From the NCBI GenBank assembly GCA_023957335.1, contig JAMLHC010000001.1, positions 640,017 through 704,016 on the forward strand: 64,000 nt of DNA, in the 5' to 3' direction. Source of the DNA: Bacteroidota bacterium (GTDB lineage: Bacteria > Bacteroidota > Bacteroidia > NS11-12g > UBA955). The position numbers and the translations under genes were made by a program. Every line of letters begins with the position of its first letter. The stretch's first letter is position 1. The notes under the pieces were generated by a model that was given only the letters and a program-made list of their open reading frames with translations, was not told the DNA's origin and searched no databases. Positions 1 through 64,000 of the stretch are shown piece after piece.

Positions 1-681
1 TGTTTTAAATCTGCCAGCAAAATAACACAGAAGACCTATGATATAGACTGGTTTAATGAAATCAATGTCAATGGCAAAATCAGTTTGGAGTTGATATATA
101 GCCCTAACAAAACAGCGTTAGAGGTTACCTACAATCAGAACCTGATTAGCGGTATCAGCAAAGAAATCAAAGACGGCAAACTGACACTCAAGGACGAAAA
201 CAAATGCAACTGGGTGCGTAGCTATGACTTACAGCCAAGACTACGATTATTTTATAATGATTCGTTGCGAATTATTAATATCATAGGTGCTGCCAAAGTG
301 TTCAACACAGACACACTCCGTCTCAACAAACTCATAATTAATAATCAAAGTGTCGAGGATGTTGAACTCACCATAAACGATGTAAACGGAATCGAATGTA
401 ATGGCTTTAATTCTGGCGGTTTTATCATCAAAGGTCAAGCAGGCTATCTGACAAGTACCATAGACGATGCATCATTTATTGACACGCGTAAACTGACCTT
501 AGACGACCTCTATTTATTTCATTATAGCGTTCGCACATCACATGTACAATCACAAGACATAATGGAAGTGAAACTATATGGCAAAGGAGACGTGGTTTTG
601 AATGCCATCCCTTCGGATAGTACAAGATGGCGTTGTTGCAGGGTTGAATTGTCCAAATATGGTACAGGCGAATTCAAATAA
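1..681 (+). CDS. GIN-domain (DUF2807-like) protein, 5' end outside window
   Basis: The reading frame is open from base 1, so the start lies upstream of the window; 226 codons are visible. The first visible residue is a Cys (CFKSASK), which could be a lipoprotein-box Cys, but the signal peptide cannot be seen. After it comes the pattern of the putative autotransporter adhesin head GIN domain: an F-N-E-I-N-V-N-G strand, then regularly spaced short beta strands, a run of Asp/Asn turns, and a C-terminal strand pair ending in K-Y-G-T-G-E-F-K. Members of this family are usually exported and common in Bacteroidota; their function is not known. The gene ends 25 bases before a terminator that serves the convergent rplI operon. 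The family call is inferred from the strand pattern. Confidence 0.6.
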   Translation, partial: CFKSASKITQKTYDIDWFNEINVNGKISLELIYSPNKTALEVTYNQNLISGISKEIKDGKLTLKDENKCNWVRSYDLQPRLRLFYNDSLRIINIIGAAKVFNTDTLRLNKLIINNQSVEDVELTINDVNGIECNGFNSGGFIIKGQAGYLTSTIDDASFIDTRKLTLDDLYLFHYSVRTSHVQSQDIMEVKLYGKGDVVLNAIPSDSTRWRCCRVELSKYGTGEFK

Positions 682-705
682 TTAAAATAATTCAAAAAAT
701 AAAAA

Positions 706-728
706 AGGCTGCCCTTTTAGGACAGCCT
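706..728 (-). terminator. Rho-independent terminator of the rpsF-rpsR-rplI operon
   Basis: On the minus strand a GGCTGTCC/GGGCAGCC stem with a short A-rich loop is followed by TTTTTTATTTTTTG. It sits 24 bases past the rplI stop codon. Confidence 0.75.
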
Positions 729-751
729 CTATTCTAAAAATATTGTGTTGA

Positions 752-1198
752 TTAACCTTCGCTTTCGATTTGGATATCAATCTCAGTAGAAATACCTTTA
801 TAAAGGTTGATGGTCGCTTTATAGGCACCCACCATTTTAATTTCATCATTAAAAACAATCTTTCTTCTGTCCACATCAAGACCTTTGTCTTTGAGTGCAT
901 TAGCCACCTGAAGAGTGGTTACCGCTCCAAATATTTTGCCGGTTGTTCCGGTTTTGGTTTTAAGTGTGATAGATTGATTTGCTAACTTCTCAGATAGAAC
1001 CTCTGCGTCTTTTTTCAGCTTTTCTTGCTTAAATGCTCTCTGTTTTATTTCTTCTTCAAGAATTTTAACGGCAGAAGCAGTAGCAAGTTTAGCCATTCCT
1101 TGTGGAATCAAATAATTTCTTCCATATCCGTCTTTAACAGATACCACATCGTCTTTATGTCCAAGGTGTTTAACGTCCTGATTTAATATAATTTTCAT
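752..1198 (-). CDS. rplI: 50S ribosomal protein L9 (bL9)
   Basis: This 148-residue protein begins MKIILNQDVKHLGHKDDVVSVKDGYG, split here by its typical L9 landmarks: the LGHKDDVV segment, the GYGRNYLIPQGMA segment of the N-terminal domain (about residues 23-36), a long connecting helix (about 41-75), and a C-terminal domain with TGKIFGAVTT and IKMVGAY. bL9 binds 23S rRNA at the base of the L1 stalk. It is the last gene of the rpsF-rpsR-rplI operon, 21 bases after rpsR. Unusually for this window, its start codon is preceded by a perfect Shine-Dalgarno sequence (separate entry). Length and motifs match the family closely. Confidence 0.97.
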   Translation of the reverse strand: MKIILNQDVKHLGHKDDVVSVKDGYGRNYLIPQGMAKLATASAVKILEEEIKQRAFKQEKLKKDAEVLSEKLANQSITLKTKTGTTGKIFGAVTTLQVANALKDKGLDVDRRKIVFNDEIKMVGAYKATINLYKGISTEIDIQIESEG

Positions 1199-1206
1199 CT
1201 TAAATT

Positions 1207-1214
1207 CCTCCTTT
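1207..1214 (-). promoter_or_regulatory. Strong Shine-Dalgarno sequence of rplI
   Basis: On the minus strand AAAGGAGG lies 8 bases before the rplI ATG, a perfect 8-base match to the 16S anti-SD. Starts of neighbouring genes, including rpsR and rpsF, show nothing similar. Bacteroidota mRNAs usually lack SD sequences, so this one stands out. Confidence 0.85.
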
Positions 1215-1219
1215 ATTTA

Positions 1220-1489
1220 TTATTTATAACCATCTGTTACAAAAGGCATAATCGCAATAAATCTGGCTCTTTTGATAGCCTCTGCAACCTTCTTTTGATA
1301 TTTTTGAGAGTTTCCTGTAATTCTTCTGGGAAGAATTTTTCCTTGTTCATTCACAAACTTGGAAAGGAAGTTAACATCCTTGTAGTCAATGTATTTGATA
1401 CCTGATTTTTTGAATCTGCAATATTTTTTTCTATTCAAATTCTTGGTTTGGGGAGCAAACACATAGTTGGTTTCTTTTATCTGTGCCAT
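1220..1489 (-). CDS. rpsR: 30S ribosomal protein S18 (bS18)
   Basis: An 89-residue protein with the S18 core: YKDVNFLSKFVNEQGKILPRRITG (split: YKDVNFLSKFV, then EQGKILPRRITG), then QKKVAEAIKRARFIAIMPFV. bS18 binds 16S rRNA as a heterodimer with bS6 on the platform of the small subunit. It follows rpsF after 4 bases and precedes rplI. The N-terminal extension KETNYVFAPQTKNLNRKKYC is typical for the Bacteroidota form. In Bacteroidota ribosomes bS18, bS6 and bS21 are known to cover the anti-SD of the 16S rRNA. No SD-like sequence is seen before its ATG. Confidence 0.97.
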   Translation of the reverse strand: MAQIKETNYVFAPQTKNLNRKKYCRFKKSGIKYIDYKDVNFLSKFVNEQGKILPRRITGNSQKYQKKVAEAIKRARFIAIMPFVTDGYK

Positions 1490-1493
1490 AATC

Positions 1494-1910
1494 TTATTCG
1501 TCTATATCTTCAGTTTCAATTATTTCAACATCTGCTTTTTTCTTAGCTCTTGCAGCTTCAGCGGCTTTTGAGTTACCTATTTCGCCCTTTCTCTTACGCT
1601 CGTTGTAAATAACAGCGTGTTTGTCAAGAGCAGTAGTCATAAAACGCATTACACGTTCGTCCCTTCTGTAGCTAAGTTCAAGCGTAGCAATAAACTCAGG
1701 TTCTGCCTGAAATTCAAAAATGTGATAAAAACCCGTTACTTTTTTGTTGATTGGGTAAGCCAACTTTGCAAGCCCCCAATTGTTTTCGTGGATTACTTTT
1801 CCACCTTGCTCTGTGATCAACTCTCTGTAACCTGTAACAGCATCTTTCATCTGTTGTTCTGAGAGTACGGGTGTTAAAATGATCACAGATTCATAATTTT
1901 TTAAGCTCAT
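1494..1910 (-). CDS. rpsF: 30S ribosomal protein S6 (bS6)
   Basis: From the ATG at 1910 the product is 138 residues and begins MSLKNYESVIILTPVLSEQQ. I prefer this start to one 20 codons upstream because MxxYE is the conserved S6 N-terminus and because the promoter lies between the two. Landmarks are LAKLAYPINKKVTGFYHIFEF and the basic YRRDERVMRFMTTALDKHA stretch, both shorter pieces of the S6 ferredoxin-like fold, followed by an acidic/Ala-rich tail. It is the first gene of the rpsF-rpsR-rplI operon. Its promoter contains a 9-bp inverted repeat that could be an operator. Confidence 0.96.
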   Translation of the reverse strand: MSLKNYESVIILTPVLSEQQMKDAVTGYRELITEQGGKVIHENNWGLAKLAYPINKKVTGFYHIFEFQAEPEFIATLELSYRRDERVMRFMTTALDKHAVIYNERKRKGEIGNSKAAEAARAKKKADVEIIETEDIDE

Positions 1911-1939
1911 AATGAATCTATATTTTTTTAAACGAGGCG

Positions 1940-1971
1940 CAAAAGTATGCATTTGCATTGATGTATGCAAA
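1940..1971 (-). promoter_or_regulatory. Bacteroidota-type promoter of the rpsF operon
   Basis: On the minus strand TTTG (1971-1968) is followed after 20 bases by TACTTTTG (1947-1940), a close match to the known Bacteroidota consensus TTTG-N19/20-TAnnTTTG. The -7 box lies 30 bases before the rpsF ATG. Confidence 0.75.
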
Positions 1972-1973
1972 TG
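1950..1973. repeat. 9-bp inverted repeat inside the rpsF promoter
   Basis: CATTTGCAT (1950-1958) and ATGCAAATG (1965-1973) are perfect reverse complements separated by 6 bases. The repeat fills the space between the -7 and -33 boxes of the rpsF promoter and lies just upstream of the divergent cyclophilin promoter. It has the look of a dimeric repressor site. Confidence 0.6.
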
Positions 1974-1983
1974 TTTTTTAAAT

Positions 1984-1991
1984 TACATTTG
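1984..1991 (+). promoter_or_regulatory. Likely -7 box for the cyclophilin gene
   Basis: TACATTTG matches TAnnTTTG, 22 bases before the ATG at 2014. No clear -33 TTTG is seen at the usual distance. Confidence 0.5.
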
Positions 1992-2013
1992 AAGCCAACA
2001 AATACTAATTCCA

Positions 2014-2640
2014 ATGAAGAAAATTATTTTACTAAGCACTATCGCCAGTCTTGTCCTCATTCTATCTTCTTGCAAAAAGAAAGATACAGACAGCAACACC
2101 AAACCACAAGAGAAGGAATATGAGTTGATAGAAATGACAACCGATTATGGCATCATGTACATTTGGCTATATGATGAAACCCCATTGCATAAAGCTAACT
2201 TTCTTAAATTGACCAAAGACGGATTCTATAACGGACTGATTTTTCACCGCATCATACCTAATTTCATGATACAAGGTGGCGACCCATCAGGCAATGGCAC
2301 AGGTGGACCCGGCTATACAATTCCGGCTGAAATAAAACCCGAAATAACCCACAAAAAAGGGAGCATTGCCGCTGCCAGATTAGGCGACCAAGTTAACCCT
2401 AACAAAGAATCCAGCGGATCTCAGTTTTATATCGCTGTCAGCACAGATGGAACCAAACATCTCAATGGTGCATACACTGTTTTTGGCGAAGTAATTAAAG
2501 GGATAGAAGCCGCAGACCAGATTGTAGCACAACCACGCAATGCTCAAGACAAGCCCAATAAAGACATCAAGATGCAGGTAAAAATCATCAAAAAAACCAA
2601 AGCTCAGATTAAGAGCGAGTTTGGATATGATGTAAAATAA
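2014..2640 (+). CDS. Cyclophilin-type peptidyl-prolyl cis-trans isomerase, lipoprotein
   Basis: A 208-residue protein. Residues 1-20 form a lipoprotein signal peptide ending in LSSC, with the acylated Cys at about 20, followed by a Lys-rich stretch. The cyclophilin domain spans about 38-200 and carries FHRIIPNFMIQGGDP (catalytic Arg in FHR), the GSQFYI strand and the LNGAYTVFGEVIKG segment. The enzyme should speed proline isomerisation in the periplasm or at the outer membrane. It is transcribed away from the rpsF operon. It carries the NGTGGPGY insert typical of bacterial small cyclophilins. Family assignment is firm; the exact client proteins cannot be told. Confidence 0.92.
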   Translation: MKKIILLSTIASLVLILSSCKKKDTDSNTKPQEKEYELIEMTTDYGIMYIWLYDETPLHKANFLKLTKDGFYNGLIFHRIIPNFMIQGGDPSGNGTGGPGYTIPAEIKPEITHKKGSIAAARLGDQVNPNKESSGSQFYIAVSTDGTKHLNGAYTVFGEVIKGIEAADQIVAQPRNAQDKPNKDIKMQVKIIKKTKAQIKSEFGYDVK

Positions 2641-2668
2641 GCAAGAGATAAAAACGCTCAATATATTT

Positions 2669-2700
2669 TACTGACAGCCCCTATCAGTATTTTCTTTTTT
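2669..2700 (+). terminator. Possible terminator after the cyclophilin gene
   Basis: A short TACTGA/TCAGTA stem with a 9-base loop is followed by TTTTCTTTTTT. The stem is only 6 bp, so this is weak. Confidence 0.4.
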
Positions 2701-2718
2701 CATTCGTGGCAAGTTCTT

Positions 2719-2726
2719 TAATTTTG
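2719..2726 (+). promoter_or_regulatory. -7 box for menB
   Basis: TAATTTTG fits TAnnTTTG, 17 bases before the menB ATG at 2744. Confidence 0.5.
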
Positions 2727-2743
2727 CTCAATAATTTAAGACT

Positions 2744-3586
2744 ATGAGCAGAATAGACTGGACAACCGTCAAAGAATATGAAGACATAACATTTCGCTAT
2801 TGCAATGGTGTAGCACGCATTGCCTTTAATCGTCCAGAAGTCAGAAATGCATTTCGTCCCAAAACAGTAGATGAAATGTTGGATGCGCTCATCATCGCAC
2901 ACGAGTCTCAAGAAATAGGCGTGGTGTTGATTACCGGAGAAGGACCATCGCCCAAAGACGGAGTATGGGCATTCTGTTCGGGTGGAGACCAGAGAGTGCG
3001 TTCCAATACAGGATACAAAGGCACAGATGGCATCAATAAATTCAACATTTTGGATGTGCAAAGACGCATTCGTTTTATGAACAAGGTAGTGATAGCAGTA
3101 GTCCCGGGTTGGGCGGTAGGTGGAGGACACAGTCTGCATGTGGTTTGCGACCTGACTATTGCAAGCAAGGAGCATGCTGTTTTCAAACAAACAGATTTGG
3201 ATGTAGCAAGTATTGACGGAGGTTTTGGCTCTGCATATCTGGCAAGGATGGTGGGGCAAAAAAGAGCCAGAGAGATTTTCTTTTTGGGCAAATCCTATTC
3301 GGCACAAGAAGCCTATGAAATGGGCATGGTAAATGCGGTTGTACCCCATGTTGAACTTGAGCAAACTGCCTATCAGTGGGCACAAGAAATATTGACCAAG
3401 AGTCCTACTGCTGTTAAAATGGCAAAATTCGCTTTCAATCTCATTGATGACGGATTAGTGGGGCAACAAGTATATGCAGGCGAGGCTACACGATTAATCT
3501 ACGGAACCGAAGAAGCCCAAGAAGGGAGAGATGCTTTTTTGGAAAAAAGGAAAAGAGATTTTAGTAAATTCCCTAAATTTCCTTGA
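2744..3586 (+). CDS. menB: 1,4-dihydroxy-2-naphthoyl-CoA synthase
   Basis: A 280-residue crotonase-fold enzyme that closes the second ring of the menaquinone precursor from o-succinylbenzoyl-CoA in the cytoplasm. The N-terminal IDWTTVKEYEDI is characteristic of MenB. Oxyanion-hole and active-site segments are seen at CSGGDQR (about 78-84) and GWAVGGGHS (122-130). At about 149-160 the sequence QTDLDVASIDGG has an Asp where bicarbonate-dependent MenB enzymes have Gly, so this looks like the Asp-containing (type II) class. The C-terminal YGTEEAQEGRDAFLEKRKRDFSKFPKFP ending (shortened: EGRDAFLEKRKRDFSKFP) is also diagnostic. No other men gene is nearby. Confidence 0.96.
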   Translation: MSRIDWTTVKEYEDITFRYCNGVARIAFNRPEVRNAFRPKTVDEMLDALIIAHESQEIGVVLITGEGPSPKDGVWAFCSGGDQRVRSNTGYKGTDGINKFNILDVQRRIRFMNKVVIAVVPGWAVGGGHSLHVVCDLTIASKEHAVFKQTDLDVASIDGGFGSAYLARMVGQKRAREIFFLGKSYSAQEAYEMGMVNAVVPHVELEQTAYQWAQEILTKSPTAVKMAKFAFNLIDDGLVGQQVYAGEATRLIYGTEEAQEGRDAFLEKRKRDFSKFPKFP

Positions 3587-3603
3587 GCATACAACATAAA
3601 AAA

Positions 3604-3620
3604 GGGATGCTTTGGCACCC
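3604..3620 (-). terminator. Terminator of the bacilliredoxin gene, possibly bidirectional
   Basis: On the minus strand GGGGTGC/GCATCCC with a 4-base loop is followed by six T residues. It lies between the convergent menB and bacilliredoxin genes, and the plus strand has a weaker T/C-rich tail (TTCTCTT). Confidence 0.75.
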
Positions 3621-3646
3621 CTTCTCTTCAAAATTTTAAGTTATTT

Positions 3647-4069
3647 TTAGCAATACTCACTATATGCAGCTTGTAGGTTAGCAGCAAGCGCTTCAGCCGG
3701 CTTACCTTCAATCTGGTATCTTTCTATAAAGTGAACCAATTTATTTCCTTTAAAAAGTGCTATTGAAGGAGAAGAAGGTGGAAAAGGAATCATATATTCT
3801 CTTGCTTTTGCCACTGCATCTACTTCCATTCCGGCAAAAACTGTAAGCAGTTTTTTGGGTTGTTTATCTCCATGCAAAGAATGTAAAACACCGGGTCTCA
3901 TTGCACCGGCTGCACAACCACAAACCGAGTTTATTACGACCAATGTTGTTTGTCCTTCCGGAAAAGAGTTAAATGTATTTTCTACTTCATTTGCTGTTTT
4001 CAACTCTGTAAAACCAGCATTTGTTAATTCTGCACGCATGGGTGCTACCATCATTTCGGGATATGCCAT
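3647..4069 (-). CDS. BrxA/BrxB-family bacilliredoxin
   Basis: A 140-residue protein of the YphP/YqiW (bacilliredoxin) family. The hallmark is the CGC active site at residues 50-52 in NSVCGCAAGAMRPG, together with the MAYPEMMVAPMR N-terminus and the FPPSSPSIALF loop. In Firmicutes such proteins remove bacillithiol from mixed disulfides; many Bacteroidota also carry them, so a role in thiol redox repair is inferred. It has its own -7 box and terminator, and lies next to, but is not obviously co-transcribed with, the deoxyhypusine synthase-like gene (55 bases between them). Confidence 0.9.
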   Translation of the reverse strand: MAYPEMMVAPMRAELTNAGFTELKTANEVENTFNSFPEGQTTLVVINSVCGCAAGAMRPGVLHSLHGDKQPKKLLTVFAGMEVDAVAKAREYMIPFPPSSPSIALFKGNKLVHFIERYQIEGKPAEALAANLQAAYSEYC

Positions 4070-4104
4070 AATTGATATTTGTGTTAATTAGATTATAGAG
4101 TGTG

Positions 4105-4112
4105 CAAAATTA
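4105..4112 (-). promoter_or_regulatory. -7 box for the bacilliredoxin gene
   Basis: Minus-strand TAATTTTG fits TAnnTTTG, 35 bases before the ATG at 4069. It lies between the two same-strand genes, which suggests separate transcription of the bacilliredoxin gene. Confidence 0.5.
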
Positions 4113-4124
4113 CGCATTAATTTA

Positions 4125-5102
4125 TTACCAACCCAAAATCCATGCGAATATCAAGGGTGCAACAATGGTTGCATCAGATTCGACAATAAACTTAGGTGTG
4201 TCCACATCGAGTTTACCCCACGTGATTTTTTCATTGGGCACTGCACCGGAATATGAGCCATAAGAGGTTGTAGAATCTGAGATTTGACAGAAATATGCCC
4301 AAAAAGGAACATCATGCCACTCCAAGTCCTGATACATCATAGGTACCACGCAGATTGGAAAATCACCGGAAATACCGCCTCCTATCTGAAAAAATCCTAA
4401 TCCCTTACCTGTGCTCAATTCACGGTACAGTTCGGTAAGCCAAACCATGTATTCAATACCGCTTTTGACTGTGCTTGCTTTTAGTTGTCCTTTGATCACA
4501 TAACTTGTAAAAATATTGCCGCAAGTGCTGTCTTCCCAACCGGGAACGACTATGGGCAAGTTTTTTTGAGCCGCTGCCACAATCCAACTGTCCTTGGGGT
4601 CAATTTCATAATACTGTTCTAACTCTCCGCTCAACACGATTTTGTAAAGAAATTCGTGGGGAAAATAGCGCTCTCCTTTGGCTTCTGCATCTTTCCAAAC
4701 TCTTTCCAAATGGGACTGCAACCTGCGAAATGCCTCCTCTTCTGGAATACAAGTATCTGTTACTCTATTATAATGATTATCCAACAATTCTCTTTCTTGT
4801 TCAGGAGTTAGGTCGCGGTAGTTCGGGACGCGCTTGTAATGGCTGTGTGCCACAAGATTCATCACATCTTCTTCAAGATTGGCACCGGTACACGAAATCA
4901 TTTGCACTTTGTCTTGGCGAATCATTTCTGCCAGCGAAATACCAAGTTCAGCCGTACTCATGGCTCCGCCCATCGAAATCAGCATTTTGCCTCCTTGCTG
5001 CAGGTGGGCTTCATATCCTTTGGCTGCGTCCATCAGCGCGGCAGCATTAAAATGTCTGTAATGGTGGTTGATAAAATTGGAAACCGGTCCTTTGTTTGTC
5101 AT
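4125..5102 (-). CDS. Deoxyhypusine synthase-family protein
   Basis: A 325-residue protein of the deoxyhypusine synthase (DHS) fold. Seen: the NAD-binding-type GGKMLISMGGAMSTAELG (about 37-54), SCTGANLEEDVMNLVAHSHY (70-89), FQIGGGISGDFPI (about 238-250), and near the C-terminus NEKITWGKLDVD, in which Lys297 corresponds to the catalytic Lys that forms the imine with the butylamine group in eukaryotic DHS (SWGK context). The known DHS partner eIF5A is not expected in bacteria. Bacterial homologues have been linked to polyamine chemistry such as homospermidine formation, so a polyamine aminobutyl transferase is the likely role; the substrate is an inference. A TAATTTCG near-match to the -7 box lies about 20 bases upstream of the ATG. 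Confidence 0.88.
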   Translation of the reverse strand: MTNKGPVSNFINHHYRHFNAAALMDAAKGYEAHLQQGGKMLISMGGAMSTAELGISLAEMIRQDKVQMISCTGANLEEDVMNLVAHSHYKRVPNYRDLTPEQERELLDNHYNRVTDTCIPEEEAFRRLQSHLERVWKDAEAKGERYFPHEFLYKIVLSGELEQYYEIDPKDSWIVAAAQKNLPIVVPGWEDSTCGNIFTSYVIKGQLKASTVKSGIEYMVWLTELYRELSTGKGLGFFQIGGGISGDFPICVVPMMYQDLEWHDVPFWAYFCQISDSTTSYGSYSGAVPNEKITWGKLDVDTPKFIVESDATIVAPLIFAWILGW

Positions 5103-5308
5103 GTAAGTAAAAATTATAGGGGTGCGAAATTAACCTAATTGTTGAATGAAAGGAAACAATAAATCATGATGCACAAGCAGACAAAAATCGGGGCCGTGAA
5201 TCAGAAATTTCGGGTGCTCACACAAGTTACAGCACACGCAACCTCAAATACCATCCAAACTCAACTATCCCTTTGTGCGTGTTTGCACGCACAGCGTTTA
5301 TCATGTCC

Positions 5309-7318
5309 TTATTCCTTCACCAATTTGTAATGCAAGCCCCCCTCAGGTGTTTTGATATGGAGCAGATACAGCCCTGCGCTCAATTCACTTATGTCGCTTG
5401 CGTTGTACCCTGCATTAAGACCGCCCTCCATTACCTTGCATCCCATGAGATTGTATATAGCAAAACTGCCTTGCTGCTTTTCTTCACTCAATGTTATATA
5501 CAGAACATGGCTAACAGGGTTGGGGTAGATATTCACGCCTTGCATTGAAATTGCACCTGCATTAGACACATTCAGCACATCCCACCCGGAACCTTTGGGC
5601 GTACCCTGCACAACCGAGGCATTCTGATGATTAAACCCGCAATCGTCAATAAAAGGCGTGCAGGGGGCTATTTGAAGACTTACACGGTTTTGATTGCCAA
5701 AAGTAAAAGTACCAGAATATATACCTGAACTACCAATTCTATCTGGTGCATTAATTTTAAAACCGGGTAAAATAGTGATTCTATTCCCTGCACGAATTAT
5801 ATAATCAGAATTATGTTGAGTAATAAAGTGTCCGTGTTCAGAGTTTCCAATTACAGTAGGTGTCATATTCGCCACATTTACCTGCTGAGCCGCTTGAATG
5901 GTAATTTGATTTTTAATTTGCCAGTCATTTCCGGGAAAAAGCCGGTTGTTTAAATTAATAATAGGCTGACAGGCTGAGATGGGGTCGATGCCGGTGTGTG
6001 TTAATGCCCCTTCGTTGCTCGGTGCTAAGAACGGGCTTAATGTACTCCAACTTTTGTTTAACCAACTGTAGAAAAAATTGGCATCATCATCACAATCGTC
6101 CTCCTCATGCCAACTCCACGACAATACCCCGATGATTTCTTTACTTGTAACAAATAAGGGAGAACCTGAAGAACCGCCCTCCGTATAACCTGTTGTCCAA
6201 TTCACTTTCACACAGCTTGATAACAAAGGGTTGACTCTGTAGCCCTCTGATATTTTCTTGACATCTCCGGCAGGGTGATGAATACCAATGCCCCTTCCGT
6301 CATTAGGTAAAGAACTCCATGCCCTTCTATTCCATCCGCTATAAAACACGTTGTATTGTAAGGGTATATCTTGCCTTAGTCTCATAATCGTAATATCAGG
6401 GCAACCTGAGTTATCATGATCATCTGCAAGCACATCAACCCCGTTAACAGTCATTAAATCATTCCCATTGGTTGAGGGATCGCATGTAATACTTTGAAAA
6501 TTAAACCAAAACATCCAGTTAGCATGATCGCTCCCATTCTCTGTACAATGCCATGCCGTAAGTATCAACGGGTCAAAGTTGTTATTTAAGTTGTTTACAA
6601 CTGCTCCAGAACACCACCATCTTTCCTCATTAACATCCTCCCACAAAAATTTCACAACACTCCGAATCTGATTACACCATTCGTTATACCAAGGTGCACA
6701 AATAACATTTTCATGGCAATTTAATGATAATCCAAATCTGTTTCTCCGCAAATATGAATATGTAAATCCTTTAATAAACAAATTTCCCTTTAATAAGTGT
6801 GCTGTATTTACTGGACGATTTATTTCTATAATCATATCTCCCCCATGGATTCTGTTAGAATAAAAACTTTTATCTGATTTATTGTTGTTTTCAGTGTATG
6901 CACCCAAGACCCTTAAACTATCAAAAGGTGAGTATAAATACATCTTACAATTCTTGCCAAGTGAATAATCGGCAAACTTCACATGAAGCCCACCTGCGGA
7001 ATCGGAATGAATTCTATACCTGTAAACTTCAAACATTTCATTTCCAACTTGAATAATATCCAATTTAGCAACATTCCAAAAATCAAATTCATAGTCTTTG
7101 TCAAAACCATAAGGTTCTGCGCAAGTTTTACAAGTGTCTAACTGTCTTAGTTTTTCTTCATTATTAATTGAAATTATGTTTAACACAGGAACCTCAATGT
7201 AATCAAGTTTGTTTTTCAAACCAATCGGGTATCCTGGTTCAGATAGTTGAGCCTGTGCTGTTACTAAACTTGAAACCAATATAATCAGTAAAACTATATT
7301 AAATATTCTCAGTTTCAT
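5309..7318 (-). CDS. T9SS-secreted trypsin-like serine protease (lysyl endopeptidase-like)
   Basis: A 669-residue protein with a signal peptide (about 1-23), a pro-region, and a chymotrypsin-fold domain at about 205-425. The catalytic triad can be read: His257 in LTAWHC, Asp308 in GCPDITIMRL, and Ser384 in GGSSGSPLF. The NCHENVIC and WWCSGAVVNN segments and the many Cys residues resemble Achromobacter lysyl endopeptidase. A middle region (about 450-580) is beta-rich. The C-terminal 80 residues form a T9SS type A sorting domain (VNIYPNPVSHVLYI, GLYLLHIKT, ending HYKLVKE). It is therefore expected to be exported and cleaved at the cell surface. Its ATG overlaps the stop of the upstream lipoprotein gene (ATGA), so it is translationally coupled and last in a trio. 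Confidence 0.9.
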   Translation of the reverse strand: MKLRIFNIVLLIILVSSLVTAQAQLSEPGYPIGLKNKLDYIEVPVLNIISINNEEKLRQLDTCKTCAEPYGFDKDYEFDFWNVAKLDIIQVGNEMFEVYRYRIHSDSAGGLHVKFADYSLGKNCKMYLYSPFDSLRVLGAYTENNNKSDKSFYSNRIHGGDMIIEINRPVNTAHLLKGNLFIKGFTYSYLRRNRFGLSLNCHENVICAPWYNEWCNQIRSVVKFLWEDVNEERWWCSGAVVNNLNNNFDPLILTAWHCTENGSDHANWMFWFNFQSITCDPSTNGNDLMTVNGVDVLADDHDNSGCPDITIMRLRQDIPLQYNVFYSGWNRRAWSSLPNDGRGIGIHHPAGDVKKISEGYRVNPLLSSCVKVNWTTGYTEGGSSGSPLFVTSKEIIGVLSWSWHEEDDCDDDANFFYSWLNKSWSTLSPFLAPSNEGALTHTGIDPISACQPIINLNNRLFPGNDWQIKNQITIQAAQQVNVANMTPTVIGNSEHGHFITQHNSDYIIRAGNRITILPGFKINAPDRIGSSGIYSGTFTFGNQNRVSLQIAPCTPFIDDCGFNHQNASVVQGTPKGSGWDVLNVSNAGAISMQGVNIYPNPVSHVLYITLSEEKQQGSFAIYNLMGCKVMEGGLNAGYNASDISELSAGLYLLHIKTPEGGLHYKLVKE

Positions 7319-7902
7319 GGTTTTATGGTTTTTATGAGTTTATAATAATTCTCTAACACACCCGGTCCACTGGTATTCCAAAAACCAACAATCCCTACAT
7401 TTTGGGAAATAGACACGTCTAAATGATAAAAGCTAGCAGATTTACTAATAATCACTTTATAAAACATTGTTCCTTTAATTTCAATACTGTCGTAATAAGT
7501 TACCCCAGTTGTCCATCGTCCATTGTCATTTTCAAAGGCTACTGCTCCGACACCTGCTTCCATAGGATATACCTTGACATAATCTATATTATATGCTCCA
7601 ACACCCGACTGTACCTGAAAATCTTTAGATTTCTTGGGTACATAATATAAAATATACCTTTTATATACTGTTGTCCCATTCACTATCTGATTGTATTCAT
7701 TTTTTGATACTAATTCAATCGTGTCAAAATTGTTTTCATCCAGTGTGTCCTGATAAATCCATTTTGTCCCCACTGCATAATCAACAAAATAGGCTTTCAT
7801 TTCTGGTGAAAGTTCATATGTCTTTTTGATTTTCGGGTCTTTGTCTTTGCAACTGCTCAACACAAACAGCAGTACTGCAACAATAATGAATGACTTTTTC
7901 AT
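7315..7902 (-). CDS. Hypothetical lipoprotein of the protease trio
   Basis: A 195-residue protein with a lipoprotein signal peptide ending in LSSC (Cys at about 17) and a charged KDKDPKIKK linker. The remainder looks like an all-beta domain with many Tyr and Trp residues (VGTKWIYQDT, GRWTTGVTYYDS). I do not recognise the family. Both ends overlap neighbours by 4 bases (ATGA), so it is coupled to the tail-fibre-like gene upstream and the protease gene downstream. Its last residues, YYKLIKTIKP, closely match the FFKLIKTVQP end of the preceding protein, also at the DNA level (see findings). A function linked to the protease is only a guess from coupling. Confidence 0.75.
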   Translation of the reverse strand: MKKSFIIVAVLLFVLSSCKDKDPKIKKTYELSPEMKAYFVDYAVGTKWIYQDTLDENNFDTIELVSKNEYNQIVNGTTVYKRYILYYVPKKSKDFQVQSGVGAYNIDYVKVYPMEAGVGAVAFENDNGRWTTGVTYYDSIEIKGTMFYKVIISKSASFYHLDVSISQNVGIVGFWNTSGPGVLENYYKLIKTIKP

Positions 7903-8861
7903 GGCTGTACGGTTTTTATGAGTTTAAAAAACTTATTCTTACCTATTACAATAACAAGCAGTGCGAGTGTCGCGGTCAAAATACCGGTCATGCCCTTGTT
8001 GTCATTATGTTGTCTATCGGACATCGTGAGAGATTCTAACTTGCCTAACCTCGCTTTCAGGTTGTCAATCTCATGTTGCTGGTTGATAGTGTGCAAAGTG
8101 AGTTCTTCTACCTTTTCTAGTAATTTCATATTCATTTCCCCTAAATTCATCCTTCCGATGGAATCATATTGAGACGCACTATAGATGCCGGGTAAATGAT
8201 GATGTTCGCGCACATAATCATTTAATTCGTAAAGCGACATCATCTTATATCTGCCGTTTGCTTTATAAAGCTCTGCACTGTCTTTACTAAATGCTGCATG
8301 AAATACATAATCAGGAATAGGGTCTAAATGCACATCAATTTGTCGCGCAATCAATAATCCGTTGCTTTCTACCCTAAACTGATTAATGCCTGCATTGTCA
8401 TTTACAGTAATGTTGCCATTATCTACCAATAGATTGCCGTCAGTCAAATGCAGTTTTGCACCGGGGGATTCTGTACCAATACCTACAAATCCATATCTTG
8501 CAACACAAAGATATGGAAAGACTGAAATACTAAAATCAGGATTATACCCTTCGCCCCTGACTCGCAATGGACCAAGATAGCCAGTCGCAAATCCGCCCGC
8601 TGGACTTGTTACTTGCAATGTAGCAAAATCCCCTGACCCATAAATGTCTAAGTTGGCATCAGTTCCACTTGTTCCTATTCCGACATAACTCGATGTAGTT
8701 ATAGGATTTGTGCCGCTCCACTGTGCTTTAAGACGGTCTGCATGTAGCAGCAAAACACCCGTTATTAAGATTGCAAATACAGGGTTAAGTCCATGTTGCC
8801 TGTACTGAGAATGACGAAATACTTTCGTTACACTACGCTTGTTGATGAATAGATTTTTCAT
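7899..8861 (-). CDS. Tail-fibre/S74-like surface protein with coiled coil and C-terminal membrane segment
   Basis: From the ATG at 8861 the protein has 320 residues (an earlier in-frame ATG at 8927 would add 22 residues before the signal sequence, which I think is unlikely). Seen: an N-terminal hydrophobic export segment (about 27-47), repeated VGIGTSG/VGIGTESPGAKLHL motifs typical of trimeric tail-fibre-like proteins, then a conserved MSLYELNDYVREHHHLPGI block, a coiled coil (NLGEMNMKLLEKVEELTL onward), and a hydrophobic helix near residues 290-308. The ending FFKLIKTVQP is shared with the next protein. Proteins of this type are frequent in Bacteroidota and are presumably cell-surface structures. 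It is the first gene of the coupled trio. Confidence 0.75.
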   Translation of the reverse strand: MKNLFINKRSVTKVFRHSQYRQHGLNPVFAILITGVLLLHADRLKAQWSGTNPITTSSYVGIGTSGTDANLDIYGSGDFATLQVTSPAGGFATGYLGPLRVRGEGYNPDFSISVFPYLCVARYGFVGIGTESPGAKLHLTDGNLLVDNGNITVNDNAGINQFRVESNGLLIARQIDVHLDPIPDYVFHAAFSKDSAELYKANGRYKMMSLYELNDYVREHHHLPGIYSASQYDSIGRMNLGEMNMKLLEKVEELTLHTINQQHEIDNLKARLGKLESLTMSDRQHNDNKGMTGILTATLALLVIVIGKNKFFKLIKTVQP

Positions 8862-9248
8862 ATTATGCTTTTTATTAAGTTTACATCCAAGTCTTTCCCT
8901 GGCGCGAAAACTCTCTCTGCACAACACTCACTCCCCTTTTCTGCGGCAGGCAGGCGCTTGCTTGTCCCGAGGCTCCTTTTTATTGGCTTGGGCTTAGCTT
9001 ATTTCCCATTCATCATAATATCCAAATTTTGGCGGGGCATAACAGGTAGTTGTTGATTGATTGACTGAATGTGTCAATCCATTGGTATTTTTCCCGCCCT
9101 TACATCAAAGTATTTTATCGGATATTGCCAATTTAACCCTTATCGGTTGTGCAAAGTTTACACAACTCCGCAACATAAACAAATTTTGCCTTGTTTATAT
9201 TGGAGTTGAATATTCGAGTGAGGGAAGGGTGACTTTTGCTTGTAGGTG
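8862..9248. other. Non-coding stretch between two same-strand genes
   Basis: About 390 bases between the end of the thioredoxin-like gene and the tail-fibre-like gene. I see no convincing gene, RNA or TAnnTTTG box. The part near 8931-8975 is richer in G+C than its surroundings. The promoter of the coupled trio should be here but I could not locate it. Confidence 0.4.
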
Positions 9249-9752
9249 CTATTTCTTCACCAATTTGGCAATTTCCTCTTCTAATTGGAATTCGGCACCT
9301 TCGGTATAGCCTGTATGCTGATAAACGATAGTACCGTTTTGGTCCACCAAGAAAGTCATGGGAGGGTTGGAAACATTGAGTGCACGTGCAAGAGTTTTGT
9401 TTTCATCCAACAAAATCTTATAGGGCCAGCCTTTACCGTTAACAAAAGGTTTTACTTTGGGAATATTTCTGGCATCATCAACTGTAACTGCCACATACTC
9501 AATACCATATTTTTCTACCCATTCATCATAGTGTTCATTGATATTGTCTAATTCTTTGATACAGGGACCACACCATGTTGCCCAAAATGAAATTACCGTA
9601 ATCTTGCCATTGGCACCATAGTCACTGATGTTAACCATATTACCGTCTAAATCTTTCAGTTGAATTGAGGGCAAATCCGAATGTGTTTTAACAGTAAAAC
9701 TGAGTACAAGGAGCGACATTACAGCTAAAAGGGTTGTGTATGTATATTTCAT
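9249..9752 (-). CDS. TlpA-like thioredoxin-fold protein (exported)
   Basis: From the ATG at 9752 the product has 167 residues. I chose this start because the longer frame runs back into the O-antigen ligase gene, and because MKYTYTTLLAVMSLLVLSF is a good signal peptide or anchor. The redox motif WCGPC lies at about 53-57 inside ISFWATWCGPCIKEL; the cis-Pro is in NPPMTFLVD. Such proteins act as thiol:disulfide reductases in the periplasm, for example in cytochrome c maturation or stress response. It is the last gene of a run with the LysM and O-antigen ligase-like genes, 74 bases after the latter. Confidence 0.88.
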   Translation of the reverse strand: MKYTYTTLLAVMSLLVLSFTVKTHSDLPSIQLKDLDGNMVNISDYGANGKITVISFWATWCGPCIKELDNINEHYDEWVEKYGIEYVAVTVDDARNIPKVKPFVNGKGWPYKILLDENKTLARALNVSNPPMTFLVDQNGTIVYQHTGYTEGAEFQLEEEIAKLVKK

Positions 9753-9826
9753 TTGCGAGATTTTGTTTGTTTTGAAAGTTTCAATTAATGTGCCAAATTT
9801 AGAAAGAAAAATAATATGATAGCTGC

Positions 9827-11092
9827 CTACTTTGAAAGATTGAGTTCCGTATCCTCTTCGTTGAATATCCAAAAACCAATAAAGAAACTCATTGCCATGA
9901 TGCTTACCTGTCTTTCTAACAGCGATTCAAAGAACACAGAAACAAATAGAATGACCACCACCCATAATCCTGCGTAGTTTTTTCGTTGAACCCAAGCATA
10001 GAGAACAAAGATTAAAAATAAAACTATTGCTCCAAAAACTCCGGTATGCAAAGAAGTTTCCAAAAATTGATTGTGCGGATTTTTTCGATTTTGTTCTATC
10101 AAAGTGGTATGGCGTTCCACGTATTTGCGCTGCATCTCTGCATCCACATCTCCCAAACCAATCCCCGTGAAAGGATGTTCTGCCAACAATGCTATACCAT
10201 TTTTCCAAGCTTCTACGCGCATGGCAACCGATTTGTCATTGGCATCTTTGGAATGAATGATTGTGTCTAAATCTTCCATACTATCTGCCATTCTGTTTTG
10301 CAAGGAATTTGAAAGAAAATAGACTCCGACAGGGAGCAATAGAAGCAGAGGAAGAAACTTCAGATATTTCATTTTGCCTTGATTTTTCATATAAACCAAT
10401 GCGCTCACAAACAATCCTGCATAAAATCCTAATAATCCTGTTCTGGCAGAGAGAATATGCAGATTGGCAATATTGATAACTGTGAAAATCAATACTGCGT
10501 AGTAAACAGGTTTTTGTAGATTGCTTTTCAGTGAAATTAACAAATACAATCCGGACAAACAGGCTATTGCATTGAGCACAGAAAACTGAATATGGTACAC
10601 TCCGTAACCAAAGAAAATCGGAATTGGCTTGGCACTCCTAATCAAGGCATCAAAATATTCTTGATTCATAAAATAAACCAAGGTACTTATAGTTCCGGCA
10701 AGATAGACAAAGAATATATAGCAAAACAAAATCAGGTTGCGCTGGGTTTGCGTAAAGCGTGCAAACACAACCCATAATACAGGAGAAAGCAGAAATGGGA
10801 GTTTCAAAAAGAATTTTCTTTGCCCTTCTTGCATATTATCCGAGAGCAACCAAGCTGCAATGTGAAAAAGCAACAATACAACAAACAACAGAGATAATCT
10901 TTTTAAAACAACATCCGCCTTGATAATTGCTGTAAAGCTTCTATAACTAAAAATTCCAACAAGCAATATCCCGCTCATTGCGATGCTCATCAAGGCAGGA
11001 GACACAAAAAAAGCTGCCATAAGAAGACAGCTTAATAAAAAGGCTATTTGGACCGGAAATCCTTGCTTGGTATCAAAAGTCCCAAACTGCAT
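9827..11092 (-). CDS. O-antigen ligase/polymerase family membrane protein
   Basis: A 421-residue protein with about ten to twelve hydrophobic helices. The long non-cytoplasmic loop (about 255-345) contains RVEAWKNGIALLAEHPFTGIG and NPHNQFLETSLHTGVFG, the two signatures of the Wzy_C/WaaL (O-antigen ligase) family, including the conserved Arg and the catalytic-site His in PHNQ. It likely joins polysaccharide units to a lipid or protein acceptor, or polymerises them, at the periplasmic face of the inner membrane. Its ATG overlaps the LysM gene stop by one base (TAATG), so translation is coupled. Ligase versus polymerase cannot be decided from the sequence. Confidence 0.88.
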   Translation of the reverse strand: MQFGTFDTKQGFPVQIAFLLSCLLMAAFFVSPALMSIAMSGILLVGIFSYRSFTAIIKADVVLKRLSLLFVVLLLFHIAAWLLSDNMQEGQRKFFLKLPFLLSPVLWVVFARFTQTQRNLILFCYIFFVYLAGTISTLVYFMNQEYFDALIRSAKPIPIFFGYGVYHIQFSVLNAIACLSGLYLLISLKSNLQKPVYYAVLIFTVINIANLHILSARTGLLGFYAGLFVSALVYMKNQGKMKYLKFLPLLLLLPVGVYFLSNSLQNRMADSMEDLDTIIHSKDANDKSVAMRVEAWKNGIALLAEHPFTGIGLGDVDAEMQRKYVERHTTLIEQNRKNPHNQFLETSLHTGVFGAIVLFLIFVLYAWVQRKNYAGLWVVVILFVSVFFESLLERQVSIMAMSFFIGFWIFNEEDTELNLSK

Positions 11093-12009
11093 TATTTGGC
11101 ATAATTAACCCTCACTTCTTTGGTCGCTTCCGTAATACCAATCTTCTTTGCCAATGTCGGATTGATTTTCACAACTTCATTGCCGGGTGCTTTATAATTT
11201 GCAACTACCCTCGCAAACGCTGATTTTCCGTTTTCGGGATTGGTTATCATCACGATAGTTCCTATGCGTGCAGTGGGGTGCATAATAAAATTGCGCTCTT
11301 GCGATAAATCACCTTCGGAACTGATAGTAACACTCCCATTTTCTACTATCTCATCTCCCACTGTTTTTACTTGCCTTGTGGGGACAACAACCGTATTACT
11401 CTCTTCTGAGGGATTGCCTTCCACCTTGTCATTTTTAATTACGTCAGCATTGGAAATTTTATTAGTCGTTGCAGGTTCTTGAACTTTGACAGGTTCTTGG
11501 GCAGGAACTACTGCAGGTTCTGCCGGAGGAACAGGTTTAGGCGTTTGGGTTTGAGGAATGGCAATCGATGCAGAATGAGGGCTTACTGCTAATTTTTGAC
11601 CTACTGCAATAGATTCTCCGGTTATACCATTCCATTTTTTGATATCATCCACTGATACGCCATACATGCTTGCAATTTTGTATAATGTTTCGCCCGCTTG
11701 TACTGTATGAAACTTGGTTTCGATTTTGGTTTCTCCATTGGGAACAGGTGGGGCTTGTGTAGCTTTCTTTTTGGTAGGAATCATCATTACTGCATCTGCT
11801 TGTATGCCTTTGTCCGAACCGGGATTAGCCTTAATGATATCATTTACATCCACATTGTATTTTCTTGCAATGGCATAAAGCGTCTGACCTTTGTCCACTT
11901 TGTGGAGAATATATACAATCCCGTTTTCTGTCTTTGTTCCAATTGAATCTTGTGGCATAGCAAAAATTGCCAAAGGAGCCATCAGTATTATCAGCAATAA
12001 TTTTTTCAT
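11092..12009 (-). CDS. LysM-domain cell-wall protein
   Basis: A 305-residue exported protein: signal peptide (about 1-17), LysM domain 1 (about 32-77, GQTLYAIARKYNVDVNDI), LysM domain 2 (about 98-143, GETLYKIASMYGVSVDDI), a Pro/Glu-rich linker (about 148-200), and a C-terminal module (about 220-303) with ARIGTIVMITNPENGKSAFA and VVKINPTLAKKIGI, which resembles the double-psi barrel of RlpA-like proteins. LysM domains bind peptidoglycan. It starts a three-gene run with the O-antigen ligase-like and TlpA-like genes and has its own -7 box. Confidence 0.88.
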   Translation of the reverse strand: MKKLLLIILMAPLAIFAMPQDSIGTKTENGIVYILHKVDKGQTLYAIARKYNVDVNDIIKANPGSDKGIQADAVMMIPTKKKATQAPPVPNGETKIETKFHTVQAGETLYKIASMYGVSVDDIKKWNGITGESIAVGQKLAVSPHSASIAIPQTQTPKPVPPAEPAVVPAQEPVKVQEPATTNKISNADVIKNDKVEGNPSEESNTVVVPTRQVKTVGDEIVENGSVTISSEGDLSQERNFIMHPTARIGTIVMITNPENGKSAFARVVANYKAPGNEVVKINPTLAKKIGITEATKEVRVNYAK

Positions 12010-12044
12010 TTTAATATAAATATGAGTTGGTCTTAACCAAAGGA

Positions 12045-12052
12045 CAAAAGTA
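12045..12052 (-). promoter_or_regulatory. -7 box for the LysM gene run
   Basis: Minus-strand TACTTTTG matches TAnnTTTG, 35 bases upstream of the ATG at 12009. Confidence 0.55.
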
Positions 12053-12210
12053 GAGCCATTATTTATTCTGTGGTCACAAGTATAGTAAATGCATCTTGTT
12101 TACTTTCCACAATGAAGTGGTTTTGCATTGAATATTATACATCTACACAAGGAGTTTGTGCATACTCGGAATGTATTCTACCCTCCGTAAGTTTAAATAT
12201 ATCTCCTTAA

Positions 12211-13680
12211 TTATTCTAATTCGTATGCACCAATATCCGCAGGATTTTTACGAACATTCCCTTTGAGGTCAATAGAAACCGGTGGCAATAGTGGCTTTGC
12301 TTTGCCTACAACAGGCGAACCTTGCCTTATTCCTAAATCTGCATCTCTGGCAGAAATAAACAATGGGTCTTGATTCAAGATATTATTATTGAGGTTTAAA
12401 TTAGTTACAAATTCTTTGGTCTTAATCAAACAATGGTCTATCAATGAAAAGTCAGGAGGGGTACTACCGTTATAAATATCTAAAATCATCTCATCATCTA
12501 AGGGTCCATAAATAATGCAGTTTTCAAAGTTGAATGAAATATCAAAACTTCTTACAAACCTATCTTTGTCATCGCGCTGAATATTGTTTAGTGCAACAGC
12601 CGATTGAGAACGCCCTCCCATATATCCACTGGCAACGGTACAATGTCTTAGTATATAATTCCCTCCAAAATATCCAACAAAACCATTGGCTCCGCATTTG
12701 GCGATTGCAACATTTTCCGCAAAAACCCAAGATGTGATACCGATTAAACCATAATAAGAACAATTTTTAATCAGTGTTTGACTTATGTTAAGTTTGGGGT
12801 TAGCATTGTTGCTCAGTGAATCCACTCTAACTCCAATCGTTGCATTTTTGATTACTGCATTTTTAATTTTGTTATCTCGACTGTCTTTCAACAAATGAAT
12901 GCCCTGCCATTGTCCTGCAATTTCTTCAAATCCGGGTTGCAATCTATCTCCCTGAAAAATAGCCGGACTCTGCTCTACCCCATCTACATCAAGAGTTCCC
13001 GCCACAAAAATGGAAGAACCGGGTGATGAATAGACATTCACTCCTTGCGTTACTTTTAATGTAACGTTGGTATTGACAAGTACTGAGTTTACAATGACAT
13101 AGGGCTTATCTGTTCTGTCCCAAACCACATTCTGGTTGATGACCGAATCTCTGTAATAGATGGCATCCCATCCATAGGCAGAAAGTATTATTTTTTGCTG
13201 ACTACCATTGGTATTAAACAAAATTGAATCCATAACCACCGCAGGATTGATTTGATTATTGGCTTCGAGTGTAACTTCCACAAATGCTATCAGGCTGTCC
13301 TGTGCCGGAATTTCTACTTCGGTGAAATCGGTTGATGACACACCATCTACATTGATTCTGTATGATGAGCTTGCGCCACCCGCTAAGGTAATATGTGTTT
13401 TGACAGGATTTTTTAGTCGGTTGACAATAAAGAATTGTTTGTTGACAGAACGAGGATATTGGGTTCCGGGTAAATGAGTAAATACGGTGTCAAAAAAAAC
13501 AGTATCCGCAGCTTGTCCGGGCCAAAACTGAAATACCAAGTTAACATCCGAACCTGTATAGAAGGGTTTGTCTTTTCTGCAACCTATGGCTGTGAGCAAG
13601 GATAGCAATAGCAATATAGAGCCGATACGTTTCAATCTAAAAAAACAATGGCTGCAAAGATAATCAACCCTTGCAGCCAT
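12211..13680 (-). CDS. Beta-helix lipoprotein of the choice-of-anchor Q type
   Basis: A 489-residue protein. A lipoprotein signal ends in LLTAIGC (Cys at about 34). The ATG at 13680 gives a rather long polar N-terminus (MAARVDYLCSHCFFRLKR); a TTG at 13635 would give a more normal signal peptide, so the start is uncertain. The N-terminal part is Ig-like; residues of about 210-440 show right-handed parallel beta-helix repeats (short strands with Asn ladders, e.g. NKIKNAVIKNATIGV). The C-terminal end, GSPVVGKAKPLLPP... then DLKGNVRKNPADIGAYELE, is the choice-of-anchor Q pattern. The role is unknown; polysaccharide binding is only a family-level guess. Confidence 0.75.
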   Translation of the reverse strand: MAARVDYLCSHCFFRLKRIGSILLLLSLLTAIGCRKDKPFYTGSDVNLVFQFWPGQAADTVFFDTVFTHLPGTQYPRSVNKQFFIVNRLKNPVKTHITLAGGASSSYRINVDGVSSTDFTEVEIPAQDSLIAFVEVTLEANNQINPAVVMDSILFNTNGSQQKIILSAYGWDAIYYRDSVINQNVVWDRTDKPYVIVNSVLVNTNVTLKVTQGVNVYSSPGSSIFVAGTLDVDGVEQSPAIFQGDRLQPGFEEIAGQWQGIHLLKDSRDNKIKNAVIKNATIGVRVDSLSNNANPKLNISQTLIKNCSYYGLIGITSWVFAENVAIAKCGANGFVGYFGGNYILRHCTVASGYMGGRSQSAVALNNIQRDDKDRFVRSFDISFNFENCIIYGPLDDEMILDIYNGSTPPDFSLIDHCLIKTKEFVTNLNLNNNILNQDPLFISARDADLGIRQGSPVVGKAKPLLPPVSIDLKGNVRKNPADIGAYELE

Positions 13681-13778
13681 TTGATAACGAATTTATTTTG
13701 GATTTATGCAAAGCGTAATCACGCTGATTCCACTTTATGTCAAACAAACTGAGTGTTACACAATCACGATAAAACGCC

Positions 13779-15374
13779 TTAAACAGTACCTTGTGCTTTG
13801 GGTGCAGCAGAAAGTATTTCGGCACTCACACCGGAGGCATATTGCTCAAAGTTTTTGACAAACAATTGTGCAAGGTGATTTGCTTTGCTGTCATAAGCAG
13901 CTTTGTCAGCCCATGTATTTCTGGGGTTCAGAATTTCAGCAGGTACATTAGGGCAACTTGTCGGCATCTGAACACCAAATACAGGATGTGCCTCATATTG
14001 AACATGGTTTAATTCTCCATTCAAAGCAGCCGTAAGCATTGCTCTGGTGAATGAAAGTTTCATGCGTTGACCTGTTCCATAAGCGCCTCCGCTCCAGCCT
14101 GTGTTCACAAGCCATACGTTGATTTCAGGGTGTGCTTTCAATTTATTACCCAACAACTCAGCATACTCACCGGGATGCAAGGGAATGAAGGCTTTTCCGA
14201 AACAAGCCGAGAATGTAGCTTGTGGCTCAGTAACACCTGCTTCTGTTCCGGCAACTTTTGCGGTATAACCGGAGATAAAGTGATACATGGCTTGTGCCGG
14301 TGTCAGTTTTGAGATGGGAGGCAATACTCCAAATGCATCGGCAGTCAATAGGATTATATTTTTAGGCGAAGTACCCACAGATGGAACAGCAATATTGTCA
14401 ATAAAATCAATAGGGTATGCAACACGGGTGTTTTCAGTAACAGAGATATCGTCAAAGTTTACTTTGTCAGTTCCGGGAATGAAGCGAACGTTTTCTACTA
14501 AAGCCCCTTTTTTAATTGCATTCCAAATTTGTGGTTCTTTTTCTTCGGTCAAACCCACGCATTTTGCGTAGCAACCGCCTTCAAAGTTAAACACAGTATC
14601 GCTATCCCAGCCGTGCTCATCATCTCCAATCAGTTTTCTGTTTGGGTCTGCGGACAGAGTGGTCTTTCCGGTTCCGCTCAAGCCGAAGAAAATAGCCGTA
14701 TCACCGTCTTTGCCAATGTTTGCAGAACAGTGCATGGATAATACTTTCTTTTCATGAGGCAGGATATAATTCAATACAGAGAAAATTCCTTTTTTGATTT
14801 CTCCCGTATAACCCGAACCGCCAATCAAAATTACTTTACGGGTAAAATTAACAATGGTAAAATTATGTTGCCTTGTGGCATCTTGAGCAGGGTTTGCGCG
14901 GAAAGAAGGTGCTGCCAAAATAAGCCATTCCGCTTGTTGGGTTTTTAATTCATCGGCTGTAGGTCTTAAAAAAAGATTATTGGCAAACAAATTTTGATAG
15001 GCAGTTTCATTTACCACCTTGATATTCAGTCTGTATTTTGGGTTTGCGCAAGCATAAGCATCACGCACAAAAAGTTCTTTGCCTTTGTAGTGTTCCACTA
15101 CTTTGTTAAACAACTTATCAAAATTTTCGGGAGTAAATTTGAAGTTTATATCTCCCCACCAAACAGAGTTTTCAGTTTTTGCATCACAAACTGTGAATTT
15201 ATCTTTGGGTGATCTGCCGGTAAACTCTCCCGTGTCGGCTGCTAAGGCGCCCATGTCCGTGAGCTTACCTTCACCTCTTTCAAGGGATTTTGATACAAGT
15301 TGGTCAACTGTTAAATTAATGTGTGCTTTTGCTGCATTTTGAATGATGTGTTCAACTATTTGATTATTATTCAT
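13779..15374 (-). CDS. pckA: Phosphoenolpyruvate carboxykinase (ATP)
   Basis: From the ATG at 15374 the enzyme has 531 residues, the normal length for the ATP-dependent form. It converts oxaloacetate and ATP to phosphoenolpyruvate, CO2 and ADP, the first step of gluconeogenesis or, in fermenting Bacteroidota, an anaplerotic step in reverse. Seen: GRSPKDKF near the N-terminus, SANIGKDGDTAIFFGLSGTG (PCK signature leading into the GTGKTTLSAD P-loop), the DDEHGWD metal-site segment, and NTGWSGGAYGTGQRM. Transcribed alone. A -7 box lies 32 bases upstream of the start, which supports the shorter N-terminus. Confidence 0.97.
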   Translation of the reverse strand: MNNNQIVEHIIQNAAKAHINLTVDQLVSKSLERGEGKLTDMGALAADTGEFTGRSPKDKFTVCDAKTENSVWWGDINFKFTPENFDKLFNKVVEHYKGKELFVRDAYACANPKYRLNIKVVNETAYQNLFANNLFLRPTADELKTQQAEWLILAAPSFRANPAQDATRQHNFTIVNFTRKVILIGGSGYTGEIKKGIFSVLNYILPHEKKVLSMHCSANIGKDGDTAIFFGLSGTGKTTLSADPNRKLIGDDEHGWDSDTVFNFEGGCYAKCVGLTEEKEPQIWNAIKKGALVENVRFIPGTDKVNFDDISVTENTRVAYPIDFIDNIAVPSVGTSPKNIILLTADAFGVLPPISKLTPAQAMYHFISGYTAKVAGTEAGVTEPQATFSACFGKAFIPLHPGEYAELLGNKLKAHPEINVWLVNTGWSGGAYGTGQRMKLSFTRAMLTAALNGELNHVQYEAHPVFGVQMPTSCPNVPAEILNPRNTWADKAAYDSKANHLAQLFVKNFEQYASGVSAEILSAAPKAQGTV

Positions 15375-15405
15375 TTTAATTGAAAAATGGTGATTTTGTG
15401 TGCTG

Positions 15406-15413
15406 CAAAAGTA
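15406..15413 (-). promoter_or_regulatory. -7 box for pckA
   Basis: Minus-strand TACTTTTG fits TAnnTTTG, 31 bases upstream of the ATG at 15374. Confidence 0.6.
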
Positions 15414-15419
15414 GTCCAA

Positions 15420-15804
15420 ATTACAAGGGTATTAGTCTATTCATTAGACTAATTAATCACAAGTTTTGCCAAATATTCAAATTGAAGCCATAACACTTAC
15501 TCTTTAATCAGACACTATTTGGAGACTTATTGAGCAACTTAAGTAGAAAATATTTGATTGCTTCTGCAAGTATGTAATTTACAGTGATTTTAATAACTTT
15601 AAAAATTAATGTTTTATTTAATTCACAAATTCAGGCATTGAATATAATAACTAACTAATCTCAGCACTGCGTAGTTCAAACATATCAGGACACATCTATT
15701 ATGTATCTTCAAAAAAGACTTTATAGATTGCACTCATTGCATACAATGTTATCAATCACTAATCCTAATTATGTATAAGTATTGCCGGTTTTGATTTATA
15801 TTCA
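15420..15804. other. AT-rich non-coding stretch upstream of pckA
   Basis: About 385 bases of AT-rich DNA between the pckA promoter and the hairpin next to tRNA-Met. I see no gene, RNA or repeat in it. Confidence 0.4.
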
Positions 15805-15851
15805 TTAAGTAGCCAATTTTAGATTCATGGTAGAATAAATTGGCTACTTAA
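15805..15851. repeat. 15-bp perfect inverted repeat next to tRNA-Met
   Basis: The arms 15805-15819 (TTAAGTAGCCAATTT) and 15837-15851 are exact reverse complements with a 17-base loop. It lies 9 bases past the tRNA-Met 3' end. There is no clear T-tract on either side, so it is not a standard terminator; it may stabilise or end the tRNA transcript. Confidence 0.6.
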
Positions 15852-15860
15852 CTTTTCCGG

Positions 15861-15934
15861 TGGTCCCACCTGGGCTCGAACCAGGGACCTACTGATTATG
15901 AGTCAGTTGCTCTAACCGACTGAGCTATAGGACC
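15861..15934 (-). tRNA. tRNA-Met (CAT)
   Basis: A 74-base cloverleaf read on the minus strand. The acceptor stem GGTCCTA pairs with TGGGACC (one G-T pair), the anticodon stem ACTGA/TCAGT encloses the loop CTCATAA with anticodon CAT, and the T arm contains GGTTCGAGCCC. CCA is not encoded. The fully paired first acceptor base and body look like elongator tRNA-Met; a tRNA-Ile2 with modified CAT cannot be fully excluded. Confidence 0.92.
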
Positions 15935-15993
15935 ATTTCCCCTTGATTTGGGGCTGCGAAAATAGTTATTTTTCTTAAACAAAAAGAAAAAAC

Positions 15994-16001
15994 TACTTTT
16001 G
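15994..16001 (+). promoter_or_regulatory. -7 box for ileS
   Basis: TACTTTTG fits TAnnTTTG, 38 bases before the ileS ATG; the region before it is A-rich. Confidence 0.6.
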
Positions 16002-16039
16002 CACTCTTTGAAAAAAAACACCCTCAGGCAGATTGTAAG

Positions 16040-19000
16040 ATGAAGTTTCCAAGCTATAAAAACCCCAACTGGTCGGCATTAGAAGAGGAAGTGTTGGCAC
16101 TGTGGAAGAAGAATCAAATTTTTGAAAAAACAGTAAGTCAACGTCCGGCTGACAATGCATTTACATTTTATGAAGGTCCACCGAGTGCAAATGGAATGCC
16201 CGGCATTCACCACGTTATGGCAAGAACTATCAAAGATGTATTCTGCCGTTACAAAACCCAGAAGGGATATAGGGTGTTGCGCAAAGGCGGCTGGGACACG
16301 CACGGTCTGCCGGTAGAATTGCAAGTTGAAAAAAGATTAGGGATTACCAAAGACGATATTGGCAAAAAAATCAGTATTGCTGATTACAACAAAGCTTGCC
16401 GCGAAGATGTGATGATGTTCAAGGAAAAATGGGACGACCTCACAGACAGAATCGGTTTTTGGTTGGACTTGGACAAGCCCTATATAACCTACGAAAACAA
16501 CTATATTGAGAGTGTATGGAACCTGCTCAAACAGTTCTATGACAAAGGTTTGCTCTACAAAGGATACACCATTCAACCCTTCTCGCCTGCTGCCGGAACA
16601 GGACTGAGCTCGCACGAGTTGAACCAACCGGGATGTTACAGAGAAGTCAAAGACACTACGGTAGTAGCGCAATTTGCACTGATTTCAAATGACAAATACA
16701 AAAGTCTTAACTTTCCATCAAAAACCTATGCGCTTGCATGGACTACTACACCTTGGACTTTACCTTCAAATACAGCACTTGCCGTGGGTGCAAATATTGA
16801 ATATGTGTTGATTGAAACCCTTAACCCATATACCTTTCTGCCGGTCAATGTATTGTTGGCAAAAGACAGAGTGGCTGCCTATTTCAAAGCAGAAGGTGAA
16901 AACCTATCCATATATGACTTCAAAGAAGGCCACAAAGTGATTGGATGGCGCGTGTTGAACACATTCAAAGGCAAAGAACTCGAAGGATTACAATATGAAC
17001 AGTTGCTTCCTTATGCGCAACCGGAGGGAAAAGCATTTGAGGTTTTTGTAGGCGATTTTGTTACCACTACCGATGGAACAGGCATTGTACACATGGCTCC
17101 CAGTTTTGGTTCTGACGATTTTAGATTATCCCAGAAAAAAGGTTTTGCAGCCTTAACTCTTGTGGACGAGCGCGGCAAATTTGTGCCCGAAGTTACCGAT
17201 TTTGCAGGCGAGTATGTAAAAGAAGCCTATTACTCTGACGAAGAACTTGAAGCAGAGCGCAAAAAACAAGGCAGAGACAAATATCTGTCTGTGGATGAGC
17301 GCATTGCGATTAAATTAAAACAAGAAAACAAGGCATTTAAGGTTGAAAAATACAGCCATAATTACCCGCATTGTTGGCGCACTGACAAGCCTATTTTATA
17401 CTATCCTTTGAAAAGCTGGTTTATCAAAACCACTGCCCTGCGCAACCGCTTGGTAGAATTGAACAAAACCATTAATTGGAAGCCCAAATCCACCGGAGAA
17501 GGGCGTTTTGCAGACTGGTTAGAAAACCTTGTGGACTGGAATCTTTCTCGTTCAAGATTTTGGGGGACGCCTTTGCCAATTTGGCGTACAGAAGACGGCA
17601 GCGAAGAAATCTGCATCGGTTCTTTGGAACAGATGAACACCGAGATAGAGAAAGCCGTGCAAGCCGGCTACATGAAAGCAAACCCAATCAAAGACCAAGC
17701 TACCCTTGATTTGCATAGACCTTTGGTGGACGAGATTTTCCTTTGTTCCGCTTCGGGCAAGAAGATGACCCGCGAAACCGACCTGATTGATGTTTGGTTT
17801 GACAGCGGTGCTATGCCTTATGCACAATGGCATTTCCCTTTTGAAAACAAAGAAACTTTCCACTCTAATTTCCCTGCTGATTTTATTGCCGAAGGAGTTG
17901 ACCAAACGCGCGGATGGTTCTTTACACTGCATGTAATTGCTACCGCTCTCTTTGATTCGGTTGCTTACAAGAATGTGGTTGCCAACGGACTTGTATTGGA
18001 CAAAAACGGAAATAAAATGTCCAAGCGCTTAGGCAACGCCATAGACCCATTTGCGGCTGTTGCCAAATATGGTGCAGATGCAATTCGCTGGTATATGATG
18101 TCAAATGCACAGCCTTGGGACAATCTTAAATTTGATTTGAACGGTATGGAAGAGGTGCAGCGCAAATTCTTTGGAACACTATTTAACACCTATTCATTCT
18201 TCGCTCTTTATGCAAATGTGGACGGCTTTACCCACAAGGAAACCCAAATACCGGTAGCACAACGTCCTGAAATTGACCGTTGGATTTTGTCTATGCTCAA
18301 CAGCTTGATTCAAACCGTAGATGAGAGTTTGTCGGATTACGACCCCACACGCGCAACCCGTGCCATACAGACTTTTGTTGATGAGCATTTGAGCAACTGG
18401 TATGTCCGTTTGTGCAGAAGAAGATTCTGGAAAGGTGAATATTCCGAAGACAAAATTGCAGCCTATCAAACCTTGTTTGAATGTTTGCACACACTTTGCA
18501 AACTCATTGCACCCGTAGCGCCTTTCTATGCCGAAAGACTCTATCAAGATTTGCAAAAAGTAACAGGATTAGAGAATTGCGAATCTGTGCATTTAAGCCT
18601 TTTTCCAAGAGTTACAAGCGATTTCATCGATACCGAACTTGAACAAACAATGGAATTAGCCCAAAAGTTCAGTTCTATGATATTAAGTCTGCGCAAGAGA
18701 GAGAATCTGAAAGTACGTCAGCCTTTGCAAAAGGTAATGATTCCTGTGTTAGACCCTGCATTCAAAAAACGTTTACAACACGTTGAAGCCCTTATTTTAA
18801 GCGAGGTCAATGTCAAAGAAATGCAATATTTGGAAGAAGGCGAAGGAAGCGCAACCCTTGTCAAACAAATAAAACCCAACTTCAAGACACTCGGCAAAAA
18901 AGCAGGTCCTTTGATGAAACAAATTGCTGCCAAGATTGCCACTTTGGGACAAGACGATATAGCTGCAATAGAAGATAATGGGCAATTGTTGATAGACCTT

Positions 19001-19384
19001 GATTCGCACCCGTTTGAATTATTAGCCGAAGATGTGGAAATCAATCCCGTTGATATAGAAGGATGGCTTGTAATGTCTGAAGGTAAACTGACCGTGGCAC
19101 TTGACATTACGGTAACTGAAACATTAAAGCAAGAAGGAATTGCACGTGAGTTTGTGAATAGACTGCAAAACCTGCGTAAAGAACTTCACTTTGATGTTAC
19201 CGATAAAATCAGCGTAACAGTCCAAACAGACAATGAAATTTCTATGGCAATCGACAATTATAAAGACTATATTTGCGCAGAAATTTTGGCTACAGGAATT
19301 TCAATGTCCTCAACAGCGGAAATGCCCTATATCATTGAGCTTGAGGAGAAAGAGTTAAAAGTCAAAATAGAAAAGATTTCGTAA
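16040..19384 (+). CDS. ileS: Isoleucyl-tRNA synthetase
   Basis: A 1114-residue class I aminoacyl-tRNA synthetase charging tRNA-Ile. The ATP-binding HIGH element is GIHH here (about 55-58, in NGMPGIHHVMART), and the second signature GNKMSKRLGN lies near residue 660. The CP1 editing domain sits between them (about 195-400; TTTPWTLPSN, GTGIVHMAPSFG). The anticodon-binding domain follows (about 690-860), and the long C-terminal extension resembles the larger eukaryote-like (type 2) IleRS rather than the Zn-ended type 1 enzyme. The dksA-like and lspA genes follow on the same strand after 14 and 9 bases, an arrangement common in Bacteroidota. Confidence 0.96.
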   Translation: MKFPSYKNPNWSALEEEVLALWKKNQIFEKTVSQRPADNAFTFYEGPPSANGMPGIHHVMARTIKDVFCRYKTQKGYRVLRKGGWDTHGLPVELQVEKRLGITKDDIGKKISIADYNKACREDVMMFKEKWDDLTDRIGFWLDLDKPYITYENNYIESVWNLLKQFYDKGLLYKGYTIQPFSPAAGTGLSSHELNQPGCYREVKDTTVVAQFALISNDKYKSLNFPSKTYALAWTTTPWTLPSNTALAVGANIEYVLIETLNPYTFLPVNVLLAKDRVAAYFKAEGENLSIYDFKEGHKVIGWRVLNTFKGKELEGLQYEQLLPYAQPEGKAFEVFVGDFVTTTDGTGIVHMAPSFGSDDFRLSQKKGFAALTLVDERGKFVPEVTDFAGEYVKEAYYSDEELEAERKKQGRDKYLSVDERIAIKLKQENKAFKVEKYSHNYPHCWRTDKPILYYPLKSWFIKTTALRNRLVELNKTINWKPKSTGEGRFADWLENLVDWNLSRSRFWGTPLPIWRTEDGSEEICIGSLEQMNTEIEKAVQAGYMKANPIKDQATLDLHRPLVDEIFLCSASGKKMTRETDLIDVWFDSGAMPYAQWHFPFENKETFHSNFPADFIAEGVDQTRGWFFTLHVIATALFDSVAYKNVVANGLVLDKNGNKMSKRLGNAIDPFAAVAKYGADAIRWYMMSNAQPWDNLKFDLNGMEEVQRKFFGTLFNTYSFFALYANVDGFTHKETQIPVAQRPEIDRWILSMLNSLIQTVDESLSDYDPTRATRAIQTFVDEHLSNWYVRLCRRRFWKGEYSEDKIAAYQTLFECLHTLCKLIAPVAPFYAERLYQDLQKVTGLENCESVHLSLFPRVTSDFIDTELEQTMELAQKFSSMILSLRKRENLKVRQPLQKVMIPVLDPAFKKRLQHVEALILSEVNVKEMQYLEEGEGSATLVKQIKPNFKTLGKKAGPLMKQIAAKIATLGQDDIAAIEDNGQLLIDLDSHPFELLAEDVEINPVDIEGWLVMSEGKLTVALDITVTETLKQEGIAREFVNRLQNLRKELHFDVTDKISVTVQTDNEISMAIDNYKDYICAEILATGISMSSTAEMPYIIELEEKELKVKIEKIS

Positions 19385-19398
19385 ATAAATACCCCGAT

Positions 19399-19773
19399 AT
19401 GGAAGAAAATAAAAGATACGGAGATGCCGATTTAGCTGAGTTCAAAGCACTTATCATGGAGAAGCTCACCTCTGCGCGTGAAGAATTAGGAAAATTGCAA
19501 TCTCAGTTGGCAAACCCAAACGAGAATGGAATCGAGCAACAGCATTACATCACAATGGAAGACGGTGCGCTGACTTTGGAAAAAGAGAATCTCAACCAAC
19601 TTGCTGCAAGGCAGCAAAAATTTATTAATAACCTTGAGGCTGCATTGGTCAGAATTGAAAACAAGACCTATGGTATTTGTAGAGAAACCGGAAAACTTAT
19701 AAGCAAAGAGCGTTTAAAAGCGGTTCCGCACACTACATTGAGCATTGAAGCCAAAATCAATCAATACAAATAA
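19399..19773 (+). CDS. TraR/DksA-family protein
   Basis: A 124-residue protein. Residues of about 8-95 are mostly helical, with a coiled-coil pattern, and the C-terminus TYGICRETGKLISKERLKAVPHT is the family's zinc-finger region. Only one of the expected Cys residues is present (GIC), so it does not bind Zn in the C4 manner; as far as I know this is normal for the Bacteroidota branch rather than a defect. DksA-type proteins bind RNA polymerase through the secondary channel and tune transcription with ppGpp; whether this branch does so is inference. It lies between ileS and lspA in a tight run. Confidence 0.85.
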   Translation: MEENKRYGDADLAEFKALIMEKLTSAREELGKLQSQLANPNENGIEQQHYITMEDGALTLEKENLNQLAARQQKFINNLEAALVRIENKTYGICRETGKLISKERLKAVPHTTLSIEAKINQYK

Positions 19774-19782
19774 AAGAACTGA

Positions 19783-20508
19783 TTGGAAAACACTTCTGAA
19801 AATCAAGTTTTTGAAAAATTTCAAGAACCGATAGTGTTGCCTGACAGCACAAACACATATAACTCCAAAAGACTTTGGATAATTTCTGTGGCTGTTATTT
19901 CTTTTATTCTGCTGATTGACCAAATTCTAAAAGTTTGGGTTAAAACCCACATGCACATGGGCGAGGAAATTCATGTAATGGGAAATTGGTTTATCCTACA
20001 TTATACTGAAAATATGGGTATGGCATTCGGGCTTGAACTCGGAGGCAAATACGGCAAACTCATTTTAACAACGTTTCGGTTAGTCGCTGTTGGATTTGGC
20101 ATTTGGGTATTATATTATCATATTTCCAAAAGAGCACATAAAGGGTTTATACTCTGTATTGCCCTGATTCTTGCAGGAGCCATCGGCAATATCATTGACA
20201 GTGTTTTCTATGGTGTAATTTTCCATGACATTAACCACTATTCTGGCGGTTGGTTTCATGGTTGGGTAGTGGATATGTTCTATTTTCCTTTGTTTGAAGG
20301 CTTTTACCCCGATTGGTTGCCAATCAAAGGCGGTGATTATTTCATCTTTTTCAGTCCGGTTTTCAATATTGCAGATTCTGCTATTACTTTAGGGGTGCTG
20401 CTTATTCTTATTTTCCAGAAAAAATTCTTCATAAAAGAAGAAACACTGAAGGTTGCGGTAACTGAACACAAATCTGAAGTGACAGATAACACTACAACTG
20501 AAATCTAA
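19783..20508 (+). CDS. lspA: Lipoprotein signal peptidase (signal peptidase II)
   Basis: A 241-residue inner-membrane aspartic protease that removes signal peptides from lipidated prolipoproteins. It has four hydrophobic helices, the catalytic Asp residues in GNIIDSVFYG and FNIADSAITLG, and the conserved NMGMAFGL segment (NxGxAF). The N-terminus has a roughly 30-residue polar extension and there is a large periplasmic insertion (WFHGWVVDMFYFPLFEGFYP), both common in Bacteroidota LspA. The start must be the TTG at 19783: it follows the dksA-like stop by 9 bases and no ATG occurs before the second helix. The window encodes several lipoproteins it would process. Confidence 0.95.
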   Translation: MENTSENQVFEKFQEPIVLPDSTNTYNSKRLWIISVAVISFILLIDQILKVWVKTHMHMGEEIHVMGNWFILHYTENMGMAFGLELGGKYGKLILTTFRLVAVGFGIWVLYYHISKRAHKGFILCIALILAGAIGNIIDSVFYGVIFHDINHYSGGWFHGWVVDMFYFPLFEGFYPDWLPIKGGDYFIFFSPVFNIADSAITLGVLLILIFQKKFFIKEETLKVAVTEHKSEVTDNTTTEI

Positions 20509-20515
20509 ATCTTCT

Positions 20516-21484
20516 CTATTTTTCCCTCATTCTCAATAAATCAATCAATTCTATCAATGGTTTGTATTGAGAAATCGGAATTGTGGATGATATCAAAACC
20601 TCTTTTGCTTTAGTAAAATAATTCTCCATCAACTCTTGACCTGCCTCCCCTATTTTTAACTCTCCAAATAGCTGCATAGTATGATGCAGACGCAACTGCC
20701 CATCTGTCCTTAATTTGTCAAACCATAAAGCAAGCTGAGCTTTTTGTTCACTATTGGCATTTTCCCATGCCAGATTAAAGAGTGCTGTTTTCTTTGCCGT
20801 AAGAATGTCTCCACCAAGCTGTTTGCCTGTATGTTCGGGCTTGCCAAAAGCATCCAAATAATCATCCATTATCTGAAATGCTATGCCAATATTTACCCCA
20901 AAATGATACAATGTGTTCGCAATATGGGGCGTTGCATTTACACTCAAGCCTCCGCATTTTAAACAACAACCCAAAAGAACGGCTGTTTTAAGCCTAATCA
21001 TTTCAATGTATTGTTCCAAACTGACACTCGGTAATTTTTCAAAATCCATATCCATCTGTTGTCCTTCACATACTTCTCGTGCAGTTTGAGAAAGGTTCTC
21101 TAAAATTTGAATCTTATTGGGAACATCAGCCTTGAGGATAATATCATAAGACGCTATTACCATGTTGTCACCCGCCAGAATTGCCGTTGCAATGTTTTCT
21201 TTGATATGCAGAGATGTTTTGCCTCTACGAGTAGGGGCTTCATCCATGATGTCATCATGCACTAAAGTAAAATTATGAAAAACTTCCATAGCGTGAGCAA
21301 CCGGCATAGCTTTAGCCAAATCTCCACCGCTGATTTCGGCTCCCAAAAGTGTCAAAATCGGTCTCAATCGTTTTCCTCCTATTGCCATGATATAATTCAT
21401 GGATGCATAAAGTTTGGGAGGGACACCGTGAAATGTATTTTCAGATAAATACTGTTCGTACTCTGATTTAATGCTTTGTAACAT
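20516..21484 (-). CDS. Polyprenyl synthetase (trans-isoprenyl diphosphate synthase)
   Basis: From the ATG at 21484 the protein has 322 residues; a longer frame starting at 21541 would overlap rnr by 56 bases and is rejected. It carries GGKRLRP (about 36-42), the first Asp-rich motif DDIMD (77-81) followed by two Arg (86-87), and the second Asp-rich motif DDYLD (207-211), all of which bind Mg-diphosphate. The enzyme adds isopentenyl diphosphate to allylic diphosphates; the chain length (farnesyl, geranylgeranyl or longer) cannot be set with certainty. It follows rnr by one base and probably shares its transcript. It converges on lspA with only 7 bases between. Confidence 0.92.
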   Translation of the reverse strand: MLQSIKSEYEQYLSENTFHGVPPKLYASMNYIMAIGGKRLRPILTLLGAEISGGDLAKAMPVAHAMEVFHNFTLVHDDIMDEAPTRRGKTSLHIKENIATAILAGDNMVIASYDIILKADVPNKIQILENLSQTAREVCEGQQMDMDFEKLPSVSLEQYIEMIRLKTAVLLGCCLKCGGLSVNATPHIANTLYHFGVNIGIAFQIMDDYLDAFGKPEHTGKQLGGDILTAKKTALFNLAWENANSEQKAQLALWFDKLRTDGQLRLHHTMQLFGELKIGEAGQELMENYFTKAKEVLISSTIPISQYKPLIELIDLLRMREK

Positions 21485-21485
21485 A

Positions 21486-23690
21486 TTATCGCCTTCTGTA
21501 TTTTCTGTATTTATCCTGTTTGCGGTTTTGTTCGGGCGCATCTTTTTGGCGTTCTTTTGAACTCAAGTTGTCGATGAGTGTAAAATCAATGGTTCTTGCC
21601 AGTGGATTGGTTTCTTTGACTCTGACGATAACTTTGTCTCCGAGTGCATGTTTCTTAAAATAATATCTGCCCACAATTTGCATATTGTATTCATCATAAT
21701 CATACATATCATCTTTGAGAGAAGAAATTTTAATCAATCCTTCACTTTTGTTTTGTGTGAGTTCAACAAAAATCCCCCAATCCGTTACCCCACTGATAAC
21801 TCCTTCAAAATCTTTCCCGATTTGCTCTCCCATCCATTCTGCCTGTTTGTATTTAACCGAAGCGCGTTCTGCTTCAGCGGCTTTTTGTTCGGCAGTACTG
21901 CATTTTTTGCAGAGTTCTTCAACCTCTCCCATTTGCGGATAGTGAGTTTTTTTCCCTTGCAAAATATCAAATAAAATTCTGTGTACTAACAAGTCCGGAT
22001 ATCTTCTGATGGGTGATGTAAAATGGGTATATGTTTCAAATCCAAGCCCCCAATGGCTTGAGAAATAAGGGGTATAGGTTGCTTTTGCCATGGAGCGAAT
22101 GGCTAATTGCGACAGAATCCCTTCTTCGGGTTTGTCTTTGATTTTATTCATCAGTTCGTTAATGGATGTTTTTATCTGATGTTCGTTCCCCACTCGGATT
22201 ACATATCCCCATTTGGCTGCAAATGATTTAAAATCTTCCAATTTGATTTCATTAGGTTGGTCGTGGAAGCGGAAAACAAAAGGGATTTTAGAATTTGTAT
22301 AATGCTTACTTCCAAAAGCCGCAACATGTTTGTTTGCCAATAACATAAATTCTTCTATCAAAAAATGTGTGTCCCCACGTTCTACCACCTTGATTCCAAT
22401 GGGCTTACCCTTTCCATCAAGTTCAAATTTGAATTCTATGCTGTCAAAATTCATGGAGCCATCTTTGAAACGGGTGGCTCGGAGGTTTTTGGCTATTTGA
22501 TTGGCAATATTAAGTTCTTTAACATAATCGCCTTTTTGGGAATCCAAAATCTGTTGTGCTTCTTCATAGCTGAATCTACGTTTGGAGCGAATCATTGTTT
22601 TGGCAAATTTTACCTTTTTAACTTTTCCCTGTGTATCAATATGAAAAATAGCAGAAAAAGCCGGTCTGTCGCAATTTGGATTTAGTGAGCATAGGTCTTC
22701 AGAAAGTCGTGGAGGAAGCATAGGAATGGTTCTGTCCACCAAATAAACGCTGGTTCCGCGCCTCTGTGCTTCTTTGTCAATAGCACCGCCTTTGGGAACA
22801 TAATAAGACACATCGGCAATATGCACACCCAGTTCAAACAAATCGTTTCCAATTTCACGGAGTGAGATAGCGTCATCAAAGTCTTTAGCTGTTGCGGGGT
22901 CAATTGTAAAAGTACTAATACTTCTCAGATCCAACCTGCGTTTAATTTCGTCTTGCGCGATTTCCTCAGGAAATGCTTCAGATTGAGCCATTGTTTCGGC
23001 AGGAAAATCAGTTTCAAAACCGAATTCTGCAACAATAGCATTCATTTCAGCTTCATTCTCGCCCGGATTGCCCAATATTTTCACTACTTTTCCGAAAGGG
23101 TTTTTAGCTCCATCGGGCCAATCTGTAATTTCCACTAAAGCTTTTTTGCCATCCCATTCTTTCGCCTGCTGATGTGTGAGCGAGATGAAAATATCTTTGT
23201 GCATCTTGCGGTAATCTGTAATCAGGAACGCAAAGTCTTTGAAAACTTTTAAAATACCCGCATAGGTAGTTTTGTTTCGTTCCAAAATCCTAACCACCTC
23301 TCCCCTAACTCTTGTGCCTCTTTTGGCAAGAATGGCAACCTCAACCAAATCGCCTTGCAAAGCGTGGTTTTGCATACCGCTTTCCACCACAATCTCTTCC
23401 GGAAAATCTTGTGAAAGTATATAACCTTGTCCGGTTTTTTTAATATCAATCCTACCGGTAATCTTAGCTGATTTGAAGGGTTTGAAATACTTGTTTCTGC
23501 CCAATTTTTGAAGGGCTCCGTTTTTAACTAAATTCTCTAAAAGCGGAATATAATCCTTGATGTTTTTATAACCTCCCTTTCTGATTCTGGAACCTATTTG
23601 TCTATATGTGAGCGCTGCGCCATAGAGCTTTTCCAGCACCTCTACAACTTGACTTTCAATATTTTGTGTATTATCTTTCTTATGTACCAT
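21486..23690 (-). CDS. rnr: Ribonuclease R
   Basis: A 734-residue 3'-5' exoribonuclease. Order of domains: N-terminal winged helix (about 1-75), cold-shock/OB domains (about 76-225), the RNB catalytic domain (about 250-590) with the metal-binding DPATAKDFDDAISL, and an S1 domain (about 635-720, FEGVISGVTDWGIFVEL), ending in a Lys/Arg-rich tail (QDKYRKYRRR). RNase R degrades structured RNA, including rRNA and mRNA. Length, domain order and the Asp cluster match the family. It has its own -7 box and the polyprenyl synthetase gene directly downstream. Confidence 0.95.
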   Translation of the reverse strand: MVHKKDNTQNIESQVVEVLEKLYGAALTYRQIGSRIRKGGYKNIKDYIPLLENLVKNGALQKLGRNKYFKPFKSAKITGRIDIKKTGQGYILSQDFPEEIVVESGMQNHALQGDLVEVAILAKRGTRVRGEVVRILERNKTTYAGILKVFKDFAFLITDYRKMHKDIFISLTHQQAKEWDGKKALVEITDWPDGAKNPFGKVVKILGNPGENEAEMNAIVAEFGFETDFPAETMAQSEAFPEEIAQDEIKRRLDLRSISTFTIDPATAKDFDDAISLREIGNDLFELGVHIADVSYYVPKGGAIDKEAQRRGTSVYLVDRTIPMLPPRLSEDLCSLNPNCDRPAFSAIFHIDTQGKVKKVKFAKTMIRSKRRFSYEEAQQILDSQKGDYVKELNIANQIAKNLRATRFKDGSMNFDSIEFKFELDGKGKPIGIKVVERGDTHFLIEEFMLLANKHVAAFGSKHYTNSKIPFVFRFHDQPNEIKLEDFKSFAAKWGYVIRVGNEHQIKTSINELMNKIKDKPEEGILSQLAIRSMAKATYTPYFSSHWGLGFETYTHFTSPIRRYPDLLVHRILFDILQGKKTHYPQMGEVEELCKKCSTAEQKAAEAERASVKYKQAEWMGEQIGKDFEGVISGVTDWGIFVELTQNKSEGLIKISSLKDDMYDYDEYNMQIVGRYYFKKHALGDKVIVRVKETNPLARTIDFTLIDNLSSKERQKDAPEQNRKQDKYRKYRRR

Positions 23691-23721
23691 TGCATGAATT
23701 CAACCTAATGTTGAATAACTG

Positions 23722-23729
23722 CAAATGTA
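23722..23729 (-). promoter_or_regulatory. -7 box for rnr
   Basis: Minus-strand TACATTTG fits TAnnTTTG, 31 bases upstream of the rnr ATG at 23690. Confidence 0.55.
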
Positions 23730-23832
23730 ACCTTGAAATAGCAATTCCTGTGATTTTTATGTTTAACAAAGGACTTCCTTATAAATATATGCATGGGACT
23801 ATACAAATGATTGAAACAATGTCATCCAATCA

Positions 23833-25443
23833 TTATGCATGATAATAAGACAAAATCTTCTTTGTATAATCGTTTTGGGGGTTGTTAAATAATTCTGAGG
23901 TATTTCCTTCTTCCACTAATCGACCGTCCTTTAGCACTAAAATTCTGTTGCAAATATGTTTGGCTACATTCATGTCGTGTGTAATAAAGACAAGACTTAA
24001 GCCTCTGTCGAATTGCAATTTTTTAAGCAAGTTTAACACTTGAGCTTGCACAGAAACGTCAAGTGCCGAAACGGCTTCATCACATACTAATATTTCAGGT
24101 TCGGTTGCCAGCGCACGTGCGATGCAGATTCTCTGTCTTTGTCCGCCTGAAAAGGCTTGTGGTTTTTTGTTTGCCATAGTGCTGTCCACACCCGTCTCTT
24201 CCAATAGTGCTGCAATCTTTTCCTTTCTTTTCAATTTAGATAGCGAAGGTTGGTGAATTTGCAACACTTCGTCTATGGCACTACCCACAGAGATTGCGGG
24301 GTTGAGCGAAGCAAAAGGATCCTGAAAAACCATCTGAATTTTGGATTGGTTAATATTGTCAGAATACAAGAGTTCACCGGTATTGGCGGACTCTAATCTA
24401 ACTAAGATTTTTGCAAGGGTCGATTTGCCGGAGCCTGACTGACCAATGACACCCACACATTCTCCTTTTTTTATGCTGAAAGTCAAGGGCTCTAATGCCT
24501 TAAATTTTTTATCATAGATTTTACTGACTTCTTTGGCTACCATCAAGTTGCTTTCTCCTATTTTGAGTGTTGCAAATTTTTCCGATTGTGGTGTTTGCTC
24601 TTGCATAAAATCACTGATAGTTGACAGAAAATATCCTTCGTTTCTGCTATTGGGACGACAGCTCAATAGGGCTTTGGTATAAGGGTGTTGAGGAGTTTTA
24701 ACGATTTGTTCTGTTTTTCCTGTTTCAACCAAAGCACCTTGATAAAATACAGCGATTCGGTCACAGAAACCGGCAACACTTTGTATATCATGTGAAATTA
24801 AAATCAGCGTGGTGCCAAATTTGCGAACCATTTGCAACAGCAGATTCAGAATATTGTCTTGCACCTCCGGGTCAAGTGCGGTTGTAGGCTCGTCTGCAAT
24901 CAACAAATCGGGTTTATTAAGCAAAGCCATAGCAATCATCACTCTTTGTCTTTGTCCGCCCGATAGTTGGTGCGGATAGCTGTTAAATGCTCTTGCACTC
25001 AGTCCCGGCATCACTTCTTCGAGCATTTGCAAACACTTTGCATCTTTGTGTTTTGTATTGATTTGCTCCAGAACACATTCTCGCATTTGCTTACCAATTT
25101 TTAGAGATGGATTGAGTGCTGCCAATGCATCTTGAAAAATATAGGCTATGTTTTGCAGTGCAAGTTTCCTTCGTTCTTTTGGAGCAAGAGCATATAGGTC
25201 GATTTCGTCTTTGCCTTGGGCAGTGAAAAAGGCATGTCCTTCTACCTTTGCCGTGTTTGACAAGAGTTTCATCAATGAGAGAAAAGTAACAGACTTTCCG
25301 GAACCGGACTCTCCAATGATTCCCAAAATCTCGGCACTATTCACTTCCAAGTCAATTCCTTTGACCGCCTCAATCATTTTGCCAAGTGGGTTTCTGAAAG
25401 AAATTTTCAGCGATTGAAATCTAAGTAGTGGCTGTTCCTGCAC
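23833..25443 (-). CDS. Peptide/nickel-type ABC transporter ATPase with two nucleotide-binding domains
   Basis: A 536-residue fusion of two ABC ATPase domains, as in YejF and GsiA. Domain 1 (about 6-265): Walker A GESGSGKS (44-51), signature LSGGQRQRV, Walker B LLIADEPTTALD. Domain 2 (about 295-536): Walker A GQSGSGKS, signature FSGGQRQRIC, Walker B ILVCDEAVSALD. The RPNSRNEGYF link after domain 1 belongs to the oligopeptide-type C-terminal extension. It should power uptake of di- or oligopeptides, but no permease or binding-protein gene is adjacent. The start is a GTG at 25443; no earlier in-frame start looks better, and a promoter-like box lies only 4 bases before it. Confidence 0.9.
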   Translation of the reverse strand: MQEQPLLRFQSLKISFRNPLGKMIEAVKGIDLEVNSAEILGIIGESGSGKSVTFLSLMKLLSNTAKVEGHAFFTAQGKDEIDLYALAPKERRKLALQNIAYIFQDALAALNPSLKIGKQMRECVLEQINTKHKDAKCLQMLEEVMPGLSARAFNSYPHQLSGGQRQRVMIAMALLNKPDLLIADEPTTALDPEVQDNILNLLLQMVRKFGTTLILISHDIQSVAGFCDRIAVFYQGALVETGKTEQIVKTPQHPYTKALLSCRPNSRNEGYFLSTISDFMQEQTPQSEKFATLKIGESNLMVAKEVSKIYDKKFKALEPLTFSIKKGECVGVIGQSGSGKSTLAKILVRLESANTGELLYSDNINQSKIQMVFQDPFASLNPAISVGSAIDEVLQIHQPSLSKLKRKEKIAALLEETGVDSTMANKKPQAFSGGQRQRICIARALATEPEILVCDEAVSALDVSVQAQVLNLLKKLQFDRGLSLVFITHDMNVAKHICNRILVLKDGRLVEEGNTSELFNNPQNDYTKKILSYYHA

Positions 25444-25447
25444 TCCG

Positions 25448-25455
25448 CAAATGTA
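25448..25455 (-). promoter_or_regulatory. -7 box next to the ABC ATPase start
   Basis: Minus-strand TACATTTG fits TAnnTTTG but ends only 4 bases before the GTG start, so transcription would begin at or within the first codons. Either the mRNA is leaderless or the box is not used. Confidence 0.35.
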
Positions 25456-25510
25456 AAAGGATTAAGCATTATTTAGGATTGATTTTGCACAAAGCGGTGT
25501 CCAAAAAAAA

Positions 25511-25530
25511 AGCCCCGATTATACGGGGCT
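25511..25530 (-). terminator. Terminator after tRNA-Ser
   Basis: AGCCCCG/CGGGGCT with a 6-base loop; on the minus strand it is followed by eight T residues (25510-25503). It lies 2 bases past the encoded CCA of tRNA-Ser. Confidence 0.85.
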
Positions 25531-25532
25531 TT

Positions 25533-25620
<88 letters not shown>

Positions 25621-25666
25621 TTTTGCGGGTTGCAAAAATAACCCAATTTTTATATTTACAAGCAGC

Positions 25667-26632
25667 CTATAATTTTATCTTATTCATTTTTTTTGCTTCC
25701 CTCATTTTTTTGATGGAAACCTTGTTAATGCTGTGATTCAGCTCATAACCAATCAAAATGGAATAGACATTGACATAAATCACCAACATCAAAGTAATGA
25801 TTGCGCCAATGGAGCCATAGACCTTGTTGTAAGCGTTAAAATGATTAACATAAAAAGAAAAAATATAGGTCATTGCCAAAGATAAAACCGTAGCCACAAT
25901 ACTACCCGGTGAAAAGAATTTCCATTTTTCAATACTCGAATGTCCGATGTAATAAATGAAAGAAATAATAAAAAATACCAGAGTTGCCAATATCAGCACC
26001 TCAAAAATACTCAAGCTCAAATTTAATATCAGTTGATTCACTCCCAAATCTGCAATCAAAGAGGAGATGTAAACACTGCCCAATTTGACAATAATGGCAA
26101 TTACCAACAACATTGCAATAATAAAAGTCATCCCAATGCTGCGGAGTCGTTTTTTGAAGAAATTTCTTTTTTTACGGATATCCTCTTCCATGGAAGATTC
26201 AAAGGCTTTCATCAGGTTGTGAAAGCCATTGCTGGCAAAATATACAGCCGTCAAAAAACCCACACTCAACAGACCTGTTCTTTGTATGCTCAATATGTCG
26301 GCAACGGTTTCTTGTATGGTTTTGAAAGTAGCATCCGGCAGAAAATCTTCCATCATACCCAGCACTTTGCCCTGAATATCATGTATGGGGAAATACGCTA
26401 TCAATGTGAACAAGAATATAATGGAAGGAAAAAGTGCCAAAAAAAAGTTGAAAGACAAAGCTCCGGCAAAGAGATTAAACCTTTGTTTGCCCACATAAGC
26501 AAAGAACAATTCGCCTATTTCAAAGAGTGAAGCTCCTTCAAATCCCGGGGGATAGATAGAATCGGCAATGTTGATTAAAAACGCAAGGAGTTTACGGTAT
26601 ATTCTTTTCAATATCTTTATTAATGTACTCAT
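25667..26632 (-). CDS. YihY/BrkB-family inner-membrane protein
   Basis: A 321-residue protein with about six hydrophobic helices (starting near residues 60, 115, 160, 200, 235 and 265) and the family's N-terminal amphipathic region ([19 protein letters not shown]) and central [20 protein letters not shown]. The C-terminus is polar and basic. YihY/BrkB proteins were once called RNase BN, which is now seen as a wrong label; their function is unsettled, with transport suggested. A methyltransferase gene precedes it by 5 bases, so the two are probably co-transcribed with the DUF349 gene. Confidence 0.88.
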
Positions 26633-26637
26633 GCGCT

Positions 26638-27426
26638 TTAAAATCTTAATACAAAATGTTCTTTTTCTTGTTCTTTGCGCAAAAATACAATTCCCATGAA
26701 AAATAAATCAATCGTTACTGTAACTCTTTCATGACTTTTAATCCAATCCCAACATTCCTGCATCTCTGCGCTCCAGCGAATATCATCAAAAACAAAAATT
26801 GTGTTGTTGTGAGACTTAGCAAGCAGCATTTCAAAATACTTCAATGTGGCCTCTTTGCGGTGGTTGCCATCTATAAAAGCGTAATCAACCCTTGGGAGTT
26901 GCTCTAACAATGCGGGTAATGCTTTATCAAACACTCCGTGCAGCAGTTGAATTTTTTCACCAAAACCTATTTTTTGGAAATTATAATAAGCCACTTCAGC
27001 AATTTTCAGACTACCTTCAATAGTAAATAGTTTGCCATGTCTCAACCCTGCTGCCTGGTACATGGCACTGATTCCAAAGTTCGTACCGAGTTCAATCGTA
27101 ATTTCAGGCTGATAGTATTGGCAAATGCGGTACAGCAGTTTTGCATACTTACTATTTTTGGATGAACGTGCCACCAACTTGGGTAGCGATGCTTTGTATT
27201 GAGCCTTGTTTGTTGCGCCAAAATCCTCTACTTGAATCTGTGCGGACGAACTGAGCATATTTTGACGCACAAGTTCAATGTCATAGAACAATGCATTGTC
27301 AAAACGTTTGTAGAGCACATTTTCTGCAAATTCATATACAAATGGAGAGTGCGTACCGTGTCTGCTTTTAGCTAAGAGCAAATAGCCGATGTATTCAGGC
27401 AAAAGAGCTACACTTCTCAACGACAT
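26638..27426 (-). CDS. Class I SAM-dependent methyltransferase
   Basis: A 262-residue protein. The SAM-binding motif I is TIELGTNFGISAMY (about 109-122), the acidic residue at the end of strand 2 is in LFTIEG, and VDYAFIDGNHRKEATLKYFE (about 187-206) followed by FVFDDIRWSAEM matches the Methyltransf_24/O-methyltransferase pattern. The N-terminal 90 residues (HSPFVYEFAENVLY) are a typical Bacteroidota extension. The substrate cannot be deduced. Its ATG overlaps the DUF349 stop by one base (TAATG), so it is translationally coupled to it. Confidence 0.82.
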   Translation of the reverse strand: MSLRSVALLPEYIGYLLLAKSRHGTHSPFVYEFAENVLYKRFDNALFYDIELVRQNMLSSSAQIQVEDFGATNKAQYKASLPKLVARSSKNSKYAKLLYRICQYYQPEITIELGTNFGISAMYQAAGLRHGKLFTIEGSLKIAEVAYYNFQKIGFGEKIQLLHGVFDKALPALLEQLPRVDYAFIDGNHRKEATLKYFEMLLAKSHNNTIFVFDDIRWSAEMQECWDWIKSHERVTVTIDLFFMGIVFLRKEQEKEHFVLRF

Positions 27427-29285
27427 TATTTACGCATTACGGAGCGAAGCATCTTGAGTTCTGCTTCTAACTTCTCAATTTGTTCACGGGTTTTTGATAT
27501 TTTTCCTTCAAATTGCTTCTTGAGGGCATCCGCACCTTTGGAATTAGCAAAAAATCCAAGGTTATTTTCAAATGTTTTTATCTCTTCCGAGAGTATTCTG
27601 ATTCTGCCGGAAAGCTTCCTTTCTTCATCCTTTAAAGCCCCGAAACTATTGGGCTTTTGCGCTAACATTTCGTAATGTTCTTTGAGTCTGCCTTGCTTGA
27701 ATTCGTCTCCTGAAAGCTTGTGTTTAGCTAGAATTGCATCATTCAGATTCTCGTATTTCTTATTGATATCTGCAAATTTGGCTTTAGGCACAAAACCTAC
27801 CTTAGACCACTCTCTTTGAACATTGCGAAGCTCATCAATGACTTTGCTTTTATCTTCTTCTTTACTGTCTTGCAGGGTTTGCAACTTCAACAAAAGTGCT
27901 TCTTTAGCCTTGAGGTTCTCTTTTTCGTCCTCTTTGGCAGCAGTTCTGTGAATATCTCTGCGTTTAAAAAATGTATCACAAGCGGCTCTGAAACGAGTCC
28001 AAATCTCTTCGGATTGTTTTCCGGGGACAGCACCAATGGTTTTCCACTCTTCCTGTAACTTAATCAATTCAAGTCCGGTTCTGTCAAAATCATTGCTGTC
28101 GCTAAGTTTTTCAGCCTTTTCGCACAGTTTGATTTTAAGCTCATAATTCTTATCTTTATTCTGATTGATTGCAGCAAAGAACTCTTTTCGATTTTTATAA
28201 AAAGCATTTTGAGCCTCTCTAAAACGCTTCCAAATTTGGTCACTTACGGATTCAGGCACGGGTCCAATACCTTTCCATTCTTCAAACAGGGCTTCAATTT
28301 CGATTGTTTTTTGATTCCATTCTTTGGGAGTCTTGTATTCCAATGATGCAATCTGCTGTACTTTATCACAAATAACAGTTTTGAGGTCTAAATTGTGCTT
28401 GCGCTTTTCTTTCAGATCTTCAATAACTGCTTTGTTTCGCTCAATTACTTTGTCTGATGCTGCCTTGAAGCGTTGCCAAATATCTTCTGTGAATTCTTTG
28501 GGCACCGGTCCTATGGTTTTATAGTCTTCATGCAGTTTATTCAACAAAATATGAGAGTGCTTAACTGAGGTTTTCTCTTCCAACAACTCTCCTGCTTTTT
28601 TGATTAGGTCGATTTTGGCTTCTAAGTTTTTCTGGCGATCCAACTCTTTGAGCTCATGATAAATACTCAATTTATCATAAAACTTATCCATCAAAACACG
28701 GTATTTTTCCCATAGTTCTTCCATGCGATCGCGGGGGACTCTGCGAATTTGTCGCCATTCTTGTTGGAGTTTTTTGAGTTCATCCAAACTGTTTTCTGTC
28801 TCCTCAGAATCTGTCAGCACTCGGATTTTGTCTAAAATTTGATTTTTTAGTTTCAGATTAAGCAGTTTTTCTTCTTCTGCTCTGGCAAATTCTGCTGCTC
28901 TTCGTTCAAGAAACTGAGTATAAGCTTGATAAAATTCATTCTTTTGTTCGTCAACCGGCACTCTGAATTCTCTGGGCTCATTGCCGGCAGCCACAAATTC
29001 TTTGAGCATCTGTTCTCTTTCACTTTTGACCATATCATCAAAAAGAATTCTCATCTTTTTGTATGATTCGTGGGCATCTGTAATGCTGGGCGCAAAAATT
29101 AATTCTTTGGCTTTTTTAACAAAGTCATCTTTGTCAAAACCCGAGTAATCGGTTCGGTCTGAGTTGGACTCGGATTCATCAAACTCATCTTCCTCTTCAT
29201 GTTTGTTTCCGGCACTCTCCAGCGCATGAATTTTTTTTTCTTCAACCTCTTCGTGCAGTTTGTCTTGTTCTTGTTTTTCGGTCAT
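27426..29285 (-). CDS. DUF349-repeat protein
   Basis: From the ATG at 29285 the protein has 619 residues and is highly charged. At least five tandem DUF349 repeats are seen, each with the pattern EWxxIGxVPxxxxxxIWxxFRxA: near WRQIRRVP, YKTIGPVP, WKGIGPVP, WKTIGAVP and WSKVGFVP, with a degenerate copy at the N-terminus. An acidic N-terminal stretch (about 1-60) and a C-terminal coiled coil (about 530-610) flank them. The family is widespread in Bacteroidota and its function is not known. The promoter is one half of a symmetrical divergent pair shared with the HMG-CoA lyase gene. The longer frame starting at 29354 crosses that promoter and is rejected. Confidence 0.88.
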   Translation of the reverse strand: MTEKQEQDKLHEEVEEKKIHALESAGNKHEEEDEFDESESNSDRTDYSGFDKDDFVKKAKELIFAPSITDAHESYKKMRILFDDMVKSEREQMLKEFVAAGNEPREFRVPVDEQKNEFYQAYTQFLERRAAEFARAEEEKLLNLKLKNQILDKIRVLTDSEETENSLDELKKLQQEWRQIRRVPRDRMEELWEKYRVLMDKFYDKLSIYHELKELDRQKNLEAKIDLIKKAGELLEEKTSVKHSHILLNKLHEDYKTIGPVPKEFTEDIWQRFKAASDKVIERNKAVIEDLKEKRKHNLDLKTVICDKVQQIASLEYKTPKEWNQKTIEIEALFEEWKGIGPVPESVSDQIWKRFREAQNAFYKNRKEFFAAINQNKDKNYELKIKLCEKAEKLSDSNDFDRTGLELIKLQEEWKTIGAVPGKQSEEIWTRFRAACDTFFKRRDIHRTAAKEDEKENLKAKEALLLKLQTLQDSKEEDKSKVIDELRNVQREWSKVGFVPKAKFADINKKYENLNDAILAKHKLSGDEFKQGRLKEHYEMLAQKPNSFGALKDEERKLSGRIRILSEEIKTFENNLGFFANSKGADALKKQFEGKISKTREQIEKLEAELKMLRSVMRK

Positions 29286-29317
29286 TGCTATCCCTATATA
29301 ATCCTGATAAAGGGGTG

Positions 29318-29344
29318 CAAAGATAGAAAAATACTCTATCTTTG
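29318..29344. promoter_or_regulatory. Symmetrical divergent promoters
   Basis: CAAAGATA (29318-29325, i.e. TATCTTTG on the minus strand) and TATCTTTG (29337-29344, plus strand) are exact mirror -7 boxes 11 bases apart, 32 and 18 bases from the DUF349 and HMG-CoA lyase starts. Polymerases using the two would clash. Confidence 0.6.
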
Positions 29345-29362
29345 ACCACCTCAAAATTCGTT

Positions 29363-30211
29363 ATGACAGTAAAGATAATTGAGTGTCCGAGAGATGCGAT
29401 GCAAGGCATTCATAATCAGATACCCACTGCGCTGAAAATTGAATATATCAATGCACTTTTATCTTGCAATTTTGACATATTGGACTGTGGCAGTTTTGTT
29501 TCAGCACAAGCTATTCCGCAACTTGCAGACACCAAGCAAGTGTTGCAAAACATTGACGACAAGGGCAACACAAAATTGCTCGTTATTATTGCTAATCTGC
29601 GCGGAGCAGAAGAAGCTTGTCAAATTGCCAAGATTGATTATTTGGGCTATCCCTTTTCGGTGTCGGATACTTTCCAAAGACGCAATACAAATCATGGAAG
29701 GGAAGAGTCGTACGAACTGTTGGGACAGATTCAGCATCTGGCTATTCAATCGGGCAAAGAGGTAGTAGCCTATATTTCAATGGGGTTTGGTAATCCATAC
29801 AAAGAAGCATGGTCTGTCGAATTAGTAGAAGAATGGGTGAGCAAAATAATTGTACTCGGAATCAAACAAATTTCATTAAGCGACACTATCGGAAAAGCAA
29901 GCCCACACGATATTACAACCTTATTTTCTCATTTAATTCCAAAATTCCCGGAAATAGAATTTGGTGCACATTTGCATACCCGACCGGACAACTGGTTGCA
30001 CAATGTAGAAGCTGCTTACCAAGCAGGGTGCAGAAGATTTGATGGGGCTATCAAAGGATTTGGCGGTTGTCCTTTTGCCGAAGACGAATTAACCGGAAAT
30101 TTACCTACTGAAAACCTCATATCATTCTTGGATGCTGTGGGTGAATCACACAGAATAGACAAGAAAAAACTTGAAGATGCACTTCTATTAGCTACCCGTG
30201 TCTTCAATTAA
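29363..30211 (+). CDS. Hydroxymethylglutaryl-CoA lyase
   Basis: A 282-residue TIM-barrel enzyme of the HMG-CoA lyase family, which splits 3-hydroxy-3-methylglutaryl-CoA to acetyl-CoA and acetoacetate in leucine breakdown. Seen: ECPRDAMQGI at the N-terminus (the metal-binding RD of the usual RDGLQ, here RDAMQ), YISMGFGNPY, SLSDTIGKASP, the metal-binding HLHTRPDNW, and the C-terminal FGGCPFAEDELTGNLPTENL, whose Cys is the mobile-loop active-site residue. The TTG at 29342 is a possible but unlikely start, as it lies inside the -7 box; I use the ATG at 29363. Confidence 0.9.
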   Translation: MTVKIIECPRDAMQGIHNQIPTALKIEYINALLSCNFDILDCGSFVSAQAIPQLADTKQVLQNIDDKGNTKLLVIIANLRGAEEACQIAKIDYLGYPFSVSDTFQRRNTNHGREESYELLGQIQHLAIQSGKEVVAYISMGFGNPYKEAWSVELVEEWVSKIIVLGIKQISLSDTIGKASPHDITTLFSHLIPKFPEIEFGAHLHTRPDNWLHNVEAAYQAGCRRFDGAIKGFGGCPFAEDELTGNLPTENLISFLDAVGESHRIDKKKLEDALLLATRVFN

Positions 30212-30277
30212 TAACATTGTACTAATATAAAGACTATCTAATAGTTTCATATTTTGATGAACGCCATTGTAATGTTG

Positions 30278-30351
30278 TGGAGCATATCGGAGTCGAACCG
30301 ATGACCTCTTCCATGCCATGGAAGCGCTCTAGCCAGCTGAGCTAATGCCCC
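30278..30351 (-). tRNA. tRNA-Ala (GGC)
   Basis: A 74-base cloverleaf. The acceptor GGGGCAT pairs with ATGCTCC with one G-T pair; the anticodon stem CTTCC/GGAAG encloses ATGGCAT with anticodon GGC; the T arm contains GGTTCGACTCC. The identity G-T pair is at position 3-70, as tRNA-Ala requires. CCA is not encoded. Confidence 0.96.
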
Positions 30352-30661
30352 TTCTTGTGAGAGCGTGCAATAATAATGTTTTTTCACGTGCAAATTTATG
30401 TGGTAGATACATTAAAAATGACTGTACAATAGCCCACAAAGTTTCTTAAATTTTATATACTATTATGATAAATTATACCCATATTAAGCCAACAAAAGGC
30501 TCGACATTTAGGTTTATTTTATCGACACAACAAAAGCTAATATACATGAATTAATTCATTAATACATTGATTTTAAATACACTATGCGAACACGTATGAT
30601 TTTCACATCAAGAAATAAAAATGTGCATAAAAAAATTGCTATTTTAAAACAAAATTCAATT
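30352..30661. other. AT-rich non-coding stretch
   Basis: About 310 bases, strongly AT-rich, between tRNA-Ala and the promoter of the secreted-protein pair. No gene or repeat is seen. It should contain the tRNA-Ala promoter. Confidence 0.4.
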
Positions 30662-30669
30662 TACATTTG
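30662..30669 (+). promoter_or_regulatory. -7 box for the secreted-protein/adhesin pair
   Basis: TACATTTG fits TAnnTTTG. The start at 30749 is 79 bases further on, so the leader would be about 70 bases. Confidence 0.5.
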
Positions 30670-30748
30670 CGCGCCCATTTTAAGAGACCTATAAAGTTAG
30701 GCATAAAAAGGTAATTTTATACTTATAATAAAAAGTAAAATAGATATT

Positions 30749-31450
30749 ATGAAACAAACAAGTTTGTCATCGTTTAAGACCCGGTATAATGTAGTATTAT
30801 TCGCATTAACTGCAATATTATTCTTGGGTTCATGGACTTCTGTAAAAGCAGATAATCCGTATGTTATCACTACAACTATTTCCTATAAACAAAGTTTGGG
30901 CAATCACTACGAATTGACACCATTCATTCATTGGACAATTACACAAAAGAATTCCGACATTGTTATTGCGAGTGGAGATGGTAACACTTTATCAAGCTAT
31001 ATCTTCAACATTCCGGGTGAATACAGTATTGCTTTGCAAAATAACACACCAAACTATGACCCCAATGACCATGACGAAGTGCATTATCCCGACATCATTG
31101 AAGTAAGCGTTAGCCCGGTCAGAATTACATTTGACATGAATTCGATTGCACTATCTGATGACATCATTGGAGACAAAGACATGAACGGCAGCACAGTAAC
31201 TATCACTATCCAAGTGGACATATTCAACAACCAACCTGTGGTATATCCTCATCCGTACTTTCGCAGTGCAGGCGTTCGCACCACTATTGAAGGCGCACTT
31301 TCTAACCCAAACACCGTATTGATGCCGGGTATTAACATTTTGCAATACAATTTGACAGGGGTTGCCACTTCCGGCTCCTATATCATGTTTGATTTCCTTG
31401 ACTACAACGGTGATATTCAGTGTTATTACAAACCTGAAATGATTCCATAA
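30749..31450 (+). CDS. Secreted protein of unknown function, upstream of the adhesin
   Basis: A 233-residue protein with a signal peptide (about 1-34, ending VKA-DNP). The rest appears all-beta, with Thr/Asn-rich strands (VITTTISYKQS, YIFNIPGEYSIALQNN, GSTVTITIQVDIFNN). I do not recognise a family; an Ig-like or PapD-like sandwich would fit. No T9SS sorting domain is present, so it may stay in the periplasm. Only 37 bases separate it from the 1353-residue T9SS protein, and there is no terminator between them, so the two are very likely co-transcribed and may work together. Confidence 0.7.
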   Translation: MKQTSLSSFKTRYNVVLFALTAILFLGSWTSVKADNPYVITTTISYKQSLGNHYELTPFIHWTITQKNSDIVIASGDGNTLSSYIFNIPGEYSIALQNNTPNYDPNDHDEVHYPDIIEVSVSPVRITFDMNSIALSDDIIGDKDMNGSTVTITIQVDIFNNQPVVYPHPYFRSAGVRTTIEGALSNPNTVLMPGINILQYNLTGVATSGSYIMFDFLDYNGDIQCYYKPEMIP

Positions 31451-31487
31451 ATTTTCCTCATTATCAACTCTTAGAAAAAAAAGAAAA

Positions 31488-34400
31488 ATGAAAAATCTTT
31501 TCTCACTCAAAAACCTCTTCAAAAGCAGTTTAGTTATTTGCTTTTTGAGTTTTGGAAACATACAAGCACAACAAATTTGTGCTACACCACCCGCTGGTTG
31601 CGCCAGTACGGATTATAGCAATTATGGTATCAATTCCGATACAATTGCAGCAACAATTGAATATGACAATATGGTGTCCGGATTCCATGCTACTTTAGTA
31701 CGAAATTCCGATGGTACATATTCCGCTTGGGGACAGAATGCAGCATACCAAGGCGGTGGCACTAATCATTTGCTGTCACCACTAGAGATTAATTCTACAA
31801 ATTACCCCGGACTAACCGGTCAAATACTTAGGGTTTCATTAGGTTCGGAAGCGGGCGGAACTAATGCGAATGTTCATCAATTTATTGTATTAACCACCCA
31901 CGGCTTATTTGCTTGGGGCAGAGAAGGAGAAGTATTGGATGGCTCGATTACCAGTGCTACTACTTTCCAAAAACTTACTATTAATTCAAATGCTATGGGT
32001 TTGCCAAGTGGAGTAACACCATCTGATATTCGCATGTTATTTGCCACCTATCATACTTTGGCTATCACAACTTGTGGAGGAGATGTGTGGGTCATTTCAC
32101 AAGATGGCAGTTGCCGTGGAAACAACAATACCGGAAATGCCACTACTTGGTATCGCGTAAAAACAGGAAGTGGTGCCAGTGCTTTTCTGAAAGACATTGT
32201 TGCATGTCGCGGGACTAATAAGGGTTTGTTTGCCTTAGACAAAAATGATGACATTTGGACTTGGGGTGAAGATGTGTATATAGGAAATAATACAAATGAA
32301 AATACTCAAAATTATGCTACTAAAATGACCAAACCCAGCTTAGGTGCCGGCAAGCGAATTAAAATGATCGGTATGTCGAGAAATAACGATGATTCGCGCC
32401 AATCATATTTTGTTTTGTCTTCTTCTGGAGATTTATATGCCTTGGGTAATAATACAAATGGTCAACTAGGTGACTTCACCACAACTCGAAGACGGAGTTG
32501 GGTGCAGTGTGAATATACTGACAATACCACTTATATGACTGATATAGCCTGGTTTAGCCCCAATGAACATGATAAGGGAGAAGCTAATTCTAATTCTACT
32601 TCTGCAATCAATGCAGTAAACCGAAGCAAGATGATTTATGGATGGGGCGGCAATGACGGCAGAATGCTTGGACGAGGTTCCGGAGCTAATTCTGATCCCG
32701 CTATTCCTGATGGTATTAACAATACACCTTCCGGTGTTCCTTTACAACGAGATTCAATCCTTGTGGTAGAAACCGGGGGGCATACTAGCATGGTGGTAAA
32801 ACAATGTGACCCAAATTTTGGCTATGTTGGTCATAGGATACACGGAAGTATGGGAAACGGAAGTGGCACAAATACTAATGAAACTTCTTATACATACGCT
32901 ACCGCACCAGTTCAAATCTGCGGAGTACCCAGCAAACCTGATATAAACTTTAAACCAAAAATAATTTTAGGGGGAAGCGGCAATTGCTATGAAACAGAGT
33001 TTGTGTTATCCAGCACGGACACTAATGCCACATTTAGGATAATAAGTCAAATTCCATCAGGTATTGCAAGTATTGATAAAGATACGATGTTAATTTTTAC
33101 TGCTCCCGGCAGAGTCAAAGTAGAAGCTAAAACAAAAACTGTATGTGGAGATCTGTTAGATACGGCAGAATACAAGGTAGTTCGTTGTAAGTTTACCGCT
33201 CCCGATTATAATGTCGGACTTATTAATACATCTGTTACCGGAGATATTTCCATAAATGACCAGATAGCATATTCTCCAAACCCTTATAAGATTGCTCCAA
33301 CATTAGTGTCTTCACCTTCCGGAAGCAGCCCTTCAATAAATCTTGATTCCAGTGGCACCTATACATTCAGTGCAGATATAGCCGGTACTTATGTATATAC
33401 CATAGCGATATGTAACCCGGGACAGGTATCCGGTTGTCAGGTAGAATATTTAACAATATACTTAAAAGATTTGACCACTTTGGACAACCCACCTGCAGCA
33501 GCAACAGATATTGGCTTTTTGAAAACAAACTATAATTCGGATATTACTTTGAAGACATTGGCAAATGACCAATCAGGCAATCCAAACACAAATATAGACA
33601 CAAGTTCTGTATCTATTGTTTGGGGAACACCCAATCCTATAACTCAGGGTTCATTGGTTGTCAACGCAGATGGCAGCATTAAGTTTACGCCTGTTTCAGG
33701 TTTTGTAGGGGACATCACTTATGGGTACGAAGTGTGTGATAACGCTTCGCCTGCAAAATGTGCTCAGGGTATTCAAAAAATCTTTGTATTGGGAGATTCA
33801 ACACAAAACACAACACTTGCCGTAACAGACTATTTTGAATCTTCCAGAAACAACCAAATATCCGGCAATGTCAAAACCAATGACAGCGACCCCGAAGGAA
33901 ACACACAAACAATAACACTTCAGACTAGTACAGTAGCAGGTGTTGGGGTATTTAGTGTTGCTGCAAACGGTGCATTTACATTTACACCGGCAACCGGTTT
34001 TTGGGGTATAGCCAGCTTTACCTATCAGACCTGCGACAATGGCACACCTTCAGCGTGCGCAAACTCCAGAATTCACTTTATGGTAGATAACCGATATACA
34101 GAACAAGACATGAACGCAACCACCATCAGAACAAGTGTGAGTGGAAACGTTTCTACCAACGACAATCTCCCGGCAGGCTATGAATATAGCTTAGCGAGTG
34201 CAGACCCCTCTAACCCTCTGGGAGCAAGCGGAAGTGTAAGTTCTGATGGCTCTTATACATTTTCATCACCCAATCCGGGCTTGTATCGTTTTACTATTAA
34301 TGCTTGCACACCTTCTCCAATCCAAGTATGCATTCCGGAACTCATAACTATCAATGTATCTGACTCTCGTGTAAACTCAAACAATCCCACTACTAACCCA

Positions 34401-35549
34401 GATATGGCAGTTATGTATGGACACGATGTAAGCCCAACAACTCTAACAATCAATGTGAGGGCTAATGATGCCATTTCTAACATCTTTGGCAAAGTTGGAA
34501 GTTTACGTACTTTGGATGCTCCTACCATATCAGTTGCTGCCAAGAACAGTCAATCACTGACTGTTAATGGTAGTGGTAATATTGAATACAGACCTAATAA
34601 TGGTTTTTATGGCAATGATACTTTCTTTTATAATGTTTGTGACACATCCACCAGCACCTGTCAAGACGCAATGGTAGTAATTACCGTAAATGCACCTTCC
34701 ACTCCGGGAATGACGGTTGCAAGTGATGATTATATATATACTTTCAGTAGTACACCCATAAGTGTAAGTGCAGCCAAGGGTTTATTGGCTAATGATTTTT
34801 CTAATGCATCCGGTACATGGTCTATTTCGCCTCAAAATGTGAATGACCCTGTATATGGCGTATTTACTATTAATGGTGATGGAAGTTATAGTTATACACC
34901 CTCTCCGTTTTTTGACACCGGTACGTTAGTTATTCCATATCAGGTATGTAAGGGAACAGCATGTGCAGAAGCTACTTTGTATATTCAGGTTTTTGATTTG
35001 ACACTCTTGCCCGTAGAACTCATTAAATTCACACCTGTTCCTTACGAAAAGCAAGTAGATGTACTTTGGACAACGGCAGGTGAGTTAAACAATGACTTCT
35101 TTACCATTGAAAGGAGCTACAATAAACAAGAATGGATATTTGTCGGCAATATGAAAGGTGCCGGTACAAGCTACACTGAGAATAATTACTCTTTGATTGA
35201 TTATACAACACCTGAACCTTTGGTTTATTATAAAATTTCTCAAACCGATTATGACGGTAACAGAAAGGACTTGAGAATAGCAAAACTCCAAAAAGACCTT
35301 GCTCTCGCAGGAGGGGTACTTATTTTCCCAAATCCATGTTATAATGAACTTAATTTGAGTGGTTTGCAAACCAGCAATTTGAGTTATGAAATTTATAATT
35401 CATTCGGCCAGGTTGTTTTGTCAAGCAATGGTGGCATGGGTGAAGATGTTAAAATTGACGTAAGCAGTCTTGCTCAGGGTTCTTATTTTATTAGAATCTA
35501 TGATAAAGGGACTATAAAGGTCAAAGCTGCTTTTGTCAAATTAGATTAG
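31488..35549 (+). CDS. Large T9SS adhesin-like protein with RCC1-like repeats and ABB-ABB domain array
   Basis: A 1353-residue secreted protein. Order: signal peptide (about 1-28); RCC1-like beta-propeller region (about 55-450) with repeated cues TYSAWGQN, LFAWGREG, DIWTWGED, LYALGNNTNGQLGD, IYGWGGND; a beta linker (about 470-565); six tandem Ig/cadherin-like domains at about 567, 660, 770, 867, 962 and 1069 onwards; an FN3-like module (about 1167-1270, LPVELIKFTPV..WTTAGELNN); and a T9SS type A sorting domain (about 1275-1353, LIFPNPCYNELNL, ending AAFVKLD). The six domains fall in two kinds ordered A-B-B-A-B-B, each with a Cys near C(D/N)..C in the final strands, likely a disulfide. A surface adhesin or matrix role is inferred. 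A strong terminator follows. Confidence 0.88.
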   Translation: MKNLFSLKNLFKSSLVICFLSFGNIQAQQICATPPAGCASTDYSNYGINSDTIAATIEYDNMVSGFHATLVRNSDGTYSAWGQNAAYQGGGTNHLLSPLEINSTNYPGLTGQILRVSLGSEAGGTNANVHQFIVLTTHGLFAWGREGEVLDGSITSATTFQKLTINSNAMGLPSGVTPSDIRMLFATYHTLAITTCGGDVWVISQDGSCRGNNNTGNATTWYRVKTGSGASAFLKDIVACRGTNKGLFALDKNDDIWTWGEDVYIGNNTNENTQNYATKMTKPSLGAGKRIKMIGMSRNNDDSRQSYFVLSSSGDLYALGNNTNGQLGDFTTTRRRSWVQCEYTDNTTYMTDIAWFSPNEHDKGEANSNSTSAINAVNRSKMIYGWGGNDGRMLGRGSGANSDPAIPDGINNTPSGVPLQRDSILVVETGGHTSMVVKQCDPNFGYVGHRIHGSMGNGSGTNTNETSYTYATAPVQICGVPSKPDINFKPKIILGGSGNCYETEFVLSSTDTNATFRIISQIPSGIASIDKDTMLIFTAPGRVKVEAKTKTVCGDLLDTAEYKVVRCKFTAPDYNVGLINTSVTGDISINDQIAYSPNPYKIAPTLVSSPSGSSPSINLDSSGTYTFSADIAGTYVYTIAICNPGQVSGCQVEYLTIYLKDLTTLDNPPAAATDIGFLKTNYNSDITLKTLANDQSGNPNTNIDTSSVSIVWGTPNPITQGSLVVNADGSIKFTPVSGFVGDITYGYEVCDNASPAKCAQGIQKIFVLGDSTQNTTLAVTDYFESSRNNQISGNVKTNDSDPEGNTQTITLQTSTVAGVGVFSVAANGAFTFTPATGFWGIASFTYQTCDNGTPSACANSRIHFMVDNRYTEQDMNATTIRTSVSGNVSTNDNLPAGYEYSLASADPSNPLGASGSVSSDGSYTFSSPNPGLYRFTINACTPSPIQVCIPELITINVSDSRVNSNNPTTNPDMAVMYGHDVSPTTLTINVRANDAISNIFGKVGSLRTLDAPTISVAAKNSQSLTVNGSGNIEYRPNNGFYGNDTFFYNVCDTSTSTCQDAMVVITVNAPSTPGMTVASDDYIYTFSSTPISVSAAKGLLANDFSNASGTWSISPQNVNDPVYGVFTINGDGSYSYTPSPFFDTGTLVIPYQVCKGTACAEATLYIQVFDLTLLPVELIKFTPVPYEKQVDVLWTTAGELNNDFFTIERSYNKQEWIFVGNMKGAGTSYTENNYSLIDYTTPEPLVYYKISQTDYDGNRKDLRIAKLQKDLALAGGVLIFPNPCYNELNLSGLQTSNLSYEIYNSFGQVVLSSNGGMGEDVKIDVSSLAQGSYFIRIYDKGTIKVKAAFVKLD

Positions 35550-35576
35550 AGAAAATTTATATATTCTTACATACAA

Positions 35577-35604
35577 TACGAGCCTAATATTAGGCTCGTA
35601 TTTT
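35577..35604 (+). terminator. Terminator after the adhesin gene
   Basis: A 10-bp stem, TACGAGCCTA/TAGGCTCGTA around a 4-base loop, followed by TTTTGTTT, 28 bases past the stop at 35549. Confidence 0.85.
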
Positions 35605-35653
35605 GTTTATAGTGACTGACGTTTCAAACTATAGCAAAGTAGTGGGTTCTTTT

Positions 35654-35698
35654 GTCATCCTTCGATACATCTCGCTGAAGCGAGACACTCAGGATGAC
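35654..35698. repeat. 45-bp palindromic REP-like repeat, copy 1
   Basis: GTCATCCT at one end and AGGATGAC at the other are reverse complements; inside, TCTCGCT-GA-AGCGAGA forms a second stem. Identical in all 45 bases to the copy at 35749-35793. Such GTCATCC..GGATGAC elements with an inner AGCGA palindrome recur in many Bacteroidota and other genomes. Confidence 0.85.
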
Positions 35699-35748
35699 AG
35701 GTGGGGTGGTTTTGGGCGAGACACTTATGGAGAAAACGAAACTACTTG

Positions 35749-35793
35749 GTCATCCTTCGATACATCTCGCTGAAGCGAGACACTCAGGATGAC
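35749..35793. repeat. 45-bp palindromic REP-like repeat, copy 2
   Basis: Identical to copy 1, same orientation, start-to-start distance 95 bases. Flanks after each copy also share AGGTG(G/A)GG. No transposase gene lies nearby. Confidence 0.85.
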
Positions 35794-35934
35794 AGGTGAG
35801 GGGTGAATTCATATTCATTTAATACTTGAAGGCTTAATTCCATGTTGCTTATGTATAGATTGAAGCTAATTTGATGAAACAAGCATTAAAAAAATACAGT
35901 ATCCATTGTACTGATTGGAGATTTTAAAGTACGT

Positions 35935-38412
35935 TTAGATTGTTGCTACTATTCTCAGGCTAATTCTTCTGGAAGTCAGAAATTCAGGTACACCAAAGAC
36001 ATTGTTATTAATGTCTTTTACCCACAAATAGGAAATGACATTGTTGATTCCAAGCATATTAAATACTTCCAAACCTACCCAAAGTGAGTTAAATGTTTTG
36101 GAAAGTTTCTTGGTTTTGTCGCCCTCTTTCAAAAACACATAGTTAAAACCGGCATCCAATCTTCGGTATGCAGGGATTTTATTTCCCTCATGATAGCGAG
36201 CTTCACCAGGCAAGAAATAAGGAAGCGGAGCACCAAAAACCATGTTCAAATTGACTCTGCAATCGGGTAGAATAGGCAACTCATCCTGAAAAAAGAGAGA
36301 AGCACTCACTCTCCTGTCTGTAGGTCTGCGCAGATAAGGAGATTCTACTTCAACTCCGTTTTGGTCTATATAGCGGATTTTTTCGCTTGTTTTAAGGAAT
36401 GAGAACGTAAACCAACTCTCTAAACCCGGAATGAACTGACCATTTACGCGCGTGTCAAGCCCTGTAGCATAACCATGCGAAGCATTATCGGCATAATATC
36501 TAATACGCATATTATCAACCACAAAAGGAACGAGATAGTCCAAGTCCTTATAGTATAACTCCGTAAACAACTTGAAAGGTCTGTTCCACCATTTGAAATA
36601 ATAATCCGCACCGGCAATAAAATGTATGGAGCGTTGGGCTTTGAGCGCAGTATTGATGTTACCTTCAAAATCACGCATTTCGCGATAAAAAGGAGGTTGA
36701 TAATAATATCCCGTGGCAGCTCTTAGCACATAGTCCTTCTTTTGCAGGCTGTCATAGAGTACTTTCTGATTATACTTCCGATTGGGTTCTATTGAATACT
36801 GTAAACGTGGACTAATTACATTCTGATTATTGAGCGAACTAAAATGCGAACGCAGCCCGAAAGTAATTTGCTGTGCATTAGCAGGGTCAATCGTCCATGA
36901 CATTTGAGCAAAACTCTGAATCCTATTATTGACAAGGTTGATTTTCGAGTTGATGTATTCTGATAGAAAAATAGAGTCGTATGAAAGATTGCGAGGATTG
37001 ATATTGTATTCGGAAGAATCGTTGTAACGCCATTCATTGAATTTGTCTTCAATGATATCTCTTCTGAAACCAATTCCCCAACTGATATCAATATTTCGGT
37101 TCAAAGGCTTATAACTCCCTTTGTGGTCTGCCGTCATAATTTGATAAAAAAGCTGGTTGCGTGCATGGTTAATAAAATACCCTTGACCCAGAGTTGCTAT
37201 GGCATTACCAAAATCATCCGAGCCCATATTGTTTTCAATAAGATTCAACTCATAAGCACCAAAAATATCGTATTTCTCTGATTCAACAGAACTCACCCCC
37301 GAAGTCATAAACTTGAGCGTAAGCTCCTTAGATGGCTCAAAAACAAAGGAAATACCCGACATGGCAGTATTGTATTCCATTACTTCATTTCCTGCCATCC
37401 CCACATAAAGTTGCAAAGCAGTTTGAATAGTACCAAATGAAGTTGTTTGCGAAATGGGGATGAGTTGGTATTTATTTTGAGAAATATTGGCAAGCCATTC
37501 CACCCTCCAATTTCGGTTAAAATGATATACCATGAGAGATTGAAAATCGAGGAATCTCGGGTTATATTGTCCTTCCACATCCAATGAATTGAGGATATAA
37601 TTATTGGCTCTGTATCTGAGACCTGCAATATAGGATAACCTTTTATTGCGGCTCATACCGCCCATATTGAATTCCGCTCCCATGAAACTAACTTCTCCTA
37701 CTGCTTCGAATTTGCGCGGGGTGCGGTATTCCACATCCAATACAGAAGACATCTTATCACCGTATTTTGATTCAAAGCCACCGGCAGAAAAGGTGATATT
37801 ATTTACCATAAAAGGATTGATAAAACTCAACCCTTCTTGTTGTCCTGTTCGGACTAATTGCGGCCTGAATACCTCAAAATCATTGACATAAACTAAGTTT
37901 TCATCATAACTACCGCCTCTGACATTGTATTGCGAACTCAACTCATTTCCCGATGCTACACCGGGTAGCGTTTTGATAATACCCTCTACCCCAGAACCTA
38001 CACCCTTCAGTTGAGTTGCTATCTTAGGATTCAACTTAATAATATTCCCCATAGGTCGCTTAGAATCCCTGATATCAACACCTTCAAGTACTTTGGCTTC
38101 AAGAGTAACATCTATTTTTTTTCTTATTCCGGCAGTTAAGGGTTCAATGTTCAGTTTGGAACTGATTCCTGCATAAGTAAAAATAAGCAAGACATGAGTA
38201 TTGGCGGGTATTTCCACCTCAAATCTACCTGATTCGTTTGAAAGATCGCCTTTAAAAACTCCATTGATTATAATCTGAACATCTGCAATAGGTTTGGGAG
38301 GTTTATCATCGGAGAGAACTCTGCCATAGACAACAGGATTGTGCTCCTCTTGTCCTTTCACATTCAGTATGCTGAACAATGAAATGATAATCAAAGGCAA
38401 GATTCTAAGCAC
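35935..38412 (-). CDS. TonB-dependent outer-membrane receptor with carboxypeptidase-regulatory-like domain
   Basis: An 825-residue outer-membrane protein: signal peptide (about 1-20), a CarboxypepD_reg-like Ig domain (about 27-108, VVYGRVLSDDKP), a TonB plug domain (about 125-235, GVEGIIKTLPGVAS, YNVRGGSYDENLVYVND), and a long beta-barrel (about 240-825) rich in alternating aromatic strands and ending ISLRIVATI with a hydrophobic C-terminus. It would import a large substrate with energy from TonB. It has no SusD partner next to it, so a glycan role is not supported; the ligand is unknown. The start is a GTG at 38412; an in-frame stop lies 4 codons upstream. It follows rpe by 34 bases. Confidence 0.9.
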   Translation of the reverse strand: MLRILPLIIISLFSILNVKGQEEHNPVVYGRVLSDDKPPKPIADVQIIINGVFKGDLSNESGRFEVEIPANTHVLLIFTYAGISSKLNIEPLTAGIRKKIDVTLEAKVLEGVDIRDSKRPMGNIIKLNPKIATQLKGVGSGVEGIIKTLPGVASGNELSSQYNVRGGSYDENLVYVNDFEVFRPQLVRTGQQEGLSFINPFMVNNITFSAGGFESKYGDKMSSVLDVEYRTPRKFEAVGEVSFMGAEFNMGGMSRNKRLSYIAGLRYRANNYILNSLDVEGQYNPRFLDFQSLMVYHFNRNWRVEWLANISQNKYQLIPISQTTSFGTIQTALQLYVGMAGNEVMEYNTAMSGISFVFEPSKELTLKFMTSGVSSVESEKYDIFGAYELNLIENNMGSDDFGNAIATLGQGYFINHARNQLFYQIMTADHKGSYKPLNRNIDISWGIGFRRDIIEDKFNEWRYNDSSEYNINPRNLSYDSIFLSEYINSKINLVNNRIQSFAQMSWTIDPANAQQITFGLRSHFSSLNNQNVISPRLQYSIEPNRKYNQKVLYDSLQKKDYVLRAATGYYYQPPFYREMRDFEGNINTALKAQRSIHFIAGADYYFKWWNRPFKLFTELYYKDLDYLVPFVVDNMRIRYYADNASHGYATGLDTRVNGQFIPGLESWFTFSFLKTSEKIRYIDQNGVEVESPYLRRPTDRRVSASLFFQDELPILPDCRVNLNMVFGAPLPYFLPGEARYHEGNKIPAYRRLDAGFNYVFLKEGDKTKKLSKTFNSLWVGLEVFNMLGINNVISYLWVKDINNNVFGVPEFLTSRRISLRIVATI

Positions 38413-38446
38413 AATAGAGATTTAACGGATTTTGATGGATAATATT

Positions 38447-39097
38447 TTAAGCATTTTTAAGTGCCACAATCGCCTCTAAGGGATTGTCGGCAGAGAACAC
38501 TGTATTTCCTGCAACAAGCGCATTTGCACCGGCATCTAACAATGATTTGGCATTAGCAATAGTTACTCCTCCGTCAATTTCAATAAAAGGATTTAGGTTT
38601 TGTGCATGGCTCATGGCTTTGAGCTCCTTGATTTTGTTATAAGTATTCTCAATAAATTTTTGACCACCAAAACCTGGATTTACGCTCATCATACAAATCA
38701 AATCAGCCATATACAAGATATCTTTGAGGCTGCTGATGGGTGTGTGTGGATTAATGGCAATGCCTGCCTTCATACCGGCTTCTTTGATGGCTGACAAGGT
38801 TCTATGCAAATGAGTGGATGCTTCGTAATGAACCGTAAGTATATCTGCTCCGGCTTTTGCAAAATCATCAATATATCGCTCCGGCTGTACTATCATAAGG
38901 TGCACATCCAACGGTTTTTGTGCTACTTTTTTGAGTGCTTTAATGACCGGAAAACCAAAGGAGATATTGGGCACAAAAACACCATCCATCACATCCACAT
39001 GAAACCAATCTGCCTGACTTTGGTTAATCATTTCAAAGGCTTCGTTCAACTTGCCAAAATTTGCAGAAAGTATAGAGGGTGCAACTATGTGACTCAT
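38447..39097 (-). CDS. rpe: Ribulose-phosphate 3-epimerase
   Basis: A 216-residue TIM-barrel enzyme of the pentose phosphate pathway, converting ribulose-5-phosphate and xylulose-5-phosphate. Motifs: PSILSANFGKL at the N-terminus (Ser-Ala-Asn/Asp), HVDVMDGVFVPNISFG (catalytic Asp and metal His), VHLMIVQPERY, CMMSVNPGFGGQKFI and EIDGGVTIANAKSLLDAGAN (second catalytic Asp). The length is normal. A -7 box 5 bases before the ATG may give a very short leader, so it might also be read through from recF-DUF721. Confidence 0.97.
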   Translation of the reverse strand: MSHIVAPSILSANFGKLNEAFEMINQSQADWFHVDVMDGVFVPNISFGFPVIKALKKVAQKPLDVHLMIVQPERYIDDFAKAGADILTVHYEASTHLHRTLSAIKEAGMKAGIAINPHTPISSLKDILYMADLICMMSVNPGFGGQKFIENTYNKIKELKAMSHAQNLNPFIEIDGGVTIANAKSLLDAGANALVAGNTVFSADNPLEAIVALKNA

Positions 39098-39102
39098 GGG
39101 GT

Positions 39103-39110
39103 CAAAATTA
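39103..39110 (-). promoter_or_regulatory. -7-like box before rpe
   Basis: Minus-strand TAATTTTG fits TAnnTTTG but ends 5 bases from the ATG; use as a promoter would leave hardly any leader. Confidence 0.35.
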
Positions 39111-39116
39111 GATTTT

Positions 39117-39419
39117 TTAATTGATTACGATTTCGTCCACCACAGCACTCTTGAAATAATCATTGATAGACTGAATCAGGTTTGCTTTCATATAGTTCAA
39201 CTCTTGTTTGAGCATGGAGTTTGAGACTTTTATATAGAGCACTTTTTTCCGCATATACAGGTCGGTAGTGTATTTTGCTATGACAGCCCCGGCAATCTCG
39301 TTCCAATAGGTTCTGATTTTACTCAAATCCACTTTGTCTTTGATATGATAGGAACTAAACATCTTTTCCAATGCTTCCTCAATCGAGTATCCTCCTGTAT
39401 GCAGTCTGTAATCTTTCAT
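39117..39419 (-). CDS. DUF721 domain protein (DciA-like)
   Basis: A 100-residue protein: IEEALEKMFSSYHIKDKVDL, then IRTYWNEIAGAVIAKYTTDLYMRKKVLYIKV and LKQELNYMKANLIQSIN fragments match DUF721, with the conserved W-x-x-I-x-G and KxxLxI/V patterns. DUF721 includes the DnaB-helicase loader DciA and the Zn-ribbon/RNA-binding type. Lying 74 bases after recF, in the usual Bacteroidota order, suggests a link to DNA replication or repair; the actual role is not shown. Confidence 0.85.
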   Translation of the reverse strand: MKDYRLHTGGYSIEEALEKMFSSYHIKDKVDLSKIRTYWNEIAGAVIAKYTTDLYMRKKVLYIKVSNSMLKQELNYMKANLIQSINDYFKSAVVDEIVIN

Positions 39420-39431
39420 TGAAAAGTGCTA

Positions 39432-39439
39432 CAAAAATA
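39432..39439 (-). promoter_or_regulatory. -7 box for the DUF721 gene
   Basis: Minus-strand TATTTTTG fits TAnnTTTG, 12 bases upstream of the ATG at 39419. Confidence 0.45.
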
Positions 39440-39493
39440 ATGAAAACGAATTACTAATCAGTATCGGAATTCATACATAATTCAACGCAAACA

Positions 39494-40570
39494 TTACATA
39501 TCCCAAAAGAAATGTCTGCCATCAAAATGCTCAATATTCTTTTGTACTCTGTCTTTGTGCGTATCGGTTACAAAAATCTGGTCGGGTTTGAGTTCGTGAA
39601 TGATTTGCATCAGTGATTCGGAACGTTGGGCATCAATTTTCTCATAAATATCATCAAGAAGGAGTATGGGAGTGATTCTTTTTTTTTCTCTCAACCATTC
39701 AAACAGCGCTATTTGCAAGGCAATCACAAATGATTTAGTCTGTCCTTGAGATGCAAATTTTTTGACCTGAAAACCATGCAACAAAAACTCCAAATCATCC
39801 TGATGTATCCCTTTGGTGGTGCGTTCAAGAATCAAGTCTTTTTCTAATTGCATTTGTAACCATTCTTTCATGGTTCTTTCGTTCAACTGAGACGAATACA
39901 CTATTTCAGCTTTTTCCTTATCTCCGGAAAGTCGTTGGTATATTGGGTTGAAATGCAGGGCAAGTTCGTGCACAAAGTTAAGTCTGAAAGAGTGCAAGAC
40001 GGGTGCGGTTTCAACCAAAACTCTATTAAATGCTTCGAGCAACTCCACATCCCTCACTCCTTGTTGGGCAAAGAGTTTAAGTTGTTTATTTCTGCTCTCT
40101 AATGCTTTTTTATATTGGTCTAAGGCTTGCAAATATTCGGGGTAAACCTTACACAATGCCACGTCCATGAACTTTCTTCTCTCTTCACTCCCATCCAGAA
40201 TCAAAGCGATATCAAAAGGAGAAATCATGACCACAGGTACAGTACCAAGATACTGCGAGAGTTTGCGCACAGGTACATCATTCAACAACAACTGTTTTCT
40301 TTTACCTGCTTCAAGTCTGCACACAATTTCCACCGGAACATCATGCTCAAACTCAGCTTTGAGGCTAAATCCAGGAGCATCATGCTTAATCAGTTGTTGG
40401 TCAAGGTGATTAAAATAGCTTCGGCTGTTTGCCAAATACCAAATGGCATCCAATATATTCGTTTTGCCAACCCCATTGGGACCGGTGATACACACCCAGC
40501 CTTTGGGGAGCTCATGTTCCGCCTTTGTGTGATTCTTAAAGTTGGATATTCTCAATTTTTTGAGCCACAT
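39494..40570 (-). CDS. recF: DNA replication and repair protein RecF
   Basis: A 358-residue SMC-like ATPase that helps load RecA at gapped DNA. Seen: MWLKKLRISNFKNH N-terminus, Walker A GPNGVGKTNI (about 30-39), the coiled-coil-forming middle (about 150-230), the signature region FASQGQTKSFVIALQ, and Walker B with the D-loop, PILLLDDIYEKIDAQRS. Length is normal. It is divergent from pdhA, whose promoter lies in the shared gap; DUF721, rpe and the TonB receptor follow on the same strand. Confidence 0.95.
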   Translation of the reverse strand: MWLKKLRISNFKNHTKAEHELPKGWVCITGPNGVGKTNILDAIWYLANSRSYFNHLDQQLIKHDAPGFSLKAEFEHDVPVEIVCRLEAGKRKQLLLNDVPVRKLSQYLGTVPVVMISPFDIALILDGSEERRKFMDVALCKVYPEYLQALDQYKKALESRNKQLKLFAQQGVRDVELLEAFNRVLVETAPVLHSFRLNFVHELALHFNPIYQRLSGDKEKAEIVYSSQLNERTMKEWLQMQLEKDLILERTTKGIHQDDLEFLLHGFQVKKFASQGQTKSFVIALQIALFEWLREKKRITPILLLDDIYEKIDAQRSESLMQIIHELKPDQIFVTDTHKDRVQKNIEHFDGRHFFWDM

Positions 40571-40577
40571 GGATTGG

Positions 40578-40609
40578 GTTGATAGGTATGGTAAAAAAAT
40601 ATATTTTTG
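40578..40609 (+). promoter_or_regulatory. Promoter of pdhA
   Basis: GTTG (40578-40581) then 20 bases, then TATTTTTG (40602-40609), close to the TTTG-N19/20-TAnnTTTG consensus and 21 bases before the ATG at 40631. Confidence 0.6.
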
Positions 40610-40630
40610 CGCTCACTTAAAAAAACACTC

Positions 40631-41632
40631 ATGAGTAAGACTGCAAAGCTAACATTTGGAAAAGAAACTTACCGCAAATGGTATGAGTTAATGTTATTAA
40701 CCAGACGATTTGAAGAAAAATGTGCCCAAATGTATAGCCAACAAAAAATAAGAGGATTCCTTCATTTATACAACGGGCAAGAGGCAATCACTGCCGGCAC
40801 CATGAGCGCCATTGGACCTAATGACCCGTTGATAACTGCCTACCGTGACCACGGACACGCTTTGGCTGCCGGAATTGAACCTAAATACCTGATGGCAGAA
40901 CTGTATGGCAAAGAGACAGGAAGCAACAAAGGAAAAGGTGGCTCAATGCACATGTTCTCCAAGAAACATAATTTCTATGGCGGTCATGGGATTGTTGGAG
41001 GACAAATCCCGTTGGGAGCAGGTATTGCCTTGGCAGAGCAGTATAAAGGAACCGGCAACGTTTGTTTGACCTATATGGGTGACGGAGCAGTAAGACAAGG
41101 CGCATTGCACGAGACTTTTAATATGGCAATGCTTTGGAAGTTACCGGTGGTGTTCATAGTAGAAAATAATGAATATGCTATGGGAACTTCGCTCGAAAGA
41201 ACCACTAACCAATTGGATATTTACAAAATAGGTGCTTCTTATGACATGCCTTCGTTTCAGGTGGATGGTATGGCTTGCGAGAGTGTACACGAAGCCATTG
41301 CTTCAGCCGTTGACAGAGCCAGAAAAGGGAATGGACCTACTTTTCTCGAAATAAAAACTTACCGTTACAGAGGACACTCAATGTCTGACCCGGCAAGATA
41401 CAGAAGTAAAGAAGAATTGGAAGAATATAAGCAAAAAGACCCAATTGAAACAACCAAAGCAACCATGCTGAAAAACAAATTTGCCGATGCAAAATACTTT
41501 GATGAACAGGAAGCCAAGATTGAAAAGATCATAAATGAAGCAGTCGAATTTGCAGAAAACAGCGAATTTCCTGATGCTTCCGAGTTATTCACCGATGTAT
41601 ATATAGGAGACTATCCATTTATTACAGACTAA
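40631..41632 (+). CDS. pdhA: Pyruvate dehydrogenase E1 component, alpha subunit
   Basis: From the ATG at 40631 the protein has 333 residues. An earlier TTG/ATG-like start at 40607 would lie inside the promoter. It binds thiamine diphosphate with the motif GDGAVRQGALHETFNMA followed by NN in VENNEYAMGT, has the E1-alpha YRDHGHALA and KGKGGSMHMF segments, and the phosphorylation-loop equivalent YRYRGHSMSDP. With E1 beta it decarboxylates pyruvate and passes the acetyl group to the lipoyl group of E2. E2 (pdhC) is encoded at 47167, but E1 beta is not in the window. A TPR protein gene follows 51 bases later, with its own -7 box. Confidence 0.96.
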   Translation: MSKTAKLTFGKETYRKWYELMLLTRRFEEKCAQMYSQQKIRGFLHLYNGQEAITAGTMSAIGPNDPLITAYRDHGHALAAGIEPKYLMAELYGKETGSNKGKGGSMHMFSKKHNFYGGHGIVGGQIPLGAGIALAEQYKGTGNVCLTYMGDGAVRQGALHETFNMAMLWKLPVVFIVENNEYAMGTSLERTTNQLDIYKIGASYDMPSFQVDGMACESVHEAIASAVDRARKGNGPTFLEIKTYRYRGHSMSDPARYRSKEELEEYKQKDPIETTKATMLKNKFADAKYFDEQEAKIEKIINEAVEFAENSEFPDASELFTDVYIGDYPFITD

Positions 41633-41653
41633 TTTTTTTCCAAAACAAAATAT

Positions 41654-41661
41654 TACTTTTG
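41654..41661 (+). promoter_or_regulatory. -7 box for the TPR gene
   Basis: TACTTTTG fits TAnnTTTG, 22 bases before the ATG at 41684. Confidence 0.55.
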
Positions 41662-41683
41662 CCAAAATTTTTTTTAACCCCGA

Positions 41684-42382
41684 ATGACAGAACATAATCA
41701 CCACGAGAACGATTTCTACCACAGAATTATTGACTTTGTAGAATATAAAAAGAAACCCATTATCATTGGTACATTAGCCGTCTTAGCTATTGTAGCCGGT
41801 TTCATTATTTATGAGAAATATATATCCGCGCCTAAACAAAAAGAATCATTAGAATTGTTAGCCAAGGTTCAGGATTATTTCAGACAGGATTCATTCCGGC
41901 TGGTTGTGAATGGAGCCCCCGGGTTCAAAAGTGCAGTGCAAATCAGCTCTGATTATTCTAGCACTAAATCAGGAAATCTTGCCAACTATTATGCTGGAAT
42001 AAGCTATCTGAAATTGGGTGAATATGACAATGCCATTAAGTATCTGAAAAAATTTGATTCTAATGATGACAAGTTAGTAGGTGCGCTGGTATTGGCTTGT
42101 ATTGGAGATGCTTATGTAGAAAAAGCTGATTTCAAAGAAGGACTTAATTATTATAAGCAAGCCATTGATTATAGCATCAACGACCTTACAACCCCGATTC
42201 ATGTGCAAAAAGCATTGAATGTTTATATAGAGCTAAAACAATATGACGATGCTCTTCAACTCATTGACAGAATGACAAAAGAGGAAAACATCTCTGATGA
42301 TTTCAAGAAAGAGTTACAGAAATATCAGGGTTTTATAGAAGCTAAATCAGGAAAATACAATCCGGATGTCAACAAAAAATAA
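41684..42382 (+). CDS. Membrane-anchored TPR protein (YfgM-like)
   Basis: A 232-residue protein with a polar His-rich N-terminus, a single hydrophobic helix (about 31-50, IIIGTLAVLAIVAGFIIY), and tetratricopeptide-type repeats from about 95 to 225 (NLANYYAGISYLKLGEYDNA, VLACIGDAYVEKADFKEGL, KALNVYIELKQYDDAL). The layout resembles YfgM/BamD-like TPR proteins that act in envelope protein quality control; this is inference. Its last 17 bases overlap the ribH start in another frame, so the two are coupled. Confidence 0.8.
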   Translation: MTEHNHHENDFYHRIIDFVEYKKKPIIIGTLAVLAIVAGFIIYEKYISAPKQKESLELLAKVQDYFRQDSFRLVVNGAPGFKSAVQISSDYSSTKSGNLANYYAGISYLKLGEYDNAIKYLKKFDSNDDKLVGALVLACIGDAYVEKADFKEGLNYYKQAIDYSINDLTTPIHVQKALNVYIELKQYDDALQLIDRMTKEENISDDFKKELQKYQGFIEAKSGKYNPDVNKK

Positions 42383-42845
42383 AAACCTCTCTGAGTTCGA
42401 AAATCTACCCCATGCCGGAACCGCACGTTTCGGCATTGTTGTATCTGAATGGAACGAGGAAATTACTTCAAAGCTGTATCAGGGTGCTTATGAAACGTTG
42501 ATTCAGTCCGGTTGTTCGGAGAAGCATATCAAGACAGTTAAGGTGCCGGGAAGTTTTGAATTACCTTTGGCAGCACAAAAATTAGCGGAATCTTCTTTTA
42601 TTGATGCCGTGATTTGTATAGGTTGTGTGATTCAAGGCGAAACCCCTCATTTTGATTTTGTGTGCAATTCCTGCGCGAATGGTATTATGGAAGTGAGCCT
42701 TAAATTTAACAAACCTATCTCATTTGGCGTTCTTACTACACTCAATCAGCAACAAGCCGAAGACAGAGCCGGAGGAAAATATGGTAATAAAGGCGTAGAA
42801 GCTGCCGTTACCGCTTTGAAGATGCTGAATTCATTGAAAAACTAA
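42366..42845 (+). CDS. ribH: 6,7-dimethyl-8-ribityllumazine synthase
   Basis: A 159-residue enzyme that joins 5-amino-6-ribitylaminouracil with 3,4-dihydroxy-2-butanone 4-phosphate in riboflavin synthesis. Seen: GIVVSEWNEEITSKL (SxWN substrate loop), VPGSFELPLAAQKLAES, CIGCVIQGETPHFDFV (catalytic His in PHFD) and PISFGVLTTLNQQQAEDRAG. Length is normal; the protein forms pentamers or 60-mer shells in other bacteria. The start at 42366 lies inside the TPR gene, which supports coupled translation. No other rib genes are nearby and no FMN riboswitch is seen upstream. Confidence 0.97.
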   Translation: MSTKNKNLSEFENLPHAGTARFGIVVSEWNEEITSKLYQGAYETLIQSGCSEKHIKTVKVPGSFELPLAAQKLAESSFIDAVICIGCVIQGETPHFDFVCNSCANGIMEVSLKFNKPISFGVLTTLNQQQAEDRAGGKYGNKGVEAAVTALKMLNSLKN

Positions 42846-42904
42846 ATCATTTTATCTGTTTGGCATATTCTTTTCTGTTCAGATTCCCTAAAATTGCAGA
42901 ACGT

Positions 42905-44224
42905 ATGAGACATATTCATAAAACGCTTTCCTTAATAACATTGGTGTTATTTTCTGCTGTAGCGCAAACTCAGGATTTAATTAAATTTTCTGACCCTGAA
43001 CTCATGGTAGATAATTTTTTCATTCAAGACAGTGCATGGGTTATTACAACCAAAAACAAAAGAGCATTTTATTATGAAGCCAAAGATAAAAAGGATATTA
43101 GCAACTTGGACGTTTATACTTGGAAATACACCCTCTCTGATTCTAAATTCGCAGGTAATGTATGGCTTGACAAAGACAATGTATATTTTGTAAATGTCAA
43201 TAATGTGGAGCGTGTCAATAAAAAAGACGGTGCTTTGATTGATGAATTACCCTTTGCCAATATTGACAATGCACCCTATTCTGACGGAAAACATGTGTAT
43301 CTGATTGCAGATTACAAAGGCAAGAGGTCGCAAATTTGTTATTATTTGAAGAAAAAGAAAATTGTCTGGGCTGTTCCAACCCATGCTGATTTTGCTAATC
43401 CTGTTTATACTCAAAGATTTATTATTACAAGAGATGAAACCGGATTTCCAATCACATTAAGTTATGATAAAGGCAAGCCCATGTTACCTGAAAAATATGA
43501 AGGTGGCTGCCCATTTAACTCTTGGGTAGATATGTTCAACATGAATAATAACGACCTATCTGACAGTTTCTTCTATTATGACGGATATGTTTATGCAGTC
43601 AATTATTATCTAGGATTTTTGAGAAAATTTGAACCTAATAACTATCCTATTCCATTGGTGAGCGTTGACATGAATAAGTTTACCAAAAGAGAATCATTCA
43701 GCTATGCAAAACTTCCTAACGGTTCTTTATTCTATAGTCGCCAAGGAATTCAATTTGTTTCGGAAAAAGAATTGGACAGTTTGAATAAAACCCAAAGAAA
43801 AGGTCCTATGGGAACATTCCAATTGAGTATTCCTTATTCTAAACCTCAATACTACAAAATCAAACAAACCACATTGTTAGGTAATTTTCTGGACTTTGAA
43901 TCTTCGAAATTCATCGCATTCCTTGAAAACAGATATATTGTTTTTGAACAGAACGGTCAAATGATTGGTATCAGTCCGATTGGCGCACGCACTTATAATT
44001 TCCCTAATTTGGGATATCCCATCGATAAATTCAGTTTATTCGGTAATGTTATTTTCTATTCTTCTCCTAACACAAGTGCATTAATTAAAGCCAAAATTGA
44101 GCGTGTTTATACAGAAGAAGAAATCAAAGCGATGCAACCTCCGCAAGAGATTATAGATATGTTTGAAAAAATGCAGCAAGAGCAACAGAAAGCTACTCCT
44201 GAAGGTGTAGAGGACGGCAAATAA
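42905..44224 (+). CDS. Secreted PQQ/beta-propeller-like protein of unknown function
   Basis: From the ATG at 42905 the product has 439 residues with a signal peptide (about 1-21, ending AVAQTQ). An earlier TTG at 42860 would give a 15-residue polar extension and is less likely. The body has repeated strands around Trp/Tyr (DVYTWKYTLSDS, NVWLDKDNVYFVNVNN, HVYLIADYKGK, IVWAVPTHADF), like an irregular PQQ-type beta-propeller, and ends in a Glu/Gln-rich helix (TEEEIKAMQPPQEIIDMFEK). I do not recognise a named family. Its last 32 bases overlap the convergent methyltransferase gene. Confidence 0.7.
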   Translation: MRHIHKTLSLITLVLFSAVAQTQDLIKFSDPELMVDNFFIQDSAWVITTKNKRAFYYEAKDKKDISNLDVYTWKYTLSDSKFAGNVWLDKDNVYFVNVNNVERVNKKDGALIDELPFANIDNAPYSDGKHVYLIADYKGKRSQICYYLKKKKIVWAVPTHADFANPVYTQRFIITRDETGFPITLSYDKGKPMLPEKYEGGCPFNSWVDMFNMNNNDLSDSFFYYDGYVYAVNYYLGFLRKFEPNNYPIPLVSVDMNKFTKRESFSYAKLPNGSLFYSRQGIQFVSEKELDSLNKTQRKGPMGTFQLSIPYSKPQYYKIKQTTLLGNFLDFESSKFIAFLENRYIVFEQNGQMIGISPIGARTYNFPNLGYPIDKFSLFGNVIFYSSPNTSALIKAKIERVYTEEEIKAMQPPQEIIDMFEKMQQEQQKATPEGVEDGK

Positions 44225-44846
44225 CCAACTGCGTTCTTTGTTCTTGATTGGAAATGATGTGTTCTATGATTTCAAAATAGTTTGAAATAAAGTTTTCAAA
44301 TTCTCCAAAAGACCATTCTCTGTAATGACATTCATTGTTGGGAGGTCCGTAAGTCCAAGGGGAGTTTTCTAAATCTCGTTCGGGAGTGCTGAATACAAAA
44401 TATTTGATTTGAGTATGTTCGGAGAGTGTTTGCATAAAAACATCAGGGTCTTGAACATGTTCAATTACGTCCGCACAAATCAACATTTCAGCTTTAAATG
44501 ATTTCCAACTTGGATTCTGATAATCAAACCATTGCAGTTCCGGATATTTAGCATTCAAAAAACCTATATCCAGTTCAACACCGGCTTTCTGTTCATTCGG
44601 AAAAAACTTTATTAGTTTGTATGCAGAACCGCAGCCCACATCCAGCAATGATTTTAGTTGTTTTCCTTCATATAATTCACGCGCTCTGATGTAAACTTCA
44701 TTTTGATATTCATCTGTCAAAGAGTTATCATTAAAAGTCTTGATTCTTTTTCGGTGGATATAGCCTCTTTTGATTGCATAACGCGGTGATTGCAAATACG
44801 CAATAGCCACTTTGAACCTATAATAAACTTTTCTTAACAGCTGCAT
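44193..44846 (-). CDS. Class I SAM-dependent methyltransferase
   Basis: A 217-residue protein. Motif I is LLDVGCGSAYKLIKFF (about 63-78), the acidic residue of motif II is in AGVELD, and motif post-I/III is ICADVIEHVQDPDVFM (about 114-129), all as in the Methyltransf_11/23 group acting on small or lipid/sugar substrates. The N-terminus is basic (YRFKVAIAYLQSPRYAIKRG). It sits 12 bases after lpxH on the same strand, so a role in lipid A or surface glycan decoration is possible but not shown. Convergent overlap of 32 bases with the upstream plus-strand gene is unusual. Confidence 0.82.
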   Translation of the reverse strand: MQLLRKVYYRFKVAIAYLQSPRYAIKRGYIHRKRIKTFNDNSLTDEYQNEVYIRARELYEGKQLKSLLDVGCGSAYKLIKFFPNEQKAGVELDIGFLNAKYPELQWFDYQNPSWKSFKAEMLICADVIEHVQDPDVFMQTLSEHTQIKYFVFSTPERDLENSPWTYGPPNNECHYREWSFGEFENFISNYFEIIEHIISNQEQRTQLVICRPLHLQE

Positions 44847-44858
44847 TTGTATGAACCA

Positions 44859-45626
44859 TTACACAATCAGATTGCCTGAATAAGTTTTCAATTCTAAACC
44901 ATTTCCATCAAATTCAGCATAGGTATAATGCGTAACCCATTCTCCCAAATTGATGTAACGTGAATTGTTCTGTAGATGAATATCCAAAGGCAGATGTCTA
45001 TGTCCAAAAATGAAATAATCGAAATATTCTTGTTTGAGTTTTGAAAGCGCAAACTGTGTCAAAAACTCATTGTCGTCACCTTTGTATTCAAGGTCAGAGC
45101 GATAATTAGCCTTCCGACTTCCGGCAGATAAGAATTTTGCTAATCTGATTCCGAAGTTAGGATGAAAACGGGCAAAGAGCCATTGAAAAAATGTATTTCG
45201 AAAAATGAATTTTATAAATTTATAACCAAATTCTCCTTTCCCCAGACCATCTCCATGATGCAGAAAGAATTTTTTACCTGCTCTTTCAATGCATAATTCG
45301 TCAGAAATGATTTTCACTCCTAACTCTTTCTCCAAATAGCCAAACATCCACATATCATGATTTCCTTTGAATATAGTAACCGCAATTCCGGAGTCCACCA
45401 TCTCTGCAATTTTGCCCAAAAATCTGGTAAATCCTTTTGGAATTACTGTTTTATATTCAAACCAGAAATCAAAAATATCACCCAACAAATAGACTTCGGC
45501 AGCATCTTTTTGAATCTGCGAAAGCCATTTGACCACCGTTATCTCACGTGTATGATTGTCTGATTCTCGTTCAAACCCCAAATGAAAATCAGAAGCAAAA
45601 TAAATCTTATTTCTTGACTCGCCCAA
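44859..45626 (-). CDS. lpxH: UDP-2,3-diacylglucosamine diphosphatase (LpxH-type)
   Basis: A 255-residue calcineurin-like phosphoesterase of the lipid A pathway, splitting UDP-2,3-diacylglucosamine to lipid X and UMP at the inner membrane. Metal-binding motifs in order: SDFHLG (about 12-17), LLGDIFDFWFEY (about 46-57), KGNHD (about 90-94), LHHGDGLGKGE (about 118-128), and FGHRHLPLD (about 206-214). The start is a TTG at 45626: an in-frame stop lies three codons upstream and no ATG is available before the first metal motif. It is co-transcribed with the methyltransferase. Confidence 0.93.
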   Translation of the reverse strand: MGESRNKIYFASDFHLGFERESDNHTREITVVKWLSQIQKDAAEVYLLGDIFDFWFEYKTVIPKGFTRFLGKIAEMVDSGIAVTIFKGNHDMWMFGYLEKELGVKIISDELCIERAGKKFFLHHGDGLGKGEFGYKFIKFIFRNTFFQWLFARFHPNFGIRLAKFLSAGSRKANYRSDLEYKGDDNEFLTQFALSKLKQEYFDYFIFGHRHLPLDIHLQNNSRYINLGEWVTHYTYAEFDGNGLELKTYSGNLIV

Positions 45627-45669
45627 AGCGGTTCAAAAGTGCGGATTTTCCAGCTTATTTTAAAATAAA

Positions 45670-46491
45670 TTAAAACTCAAAATCCCTTTGCTCATTTGCA
45701 ACACCATTAATAAAAAGTACTGCTTTGTATTTTCCTTTACCTAATTCATTATCATTTACCCAAAACTCAAACATATTCTGCCCAATACTTGATGTCTTAT
45801 CTTGAGCAAGAGTTTTTACCATAATCCCCTTATCATTAAAGACTTTAACCGATATAAATCCTTGCTGGTTGAAATCCTTAATAAATTGAACTTTAAATGT
45901 TTGATTGGGAATAGTACCTATATTTTTCACCTTCTGTACAAAAGCAAATAATTCTTTTTCCATTATAGACCCTTTGCTCATATCGGTAATATCATTATTG
46001 TCTGTTATAGCCCAAACAGCATTTTGTCCGGTTTGATTTTGATAGCCTTTTTTCTCTATAAATTTTGCAAGGGCAACCAATCCATCATGTGCCATTGTTC
46101 CGATTCTAAAACTTTTTTTCTCATTGGGCGCACCTTTATGTTTTTGGCTGCACATTGCAAAAAGTCTCACTTTTCTTGATTTACCCGGCTGCACAAGCAC
46201 CTTTGCACGATTAGTCAATAACATGGTTTGAACACTTGTATCAAAAGAAGGTAGCAATCTACCCGTTTCAAAATCTATCACAAGCGCTGCATTGGTTTTG
46301 TTAACAATCTGAGCCATAAGACAATCTTTATAATGTGTTGATCCTTCGCTCTTTGACAAATCGGATTTGACACCCGTAATAATGACTGAGACTAAATTTT
46401 TCTTAATAGCATCATCTATACTGTAGGTTTGTTGCGCCAACAAGCTGCTGAAAGGCAACAAGAATAGAAACAAGAAGATTTTACTTTTCAT
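45670..46491 (-). CDS. Secreted protein of unknown function
   Basis: A 273-residue protein with a clear signal peptide (about 1-19, SSLLAQQ). The middle (about 40-160) shows an Ile/Val-rich beta pattern ending in the MCSQKHKGAPNEKKSFRIG region with a Cys, and the C-terminal 80 residues have the layout of a FlgD/Ig-like module (ISVKVFNDKGIMVKTL, FWVNDNELGKGKYKAVLFI). No T9SS sorting domain is visible. I do not recognise a named family. It stands alone, 43 bases before lpxH on the same strand, and is followed by no clear terminator. Confidence 0.7.
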   Translation of the reverse strand: MKSKIFLFLFLLPFSSLLAQQTYSIDDAIKKNLVSVIITGVKSDLSKSEGSTHYKDCLMAQIVNKTNAALVIDFETGRLLPSFDTSVQTMLLTNRAKVLVQPGKSRKVRLFAMCSQKHKGAPNEKKSFRIGTMAHDGLVALAKFIEKKGYQNQTGQNAVWAITDNNDITDMSKGSIMEKELFAFVQKVKNIGTIPNQTFKVQFIKDFNQQGFISVKVFNDKGIMVKTLAQDKTSSIGQNMFEFWVNDNELGKGKYKAVLFINGVANEQRDFEF

Positions 46492-46616
46492 AATTATTGT
46501 TTATTAGTTATTAATTTAAATAAATGGCGAAATGCCAAATTGAATATTTTAACGTATAATTATTTTGTATTTATACGTGATGACAAATACTAATCGACAA
46601 ATAAATTTAATTATTC

Positions 46617-46624
46617 TACTTTTG
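46617..46624 (+). promoter_or_regulatory. -7 box for msrB
   Basis: TACTTTTG fits TAnnTTTG, 51 bases before the msrB ATG at 46676. Confidence 0.5.
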
Positions 46625-46675
46625 ACTCAACATCAATTTCAAACCGGATATTTGTAAGCTCATCTCAAAGCACTA

Positions 46676-47080
46676 ATGACAAAAAAAGTAATCAAAATCG
46701 AAGCGGAGTGGCAACAACAGTTGGATACAGAATCATATAGGGTATTGCGTGAAAGGGGCACAGAACAGCCGTTCAGTGGCAAGTTTAATGATTTTTGGGA
46801 AGCAGGCACTTTTGTTTGCAAAGGGTGTGGCAATCCGCTTTTCAACTCCGAAACAAAATTTAATGCAGGCTGTGGCTGGCCTTCATATTCCGATGTTTTG
46901 AATAAATCATCGGTCATTCTCAAACCGGATTACAGCCATTTTATGACAAGAACCGAAGTAGTGTGTGCACAATGTGAGAGCCATCTTGGGCATGTGTTTG
47001 ATGACGGTCCGTCACCCACTTTTCAACGCTATTGTATCAACTCTGTATGCCTGAATTTTGAAAAAAAAGAGGCACACTAA
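46676..47080 (+). CDS. msrB: Peptide-methionine (R)-S-oxide reductase
   Basis: A 134-residue enzyme reducing methionine-R-sulfoxide in oxidised proteins. Zn-binding CxxC pairs are CKGCGNPLF (about 57-60) and CAQCESHLGHVF (about 103-106), and the catalytic Cys is in RYCINSVCLNF (about 121). GCGWPSY and ETKFNAGCGW are also typical. It starts MTKKVIK without a signal peptide, so it should be cytoplasmic. It is transcribed ahead of pdhC, 86 bases before it. Confidence 0.96.
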   Translation: MTKKVIKIEAEWQQQLDTESYRVLRERGTEQPFSGKFNDFWEAGTFVCKGCGNPLFNSETKFNAGCGWPSYSDVLNKSSVILKPDYSHFMTRTEVVCAQCESHLGHVFDDGPSPTFQRYCINSVCLNFEKKEAH

Positions 47081-47166
47081 GGCTTTATCTCTAAATTGGA
47101 ATCGTGGCATTTTGTAAATCGGTTGAATTGGAATAGGTTTGCACCTTATAAAACGTAACCCAGACA

Positions 47167-48402
47167 ATGGCAAAATTAATCGCCCTGAATAAGATGACCG
47201 ACACCATGAAAGAAGGTGTTTTGGTCAAATGGAGTAAGAAAAAAGGAGATACAGTAAAACCCGGAGACATCCTTGCAGAAGTTGAAACAGACAAAGCAAC
47301 AATGGACTTGGAAAATTTTGAATCCGGCACTCTATTGGAGTTACTGGTACCGGAAGGAACTACTGTTCCCATTGGGGGCGCAATTGCTGTATTGGGCAAC
47401 AAAGGCGAAGATTTTTCTGCTCTCTTGGCATCTACCAAAAGCAATAGTAATTCTTCTGACAACAAAAATGAATCTAAACCTGCTGAAGAAAAGAAAGCTG
47501 CTACAACACTTGTTCAACCTTCAACACAATCACATCAAGACACCTCTTCCCATGACGGTCGCTTGAAAGCCTCTCCACTTGCTAAAAAAATGGCTTCTGA
47601 CAAAGGCATTGACATCAACGCTGTAATCGGTTCCGGTGAAGGCGGCAGAATTATTAAAAAAGATATTGAAAACTACACCCCTGCTATCAATACAGGCAAT
47701 GCTTCTTTTGCTTTAGGCAAAGAGGGCTACACAGAAGTTACGGTTTCGCAAATGCGCAAAACTATTGCAGCTCGGTTGGCAGAAAGCAAATTTAGTGCGC
47801 CACACTTCTATTTGACCATGGAAATAGAAATGGACAATGTACTCACAGCAAGAGAAAGAATCAATGCCAATGGTGATGTTAAAATCTCTGTGAATGACAT
47901 TATTGTGAAAGCGGTTGCAATGGCATTGCGAAAACACCCTCAGGTAAATTCTTCTTGGTTGGGTGACAAAATCAGAACCTACCAGCATATTCATGTGGGC
48001 GTTGCGGTTGCGGTGGACGAAGGGCTTTTAGTTCCGGTAGTTAGATTTGCAGACCAAAAACCACTATCTGCAATCAGTGCAGAAGTGAAAGAATTTGGCA
48101 AAAAAGCTAAAGAGAAAAAACTACAACCTCAGGATTGGGCAGGCAATACTTTTACTGTTTCTAACTTGGGAATGTTTGGAATAGAAGAGTTTACAGCTAT
48201 CATCAACCCTCCCGATGCTTGTATTCTTGCTGTTGGTTCTGTGAAAGACACCGTTGCGATTGTGGAGGGCAAAATCATTGCTAAGAAAGTAATGAAGGTT
48301 ACCCTTAGCTGTGACCACAGAGTGGTGGATGGAGTTGTGGGAAGCAAATTCCTTCAAACATTTAAAGGATATATGGAAGACCCTATAAAAATGCTGGTAT
48401 AG
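47167..48402 (+). CDS. pdhC: Dihydrolipoamide acetyltransferase (E2 of pyruvate dehydrogenase)
   Basis: A 411-residue E2 protein. One lipoyl domain (about 1-77) carries the lipoylated Lys43 in ETDKATMDLE; a Ser/Glu/Lys-rich linker (about 80-130) follows; the peripheral-subunit-binding domain is at about 135-168 (SPLAKKMASDKGID, GSGEGGRIIKKDI); the CoA-dependent acyltransferase domain spans about 185-411 with the catalytic DHRVVDGVVG near the C-terminus. It transfers acetyl groups from E1 to CoA. Together with pdhA at 40631 it points to a functional complex, though E1 beta and E3 are not in the window. A strong terminator follows. Confidence 0.95.
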   Translation: MAKLIALNKMTDTMKEGVLVKWSKKKGDTVKPGDILAEVETDKATMDLENFESGTLLELLVPEGTTVPIGGAIAVLGNKGEDFSALLASTKSNSNSSDNKNESKPAEEKKAATTLVQPSTQSHQDTSSHDGRLKASPLAKKMASDKGIDINAVIGSGEGGRIIKKDIENYTPAINTGNASFALGKEGYTEVTVSQMRKTIAARLAESKFSAPHFYLTMEIEMDNVLTARERINANGDVKISVNDIIVKAVAMALRKHPQVNSSWLGDKIRTYQHIHVGVAVAVDEGLLVPVVRFADQKPLSAISAEVKEFGKKAKEKKLQPQDWAGNTFTVSNLGMFGIEEFTAIINPPDACILAVGSVKDTVAIVEGKIIAKKVMKVTLSCDHRVVDGVVGSKFLQTFKGYMEDPIKMLV

Positions 48403-48430
48403 TCAATGAATAGATTTCATTTATTATAAA

Positions 48431-48460
48431 AACGGGTTATTTCAATAACCCGTTTTTTTT
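48431..48460 (+). terminator. Terminator after pdhC
   Basis: AACGGGTTAT/ATAACCCGTT (10 bp, short loop) followed by seven T residues, 29 bases past the pdhC stop. Confidence 0.9.
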
Positions 48461-48560
48461 GCACAAGAAAAAATGATTCTTCTTATTGATAACCAGATGG
48501 TTAAAATGCTTTTGCAAAATCAATTATTAAAAATCATGCACGTAAAAACATATTTATTAT

Positions 48561-48568
48561 TACTTTTG
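48561..48568 (+). promoter_or_regulatory. -7 box for the lipocalin-like gene
   Basis: TACTTTTG fits TAnnTTTG, 23 bases before the ATG at 48592. Confidence 0.55.
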
Positions 48569-48591
48569 CCACGAACTAATCAAAATTACTT

Positions 48592-49017
48592 ATGAAAAAA
48601 ATCATTTCAACTATTCTGATTGCTGCATCTCTGATGTTTGTAGCGACTAATTTCTCATCATGTAAGAAATACGAAGACGGGCCTTCTATGAGTTTACGCT
48701 CCAAGAAAGCAAGACTTGTTGGCAAGTGGGAAATTGAAAAATACTTCCTTAATGAGAAAGATTATACACACGAAATGCTAAGCGTTATCAAAGACAATTC
48801 CTTTACATTTAAAAGTGATGGAACGTATGAAGTGTTTGTTGATGGCGAAGGAGACAACGGCAAATGGGAGTTTAATTCTGATAAAACAAAAATTTTAATT
48901 ACAATTGATAATGAAACTGAAACATGGACTATTAGACGACTTACTAACTCCGAACTTTGGTTTGAGTATATGGATGATAAAGACAAAATAGTAATACACT
49001 TTAAGTCTAAAGACTAA
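48592..49017 (+). CDS. Lipocalin-like lipoprotein
   Basis: A 141-residue lipoprotein with signal peptide ending NFSSC (Cys at about 24). The remainder resembles the lipocalin-like family common in Bacteroidota: LVGKWEIEKYFLNE (the GxW motif of the first strand), then NSFTFKSDGTYEV, GKWEFNSDKTKILI, WTIRRLTNSELWFEY, and IVIHFKSK. These are likely eight short strands forming a small barrel. The ligand and role are unknown. A terminator follows. Confidence 0.8.
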   Translation: MKKIISTILIAASLMFVATNFSSCKKYEDGPSMSLRSKKARLVGKWEIEKYFLNEKDYTHEMLSVIKDNSFTFKSDGTYEVFVDGEGDNGKWEFNSDKTKILITIDNETETWTIRRLTNSELWFEYMDDKDKIVIHFKSKD

Positions 49018-49043
49018 TTGCAACACCTAAAAATATTAAGAAG

Positions 49044-49071
49044 GGAGTAATGGAAACATTACTCCTTTTTT
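49044..49071 (+). terminator. Terminator after the lipocalin-like gene
   Basis: GGAGTAATG/CATTACTCC with loop GAAA followed by TTTTTTG. It lies between convergent genes and may also serve the htrA-like gene in reverse. Confidence 0.85.
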
Positions 49072-49074
49072 GTT

Positions 49075-50517
49075 TTAATACCCGTAGAAATTATAATACT
49101 TGCGTTGTCCATCAGCAGAGATACCTTCAATCTGTATTCTGCCATTGGCTTGTGACAACCATTGAATTAGATCATTAGGCTCTCTGCACTCTTTGCCATT
49201 AAATTTCACAAAGATAAAATCATCAGACAAACCCATTCTGCGTACAAATCCAGAACGAACTTCGCTCACTTTGACACCATAATCAATACCATAACGTTGC
49301 ATTTCTAATTTCGTAACCTTAGAAAAGTCTGCTCCCAATTCATCCGACCGAACTGATGTTTTCTTAATCAAATCGGTATTCCCTTGTTTATTGATAAGTG
49401 TAAGCACGGCATCCTTAACTTTTCCGTCCCTTTTATAACTGATTTTAATTTTATCTCCCGGTCTTTGGTATGATAAATATTCATCATAAGAAGACTTGGC
49501 ATCCACAATTCTGTCCTGAATTCCAACAATCAAATCCCCTGCCCTGATGCCTGCTTTGAAGGCAGGACCATCTTCCAAAACATTAGCAACATATACCCCA
49601 TCATCGAATGAGATTTTCAATTTTTGTTGAGTTTCATAATCAATATCAGCCACATCCATACCCGTAAAACCTCTTTGAACCTCTCCAAACTCAATGAGGT
49701 CTTTGACTGTTTTGATAACAATATTGACAGGAATAGCAAAACCATATCCGCTGTATGAACCGGTTTGCGACATAATTGCAGTATTAATACCAATCAACTC
49801 ACCTTTGGTATTGACTAATGCTCCACCGGAATTTCCCGGGTTAATAGCAGCATCCGTCTGAATAAAAGATTCTATCGGGAATTGGTTGTGTACAATATTG
49901 ATATTTCTTCCTTTAGCACTCACAATACCTGCTGTAACAGTCGATGTCAAGTTGAAGGGATTACCAACAGCCAGCACCCATTCTCCGATTTGTAGATTAT
50001 CTGAATTACCTGTTTTAATTGCCGGCAGATTGTCCATTTCAATCTTAATAAGCGCTAAATCAGTAGAAGGGTCGGAGCCTATTAATTTGGCGGTATATAC
50101 TTTCTTTTTGTTATTCAGAACAACTTCTATTTTAACCGCATCTTTGACCACATGTAGGTTTGTAGCAATATAACCGTCTTTGGACATAATAACACCTGAG
50201 CCGGTACTTGCAACCTGTCCTATACTTCCAAACGGATCATAATCAAAAAACCAGAAAGGGCTTGCAGTTCTTACTTCTGCTGTTGTTTTAATAAACACAA
50301 CAGAAGGTGTAGTAACGGCAGACGCTTGCACAAAATCTGTCACATCCGAAGGCTTTGATGCACTTTGAAACGACACTTCGGATGATTTGAACTTATTTTC
50401 AGCAGAGCTTAACTCATCTGAAAAATTATAATAAGTCTTGTTTGTAATGCTGAACAACCATGCACCGCCAAAGCCAAATACAGCAGCGCCTAAGAGCAAA
50501 ATAAGTTTCTGTTTCAT
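49075..50517 (-). CDS. HtrA/Do-family serine protease
   Basis: A 480-residue periplasmic protease with an N-terminal signal or anchor (about 4-23), a trypsin-like domain (about 60-270) and two PDZ domains (about 285-370 and 395-475). The triad is His122 in TNLHVV, Asp153 in TDLALIKI and Ser230 in NPGNSGGAL. Such proteins remove misfolded envelope proteins. The second PDZ is shorter than usual. A -7 box precedes the gene. The DUF1573 gene lies upstream on the same strand, 78 bases away. Confidence 0.94.
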   Translation of the reverse strand: MKQKLILLLGAAVFGFGGAWLFSITNKTYYNFSDELSSAENKFKSSEVSFQSASKPSDVTDFVQASAVTTPSVVFIKTTAEVRTASPFWFFDYDPFGSIGQVASTGSGVIMSKDGYIATNLHVVKDAVKIEVVLNNKKKVYTAKLIGSDPSTDLALIKIEMDNLPAIKTGNSDNLQIGEWVLAVGNPFNLTSTVTAGIVSAKGRNINIVHNQFPIESFIQTDAAINPGNSGGALVNTKGELIGINTAIMSQTGSYSGYGFAIPVNIVIKTVKDLIEFGEVQRGFTGMDVADIDYETQQKLKISFDDGVYVANVLEDGPAFKAGIRAGDLIVGIQDRIVDAKSSYDEYLSYQRPGDKIKISYKRDGKVKDAVLTLINKQGNTDLIKKTSVRSDELGADFSKVTKLEMQRYGIDYGVKVSEVRSGFVRRMGLSDDFIFVKFNGKECREPNDLIQWLSQANGRIQIEGISADGQRKYYNFYGY

Positions 50518-50525
50518 GAGTTAGG

Positions 50526-50533
50526 CAAAATTA
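50526..50533 (-). promoter_or_regulatory. -7 box for the HtrA-like gene
   Basis: Minus-strand TAATTTTG fits TAnnTTTG, 8 bases before the ATG at 50517, giving a short leader. Confidence 0.45.
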
Positions 50534-50595
50534 ATAAATCTCAAAAAATCAATTGAAACTTTTGTTAAAATGCACGGAAATATTCACCAAATCAA

Positions 50596-51696
50596 TTACT
50601 TCACAATTTCCGTTTCACCATATATCATCAATTCAGAGTTTTTGGGGTCGTTTGAGTATATGGTAATTCCGCGATATAATTTACCTTCCCTTTGCCCAAT
50701 ACTGTCAAAGGTCAATGTGAGTGTAACGGTTTCTCCCGGTGCAATTATTTCTTTTTCAATACTTCCTTTGAAACAATAACAAGCGTAGTGAATTTTTCTT
50801 ATTTCTAAGTTTGTTTTTCCTTTATTGGTGATGATTATGGTCTTGGATGCTACACCTCCGATTTTTATTTTATCAAACTTAACAGAAGTTGTTTCTGCTT
50901 TGATTATCGGAGCGACTGCCAATTCTTTTTTGGAAAGTTTGGAGAAATCTTGTGTTTTTTTGCCCTTTACGTAAACAATTTTCTGACTCATTTGATAATC
51001 ATTTGAAAGCAAAATCAGTCTGAAATTGAACTCACCCCAATATTCTGTCATATCTGCTTTGTTGACTTTGAGTGTCATCACAGCAGTATCACCGGAATTA
51101 AGATATTGCGGATAATCAACCTGGAATATTTTGGGCAAATCCTGAAATCCCAAGAACTGCACGCGGTTATAGCCGTCATTAGAAATCTTGATTTTGGCAA
51201 CATATTCTTTGTCCTGTTTTATTTCACCAAAGTCAAATGTGGTTGAGTTCATGGAAGTATTTCCATACAAAATAGAGTATTTTCCCTTGACGGGTTTAGT
51301 AACAGAAATAACATCGCCTTTGATAGTAAGATGAACAGTAAAACCGGGATTATCGTTGAAAGTAACAGTAAGTGCTTTATCAAAATGACCGGGTCTTCCG
51401 CTTGGGTCAAATCTGGCAGTTAAAAAACCTTTCTCTCCGGGCTTAATTGAATCTTTATTGTAAACCGGTTCGGTACAACCGCAACTCACATTGACTTGAC
51501 TGATGTATATGGGTTTATCCCATGTATTTGTAAAATAAAATTTAGTACTTATGACACCCCCTGATTCAAAAACTTCTCCAAAATTGTGTTCATATTCTTC
51601 AAATGAGAATGGCGATTTGACAACTTGTGCCGATACAACTTGACTAACCAAGAGAAAACTCAATAATGACAAGGTGCGGATAATTGCTGATTTCAT
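50596..51696 (-). CDS. DUF1573-domain secreted protein
   Basis: A 366-residue exported protein (signal peptide about 1-23). It has three Ig-like modules of the DUF1573/ASPM-SPD-2-Hydin kind: residues of about 30-130 with YEHNFGEVFESGG and the signature VSCGCTEPVY, about 140-245, and about 265-362 with TSVKFDKIKIGGVASKTI and ACYCFKGSIEKEIIAPGE. The CGC and CYC positions may bind metal or form disulfides. These proteins are common in Bacteroidota and have unknown function. Located between the signalling operon and the HtrA-like gene on the same strand. Confidence 0.88.
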   Translation of the reverse strand: MKSAIIRTLSLLSFLLVSQVVSAQVVKSPFSFEEYEHNFGEVFESGGVISTKFYFTNTWDKPIYISQVNVSCGCTEPVYNKDSIKPGEKGFLTARFDPSGRPGHFDKALTVTFNDNPGFTVHLTIKGDVISVTKPVKGKYSILYGNTSMNSTTFDFGEIKQDKEYVAKIKISNDGYNRVQFLGFQDLPKIFQVDYPQYLNSGDTAVMTLKVNKADMTEYWGEFNFRLILLSNDYQMSQKIVYVKGKKTQDFSKLSKKELAVAPIIKAETTSVKFDKIKIGGVASKTIIITNKGKTNLEIRKIHYACYCFKGSIEKEIIAPGETVTLTLTFDSIGQREGKLYRGITIYSNDPKNSELMIYGETEIVK

Positions 51697-51811
51697 ATTT
51701 GCAAAGATGATATGGTTTTTGATTTAGTTGTCTTTACAAACAAAATTCTTACCAAAAATATGATGAAGTTAAAATAATGAGGGATAGAGTGCTATCTGAA
51801 ATAAATTCCGG

Positions 51812-52399
51812 TCAATTCACGGTTGCAAGTAATTCTTGAATTGTGGCGATATTGGCAGGAGTCAACAATGTTTTGCCTGATTTAAGTTTAAGCAGAGTTT
51901 TGCCACCTGCCTCTTTTTCCAATTCAGAGATTTCTGCAATGGGTATGAGCTCCCAATGATTGTGCACAAATACGGGGAATTGCTGTATCGGTTTTGCAAA
52001 CAGAAAACGAGCTAACTTGTACTGATTACGGGAAAAACCGGTATTCAAACGGGATGTAGAATTTGTAATTTCATGCACCAACTGGTCAACATCAATAGGT
52101 TTCATTAGCGTAGGAAATCCACAATAATTTAACACCCTGATTGAGTTTTCGTCAAATGCCGTGATAAAGATAATCTCAAAATCAAAGTCTCCAATTTCGT
52201 TCAGCAACTGATAAGAATCTCCTTCTCTCAGACTGATATCCAAAAATGCGAGATTAGGTTTAAAATCAATTATGGCTTTTTTTGCTCCTGCAATATCCTG
52301 ACAGGTTTCTATGGCTTCAATATTCTCATAATAGAGTTCTATCAAGGCTTTGAGCACTTCTCTGCTCTTTTTTTCATCATCAACTATTAGTATGCGCAT
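51812..52399 (-). CDS. Response regulator with a shortened LytTR-like output domain
   Basis: A 195-residue protein. The receiver domain (about 1-118) has the acidic pair DD at 7-8, phospho-acceptor Asp54 in LAFLDISL, Thr in FITAFD and Lys in LMKPID. The remaining 75 residues (FPVFVHNHWELIPIAEI, ISELEKEAGGKTLLKL, LKSGKTLLTPANIATI) look like only the first part of a LytTR DNA-binding domain, which normally has about 100 residues. It may bind DNA weakly, act through protein contacts, or have lost DNA binding. It is the last gene of a four-gene operon, 3 bases after the propeller kinase gene. Confidence 0.82.
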   Translation of the reverse strand: MRILIVDDEKKSREVLKALIELYYENIEAIETCQDIAGAKKAIIDFKPNLAFLDISLREGDSYQLLNEIGDFDFEIIFITAFDENSIRVLNYCGFPTLMKPIDVDQLVHEITNSTSRLNTGFSRNQYKLARFLFAKPIQQFPVFVHNHWELIPIAEISELEKEAGGKTLLKLKSGKTLLTPANIATIQELLATVN

Positions 52400-52402
52400 G
52401 GG

Positions 52403-55400
52403 TTAATATTCCTTCATAAATGGTATAAAGACTTGGACTAAAGTTCCGCTTGCATTTTCTTGGTTGTCAAACAAGTCTATGACATTAATGGTTAGTTTCT
52501 TGTACATATCTACATTGAGCAACTCTAATCTTTCTTTGATAGCTTTCATAGCAGTAGATTCATGTTTTTTTGTTCGGTTTGCATTGAGTTCTTTTGCTTT
52601 TGCACGTCCAATGCCATTGTCTTCAATTTCGCAATAAAAATGCGAAATCTCCTTCTTAACCCTGAGTGTAACTTTCTTTTCACCCTCTTTGTTCAGCAAT
52701 CCATGTACAATTGAATTTTCGATAAAGGGCTGCAAAATCATTGAGGGTATCAGCATAGATTTGGGATTGATATCTTCAGCAATTTCTACCTTGTATTGAA
52801 TTTCGCCTTCTATTCTGATATTTTCGAGATCAATATAGAGTTGCAACGATTCTAACTCTTCTGCAAGTGGAATAAAGTTGAGCCTTGAGTTTTGCAGAAT
52901 TTTCCTCATCAAAGAGGAGAATTTAGTGAGATACGAATATGCAAGCTTGGGATTTTTGTTCAGAATATAATATTGAATGCTATTGATAGAATTGAAAATA
53001 AAGTGAGGGTTCATTTGAGAGCGCAAGGCTTTGAGTTCAATTTCGGTAACTTTTGTTTTAAATTCTTTGCGGATAATATTTACCCTATACACATATCCTC
53101 CGTAAAGGGCTAATAAAAGTGCTATCGCAATTAAGAGTATAAACCACCATGTGAGCCAAAATGGAGATAAGATGGTAAATGATTTAGTGGCAATATTGTT
53201 TGACCAAACACCGTCCTGACTTCTTGCACGAACTTTGAAGATATATTGTCCCGGACGCAAATCGGGATATTGAACAAATCTGCGATTACCTGCATTCACC
53301 CAATCTTGATCAATACCTTCGAGCATATAGCTGTAGGTAACCTTATCGGGATTCAGCAGTTCTATGCCAACAAATTCAAAGCTTATAAAGTTTTGTTTAT
53401 GAGTTAACTGAAGATTATCTACCCACAAATTAGTTAACTGTCTTTCAAACACACTCATCTTGGTTAAATGAACAATGGGTGCACCACTATTTACAAGTAT
53501 TTTTGAAGGATCAAATATGTTTAAACCTTCAATTCCACCAAACAAGAACAGTCCACTGCTTGAAGCGAGATAAGAAGCCTCATTAAACTCCAGACTTTGT
53601 ATTTGCTCCGGTCTGTCAAAGCTACTCACACTTCCGGTTTGAGGGTTAATTTTTGCTATTCCCTTGTTGGAACTCACCCACCAATTGCCCTCTTTATCAA
53701 TCAAAAGTCCATAAACAGCATCATTGGGTAGTCCATTAACTTCAGAAAATGTCGAAATTCTATTTTGTTTAATATCAAGAATATTAATTCCTCCACCAAA
53801 AGTTCCCAGTAGAAGTGTGTCTTTGCCCAATTTTTTTATAGACATGACATTATTATTCATATTTGAAAAACCCTTTGTAGCAGTAGAGTAACAACTCACA
53901 AACTCTCTCTTTTCAATATCAAATTCAAACAAACCCTGTCCGAACGAAGCAACCCAAACTAGGTTTGCAGACCTACCGGGTTTAATATCATATATAACCT
54001 GTGGTGGAAAGTCATTGGTTGTACACTCAAAACCGGAGTGTATTTCTTTAGTTTTTGGATTCCAAACCAACAAACCATCAGTAGTACCAATCAATAACAA
54101 ACCTCTGTTGTCTTCATATATGGAACGAATGGGGTTATGCGTCATAACTCTACCATTTTCGTCTGTGGCAGGAGTAAATTTACGTTCTTTAGGAAAAAAT
54201 TCAAACAACCCTTGTTCACCGGTTCCAACCCAATAACGCTCTTTAGAATCTTGAAATATCGCTCTAATACTATTGGAAGTTAAGCCATGTGAATTGTTCC
54301 GGTTAAAGGAAGTAAAGTTTTCGGAACTCGGGTCAAACAAGTTCAAACCACCTTCCAATGTTCCCAACCAGATTCGGTGTTGGCGGTCTTCATAAATAGG
54401 ATAAACTTGCTTACTATGTGTACCTAATTTATCTGAGTTTGGACGATAAAATTTGAACTGTTGATTCAAGGGTAAATAAACTGAAATTCCACTAATAGTC
54501 CCTAACCATATATTACCTTCAGAATCCTCAAAAATATCATATATTGTGTTGTTTATCAGTGAAAAATGATCCGACAAGTCCCTTTTTAAAATCCAAGAAC
54601 TACCCTCTTTGGTTATATTGACTAAGCCGTCAAAGGTTGTACCTATCCATAAATTACCTTTAGAATCAGGATACAATACGTTGATATGTGAAAATTCTTC
54701 ATTGTCATTTTCCCCGAGTTTAATTTCTGTTTCTTTATTAGAATCTACTTTGAAAAGACCTGAATTTCCTGTTCCGGCATATAGACTGCCCTTAAACAGT
54801 GCTAAACAACTGACCGAATGTTGTTCTAAATTTCTATTAGGTAAAAAATGTGATTCTTTTGAATTATAATAGGCTATTCCTTGGTCAGTTCCGATTGCAA
54901 ACAGATGCTCTCCTAACTTTAACACCGCTTGTGTATAGTCTGAGGGCAGTTGAGAATTTTTGGAAGTAATACGTTCATATTCACCTGATGATATATTAAG
55001 TTTTATAAGTCCACCACCCATAGTATAAGCAATTACATTTTGAGAGTCCACAAGACAGAATCCTCTGATTTCATAAGCATCTGATTGCTGTGTCCAAACC
55101 TTATAATGGTTAAACTTATTATATTTATTGTAATATCGGTCAATATATCCTGAATGGGTACCTATGAGCAAACTCCCGTCAGGCAAGGGAACCAGAGCGG
55201 TAATATAGTTATCGGAAGGCGAGTTATCTTTTCCATATTCATGTGGAATAGACTTAAATTCATAGCCATCATATCTATTAAGTTTGTCCGGAGTTGCAAT
55301 CCATAAATAGCCGTCTTGGGTTTGTGTAATCTGCAAGATGGACGACATAGACAGCCCCTGTTCCATGGAAAAATTCCGAAACTTGATTGCAGGATATTTT

Positions 55401-55471
55401 ATCTCTGACGTCTGAGCATGAATAAATTGAGGACAAAAGAGCAATACTGTATAAAGTAGAACACTTCTCAT
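52403..55471 (-). CDS. Two-component regulator-propeller sensor histidine kinase (LytS/His_kinase type)
   Basis: A 1022-residue membrane kinase. Residues of about 1-19 form a signal peptide; about 25-665 hold two seven-blade regulator propellers (repeated DGYLWIATPDKLNRYDG, GNLWIGTTFDGL, GNIWLGTISGISVY, HRIWLGTLEGGLNLFDP patterns); about 690-765 is a Y_Y_Y domain; a single membrane helix is at about 775-795; the His_kinase domain follows with NPHFIFNS (phospho-acceptor His823) and a GHKL ATPase with N-box Asn919 in PFIENS and DNGIG at 951-955. It should sense an extracellular signal, probably a glycan or metabolite as in other such sensors, and pass phosphate to the LytTR regulators. The kinase has no fused receiver, unlike classical hybrid systems of this class. 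Confidence 0.93.
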   Translation of the reverse strand: MRSVLLYTVLLFCPQFIHAQTSEIKYPAIKFRNFSMEQGLSMSSILQITQTQDGYLWIATPDKLNRYDGYEFKSIPHEYGKDNSPSDNYITALVPLPDGSLLIGTHSGYIDRYYNKYNKFNHYKVWTQQSDAYEIRGFCLVDSQNVIAYTMGGGLIKLNISSGEYERITSKNSQLPSDYTQAVLKLGEHLFAIGTDQGIAYYNSKESHFLPNRNLEQHSVSCLALFKGSLYAGTGNSGLFKVDSNKETEIKLGENDNEEFSHINVLYPDSKGNLWIGTTFDGLVNITKEGSSWILKRDLSDHFSLINNTIYDIFEDSEGNIWLGTISGISVYLPLNQQFKFYRPNSDKLGTHSKQVYPIYEDRQHRIWLGTLEGGLNLFDPSSENFTSFNRNNSHGLTSNSIRAIFQDSKERYWVGTGEQGLFEFFPKERKFTPATDENGRVMTHNPIRSIYEDNRGLLLIGTTDGLLVWNPKTKEIHSGFECTTNDFPPQVIYDIKPGRSANLVWVASFGQGLFEFDIEKREFVSCYSTATKGFSNMNNNVMSIKKLGKDTLLLGTFGGGINILDIKQNRISTFSEVNGLPNDAVYGLLIDKEGNWWVSSNKGIAKINPQTGSVSSFDRPEQIQSLEFNEASYLASSSGLFLFGGIEGLNIFDPSKILVNSGAPIVHLTKMSVFERQLTNLWVDNLQLTHKQNFISFEFVGIELLNPDKVTYSYMLEGIDQDWVNAGNRRFVQYPDLRPGQYIFKVRARSQDGVWSNNIATKSFTILSPFWLTWWFILLIAIALLLALYGGYVYRVNIIRKEFKTKVTEIELKALRSQMNPHFIFNSINSIQYYILNKNPKLAYSYLTKFSSLMRKILQNSRLNFIPLAEELESLQLYIDLENIRIEGEIQYKVEIAEDINPKSMLIPSMILQPFIENSIVHGLLNKEGEKKVTLRVKKEISHFYCEIEDNGIGRAKAKELNANRTKKHESTAMKAIKERLELLNVDMYKKLTINVIDLFDNQENASGTLVQVFIPFMKEY

Positions 55472-55477
55472 ATTTTA

Positions 55478-56227
55478 TTATACTTTGGATAAATTGGACA
55501 GAAACCCCTCTTTTTTTCTTTTGGATACATCCACGGAGTCACCATTACTCATAATCACATGACCACCATCTCCTCGCACATATTTTTTCATCTGGTTGAG
55601 ATTAATCAAGTAGGATTTATGAACCCGATAAAAGCCCATGTCCCTCAATAATTCTTCAAACTCCTTGAGATTTTTTGACACTGTAATTCTGTCCGAATCC
55701 TTCATATAGAAATATGTATAAGCTCCATCGCCTTTGCAATAGATGATATCTTTTACCTTAACAAATAACAATCCATCAGAACTTGTTAAAGCAACTTGTC
55801 TGTCTTGTGAGCCATTCCACTTTTGCAAGAACACATCTGCATACCGTACTGAGCTTTCTTTTCTGCGTTTTTCTAATACTTTGTTCACAGCGACCTCGAG
55901 TTCTTCCACATTAAAGGGTTTGAGTAAGTAGTCAACGGCTTCTGTTTTGAATGCCTTTAGCGCATATTCCTCATGTCCTGAAATAAAAATGACATCAAAT
56001 TCCTCATGCTTAAGTTCATCAATCAACTCAAAACCTGATTTCTCAGGAAATTCCACATCTAAAAATACCAAATCCGGCTGCAATTCTTTGATTAACTTGG
56101 TACCTTCTTCAATATTGGTTGCAAAAGCTTCTACCTTTACATCCGGGCAATAGTCTGCAAGCAATTTGCTCAACACTTCGCGTACATTTTGTTCATCATC
56201 AATAATAATAGTCTTTAGCATAAGCAT
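55478..56227 (-). CDS. LytTR-family response regulator
   Basis: A 249-residue regulator (247 if the second ATG at 56221 is used). Receiver domain about 1-125: acidic pair at 10-11, phospho-acceptor Asp57 in LVFLDVEF, FISGHEEYALKAF, and Lys in YLLKPFN. LytTR DNA-binding domain about 145-245: LFVKVKDIIYCKGDGAYTYF, RVHKSYLINLNQMKKYV, and GDSVDVSKRKKEGFL. It binds DNA as a dimer in known members. It lies 5 bases after the degenerate kinase gene and 6 bases before the propeller kinase gene, so all are co-transcribed. Confidence 0.94.
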   Translation of the reverse strand: MLMLKTIIIDDEQNVREVLSKLLADYCPDVKVEAFATNIEEGTKLIKELQPDLVFLDVEFPEKSGFELIDELKHEEFDVIFISGHEEYALKAFKTEAVDYLLKPFNVEELEVAVNKVLEKRRKESSVRYADVFLQKWNGSQDRQVALTSSDGLLFVKVKDIIYCKGDGAYTYFYMKDSDRITVSKNLKEFEELLRDMGFYRVHKSYLINLNQMKKYVRGDGGHVIMSNGDSVDVSKRKKEGFLSNLSKV

Positions 56228-56232
56228 TCATT

Positions 56233-56823
56233 TTAATGGTTGATTAATAAGGTATATTGGGTTTGTTTCTGTGTAATATTTTCTGTGTATTCAGATGCAC
56301 ATAGTTTCATTTTTTCTTTTAACAATCGGAATCTTCCTTGTTGTTCATCATTTCTTTCTTGTATGTCAAATGGCGGTAGCATCTGATTTATCAATACATT
56401 AAGTAATAGTTTGTTATTGCTATATTCAAAACTGATTGTCAATTTAACAGGTTTGAGGTTATTTTTGAGAGAAGCAGAAACAAGCAATTCCACAAATGGA
56501 ATGCAGAGTAGCACGTGCAATACTTGATAGGGTGTATTGTTGTCAATACTGAAATCAAATAACTCTCCAAATCTGATTTTTTCCATTTGCAAATACTCGT
56601 CTAACAATTCCACCTCTTCTTTCACAGTCCACTCGGATAAGTCAACAAGTGAAATCACCTTTCGCAAAAATTTTGCATAAGCTGACAATCCATTGATTGC
56701 ATCGCGTTTTTGGTCAAATGTAATACGGTTTTGAATCGCAGTCAGATAGTTGAACACCGCATGGGAACACACAATTGCATTTGCCAACTTGTGATTAATA
56801 ATAATATGATGTTCATTATTCAT
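56233..56823 (-). CDS. Degenerate LytS-type histidine kinase domain protein (predicted pseudokinase)
   Basis: A 196-residue soluble protein without signal peptide or membrane helix. Compared with the His_kinase domain of the neighbouring propeller kinase, CSHAVFNYLTAIQNRI lines up with NPHFIFNSINSIQYYI, keeping the phospho-acceptor His (His21), and YLQMEKIRF matches YIDLENIRI. In the ATPase half the N-box is altered (CIPFVELLVSASL in place of MILQPFIENSIVHG) and lacks the Asn, and the DNG motif is absent (LINQMLPPF at the equivalent place). So dimerisation/phosphotransfer may remain but ATP binding is probably lost. It is the first gene of the signalling operon. I infer a phosphotransfer or scaffold protein; loss of function is an alternative. 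Confidence 0.75.
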   Translation of the reverse strand: MNNEHHIIINHKLANAIVCSHAVFNYLTAIQNRITFDQKRDAINGLSAYAKFLRKVISLVDLSEWTVKEEVELLDEYLQMEKIRFGELFDFSIDNNTPYQVLHVLLCIPFVELLVSASLKNNLKPVKLTISFEYSNNKLLLNVLINQMLPPFDIQERNDEQQGRFRLLKEKMKLCASEYTENITQKQTQYTLLINH

Positions 56824-56828
56824 CTATT

Positions 56829-56836
56829 CAAAGATA
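56829..56836 (-). promoter_or_regulatory. -7 box for the signalling operon
   Basis: Minus-strand TATCTTTG fits TAnnTTTG, 5 bases before the ATG at 56823; the leader would be very short. No clear -33 TTTG at the right distance. Confidence 0.45.
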
Positions 56837-56968
56837 AAAAATAATAACTCACAAATAAAATCGAATCATAACAAACGGCATAAATTACTGACGAATGCAG
56901 GTTCTTAATTTACAAGCGGAACCGACAAGGCAATTCATAAAAGCATCATAAAAAGTAAAAGTAAAGTT

Positions 56969-56976
56969 TACATTTG
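56969..56976 (+). promoter_or_regulatory. -7 box for the small lipoprotein gene
   Basis: TACATTTG fits TAnnTTTG, 17 bases before the ATG at 56994. Confidence 0.55.
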
Positions 56977-56993
56977 CACTCAAACAAATCACA

Positions 56994-57251
56994 ATGAAAC
57001 GTACTCTTTTTATCCTAAGCTTAGTATCTACTTCTTTTTTCATCGCATGCAGCAATAATACCAATACAGTTGATGATGGAAAAATTCAGGAAAACGAACA
57101 AATTATTCAGGAATCCGAAGACGACCTTCTTAATCAAATAGAAGCAGACGAAGCGGATTCAACTTCAACAGACTCATCTGCCATCAAAAATGACGCGTCA
57201 CAAACTAATAACCAAGATGTGATTGATTTCAACATTACAACCAAGAAGTAA
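56994..57251 (+). CDS. Small acidic lipoprotein
   Basis: An 85-residue lipoprotein: signal peptide ending FFIACS (Cys at about 19), then an acidic Glu/Asp/Ser/Thr-rich tail (EDDLLNQIEADEADST, about 40-60) that is probably disordered. I do not recognise a family. It stands 26 bases before the EreA-like gene on the same strand and is probably co-transcribed with it. The composition fits an outer-membrane anchored protein; a role is unknown. Confidence 0.65.
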   Translation: MKRTLFILSLVSTSFFIACSNNTNTVDDGKIQENEQIIQESEDDLLNQIEADEADSTSTDSSAIKNDASQTNNQDVIDFNITTKK

Positions 57252-57277
57252 TAAATCTGAGATACACTCCAAAATTT

Positions 57278-59140
57278 ATGATGAAGTTGCTTTTACCTCT
57301 GCTGTTTGTGTTCGGTTTATTTTTATCTGCAACTGCACAAAAAACACAGGGTTATGAAATATCCTTTGATGCCAATAAGAATGCAATCGGATTTGAAGTG
57401 CTTGACAGCAGTTTTAGGAACAAACAAGTTTTCTTCACGGGAGAAGACCATCGCTTCATAGAAAACAACAATGAAATCTCCTTGGCTTTTACCAAGTATT
57501 TACATCAGAAATTTGGAGTAAGACACCTACTGCTAGAACTTGGCTATACATGGGGCAAAATCCTGAATACTTATATCCAAACCGGTGACAGTGCTATTTT
57601 TGAGGTAATCAAAAAATCCTCTTATATATCTCATTATGATTATTTTAACCAATTATACTTTTATAATAAATCACTACCCGACAGTGAAAAAATCATCATT
57701 ACCGGCATAGATGTAACCCGTGATTATACAGTATGCATGCACTATCTCAACTATCTGATTCCCCGCAAATCAACTCCTTCAGATGATATTATTGTAAGCG
57801 TAGAATCCATCAAAGCACTTTCAGAGTATCTGTATGATCAATCCCGTTCCGGTGACGGCTATAATAATTCAGTTTCATATTCATACTCCGCGAGTATTGA
57901 TTCTATTATCGCCAACTTTCATCGATACGAAGACAGTTATAAAACTTTTCTTGACACTCAATATACCGAGTTTGCAAAAATTATCAAATGTCTTGAAGAC
58001 AATGAGGTTTGGCGCAACTATGACAACAATAACATGATTCAGAAATTCATTTTCAGAGAACAATTCATGTTAAAAGAATTTGAGAAGCTATACAAGCAGT
58101 ATCCTAATGACAAATTTTACGGACAATTCGGACGTTGTCATATCGGTCAAACCTCAGACGGAAACGAGTGTGAATGGTATAATTTCAGACCCATTGCAAC
58201 TCGCATCAGTGAGCTAAACAACAACGAGTTAAAAGGCAAGATGATGACTTTAGCAATCATCTATACAGACGGACTTGCATACAAGGACAAACTCTCTGAC
58301 CAAATCAATTCATTGATTGCGCAAACACCCAAAAACAGTATTTATATTTATCCTTACGAAAACAATGTAAGCCAAACAGACTCTGCGGATGTTGCCCCAA
58401 GCAAATACAACTATGTCATCATTGACAATAAATCCAAACTCCCGGTTTCTTATACAGATTCCGGACCTGTCTATACATGGAAAAATCTTGACAAGTACAA
58501 AACTCCTTACACCCTGATTGGGTATGGCAGAAACTTTGCAATGTTGCCTGAAGTTCAAAAAAAACCGCTCAACAATTTGAACCAAGCACTGGGCGCCAAT
58601 CCACTATTTACGGACTTCAAGACCCCTATCATCAGCCAAACAATTTATATTGATTTTATTAATTTTAGCAAAAAATCGGGCAGAGGCTGGGGCATAGATT
58701 TTAGCAATGACCTTGCCCAAACCAGAGACATTGACAGTGTAACTACGCTTAGGTTCGGAGGTATGAGCGCCAACTTTCGCATGCACTATTTGAGGAAATT
58801 ATTTTCTGTAAGCGAATTCGGACTGTGGTTGAACAGCAGTTTGCGCTTGGGTTATGACAGCAAATACCTGCAAATCCAATATCCCGACAAGAGTCGACCT
58901 GCGCTCTTGGGTTTTGACAATATTGCAACCGCCAAATTCAAGACAGCCTCTTTTAATGTGATTCCCACGCTTGGGCTTGCGGCCTTTGTTTTTAAGTCAC
59001 TTATGATTGGGGCAGACTGTGGCTATAATTGGCAAACGGGCAAAACCTCATGGAAGCAAGGCGGAAACAGGGTGCAGGGACCCTCCCAAAAATGGAGTAG
59101 TGCCTTTTATTCATTAAAGATGGCTTTGATTTTTAACTAA
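57278..59140 (+). CDS. Secreted erythromycin esterase-like protein with C-terminal beta domain
   Basis: A 620-residue protein with a signal peptide (about 1-21). Residues of about 45-330 show the erythromycin-esterase-like (EreA/ChaN) fold marks: FFTGEDHRFIEN (Glu56, His58), RHLLLELGYTWG (Glu87) and GRCHIGQT with His288, which match the metal/active-site residues of EreA in order. Residues of about 450-620 are beta-rich with alternating aromatic strands (RGWGIDFSND, FGLWLNSSLRLGY, SLMIGADCGYNW) and resemble an outer-membrane barrel or porin-like tail. The combination is unusual. A macrolide substrate is not implied; the function is unknown. It precedes pssA by 5 bases. Confidence 0.65.
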   Translation: MMKLLLPLLFVFGLFLSATAQKTQGYEISFDANKNAIGFEVLDSSFRNKQVFFTGEDHRFIENNNEISLAFTKYLHQKFGVRHLLLELGYTWGKILNTYIQTGDSAIFEVIKKSSYISHYDYFNQLYFYNKSLPDSEKIIITGIDVTRDYTVCMHYLNYLIPRKSTPSDDIIVSVESIKALSEYLYDQSRSGDGYNNSVSYSYSASIDSIIANFHRYEDSYKTFLDTQYTEFAKIIKCLEDNEVWRNYDNNNMIQKFIFREQFMLKEFEKLYKQYPNDKFYGQFGRCHIGQTSDGNECEWYNFRPIATRISELNNNELKGKMMTLAIIYTDGLAYKDKLSDQINSLIAQTPKNSIYIYPYENNVSQTDSADVAPSKYNYVIIDNKSKLPVSYTDSGPVYTWKNLDKYKTPYTLIGYGRNFAMLPEVQKKPLNNLNQALGANPLFTDFKTPIISQTIYIDFINFSKKSGRGWGIDFSNDLAQTRDIDSVTTLRFGGMSANFRMHYLRKLFSVSEFGLWLNSSLRLGYDSKYLQIQYPDKSRPALLGFDNIATAKFKTASFNVIPTLGLAAFVFKSLMIGADCGYNWQTGKTSWKQGGNRVQGPSQKWSSAFYSLKMALIFN

Positions 59141-59145
59141 TTCAG

Positions 59146-59835
59146 ATGTATTCAATCAAGAAACATATTCCCAATCTTTTTACACTTGGCAATCTTGCCT
59201 GCGGTTTTTTAGCTATCTTTTTCATTTTGAAAGGCTATTCGGTAGTGTGGGCATGTTGGTTAGTCCTGTTGGCAGGGGCATTAGATTTCTTTGACGGCTT
59301 TGTGGCACGGGCATTAAAGGTTTCAGGAGAACTCGGCAAACAGTTGGATTCGCTGGCAGACATGGTTACTTTTGGGGTTGTACCGGGTTTTCTCGCTTGG
59401 TATGTAGGCAAAAGCGACTCATGGCTGATGTTTGCTGCTGCCACTTTGATTCCATTATTTTCTGCGCTCAGATTAGCAAAATTCAATATTGACGAAAGAC
59501 AACATGACACCTTTATTGGTGTGCCAACACCAATGAACACCTTTTTCTGGGTAGGAATAGTCTTTCTAACCAAGAATTACCCATTATTTGAAAATGTAGT
59601 ATCAGCACCCAATGTTTTCTACTCACTTACAATTTTCACAGCACTCATGTTAGTTGCCAATATTCCGATGTTGGCATTGAAATTCAAGAATTTTGACAAA
59701 ACTTTCTATCTCAAACTTTTTATCTTTTTCATTCCTGCCTTGGCTGCAGTCTTATTCATGGGTCTGGCTGCGTTAGCCCCCATATATTTCTATTACCTGA
59801 TTTGCTCGATTGTATTTAAACTGACACTGCTGTAA
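59146..59835 (+). CDS. pssA: CDP-diacylglycerol-serine O-phosphatidyltransferase
   Basis: A 229-residue inner-membrane enzyme of phosphatidylserine synthesis. The CDP-alcohol phosphotransferase motif D-G-x2-A-R-x8-G-x3-D-x3-D is seen as DGFVARALKVSGELGKQLDS followed by LAD (about 49-71), and the family's N-terminus NLFTLGNLACGF is clear. Six or so hydrophobic helices follow. It would be the first step to phosphatidylethanolamine, the main phospholipid here. It follows the EreA-like gene by 5 bases and has a repeat-type hairpin after its stop. Confidence 0.94.
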   Translation: MYSIKKHIPNLFTLGNLACGFLAIFFILKGYSVVWACWLVLLAGALDFFDGFVARALKVSGELGKQLDSLADMVTFGVVPGFLAWYVGKSDSWLMFAAATLIPLFSALRLAKFNIDERQHDTFIGVPTPMNTFFWVGIVFLTKNYPLFENVVSAPNVFYSLTIFTALMLVANIPMLALKFKNFDKTFYLKLFIFFIPALAAVLFMGLAALAPIYFYYLICSIVFKLTLL

Positions 59836-59837
59836 TC

Positions 59838-59859
59838 TGCTCCGTTTGCGGGCGGAGAG
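59838..59859. repeat. 22-bp intergenic repeat with hairpin, copy 1
   Basis: The 22 bases TGCTCCGTTTGCGGGCGGAG plus AG occur again, unchanged, at 63332-63353. CTCCG and CGGAG can form a stem. It starts 2 bases after the pssA stop. Confidence 0.65.
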
Positions 59860-59960
59860 GATACATCCTCAATTTAAACCAGAGCTATAAAAGTGAGTAA
59901 TAAAGTACTATGATAATATTGGGGTTTTATTACCAAATAACGTGGTATGGTATAATTGCA

Positions 59961-59968
59961 TATATTTG
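59961..59968 (+). promoter_or_regulatory. -7 box for the Cys-rich protein gene
   Basis: TATATTTG fits TAnnTTTG, 33 bases before the ATG at 60002. Confidence 0.5.
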
Positions 59969-60001
59969 CGATTCATAAATATTTTTTTATATGAAAACAC
60001 C

Positions 60002-60478
60002 ATGAAAAAACTATTACTAAGCACCATTGTAACGCTGTTTATCAGCCAAATAAACTACGGGCAAGGACAAACCTGCCCTTTCCCTGAATTTTGCAACCCA
60101 CCTTGTGCGGCAATCTGCAACATTATCAACGACACAGACTGCGAGCTAAACTTTATTTGGGGTTACCAAGGAAGTCCTTGTGCAGACCAAGAATATCCTG
60201 CAGGGACTGTTGGTCCAAACAACGCCTATTTCACTCCACCCTTGCCATGGCAGGCTCCCTGCATGAAGTTTTGCGATGATCCTTGCGAGTGTCCAACTAT
60301 GTTCAGGGTAATAGACCCTAATACAATGCAACCTGCTGACCCGTGGGGAGGTGCAATTTTCACTTGTTGTTGGAGTGGAACTTATTATGATATTTTTCAT
60401 ACCGGCTCTTGCACCACCCCCGTCCATGTAACCGTTACGGTAATAAATGGTTGTGTAACTTTCCATTTTCATTACTAA
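60002..60478 (+). CDS. Small Cys-rich secreted protein
   Basis: From the ATG at 60002 the protein has 158 residues, with a signal peptide (about 1-21, ending YGQGQ). The mature part of about 137 residues holds 14 Cys (e.g. CPFPEFCNPPCAAIC, CDDPCECP, TCC), which suggests a disulfide-locked extracellular fold, and many aromatic and Pro residues; the end VHVTVTVINGCVTFHFHY is beta-like. I do not recognise a family. No sorting domain is present. It is 6 bases before the T9SS type B protein gene and must be co-transcribed with it, so the two may be cargo partners. An upstream GTG (59942) would place residues before the signal and is unlikely. Confidence 0.75.
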   Translation: MKKLLLSTIVTLFISQINYGQGQTCPFPEFCNPPCAAICNIINDTDCELNFIWGYQGSPCADQEYPAGTVGPNNAYFTPPLPWQAPCMKFCDDPCECPTMFRVIDPNTMQPADPWGGAIFTCCWSGTYYDIFHTGSCTTPVHVTVTVINGCVTFHFHY

Positions 60479-60484
60479 GTTTAT

Positions 60485-63223
60485 ATGAAAACGTTGTTCA
60501 CATGGTTTCTTTTGTTCTTTGCAGGCGGGCTTTTGGCTCAACCTCCGCACAAAGAATTTAGCAACTGGATTTTTGCTAACAACCATGTTTTTCATTTTCC
60601 TGATAGTGTTTCCGACCCCATAATAAACAATGACCCTTCATTGGGATTGGATTACACGCTACTCAACAATAATATTCACTTTCCTATTACCACCTGTGTA
60701 TCAGACTCCAATGGCAAGCTCTTGTTTTACACAAGCGATAGCGGTAAAATATGGAACAGGAATATGCAGCCCATGAAGGGGAGCGAGGTGATTGCTGCAT
60801 ACAGCGAGGCATTTAGAGTAGCGGTAAAGAAACCCAACAGCTCTCAATATTACTTAGGCAGTGTAAACAATCTGGTCGCTTCTATACCTTTATGGGAAGG
60901 CAAATCCTTTATTGTAGATATGTCATTGGACGGAGGGCTTGGCGGTGTAATTGTTGACAGCAGCACCTATTTTCCTTTCTTCTACGATTTTATCAACCAC
61001 CCAAGCGGGCGATTTGTATGGCTTTTGCGGGGTGTTGCATCCCGCCCGGATTCTACTGTTTATCTATACGCTTACAAGCTTACTGAAAACGGAGTAGATA
61101 CCGCTGCCAAGGTTGCTTCTCCGGTCATTTCTTATCCCAATAACGGTCTTGTTGGGTCTGCTATTAAGATAGATAACCTGGAAGGACTTAATTGCACTAT
61201 TTCTCATGATGGAAAATTCCTGATAATCAACTGGGTTGGAATCCGCAATGCCCTGCCCGATGTTTACGGCAATCTTATCTACCCCGACAATCGTAGTTTG
61301 TTATTAGATTTTGATATAGAAACAGGCATTGCCTCCAATCCACGACAGATTTTAACACATTACTTCCCGGGATACTCTCAACCTCCTATTTCATCTATTG
61401 AGTTTTCACCCTCCTCCAATTTTTTTTATTGTTCATTCAATCTGTATGGACATCCTGAATTGGGGCTGTACCAATGCCCTGTTACCATAGACAAGGATAC
61501 CTTTTTTACCCAAGCGTGTGTAAGAATTGACCATGACAGTTTTGACTACGACTTCTTTCCTAATTTCAGCGACATTAAACTTGCGTCCAACGGGAAAATG
61601 TATGTAACAAAATATACCACATACAAAGATGGCATAATCTATAACGACTCGGCTCTTTCCGTTATCCATAATCCCGATTTATACGGAAATTCTTGTAATT
61701 TCAAGTATTTGGACATTCCGCTTGCGGACAAGAATCTTTACTATCTACCCAACAAAGTGCTGCCGTCCTTGTATTTCCCGCAAATAAAAAGCGCGGGAGA
61801 TTGCGAGGGAGATAGTATTTCGTTCCAGATGACATACTCAGACTACGATTCCATTGCATGGGATTGGGGGGACGGAAGCCGCACTGTTAGCGCATCGGAT
61901 ACCGTAAAACACGTGTATCATGCAGCAGGTAGTTATATTGTGTCAGCACGGCTCTACTTGGGCAACAAGCAGGATACAACCAGTTATCACAAAGAGATTG
62001 TTTCCATTACCCCCTTGCAGCTTGGCAAGGATACCCTGCTCTGTGCAGGCAGTACGCTCTTGCTCAACGCCCGGCACACAGACTATTCAACTTACCTTTG
62101 GAGCAATGACAGCACTACTTCGCAACTGCTCATAAGCGAGGAGGGAACATACCGCTTGGAGGTGGCTTCCGCCAAGCATTGCAAATCCTCAGATTCCATT
62201 TTTGTGGGCTTTGTCAACTGCGATATATCCTATCAAAACATCTGCCTGTCAGACAGTCTGTACGCTTCTTTTACCCACTCGGCTGATTCCATTGTTTGGG
62301 ATTTTGGAGATAACACCACAAAACATTCTGTGGAGCAAACTACAAGCCACAAATACACGCAAGCGGGCAGCTACACCCTTAGCGCAACAATGTATTACAA
62401 GGGTGTCAGCATGAAGCGAGAAGCCTTGGTGGAAGTGTTTGCTTTGCCCGACCAGACTACATTGGAAATGCAGCCTGTTGCGGGCTGCGCCCCTCTTACA
62501 GTTGATTTCAAAATTAACACACAATACCCGCATGGATACAGTTATACGCTGGAATATGGAACAGACGATATGACAACAGGCGATGAAACCGGCACCATGC
62601 ACCGCTACACTTATGCGCAAGCAGGAAAGTACATTCCTACGCTTAGCCTTGTAACAGACAAGGGCTGCAAAGCAGAGATACAGGGAGATACCGTTGCCAT
62701 TTACCCAAAACCATCTGCCCGCTTTACTTTTCAACCCACTTCACCCAACATGGACAGTCCTTTTGTCAGCTTCCAAAATCTGAGCACAGGTGCAAGCAGT
62801 TTTATCTGGGAAATAGAGCCATTCGGTAAATTTACCTCTCAAGCCCCGCAAGTGGAATATACAGACACGGGATATTATACTGCTACGCTCATTGCCGTTT
62901 CAACATACGGTTGCTCCGACACCGCACAAACGGAAATATATATTCGCAACAATTACCGCGTGTTTCTTCCCAATGCCTTTTCGCCCAACGGTGACGGGCT
63001 GAACGACATTTTCAAACCCATAGTCAGAGGTTTTGACAAATTAGATTTCCGTATTTACAACCGGTGGGGAGAACTCATCTTTCATACCCTGAAAGATGAA
63101 GGTTGGGACGGAACGTATCAAGGGCAAGCTGTCCCAAGCGGGGTGTACTCCTTTACGCTTCAGGTACTCAGTATCTACGGAGAAATGCAATACTTCACCG
63201 GAGAGGTATCGGTTATGCGGTAG
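60485..63223 (+). CDS. T9SS type B protein with PKD domains (gliding-motility-associated C-terminal domain)
   Basis: A 912-residue secreted protein. Signal peptide about 1-18. Residues of about 20-430 form an N-terminal beta-propeller-like region. PKD-type domains follow at about 440-520 (SIAWDWGDGSRT), 585-645 (IVWDFGDNTT), 659-735 and 742-820. The end (about 827-912) is the T9SS type B sorting domain: FLPNAFSPNGDGLNDIF, FRIYNRWGELIF, GWDGTYQGQAVPSGVYSF and a short basic end EVSVMR. It should be exported by T9SS and attached to, or released from, the surface. It overlaps nothing; the convergent gene ends 137 bases further on. Confidence 0.92.
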   Translation: MKTLFTWFLLFFAGGLLAQPPHKEFSNWIFANNHVFHFPDSVSDPIINNDPSLGLDYTLLNNNIHFPITTCVSDSNGKLLFYTSDSGKIWNRNMQPMKGSEVIAAYSEAFRVAVKKPNSSQYYLGSVNNLVASIPLWEGKSFIVDMSLDGGLGGVIVDSSTYFPFFYDFINHPSGRFVWLLRGVASRPDSTVYLYAYKLTENGVDTAAKVASPVISYPNNGLVGSAIKIDNLEGLNCTISHDGKFLIINWVGIRNALPDVYGNLIYPDNRSLLLDFDIETGIASNPRQILTHYFPGYSQPPISSIEFSPSSNFFYCSFNLYGHPELGLYQCPVTIDKDTFFTQACVRIDHDSFDYDFFPNFSDIKLASNGKMYVTKYTTYKDGIIYNDSALSVIHNPDLYGNSCNFKYLDIPLADKNLYYLPNKVLPSLYFPQIKSAGDCEGDSISFQMTYSDYDSIAWDWGDGSRTVSASDTVKHVYHAAGSYIVSARLYLGNKQDTTSYHKEIVSITPLQLGKDTLLCAGSTLLLNARHTDYSTYLWSNDSTTSQLLISEEGTYRLEVASAKHCKSSDSIFVGFVNCDISYQNICLSDSLYASFTHSADSIVWDFGDNTTKHSVEQTTSHKYTQAGSYTLSATMYYKGVSMKREALVEVFALPDQTTLEMQPVAGCAPLTVDFKINTQYPHGYSYTLEYGTDDMTTGDETGTMHRYTYAQAGKYIPTLSLVTDKGCKAEIQGDTVAIYPKPSARFTFQPTSPNMDSPFVSFQNLSTGASSFIWEIEPFGKFTSQAPQVEYTDTGYYTATLIAVSTYGCSDTAQTEIYIRNNYRVFLPNAFSPNGDGLNDIFKPIVRGFDKLDFRIYNRWGELIFHTLKDEGWDGTYQGQAVPSGVYSFTLQVLSIYGEMQYFTGEVSVMR

Positions 63224-63331
63224 AAAAGCATGACTTGGAAGCACCGGATAACATTTGCATTGTCGTTAATATTGCAACTGCCCAAATACCTCCTACGCTT
63301 GCGGAATGTCTTGTTCGGGTTGTATGAGTGG

Positions 63332-63353
63332 TGCTCCGTTTGCGGGCGGAGAG
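63332..63353. repeat. 22-bp intergenic repeat with hairpin, copy 2
   Basis: Identical to the copy at 59838. It lies between the convergent stops at 63223 and 63360. It is followed on the plus strand by AATTCTC rather than T residues, so it is not a clear terminator. Confidence 0.65.
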
Positions 63354-63359
63354 AATTCT

Positions 63360-64000
63360 CTACCGCAGCAGTTGCACGGTATTCTTGGTTTCGTATTCTT
63401 TGCCTTCTTTGGTAGTGTATCGGAGGTAGAGCGTATAAACGCCCATAGGCGCAGGTATTCCTTCATACATACCATCCCAGCCTGAGTTATTGCCGGAAAA
63501 AACCTTCGCTCCCCAGCGGTTATATATTTCAAAACGGTAGCTACGGATGCCGAATGTGGTAATCCCCAACACATCGTTCAGCCCATCTCCGTTGGGGCTA
63601 AATGCGTTAGGAATATACAATAATGGGATGTAATCCAGACAAACTTCGTTGCTGTGCGACACAAGCTCTGTATGCCAAGGGTCGGTCAACAATATCCGAT
63701 AACAACTCTGCAAAGAATCTTCCATCAAGAATGTAGGGTCCGACAATGTGCCTGAAATGGGTGTGTGAACAATTGTTTTCCAACCCTCTGAGGTTAGTTT
63801 CTGAAGGTTATATTCCAATTCACTGCCCGACCAAACAGTGTAATCTGTGAAGCGCAACTCGGCTGCCTCGTTGTTGCCGATTACCTTGCCGCTCAGCCAT
63901 GCAGGGTGAGATTGATAACCCGTGATACCCTGTGTGCCACAACTGTCAACGCCCTGAACCGCATAATAATAGGGAAAAACCGGCTGACGAAGGTCGTGGT
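63360..64000 (-). CDS. T9SS type B sorted protein, N-terminus outside window
   Basis: The frame is open to the window end, giving about 213 visible codons of the C-terminus; a TTG at 63857 is not needed as start. Seen first is an FN3-like or Ig-like end (PYYYAVQGVDSCGTQGITGY), then EEYNL-type strands, and finally the T9SS type B sorting domain from about residue 125: YIPNAFSPNGDGLNDVLG, YRFEIYNRWGAKVFSGNN, GWDGMYEGIPAPMGVYTL, ending TKNTVQLLR. It belongs to the same sorting class as the convergent protein ending at 63223. Its length and N-terminal domains cannot be seen. Confidence 0.88.
   Translation of the reverse strand, partial: HDLRQPVFPYYYAVQGVDSCGTQGITGYQSHPAWLSGKVIGNNEAAELRFTDYTVWSGSELEYNLQKLTSEGWKTIVHTPISGTLSDPTFLMEDSLQSCYRILLTDPWHTELVSHSNEVCLDYIPLLYIPNAFSPNGDGLNDVLGITTFGIRSYRFEIYNRWGAKVFSGNNSGWDGMYEGIPAPMGVYTLYLRYTTKEGKEYETKNTVQLLR

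Follow-up and report, generated by a model that had tools for sequence, protein, structure and literature searches.

We found that a 196-residue protein designated pHK, encoded in the window (the whole 64,000-nucleotide stretch of Bacteroidota DNA analysed here), keeps the phospho-His of a histidine kinase and has lost the motifs for ATP binding, and that its gene leads a run of four on the minus strand, in the order pHK, RR1, HK and RR2, with intergenic gaps of 5, 6 and 3 bp. The operon consists of an intact kinase and an intact regulator together with a kinase/regulator pair reduced to phosphate-carrying residues. We propose, with a probability of roughly 0.6, that pHK derives from a LytS-class (PF06580) histidine kinase and serves as a histidine phosphotransferase in an HK -> RR2 -> pHK -> RR1 relay, the chemistry and direction of which we infer. 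The genes and key codons are these:

56233..56823, minus strand: pHK, soluble LytS-class protein of 196 aa, phospho-His kept, ATPase motifs lost
56761..56763, minus strand: His21 codon of pHK, predicted phospho-acceptor, with invariant Ser20 and Asn25 (H+4) on either side
56488..56490, minus strand: Glu112 codon of pHK, only N-box residue shared by every aligned orthologue (17/17), the adjoining Asn being Leu113
55478..56227, minus strand: RR1, receiver and intact LytTR (Pfam Response_reg, LytTR), proposed output regulator
56057..56059, minus strand: Asp57 codon of RR1, predicted phospho-acceptor, invariant in 13/13
52403..55471, minus strand: HK, 1022 aa, two-component propeller, Y_Y_Y, His_kinase and HATPase_c (Pfam), intact kinase
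53003..53005, minus strand: His823 codon of HK, predicted autophosphorylation site, in invariant PHFIFN
51812..52399, minus strand: RR2, receiver intact (Response_reg E 5.6e-13), LytTR about half length, proposed Spo0F-like carrier
52238..52240, minus strand: Asp54 codon of RR2, predicted phospho-acceptor, invariant in 13/13

The pHK gene and its operon

An earlier note, made from the sequence alone, had reported the open reading frame at 56233-56823 without stating its strand. It does encode 196 residues, reading on the minus strand from a start codon at 56823..56821; the plus strand over the same interval has no open frame and many stops. The chance of 196 open codons at the local GC content is ~2e-6, and orthologues in other genera establish pHK as a real gene. 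The motifs that had been described, CSHAVFN (His21) and YLQMEKIRF in pHK and NPHFIFN, IENS and DNGIG in the neighbouring propeller kinase, are all present, pHK indeed begins the four-gene run, and the reported absence of the N-box Asn and of DNG was confirmed: the pHK N-box is FVELLV, with Leu113 in place of Asn, and there is no DxGxG. pHK thus lacks both features expected of an active histidine kinase (the N-box Asn and the HATPase_c DxGxG), and the Pro before the phospho-His (PHFxFN), which is usual in PF06580 without being a family criterion, is Ser. The profile search that the note had suggested gave PF06580 His_kinase as the sole Pfam match at E <= 1 (residues 20-87, E 7.8e-10, 39.3 bits relative to a gathering cut-off of 25.2), with no match to HATPase_c, SPOB or the ChpT family, and annotation of such genes as sensor histidine kinases on the strength of PF06580 is wrong. 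The claim that pHK has no membrane helix is probably right; hydropathy does peak at 2.17 over residues 101-119, but this stretch covers the N-box helix (107-120) of a folded domain in a confident AlphaFold2 (AF2) model. Further places similar to pHK in its own genome were three kinases only, with weak E-values, the neighbouring HK among them. Divergent from pHK, on the plus strand at 57278-59140, is a gene for a 620-aa protein with no Pfam match at E <= 1; its counterpart occupies the same place in G026 (L060:6903-8771).

RR1 is the most conserved of the four genes, and across 14 cassette kinases PHFIFN, the N-box EN and DNGIG of HK are invariant. The receiver of RR2 is also intact, with D10, D11, D57 and K103 (RR1 numbering) kept in 13/13. 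Its LytTR domain is eroded: the signature GDGAY, R-x-H-x-S and VSKR[RK]KE is found in all RR1s and is missing from RR2s, the domain is cut to about half in the window's genus, and RR2 of the window has no LytTR match in Pfam. Pfam still recognized a LytTR remnant in 9/13 RR2s, where the DNA-contact signature is missing too, and an AF2 model of RR2 (pLDDT 83) folded the shortened stretch at moderate to good confidence. Judged by these motifs, RR2 mirrors pHK, with the phospho-Asp site kept and the DNA-binding signature gone. This state of the last gene, its phospho-Asp kept and DNA binding lost, had escaped the earlier note, and it makes the lone pseudokinase half of a plausible relay. Over 50000-58000 an Rfam search gave no match, and promoter-like sites were no more frequent than in shuffled sequence.

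Distribution, conservation and fold of pHK

Searches of the window's family and order, extended to the neighbourhoods around the matches, identified pHK orthologues in 18 genomes belonging to two families of the same order as the window (G000, G003, G021, G026, G031, G032, G040, G071, G073-G076, G093-G096, G098 and G478), and 15/16 orthologues matched PF06580 at E <= 0.1. RR2 accompanies every pHK (18/18 genomes) and RR1 adjoins pHK wherever the contig allows, such that the expected partner pair, a receiver without an output domain and an output regulator, is present by gene order and sequence; in G073, HK and RR2 lie on a separate contig (L127) that carries only the end of RR1. We had considered whether pHK belongs to a wider Bacteroidia family and rejected this: when 396 genomes from across the class were searched by profile, no pHK turned up outside the window's order. 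True pHKs stood at E <= 4e-59; from there the matches fell to 8e-35 and weaker, where nearly every row was a full-length kinase. In genus g16, pHK and RR1 are separated by a conserved protein of 244 aa that has a hydrophobic stretch at its N-terminus (L047:6107-6841, L048:3528-4262, L049:3517-4251, L050:6769-7503, L051:3568-4302, L132:2146-2880), which G072 retains though its pHK is gone. In f2 loci, pHK or RR1 is preceded by one or two proteins of ~190-250 aa that recur there and are apparently secreted or anchored (L120:143-709, L133:6406-7912 and L052:1450-2887 are examples); the window has none.

Residue counts came from an alignment of 17 pHKs and 22 cassette kinases. Ser-His-x3-Asn is kept in all 18 pHKs (the 17 aligned and that of G032), which settled the earlier question of whether His21 is conserved among homologues; the His, the Asn at H+4 and the Gln at H+10 are each present in 17/17, and the H-1 residue is Ser in 17/17 pHKs versus Pro in 22/22 cassette kinases. 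Outside the phospho-His helix, Tyr77, Glu81, Arg84 and Glu112 are invariant. The ATPase-like half has neither the DNGIG Asp (0/17) nor either of the two DNGIG glycines (0/17), and its ATP lid is shortened. While the N-box Glu is kept in 17/17, the N-box Asn survives in 6/17 (the G098/G478/g20 lineage), so the N-box loss, which the note had proposed to check in homologues, is shared by 11/17 for this Asn, and loss of the DNGIG Asp by 17/17.

Evolutionary rates divide the protein in the same place. The slowest four sites are Ser20, Gln31, Asn25 and His21, the mean site rate is 0.78 for residues 1-87 versus 1.26 for residues 88-196, and conservation peaks at Ser-His-x3-Asn, against a mean column identity of 40% for the protein. 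Between L055 and L056, dN was 0.26 in the ATPase-like half versus 0.04 in the phospho-His half (0.065 versus 0.026 between L048 and L049), and dN/dS of the phospho-His half is well below 1 in close pairs, to which this measure is limited because dS is saturated in distant ones. A dead ATPase half that changes faster, next to a spared His, is what one would predict for a protein in which the phospho-His helix has stayed functional and the ATPase has not; under plain decay the His would have gone too. The note had likewise argued that retention of the His beside a lost ATPase is not what simple decay would give, and the invariance of His21 and the fast evolution of the ATPase-like half agree with it. 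Among the g16 species (L048, L049, L050), dS was 0.1-0.2 for pHK, several-fold below the 0.6-1.6 of HK, which suggests local recombination or transfer of the operon's pHK end.

An AF2 model of the pHK single chain, built from a 16-sequence alignment (pLDDT 93.1, pTM 0.90), confidently predicts a DHp plus HATPase-like fold, the outcome that the note's structural check had called for. The best solved matches to the model include the GanS kinase domain (6swk, Z 13.5) and ChpT (Z 11.9-12.2; 4qpk at 12.2, 4qpj with receiver at 12.1, also 4fpp and 4fmt); active kinases of similar Z stand among them, so the modelled fold fits a relay, yet by itself does not choose between kinase-like proteins. Spo0B is absent from the 50 fold matches listed, which excludes nothing. 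Profile-profile comparison aligned pHK with the core of the neighbouring kinase over 169 columns, and a sequence search of the PDB returned 6swj only (E 0.51). With a conserved DHp-helix His, a lost ATP site and, from the model, a DHp plus HATPase-like fold, pHK is a candidate member of the class of kinase-derived histidine phosphotransferases.

Specificity residues and the history of the operon

Also among the fold matches of pHK were the HK853-RR468 rewiring structures 4jau and 4jav. The specificity positions V13, L14, I17 and N21 of RR468, as named by 4jav, correspond to positions 14, 15, 18 and 22 of RR1 in a mapping onto RR1 and RR2 that we made via the conserved DD. The RR2 code at these positions is K-S-V-L/I in 21/21, with or without pHK. 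RR1 has the code K-S-[NV]-L in 9/10 genomes without pHK (G070, G097, G092, G077, G079, G080, G081, G084 and G089) and in 0/17 of the pHK-bearing genomes for which its sequence was read, where the codes are NVVL, NTVL, NSAM, NSVL, ASAL, AGSL, ASGL, KSGM and HGGL. The exception is G072, in which the RR1 code has drifted, pHK is cleanly gone from its place and the cassette is split between contigs. G032 provided an accidental test: it had seemed to be a pHK-less genome with its genus's drifted RR1 code, a status we rejected when its DNA showed a pHK at L124:179-793, overlapped by an antisense frame and not among the profile matches listed. When the 112 receiver columns are ordered by how much more RR1 varies than RR2, three of the four specificity positions come 3rd, 5th and 8th, and the rank sum of the specificity positions is reached by four random columns in 0.07% of draws (uncorrected for kinship); the loop after the phospho-Asp likewise ranks high. 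On the kinase side, the HK DHp positions H+8 (Ser) and H+11 (Tyr) are fixed in 22/22, while H+11 and H+12 of pHK differ, lineage-specifically, from the kinase's fixed Y and [YF]; the g16 pHKs have a Lys at H+8 that would face a fixed Lys of RR2, which is not obviously favourable for a relay. Our reading of these residues is that HK probably still speaks to RR2, and that RR1 no longer matches HK and appears to follow pHK. Because there are only about three changes on the tree, the correlation between RR1 drift and pHK lacks significance.

These three changes, counted on the HK tree, explain the presence of pHK, most simply as an ancestral pHK that G072, G097 and the g15/g17/g19 clade each lost. 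We rejected the possibility that pHK is a recent duplicate of the neighbouring HK, as pHKs and cassette kinases form separate groups in the tree (with the caveat of long branches), and those same long branches make a single origin of pHK (SH-aLRT 91) provisional. RR2 changed once, inside the g15/g17/g19 clade: it was lost only in the g17/g19 clade, also without pHK, which was left with a plain RR1-HK pair, so HK can manage with RR1 alone. Since RR2 persists without pHK in G070, G072 and G097, it must serve some purpose in the absence of pHK. That pHK went before RR2 fits a relay being dismantled; independent-pairs tests of the loss order and of the correlation had two or three independent contrasts only, and so no power.

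The proposed relay and its relation to known systems

In the relay we propose, HK would autophosphorylate at His823 and hand the phosphoryl group on to RR2, a receiver without DNA binding, at Asp54; RR2~P would pass it to His21 of pHK, which cannot use ATP, and pHK, presumably as a dimer, would pass it to Asp57 of RR1, a LytTR transcription regulator acting on putative target genes. All four steps of such a phosphorelay would be encoded in one operon built from LytS/LytTR parts and would work like KinA-Spo0F-Spo0B-Spo0A or Pak-SdrG-PhyT-PhyR. We count against it the drifted RR1 of G072 without pHK, the three genomes with RR2 and no pHK, and the clade with HK and RR1 only.

Some of the same evidence could be accommodated if pHK ran in reverse, draining RR1~P to RR2 as a sink, or acted as a plain RR1 phosphatase via Asn25 while HK phosphorylated RR1 directly. 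Asn at H+4 is the phosphatase position in HisKA kinases, and its invariance in pHKs is compatible with this, as is an RR2 that has lost DNA binding and that occurs without pHK in three genomes. Several clostridial phosphotransfer proteins have also proved to be phosphatases (PMC11210211). If HK phosphorylated RR1 directly, however, one would not expect RR1 in pHK-bearing genomes to have departed from the code by which RR2 stays matched to HK, and a simple phosphatase needs less than an invariant His; we consider such a role unlikely. The conserved DHp helices of the model, together with invariant residues beyond the phospho-His helix (Tyr77, Glu81, Arg84, Glu112), would also suit a non-catalytic partner that heterodimerizes with HK or sequesters RR1 (cf. 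PhyT/PhyR), its His being kept for structure. DivL is an imperfect parallel here, as its His is replaced, and a scaffold need not keep Ser-His-x3-Asn as its best-conserved stretch. DivL does illustrate that a pseudokinase can act as a regulator (PMC4211667), and PhyT couples sequestration of PhyR with transfer (PMC5898713), but a purely non-catalytic pHK seems to us quite improbable. pHK may have a mixed role, as PhyT does in transferring phosphate while also restraining its output regulator. The fast evolution of pHK, its dead ATPase half and its about three separate losses in the order could be signs of a functionless, decaying duplicate of a LytS kinase, yet its frame, length and place are intact in 18 genomes of two families, its active-site residues are invariant, the phospho-His half is under constraint in close pairs and it is not a recent copy of HK, making decay a very remote prospect. 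Of the roles that the earlier note had offered (phosphotransfer hub, kinase inhibitor or scaffold), the evidence thus favours phosphotransfer, and the other two less so.

The note's further suggestion of a new mechanism was too strong, because kinase-derived phosphotransferases are already known in the Spo0B, ChpT and PhyT lines (PMC5898713); what appears new is the LytS/LytTR origin. Like pHK, Spo0B of B. subtilis has ~190 aa, derives from a kinase, keeps a His and the Asn at H+4, has lost its ATPase and links an output-less receiver to a DNA-binding regulator, as proposed for pHK. Its phospho-His motif is HDWMN; pHK differs from it in its PF06580 kinase class, in having all partners in one operon and in coming from Bacteroidota. 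ChpT, which in Caulobacter and relatives serves the CckA hybrid kinase, shares the DHp plus dead HATPase-like fold with pHK, whereas pHK has no match to its sequence family and would be served by a stand-alone first receiver. In Sphingomonas melonis, PhyT is a degenerate kinase that moves phosphate from the single-domain SdrG to the output regulator PhyR, and its gene shares a locus with that of its output regulator, as proposed for pHK; unlike pHK it is alphaproteobacterial and has a predicted membrane anchor, a periplasmic sensor and an HRxxN motif (PMC5898713). LytS-class kinases paired with LytTR regulators (GanS, 6swk; the neighbouring HK) share the PF06580 domain and overall fold, but pHK has no ATP-binding motifs, Ser for Pro before the His, no sensor and no membrane anchor.

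We found no LytS-class phosphotransferase or LytTR phosphorelay in the literature searched, mostly journals open without subscription, although the LytS/LytTR class is very common. We give even odds to the reading that a complete phosphorelay encoded in one operon arose independently within the LytS/LytTR class, from duplicates of a kinase and of a regulator that lost ATP use and DNA binding, respectively, and kept only the phosphate-carrying residue. If so, Bacteroidota would have their own equivalent of the sporulation relay, dismantled to a plain two-component system in g17/g19. A real relay would be a compact four-gene system whose relatives without pHK, or without pHK and RR2, offer a direct test of the change between two-component system and relay, and of how specificity residues follow.

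Other short LytS-like proteins were observed in the class. At L130:5200-6024, G158, from another family, encodes a LytS-like protein of 274 aa that has a membrane helix at its N-terminus, the motif NSHFVFN and an N-box in which Asn is replaced (VERS), and that lacks DxGxG. It neighbours a LytTR-type regulator; it is apparently an independent ATPase-dead LytS protein and hints that dead LytS kinases arose more than once. Two short LytS-class proteins of another family (L125:2375-3043 and L126:1640-2404), directly upstream of a receiver-type regulator, have DRHFIFN (Pro to Arg) and keep DxGxG, and these are possible stand-alone soluble kinases.
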